A DNA stretch of 5,826 nucleotides from assembly GCA_946481225.1 (NCBI GenBank), contig CAMLNJ010000224.1:1-5826 (forward strand). Direction: 5' to 3'. Shown in pieces: positions 1 to 5,826 of the stretch. The position numbers and the translations under genes are program-made. The stretch's first letter is position 1, and each line of letters opens with the position of its first letter. Origin of the DNA: an uncultured Verrucomicrobiota bacterium (GTDB lineage: Bacteria; Verrucomicrobiota; Verrucomicrobiae; Opitutales; Opitutaceae). The notes under the pieces were generated by a model. It was not told the origin of the DNA. It saw only the letters and a program-made list of their open reading frames with translations, and did not search any database.

Positions 1-131
1 CACAGGACGTCGTCCTGGCTCACGGAATGCAGCGTCGACGAGAAGACCCGGGAGCGAAACTGCTCGATATGGCGGTCGCTGGCCTCTCCGGAGCTGGACT
101 CGGACGCGCCCGGGAAGCTGGTCTTCGTCAT
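1..131 (-). CDS. N-terminal 43 residues of a divergent gene, possibly a GAF-type sensor protein (3' part outside window)
   Basis: A minus-strand frame begins with ATG at 131-129 and stays open to the window edge; an in-frame TAA lies just upstream (149-147), so the start is bounded. The translation begins MTKTSFPGASESSSGEASD, followed by RHIEQFRSRVFSSTLHS and then VSQDDVL before the edge. It is a polar, Ser-rich leader followed by an amphipathic helix. The pattern RHIxxFRxRVF...QDDVL resembles, from memory, the lead-in to GAF domains of bacterial sensor kinases (…EDVLW…); this is a weak family inference. Third-position GC is high, but the opposing plus frame uses the same third positions, so GC3 cannot separate them. 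No Shine-Dalgarno motif is visible, as for the other genes here. An alternative is that the frame is chance and the plus-strand membrane gene extends left through this region. Confidence 0.5.
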   Translation of the reverse strand, partial: MTKTSFPGASESSSGEASDRHIEQFRSRVFSSTLHSVSQDDVL

Positions 132-156
132 CAATGCGGTCGACGATTATGGTTTT

Positions 157-1092
157 GTGGGGTCCGCGCCCTACGCTCCGGCAAGCATCGCGTTCTCCAC
201 CTTGCACATGGCCGGCTCGGCCGTCTTCGCCTGGCGGCTCTGGCGGCGCAATCTCGCCGCGCCCGCGGCCCGCGGGCATCTCCGCGTCGCCCTCGCTTTC
301 CTGGTCGCCTCCGGGCTCGGCCCGCTCGCGCTCGGTCCCATCGCCGCGTTTGGCCTGCGCGACACGCCGCCCTACCAGCTCTGCATCTACTTTTACCTCC
401 ACGCCCAATACAACGGCTGGTTCCTCTTCTTCCTCCAGGCGCTCGCGCTTCATGAACGCGCGGTCAATGGCGAGACCCCGCCCGACCGCCGCGCCTCCAC
501 GCTCGCGCTCCGCTGGCTTGGTGTCGGGGCGGTCCTCACGCTCGCGCAATCCACGCTTTGGCTCGGCCCGCCCGCGTGGGTCCACGTGGTCGCGGGCCTC
601 GGCGGCGTCGCGCAACTCGTGGGCTTCGGCTATCTTCTTCGCGCCCTGCACGGCGCGGGCGGCGTCGCCGCGTCGGGTGGCGCCGCCCGCGCGCTGACCT
701 CGCTCGCCCTCGGCGCCTTCGGGCTGAAACTGGTTCTCCAAACCGCCGCGGCCTGGCCCGGTCTCGCCGCCCTCGCCGGCCATCGCTTCGTGGTCATCGC
801 CTTTCTGCACCTCGTTTTCCTCGGCGTCGTTACTCCTGCGATCCTCGCCTGGGCGCTGCGGGCGCGCTGGTTGCGCGATGGACTCGTCGTCCGTCTTGGG
901 CTTGGGATCTTCTTCGTCGCCGCGGCCGTCTCCGAAGCTGTTCTTGTCGCCGCCGCCTTTGGAATGTCGCCTCCCGGCGGCCTCCCGGGCTTTCTTCTCG
1001 GCACCGCTGTTTTGATGGCGGCGGCCGTTCTGCTTTTGCTTATCGCCTTTCTCCTCCTTGTTTCGCGCCTTCGCCCGATTTCCCCTCCATGA
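157..1092 (+). CDS. Polytopic membrane protein of the FSTLH / YLHxQYNGWF type, N-terminus uncertain or truncated
   Basis: The 311-residue product counted from the GTG at 157 is almost entirely hydrophobic, with about eight or nine membrane helices (roughly residues 9-30, 43-66, 76-98, 115-131, 139-163, 176-199, 207-233, 244-269, 277-303). Recognisable motifs are FSTLH (13-17), SGLGPLALGP (52-61) and YFYLHAQYNGWF (78-89 region, His82); His142 and His218 also lie in or near helices. These motifs recall a family of uncharacterised proteins of about 400 residues, known to me mainly from Bacteroidetes, often near respiratory or nitrogen-oxide genes and possibly distantly related to haem-copper oxidase subunit I. 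Members carry a histidine-rich HAHSH motif about 70 residues before FSTLH, which is not seen here. The reading frame is open to base 1, so the true start may be outside the window; ATG at 208 is another candidate. Its stop overlaps the hemN start by 4 bp (ATGA), implying co-translation. Function unknown; a haem- or metal-binding membrane role is inferred. Confidence 0.8.
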   Translation: MGSAPYAPASIAFSTLHMAGSAVFAWRLWRRNLAAPAARGHLRVALAFLVASGLGPLALGPIAAFGLRDTPPYQLCIYFYLHAQYNGWFLFFLQALALHERAVNGETPPDRRASTLALRWLGVGAVLTLAQSTLWLGPPAWVHVVAGLGGVAQLVGFGYLLRALHGAGGVAASGGAARALTSLALGAFGLKLVLQTAAAWPGLAALAGHRFVVIAFLHLVFLGVVTPAILAWALRARWLRDGLVVRLGLGIFFVAAAVSEAVLVAAAFGMSPPGGLPGFLLGTAVLMAAAVLLLLIAFLLLVSRLRPISPP

Positions 1093-2483
1093 ACGCCTTT
1101 GAATCCCCGCCCGCTCCCGCGCTGGATCTTGCCCTGGTGCGCAAATACTCCGTGGCCGGGCCGCGCTACACGTCCTACCCGCCGGCCACGCGCTTCACCG
1201 CCGGTCCCGCCGACATCGATCTCGAGGCCGCGCTTGCCGAGGACAACGCGTCCGACGAGCGCCCGCTCTCGCTCTACGTCCACCTGCCCTTCTGCGAATC
1301 GCGCTGCTGGTATTGCGGATGCACTACGGTCATCATGCGCGACCACGACCGCGCGAATCCCTACCTCGATTACCTCGAAAAGGAGCTCGCCCTTTACGCG
1401 TCGCGCCTGAACCGCCGCCGCCCCGTCACCCAGCTCCACTTCGGCGGCGGCACGCCCACCTTTCTCGCGCCCGCGCAGCTGCGCCGCCTCGGCGCGATGT
1501 TGCACGAGCGTTTCCGTTTCGCGCCCGACGCCGAGATCAGCGTCGAGATCGACCCGCGTCGCCTCTCGCTCGACCACATCCAGGCGCTGGCCGACATCGG
1601 CGCACGCCGCGCCTCGCTCGGCGTGCAGGACACCAATCCCGAGGTGCAGGCCGCGATCCATCGCCATCAGCCGCACGCGCTCAACGAACAGGCCTTCGCC
1701 TGGCTGCGCGGCGCGGGCTTCAACTCGATCAACGTCGATCTGATCTACGGTCTGCCGCTGCAAACGCCCGACACCATCCACCGCACCATCGAGGAGGTGC
1801 TCGCCCTCGGGCCCGACCGGCTCTCGGTGTTCAGCTACGCGCACGTGCCCTGGCTCAAGCCCGCGCAAAAGATATTCGACGAGCGCGGCCAGTTGCCCGA
1901 CGCCGAGCGCAAGTTGACCATGTTCGCCGCCGCGCACCGCCAGCTCACGGACGCGGGCTACGTCGACATCGGCCTCGACCACTTCGCGCGTCCCGAGGAC
2001 GAGCTCGCCCGCGCCCAGGCCGCCGGCACCTTGCAGCGCAACTTCCAGGGCTACAGCACGCGTGCCGGAGCCTCGCTCTATGGACTCGGCATGTCGTCGA
2101 TCTCGTCCACGCCCGACGTCTATTTCCAAAACCAAAAGACGCTCGCCGAATATCGCGCCGCGCTCGACGCCGGCCGCCTGCCGGTGGAGCGGGGCCTCCG
2201 GCTCACGGAAGAGGACAAGCGCCGCCGCACGATCATCATGCGCGTGATGTGCGACCGTCGCCTCGATTTCGCCGGCCTCTCGCGCGAGTTCGGTTTCGAT
2301 TTCGCGGAAACCTACGCCGCCGAGCTCGCCTCGCTCACGGACCTCGAGGCCGACGGCATCGTGCGCCGCGAGCCGGGCGGTCTGGTCGTCACGCCGCGCG
2401 GCGCGCCCCTCCTGCGCATTGTCGCGATGCGTTTCGACGCGTCGACCTACGCCGCCGCCCGGCAGCACTCGCAGACGGTGTGA
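1089..2483 (+). CDS. hemN: Oxygen-independent coproporphyrinogen III dehydrogenase (radical SAM)
   Basis: The 464-residue product matches the usual HemN length (E. coli about 457). It converts coproporphyrinogen III to protoporphyrinogen IX in the cytoplasm by two oxidative decarboxylations, using SAM and a [4Fe-4S] cluster, so haem can be made without oxygen. The N-terminus has the HemN-type KYSVAGPRYTSYPP segment (19-32). The cluster motif C69-x3-C73-x2-C76-x-C78 follows LYVHLPF, with Tyr63 in the position of the SAM-contacting Tyr. GGGTPT is at 119-124, SVEIDPR at 151-157 (Glu153), HRHQ at 191-194 and NVDLIYGLP at 215-223 (Asp217). NFQGYST at 318-324 supplies the Gln320 that corresponds to the second-SAM contact, and Ile338 is also retained. 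The C-terminal HemN domain follows (about 370-450). These features separate true HemN from HemW-like haem chaperones. ATG at 1089 overlaps the upstream stop; no Shine-Dalgarno is seen, so translation is probably coupled. Confidence 0.96.
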   Translation: MNAFESPPAPALDLALVRKYSVAGPRYTSYPPATRFTAGPADIDLEAALAEDNASDERPLSLYVHLPFCESRCWYCGCTTVIMRDHDRANPYLDYLEKELALYASRLNRRRPVTQLHFGGGTPTFLAPAQLRRLGAMLHERFRFAPDAEISVEIDPRRLSLDHIQALADIGARRASLGVQDTNPEVQAAIHRHQPHALNEQAFAWLRGAGFNSINVDLIYGLPLQTPDTIHRTIEEVLALGPDRLSVFSYAHVPWLKPAQKIFDERGQLPDAERKLTMFAAAHRQLTDAGYVDIGLDHFARPEDELARAQAAGTLQRNFQGYSTRAGASLYGLGMSSISSTPDVYFQNQKTLAEYRAALDAGRLPVERGLRLTEEDKRRRTIIMRVMCDRRLDFAGLSREFGFDFAETYAAELASLTDLEADGIVRREPGGLVVTPRGAPLLRIVAMRFDASTYAAARQHSQTV

Positions 2484-2499
2484 GGTTGTTCGGCTCTCT

Positions 2500-2547
2500 G
2501 TAGGCCGGACCGGTGGGAAGGGATGCCCGACCAGCGGGAAGGCCTAC
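2500..2547. terminator. Inverted repeat in the convergent intergenic gap, candidate bidirectional terminator
   Basis: GTAGGCC at 2500-2506 is the exact reverse complement of GGCCTAC at 2541-2547. Between the arms, GGTGGG (2512-2517) can pair with CCCGACC (2526-2532) with one bulged base, giving a nested stem. The structure lies in the 107-bp gap between the 3' ends of hemN and the minus-strand cytochrome b fusion gene, exactly where terminators for both are needed. No T-run follows on either strand, so a classic Rho-independent terminator is not shown. It could equally be a member of a dispersed palindromic intergenic repeat family. Confidence 0.4.
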
Positions 2548-2548
2548 G

Positions 2549-2571
2549 CCGACCGCCTATACCGACCGCCT
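2549..2571. repeat. Short tandem direct repeat, 10 bp with 13-bp period
   Basis: CCGACCGCCT occurs at 2549-2558 and again at 2562-2571, separated by three bases, directly after the right arm of the inverted repeat. A shorter echo, CCGACGCG followed by CCTAC, lies at about 2582-2594 and runs into the end of the minus-strand gene. It is non-coding and short; its role is unknown. Confidence 0.45.
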
Positions 2572-2590
2572 GCACTCGAAGCCGACGCGC

Positions 2591-4690
2591 CTACTCCAGC
2601 CTAAACCCTTCCGCGGGGTCGTAGGTCACCACGTGGAGGCGGCGCTCCCGCGCCTCGATCCGGCCCGACCAACGAGGCGCCGGCGCGTCCCCGGGTCCGC
2701 CGACGATCTCGATCTCCACCTCGTGCGGACCCGGCGCCAGGCGTTCGCGCCACACGTCGATCGCCGGCCCGTCGTTCGAGATGCCTTTCGCCTCGAATTC
2801 CCGTTCCGCCATGCGTCCGTCCACGCGCAGGAGCACCCGCACCGGCGAGCGCCGCGGCTTCTCCCTTGGCGCGCCGCGCATATGCACCGGCGTTCCGGCG
2901 TCATCCCGAGTCTCGGCGGCCGCGATCCGCGCGCCGAACACCTTGAACGAGAACACCAGCTCCGGCGCGGTCGGTTCCGGGTTCGCCACCTGCAAGCGGC
3001 TCAGCCCCAACGTCACCGCAAGCACGAGTCCGCAGAGCGCGCCGAGCGCCGCGATCCGTGGAAAACTCCACGACGCGGCGACCATGGCGGCCTTTCCGCC
3101 TCGCGCAAAATCCGCCGCCTCGCGCGCCAGCGCCCCGGCGTCGGCGGGAGTGTAGTCCGCCACCCGCCAACCGCCCGTGGCGCCGCCCGCGCGCGCGGGC
3201 CGAAACTTCGGGTGACGCTCCCCCGCGAGCCGATCGGCGATCCATCGATTCCCGTCGCGCGCCGCCGCCTCGGCCCGCGCGTCGCGCACGATCAGGACGC
3301 GCGCCACGCCTTCGGCCAGCAGGCGCTCGACGAATTTCGGACGCACCCAGCCCGCGGTCGGCACGGCATGCACCTGATAATCGGGTAAACGCGCGCGCCA
3401 GACGGCCTCGTTGAAAAAATTCATCCCGCCGCAGGCGTCCGCCGCGACGAGCGCCACGCACACCGCCCGCCCCGGCGCCTGCGCGGCGCGGGCCTCGGCC
3501 TGGATGCGGGGCTCGATCGCCACGGCGTCGAACCACGGCAGATGCATCGCCTCCGAGTCGCAGGAGCCCACGCACACCGCGCAGCCCACGCAGCGCGAAG
3601 GGTCCACCCAGGCTTGGGTCGGGAGGCGTTTCCCGTCGGTTCTCGGCACCATGCGCACGGCGTCGAAGGGGCAATCCTGCACGCATTGGGTGCAGGCGTG
3701 GCAACGGTCGGCCTCGACCACGGTCTGGAAGTTCGCGGACGGCCGCACGCCATTCTCGTCCGCGCGCGGCGTGAAGCGCCGCCCCAGAAGCCAGGGCAGC
3801 CCCGCCGCGAGGACAAAGCCCCCGCCGAGCACCAGCCACAGCCCGCCCTCCCGGAAGCGCAGCGCGAGCGCGAGCGGGGTGAGATACCAGGCGTCGACCG
3901 TGAGATGCGCCGCCTTCTCCGCCATCGCGGCCGGCGCGTCGAGCGGCGCCGGCGCCAGCCAGGCGGCGAGCGCGAGCGGCAGCAGAAAGGCGACGACCAG
4001 ACGGCGATCGGGCAGGAGTCGCACGCGATTCAGGCGGATGAGGTGCGCCACGAGCCCCAGCGCGATCACCAGCGGCAGGAGCATGTGCAGGAAGAATACG
4101 ACGAAGAACAACAGGCTCGGCACGAGCCGGTCGGTGAGAAACAGGCGGCTCAAGGGTTCGCCGAAAATCGGCAGCGCATCGAGCGACCCCATCGAGGTGA
4201 CGGCGATCTTTTGCGCCGGCTGGTCCCAGGCCAGCCAGAGGCCCGTCCAGCCGATGAACCAGACGAGGCCCACCAGCGCCACGCCGCTGGCCCAGGGCAG
4301 CCAGCGCGCGCCGGTGAACTTGCGCGCGAAAAACATCCGCGCCGCGTGGACGAGGAGGAAGAACATCACCAGGTCCGAGCTGTAGCGATGCAGCGCGCGC
4401 ACCCAGCCGCCGAGGCTCCGGCCGCGCAGCGCATCGAGCGAGGCGTGGGCCTGCGCGAGGCTCGACGAATACCAGATCAACAGGAGCACGCCCGAGGCGA
4501 CGGCGACGAGCAGGGCGAGGTTGGCAATGCGTCCGGCCTGGCCGAGCGGGTCCGCCCCCGCCGGCAGGACGCGGGCGAAAGCGCCGTCGAGACGGGCGAG
4601 GACGTTGTCCACCCGCGCGAGGACCGCCTCGCCTCGCGCCGATGGCGCGGGGGCCGGCCCGGGATTCTCCGGACGAGAGGAGCCGCTCAT
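2591..4690 (-). CDS. Cytochrome b / 2x[4Fe-4S] ferredoxin / FlpD(MvhD)-like fusion protein with C-terminal periplasmic domain
   Basis: A 699-residue electron-transfer fusion. Residues about 50-305 form a cytochrome b: His101/His115 on helix B and His202/His216 on helix D, each pair 14 apart, are the expected axial ligands of haems bL and bH, and TGLWLAWDQPAQ (149-160) matches the helix-C signature. The Qo-type PEWY motif appears as DAWY (266-269), losing Pro and Glu. Residues 330-340 (CxxCxxCxxxCP) and 367-377 (CxxCxxCxxxC) bind two [4Fe-4S] clusters. Residues about 408-490 resemble the FlpD/MvhD hydrogenase-delta domain (GWVRPKFVERLLAEGV…DGNRW) but lack most of its cysteines (Cys411 and Cys420 remain). 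A seventh helix (about 541-563) leads to a beta-rich, Ig-like tail (about 575-699). With the N-terminus inside, six helices place the Fe-S and FlpD parts in the cytoplasm and the tail in the periplasm. The start ATG overlaps the SCO stop (ATGA), so the two are coupled. A menaquinol/quinone electron-transfer role is inferred; the partner is unknown. Confidence 0.9.
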   Translation of the reverse strand: MSGSSRPENPGPAPAPSARGEAVLARVDNVLARLDGAFARVLPAGADPLGQAGRIANLALLVAVASGVLLLIWYSSSLAQAHASLDALRGRSLGGWVRALHRYSSDLVMFFLLVHAARMFFARKFTGARWLPWASGVALVGLVWFIGWTGLWLAWDQPAQKIAVTSMGSLDALPIFGEPLSRLFLTDRLVPSLLFFVVFFLHMLLPLVIALGLVAHLIRLNRVRLLPDRRLVVAFLLPLALAAWLAPAPLDAPAAMAEKAAHLTVDAWYLTPLALALRFREGGLWLVLGGGFVLAAGLPWLLGRRFTPRADENGVRPSANFQTVVEADRCHACTQCVQDCPFDAVRMVPRTDGKRLPTQAWVDPSRCVGCAVCVGSCDSEAMHLPWFDAVAIEPRIQAEARAAQAPGRAVCVALVAADACGGMNFFNEAVWRARLPDYQVHAVPTAGWVRPKFVERLLAEGVARVLIVRDARAEAAARDGNRWIADRLAGERHPKFRPARAGGATGGWRVADYTPADAGALAREAADFARGGKAAMVAASWSFPRIAALGALCGLVLAVTLGLSRLQVANPEPTAPELVFSFKVFGARIAAAETRDDAGTPVHMRGAPREKPRRSPVRVLLRVDGRMAEREFEAKGISNDGPAIDVWRERLAPGPHEVEIEIVGGPGDAPAPRWSGRIEARERRLHVVTYDPAEGFRLE

Positions 4691-5688
4691 GGATGGGCGG
4701 CGACGGCGACCTCGGGGACCTCGGCGGCGAGCGCGAGCACGGCCTCGCGGAGCCAGCCCTGGTGGCGAGGGTCGAGATTGAAGCGGTAGGCGACGCGGCC
4801 CTCGGCATCGATGAGGATGAAGAGATTGGCGTGGTCGATCACGCCGGTCTCGGGGTTCCGCCGGGCGGAAAACTGGAAATCGCGCAGGACGGGCCGCATG
4901 CGCTCCGGCGCGCCGTTGAGATAGCGGAAGGCGGGGTAGCCGAGCCCGTAGGCGTCGGCGACGCCGGCCATCAGATCGGTGGTGTCGTATTCGGGATTCA
5001 GCGACAACGCCACGACGTCCAGCCGCGACCTGACCCGGGGAGGCAGGCCTTCGAGCAGCTCGCGCACCTGCGCAAGGATCTGCGGGCAGGTGGTCGAGCA
5101 AAGCGCATAGACGCCGGTGACCAGCGTCACGCGTCCGCGCAGATCGGCGAGCGCGACGGGCCGGCCGCGGTGGTCGGCGAGGGCGAAGTCGGGCGGCGCG
5201 AGCCGGGTGCGGATGCGTTCGCCCGGAAAGGGAGGCGGCGCCTCGGCCACGGAGGGCGGGCGCCCGTAGGCGTAGAGCGCGGAGGCGACCGCGAGCCCAG
5301 CGGCGAGCCCCAGCGCGGCGGCGCGGTGGTGCCGCCGCCATGAAGCCGTCGCCCCCGCGGCCCCGCGTGCGCCGAAGCGCCAGACGACCAGCAGGAGGCC
5401 CACGATGAAGGCCGGCTCGGCCAACATGATCACGACCGACATCCACTCCATCCCGCCGGTGCGCGGGTCGTAGCTGAAGCACCAGATCTTGAACTCCCGG
5501 GAGAAGTCGCTCCACGCGCCCCAGCCCGCGGGGGCGAAGATCACGAGCAGCAAAAACACCTCGTAGACCAAGGTGGCCATGCCGAGGAAGGCGGGCAGCC
5601 CGTAGCCGGTGAAAAAGGTCCCCAGCGTCTCCCGCAGGCGGCGAAGCCAGGCGGGAGCGCGGGGCGCGGGATCGAAGGCGGGGGCCAT
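4687..5688 (-). CDS. SCO1/SenC-family copper chaperone with N-terminal three-helix membrane extension
   Basis: The 333-residue product has a C-terminal thioredoxin-fold SCO domain (about 160-320). The copper ligands are C197-STT-C201-P and His286 in VIDHANLF, 85 residues later, matching the spacing in known SCO proteins. SCO proteins deliver copper to, or reduce the cysteines of, CuA sites, mainly in cytochrome c oxidase; related copies serve other copper reductases. Instead of the usual single anchor there are about three helices (31-52, 82-104, 121-141). The first two are joined by a conserved-looking loop containing FKIWCFSYDPRTGGMEW (66-82), so the N-terminal part may be a fused membrane subunit. 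The SCO domain would face the periplasm. ATG at 5688 was chosen because the frame upstream is bounded by the previous gene's stop and residues before it look non-coding; no Shine-Dalgarno is visible. The gene lies 66 bp after the preceding one and overlaps the next by 4 bp, indicating one operon. Confidence 0.92.
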   Translation of the reverse strand: MAPAFDPAPRAPAWLRRLRETLGTFFTGYGLPAFLGMATLVYEVFLLLVIFAPAGWGAWSDFSREFKIWCFSYDPRTGGMEWMSVVIMLAEPAFIVGLLLVVWRFGARGAAGATASWRRHHRAAALGLAAGLAVASALYAYGRPPSVAEAPPPFPGERIRTRLAPPDFALADHRGRPVALADLRGRVTLVTGVYALCSTTCPQILAQVRELLEGLPPRVRSRLDVVALSLNPEYDTTDLMAGVADAYGLGYPAFRYLNGAPERMRPVLRDFQFSARRNPETGVIDHANLFILIDAEGRVAYRFNLDPRHQGWLREAVLALAAEVPEVAVAAHP

Positions 5689-5754
5689 GGGGGATGGGCG
5701 GAGGATTAGACGAAGGGCGTAGCGGAACGGCGGAGCCGTATCGTCGGGGCGCGC

Positions 5755-5826
5755 TCAGCGGACGTGCCAGACGTCGGCGAGGGCCTTCCAGTTGGCGAAG
5801 TAGTAGACGGCGAAGCAGGCGAGGAA
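5755..5826 (-). CDS. C-terminal 23 residues of a membrane protein (5' part outside window)
   Basis: The minus-strand frame is open from the right edge to a TGA at 5757-5755. The visible end is FLACFAVYYFANW followed by KALADVWHVR, that is, a hydrophobic, aromatic stretch like the end of a membrane helix followed by a short charged tail with His. The frame runs in the same direction as the SCO gene, 66 bp upstream of it, and is the likely previous gene of the operon. Because SCO proteins usually sit beside the copper enzyme they assemble, an oxidase or NO-reductase membrane subunit is a reasonable guess, but 23 residues do not identify the family. Confidence 0.6.
   Translation of the reverse strand, partial: FLACFAVYYFANWKALADVWHVR

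What the first reader, a model, noticed from the sequence alone, without database searches (positions are those of the whole stretch)
2591..4690. Five-part redox fusion: cytochrome b + two [4Fe-4S] + FlpD-like + helix + periplasmic Ig-like tail
The sequence shows a complete di-haem cytochrome b core, eight Fe-S cysteines in two four-cysteine motifs, a stretch resembling the FlpD/MvhD domain of hydrogenase/heterodisulfide-reductase electron transfer, then a seventh helix and a beta-rich tail, all in one frame without a break. Known bc-type complexes keep cytochrome b separate from ferredoxin-like and FlpD parts. The arrangement could let a quinone-linked cytochrome b exchange electrons directly with a cytoplasmic partner while the tail docks a periplasmic one. 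This is the strongest candidate here for an undescribed respiratory module.
Basis: partly seen in the sequence, partly recalled or inferred. Interest (0 to 1): 0.8.

Follow-up and report, generated by a model that had tools for sequence, protein, structure and literature searches.

The report
Cytochrome b–ferredoxin partner of eNOR
The window encodes an unusual membrane protein that fuses a haem-carrying cytochrome b to two iron-sulfur clusters, and in the genomes sampled its gene sits almost always beside an unconventional nitric-oxide-reducing enzyme, so it is probably that enzyme's own electron supply or assembly partner.

Summary
The frame is real: haem His and Fe-S Cys are conserved in essentially all of 269 aligned homologues.

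In relatives the gene ends an operon of CuA subunit II, haem-copper subunit I, SCO and this fusion. Subunit I has Gln at the active-site Tyr position, the published eNOR (nitric oxide reductase) signature, in 29 of 29. The fusion is in 67 of 70 sampled eNOR genomes (56 of 59 not seeded by the fusion) and 0 of 78 eNOR-negative ones. In the window's own clade the FlpD domain has lost its cysteines, so FlpD coupling is not supported here.

Best reading: a dedicated electron-transfer partner of eNOR, linking quinol and cytoplasmic Fe-S to the CuA/NO site (inferred). Main rival: a CcoG-like copper-reducing assembly factor. Ten searches of the held papers found no description of the module, but the main eNOR paper could not be read.

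The parts
2591..4690 (-). Fusion gene: cytochrome b (helices A-F) - 2x[4Fe-4S] - FlpD-like - TM7 - beta tail, 699 aa
4025..4546 (-). Cytochrome b helices A-D (residues 49-222) with haem ligands H101, H115, H202, H216
   Evidence: PF00033/PF13631; His 269 of 269; bc1 cytochrome b fold
3785..4006 (-). Helices E-F and ef loop (residues 229-302), loop predicted on the periplasmic side
   Evidence: AlphaFold2; aligned to bc1 cytochrome b beyond helix D, 251 residues within model 49..306
3884..3895 (-). D266-A-W-Y, the position of the bc1 PEWY motif; Glu absent
   Evidence: D266 269 of 269, Glu at 267 in 0 of 269; PEWY present in bc1 cytochrome b of three host genomes; correspondence by eye from flanking sequence and structure
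3671..3703 (-). First [4Fe-4S] motif C330-C333-C336-C340
   Evidence: Fer4; 269 of 269
3560..3592 (-). Second [4Fe-4S] motif C367-C370-C373-C377
   Evidence: Fer4-type dicluster; 268-269 of 269
3104..3460 (-). FlpD/MvhD-like domain without cluster cysteines (residues 411-529)
   Evidence: sub-threshold PF02662; family profile matches hydrogenase iron-sulfur subunit D, 9sw2_D; Cys lost in this clade
2999..3064 (-). Seventh transmembrane helix (residues 543-564)
   Evidence: AlphaFold2
2594..2998 (-). C-terminal beta-sandwich tail (residues 565-699), predicted periplasmic, conserved H603-M604
   Evidence: separate 172-aa ORF in Defluviimonas
4687..5688 (-). SCO1/SenC protein with N-terminal membrane extension; stop overlaps the fusion start by 4 bases
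   Evidence: PF02630 68.8 bits; CSTTC motif and ATGA overlap
5755..5826 (-). Last 23 codons and stop of haem-copper (eNOR-type) subunit I
   Evidence: C-terminus closely matches that of L001 subunit I; same gene order in relatives

Best explanation
It is a dedicated electron-transfer subunit, or tightly bound partner, of an eNOR-type nitric oxide reductase. The bc1-like di-haem cytochrome b takes electrons from (mena)quinol, or exchanges them with it, and connects the membrane to two cytoplasmic-side [4Fe-4S] clusters. The eNOR (CuA subunit II plus haem-copper subunit I) receives electrons on the periplasmic side and reduces NO to N2O. The seventh helix and beta tail would anchor or dock the module against the periplasmic CuA domain. 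FlpD was an ancestral coupling domain that has lost its cluster in the window's clade. Shown: domain content, cofactor ligands, predicted fold, operon, co-occurrence. Inferred: topology (from the bc1 fold), quinol oxidation, physical complex, direction of electron flow.
For: Haem and Fe-S ligands kept in essentially all of 269 aligned members (rows dropped are told in the observation check). bc1-like fold including the ef loop. Operon order CuA subunit II - subunit I - SCO - fusion; subunit I found in 29 of 34 relatives' loci, with four of the other five cut by contig ends. Gln at the crosslinked-Tyr position in 29 of 29 subunit I, and CxxxCxxxHxxM in 25 of 25 subunit II (position set by alignment to ba3 oxidase). 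Gln is the eNOR signature (PMC8756737, passages read). In the phylum and order draws, the fusion is in 67 of 70 eNOR genomes, 56 of 59 when those first found through the fusion are dropped, and 0 of 78 eNOR-negative genomes. The Gln motif is in 62 of 62 of the loci fetched for those 70 (8 genomes had no locus). Same strand within 2.5 kb downstream in 63 of 70. By motif, no cytochrome c or Rieske gene inside the operon of the 34 loci or the window. NirK above cut-off in 13 of 23 hosts, on the eNOR contig in 8.
Against: The PEWY Glu is absent in all 269, and in the short variants the W-Y also goes while the Asp stays, so quinol oxidation at a Qo-like site is not assured. All 23 hosts have the Alternative Complex III marker ActD, so another quinol-to-periplasm route exists. 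The two inspected eNOR clusters on a Thermus and a Thermomicrobium plasmid have no such gene, and tblastn finds the fusion on the Defluviimonas plasmid only. eNOR is reported to take electrons from cytochrome c (PMC8879329, passage read). One eNOR genome, G758, lacks the fusion with no contig end to blame. The SCO neighbour and the CcoG-like layout also fit an assembly role. No structure of a complex was computed.
Confidence: 0.5

Rival explanations
1. Assembly factor: a CcoG-like cupric reductase (or reductant of SCO) that carries electrons across the membrane to supply Cu(I) for the CuA and CuB centres of eNOR.
For: Gene overlaps and follows SCO. CcoG also combines two [4Fe-4S] clusters with a C-terminal periplasmic Ig-like domain and is a cupric reductase (PMC7558416, passages read). 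The two inspected eNOR clusters without the fusion, on a T. roseum and a Thermus plasmid, also show no annotated SCO within the stretch (that gene table is incomplete).
Against: A separate CcoG above the family cut-off exists in 20 of 23 hosts. A full bc1-type di-haem core with an ef loop is not part of CcoG (recalled). The tail shows no specific structural match and no FixG_C Pfam hit at E <= 0.1.
Confidence: 0.3
2. Rieske-free bifurcating module: quinol gives one electron to the periplasmic CuA/NO branch and the other through the b haems to the cytoplasmic [4Fe-4S] clusters (and FlpD partner where present), making low-potential reductant.
For: Complete bc1-like core plus dicluster domain after helix F; FlpD cluster ligands kept in many relatives (4 of 4 positions in 89 of 269).
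Against: No Rieske in the locus; PEWY Glu gone; FlpD Cys lost in 121 of 269, including the window; no conserved cytoplasmic partner gene recognised in the operon.
Confidence: 0.12
3. Reverse wire: cytoplasmic reductant enters through the Fe-S clusters and reduces quinone or eNOR (NO detoxification), without quinol oxidation.
For: Invariant Fe-S clusters beside an altered Qo motif; FlpD with cysteines in relatives.
Against: No dehydrogenase partner recognised as conserved nearby; FlpD degenerate in the window.
Confidence: 0.08

Closest known systems
Cytochrome b of bc1/b6f complexes
   Same: Fold of helices A-F, four haem His with 14-residue spacing in each helix pair, cd and ef loops
   Different: No PEWY Glu, no Rieske or cytochrome c gene in the operon, fused to Fe-S, FlpD-like and beta domains
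eNOR (B-family haem-copper NO reductase, formerly ba3-a1)
   Same: Partner operon of relatives: CuA subunit II, subunit I with Gln at the Tyr position, SCO
   Different: The passages read name subunits I and II and SCO; the fusion is not described in them
FlpD/MvhD of hydrogenase-Hdr complexes
   Same: Family profile matches hydrogenase iron-sulfur subunit D, 9sw2_D, 39.9 bits (that this is MvhD is recalled); Cys present in many relatives
   Different: Window copy lacks the cluster cysteines and is below the Pfam cut-off
CcoG/FixG cupric reductase
   Same: Two [4Fe-4S], membrane protein, C-terminal periplasmic beta domain, encoded by a haem-copper enzyme
   Different: Di-haem bc1-like core and FlpD domain here; CcoG is a separate gene in 20 of 23 hosts
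ORF RME88945.1, PMC8756737 Table A3
   Same: Listed with cytochrome b6, DMSOR-beta-like and FlpD domains
   Different: Listed because it carries a homologue of their cytochrome c C1 domain; not discussed further in the passages read; its sequence was not examined here
ExtP b-type cytochrome (NCBIfam NF040969)
   Same: Best NCBIfam match, residues 53-222 (82.9 bits)
   Different: Far below its cut-off of 290 bits

Membership tests
Cytochrome bc1/b6f cytochrome b | Four His ligands for two b haems | tested here: met
   269 of 269; L007, left out as truncated, has Tyr for H115
Cytochrome bc1/b6f cytochrome b | PEWY motif with Glu in the Qo site | tested here: not met
   Glu in 0 of 269; reads DxW(Y/F)
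Cytochrome bc1/b6f complex | Rieske protein and cytochrome c1/f encoded with cytochrome b | tested here: not met
   by motif, among script-picked ORFs: no Rieske-like ORF within 9 kb and no CxxCH ORF inside the operon in 34 loci and the window; locus only, flanks short in some loci
8Fe ferredoxin (Fer4 dicluster) domain | Two four-Cys motifs | tested here: met
FlpD (PF02662) | Pfam score above gathering cut-off | tested here: not met
   window 14.1 bits against 22.3; met in L010, L018, L021, L029, L034 and L036
FlpD (PF02662) | Cluster cysteines | tested here: not met
   window 0 of 4 positions; 89 of 269 members have all four, 121 none, 59 some
eNOR operon | Gln in place of active-site Tyr in subunit I | tested here: met
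   29 of 29 relatives and 62 of 62 further fetched loci, some of the same genomes; in the window itself only the last 23 codons of subunit I are present, so not testable there
eNOR operon | CuA subunit II | tested here: met
   CxxxCxxxHxxM in 25 of 25 relatives in which the ORF was picked
eNOR | NO reductase activity | not testable with these tools
   needs biochemistry
CcoG/FixG | Match to the CcoG profile or its C-terminal Ig-like fold | tested here: inconclusive
   only the best 25 of 78 NCBIfam matches were shown; tail fold search without a clear family

The most novel reading that the evidence does not exclude
A Rieske-free, bc1-derived electron-bifurcating quinol:NO oxidoreductase. The fusion splits quinol electrons between eNOR's CuA on the outside and low-potential [4Fe-4S] clusters on the inside, so that NO respiration in Verrucomicrobiota, Planctomycetota and Myxococcota would also drive reduction of ferredoxin-like carriers.
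Probability: 0.1. Interest if true: 0.9.

Novelty: new variant of a known kind. Interest (0 to 1): 0.55.

Why it matters
eNOR enzymes make N2O and are often mis-annotated as oxygen reductases (PMC8756737). A nearly obligate, easily recognised genomic companion (56 of 59 unseeded eNOR genomes, 0 of 78 without) gives a marker for this NO-reducing system in three phyla. It also poses a direct question: does the enzyme draw electrons from quinol through its own cytochrome b, or is this its copper-maturation reductase? It would be a cytochrome b lineage that has kept the bc1-like membrane core but lost the PEWY Glu and a Rieske partner while gaining Fe-S domains.

Tried and rejected

Exceptions to the linkage: L007 has a truncated copy (487 aa, H115 replaced by Tyr) with no eNOR subunit I in the 10 kb upstream. 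G758 has eNOR without the fusion. G706 and G1000 also lack it, but their eNOR lies near contig ends. G715 and G626 carry it on the opposite strand, without tail. G628 and G696 have it on another contig. The 78 negatives were the ones that the tables happened to list, out of about 960 eNOR-negative entries in those draws (the first two draws overlap); they are not a random sample. Two genomes drawn (G022, G883) have the tail as a second hit.

Full report

CONSERVATION. I aligned 269 members: 239 of the 240 proteins listed by the two searches (P0090 left out as shorter than 640 aa) plus 30 loci. L007, L030, L031 and L033 were left out as partial or split; the 269 rows hold 267 distinct sequences. 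The four haem His are 269 of 269. Seven Fe-S Cys are 269 of 269 and C370 is 268. D266 is 269 of 269, and the PEWY Glu position is Glu in none. H603 is 268 and M604 269. bc1 cytochrome b of three host genomes does have PEWY. FlpD cysteines (four positions) are complete in 89, absent in 121 and partial in 59. These numbers reflect which proteins the two capped searches listed, not natural frequencies. The profile of the family matches hydrogenase iron-sulfur subunit D (9sw2_D, 39.9 bits), and FlpD scores above cut-off in the six divergent relatives scanned. The window protein belongs to the clade that lost the cysteines: in a 91-row quick tree, a clade of 38 rows with support 100 holds all 34 cysteine-less rows and 4 with residual cysteines.

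CONTEXT. One capped genome scan found 34 loci encoding the fusion (L001-L034; a 35th was a weak ferredoxin match) in records titled Verrucomicrobiota, Planctomycetota, Myxococcota/Deltaproteobacteria and unplaced Proteobacteria. The shared order is: COX1-like paralogue (about 490 aa) - CuA subunit II (about 175 aa) - haem-copper subunit I (about 570 aa) - SCO (about 330 aa) - fusion. With simple ORF picking the counts are 25, 25, 29 and 24 of 34. L008, L013, L025 and L027 are cut by contig ends before subunit I; L007 is a real exception with a truncated copy. In the window, SCO overlaps the fusion start by four bases, and the last 23 codons of subunit I lie at 5826-5755. Subunit I is closest to B-family ba3 oxidase, but the crosslinked-Tyr position is Gln in 29 of 29. 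The CuB His pair and the helix X His are in 29 of 29, and the helix II His in 28, L019 being cut there. Subunit II has CxxxCxxxHxxM in 25 of 25. The COX1-like paralogue keeps His in the helix II, VI and X positions but shows no CuB His pair in the aligned stretch in 25 of 25. Gln at that position defines eNOR (PMC8756737, passages read); eNOR was reported to be a NO reductase using cytochrome c (PMC8879329, passages read).

CO-OCCURRENCE TEST. Subunit I of eNOR type (E <= 1e-60) was found in 5 of 240 genomes drawn from the phylum of G008, 15 of 223 of its order, 38 of 282 of the phylum of G015 and 16 of 294 of the phylum of G020. That is 70 distinct positive genomes. In the 62 loci fetched for them the Gln motif is present in 62 (57 by a strict pattern, 5 by the looser one). 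The fusion profile rings in 67 of the 70. Eleven of the 70 had been found through the fusion; without them it is 56 of 59. Among 78 eNOR-negative genomes listed in the same draws it rings in none. In 63 of 70 it lies on the same strand within 2.5 kb downstream of subunit I. Of the other seven, two carry it on the opposite strand, two on another contig and three lack it (two of these near contig ends). Outside these phyla I inspected three plasmid regions. On a Defluviimonas plasmid the operon has a 526-aa cytochrome b-Fer4-FlpD protein followed by the tail as its own 172-aa ORF. A Thermomicrobium and a Thermus plasmid have eNOR-like subunits I and II with no such gene annotated, and tblastn of the window fusion finds only the Defluviimonas record among the plasmids. 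The tail is therefore a separable module, while cytochrome b-Fer4-FlpD is the common core.

HOSTS. Of 23 host genomes, 4 have a bc1 cytochrome b C-terminal domain, 23 have ActD of Alternative Complex III, 9 have clade II NosZ over cut-off, 20 have CcoG over cut-off and 13 have NirK over cut-off. In 8 of the 13 NirK is on the eNOR contig, 4.3-19.7 kb from the CuA subunit. Most hosts are metagenome-assembled, so absences are soft. By motif, among script-picked ORFs, no Rieske-like gene lies within 9 kb in any of the 34 loci or the window, and no CxxCH ORF lies inside the operon; CxxCH ORFs further out vary between loci, the nearest being a 143-aa ORF just upstream of the paralogue in L021.

MECHANISM. 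The best reading is a dedicated electron-transfer partner of eNOR: quinol and/or cytoplasmic reductant connected through two b haems and two [4Fe-4S] clusters, with the tail on the CuA side (0.5). The invariance of haem and Fe-S ligands across members whose FlpD has decayed says that the cytochrome b-ferredoxin unit, not FlpD, is the essential path. Against it: the Qo Glu is gone, the hosts have ACIII, and some eNORs do without. The main rival is an assembly role: the gene overlaps SCO, and the cupric reductase CcoG also joins two [4Fe-4S] clusters to a periplasmic Ig-like domain (PMC7558416, passages read). Against that, CcoG is separately present in 20 of 23 hosts. Nothing here measures activity, and no complex was modelled.

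NOVELTY. Ten full-text searches, and passages read from PMC8756737, PMC6094997, PMC11388526, PMC7558416, PMC10734462, PMC8879329, PMC6431628 and PMC4013037 (of PMC13038864 only abstract and outline), gave one trace: an ORF listed with cytochrome b6, DMSOR-beta and FlpD domains in a table of PMC8756737. PMC6431628 has a gene-cluster figure that includes the ba3-a1 operon; the picture is not held. The main eNOR paper (PNAS 2024) is not held, so the companion gene may already be drawn there. I therefore rate it a new variant of a known kind, not categorically new.

Noticed in passing
window 1-1092 (+): Divergent hydrophobic, probably multi-helix membrane protein (363 aa, open at the window edge) without any Pfam or NCBIfam match at E <= 0.1.
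   Followed up: no
window 1155-2483 (+): HemN-type oxygen-independent coproporphyrinogen dehydrogenase (radical SAM + HemN_C), divergent from the eNOR operon; ORFs of the same cluster occur in L006, L013 and L017.
   Followed up: partly
L003:4899-6389, L010:5080-6522, L021:4787-6328 and 22 other loci: A COX1-like paralogue heads the operon: His in helices II, VI and X kept, CuB His pair not seen; no PDB match by sequence for L003 at E <= 1. It may be a haem relay or structural subunit.
   Followed up: partly
window 4687-5688 (-): SCO carries a hydrophobic N-terminal membrane extension; in L019 and L034 the SCO region is split into two ORFs.
   Followed up: no
L033 (genome G022) and genome G883: In two genomes of the same phylum draw the tail is a separate hit behind the main protein on the same contig.
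   Followed up: partly
L007:9971-11434: Orphan truncated fusion (487 aa) with haem ligand H115 replaced by Tyr and no eNOR subunit I in 10 kb upstream.
   Followed up: no
L036 (NZ_CP156080.1, Defluviimonas plasmid): eNOR-type operon on a plasmid with haem O synthase and a hemerythrin gene.
   Followed up: no
L018, L020, L022, L024, L029, L033: An Rrf2-type regulator cluster lies near the operon in six loci (one member scanned), and UbiA-like clusters (haem O synthase-like; one member scanned as UbiA) in 15 loci.
   Followed up: no
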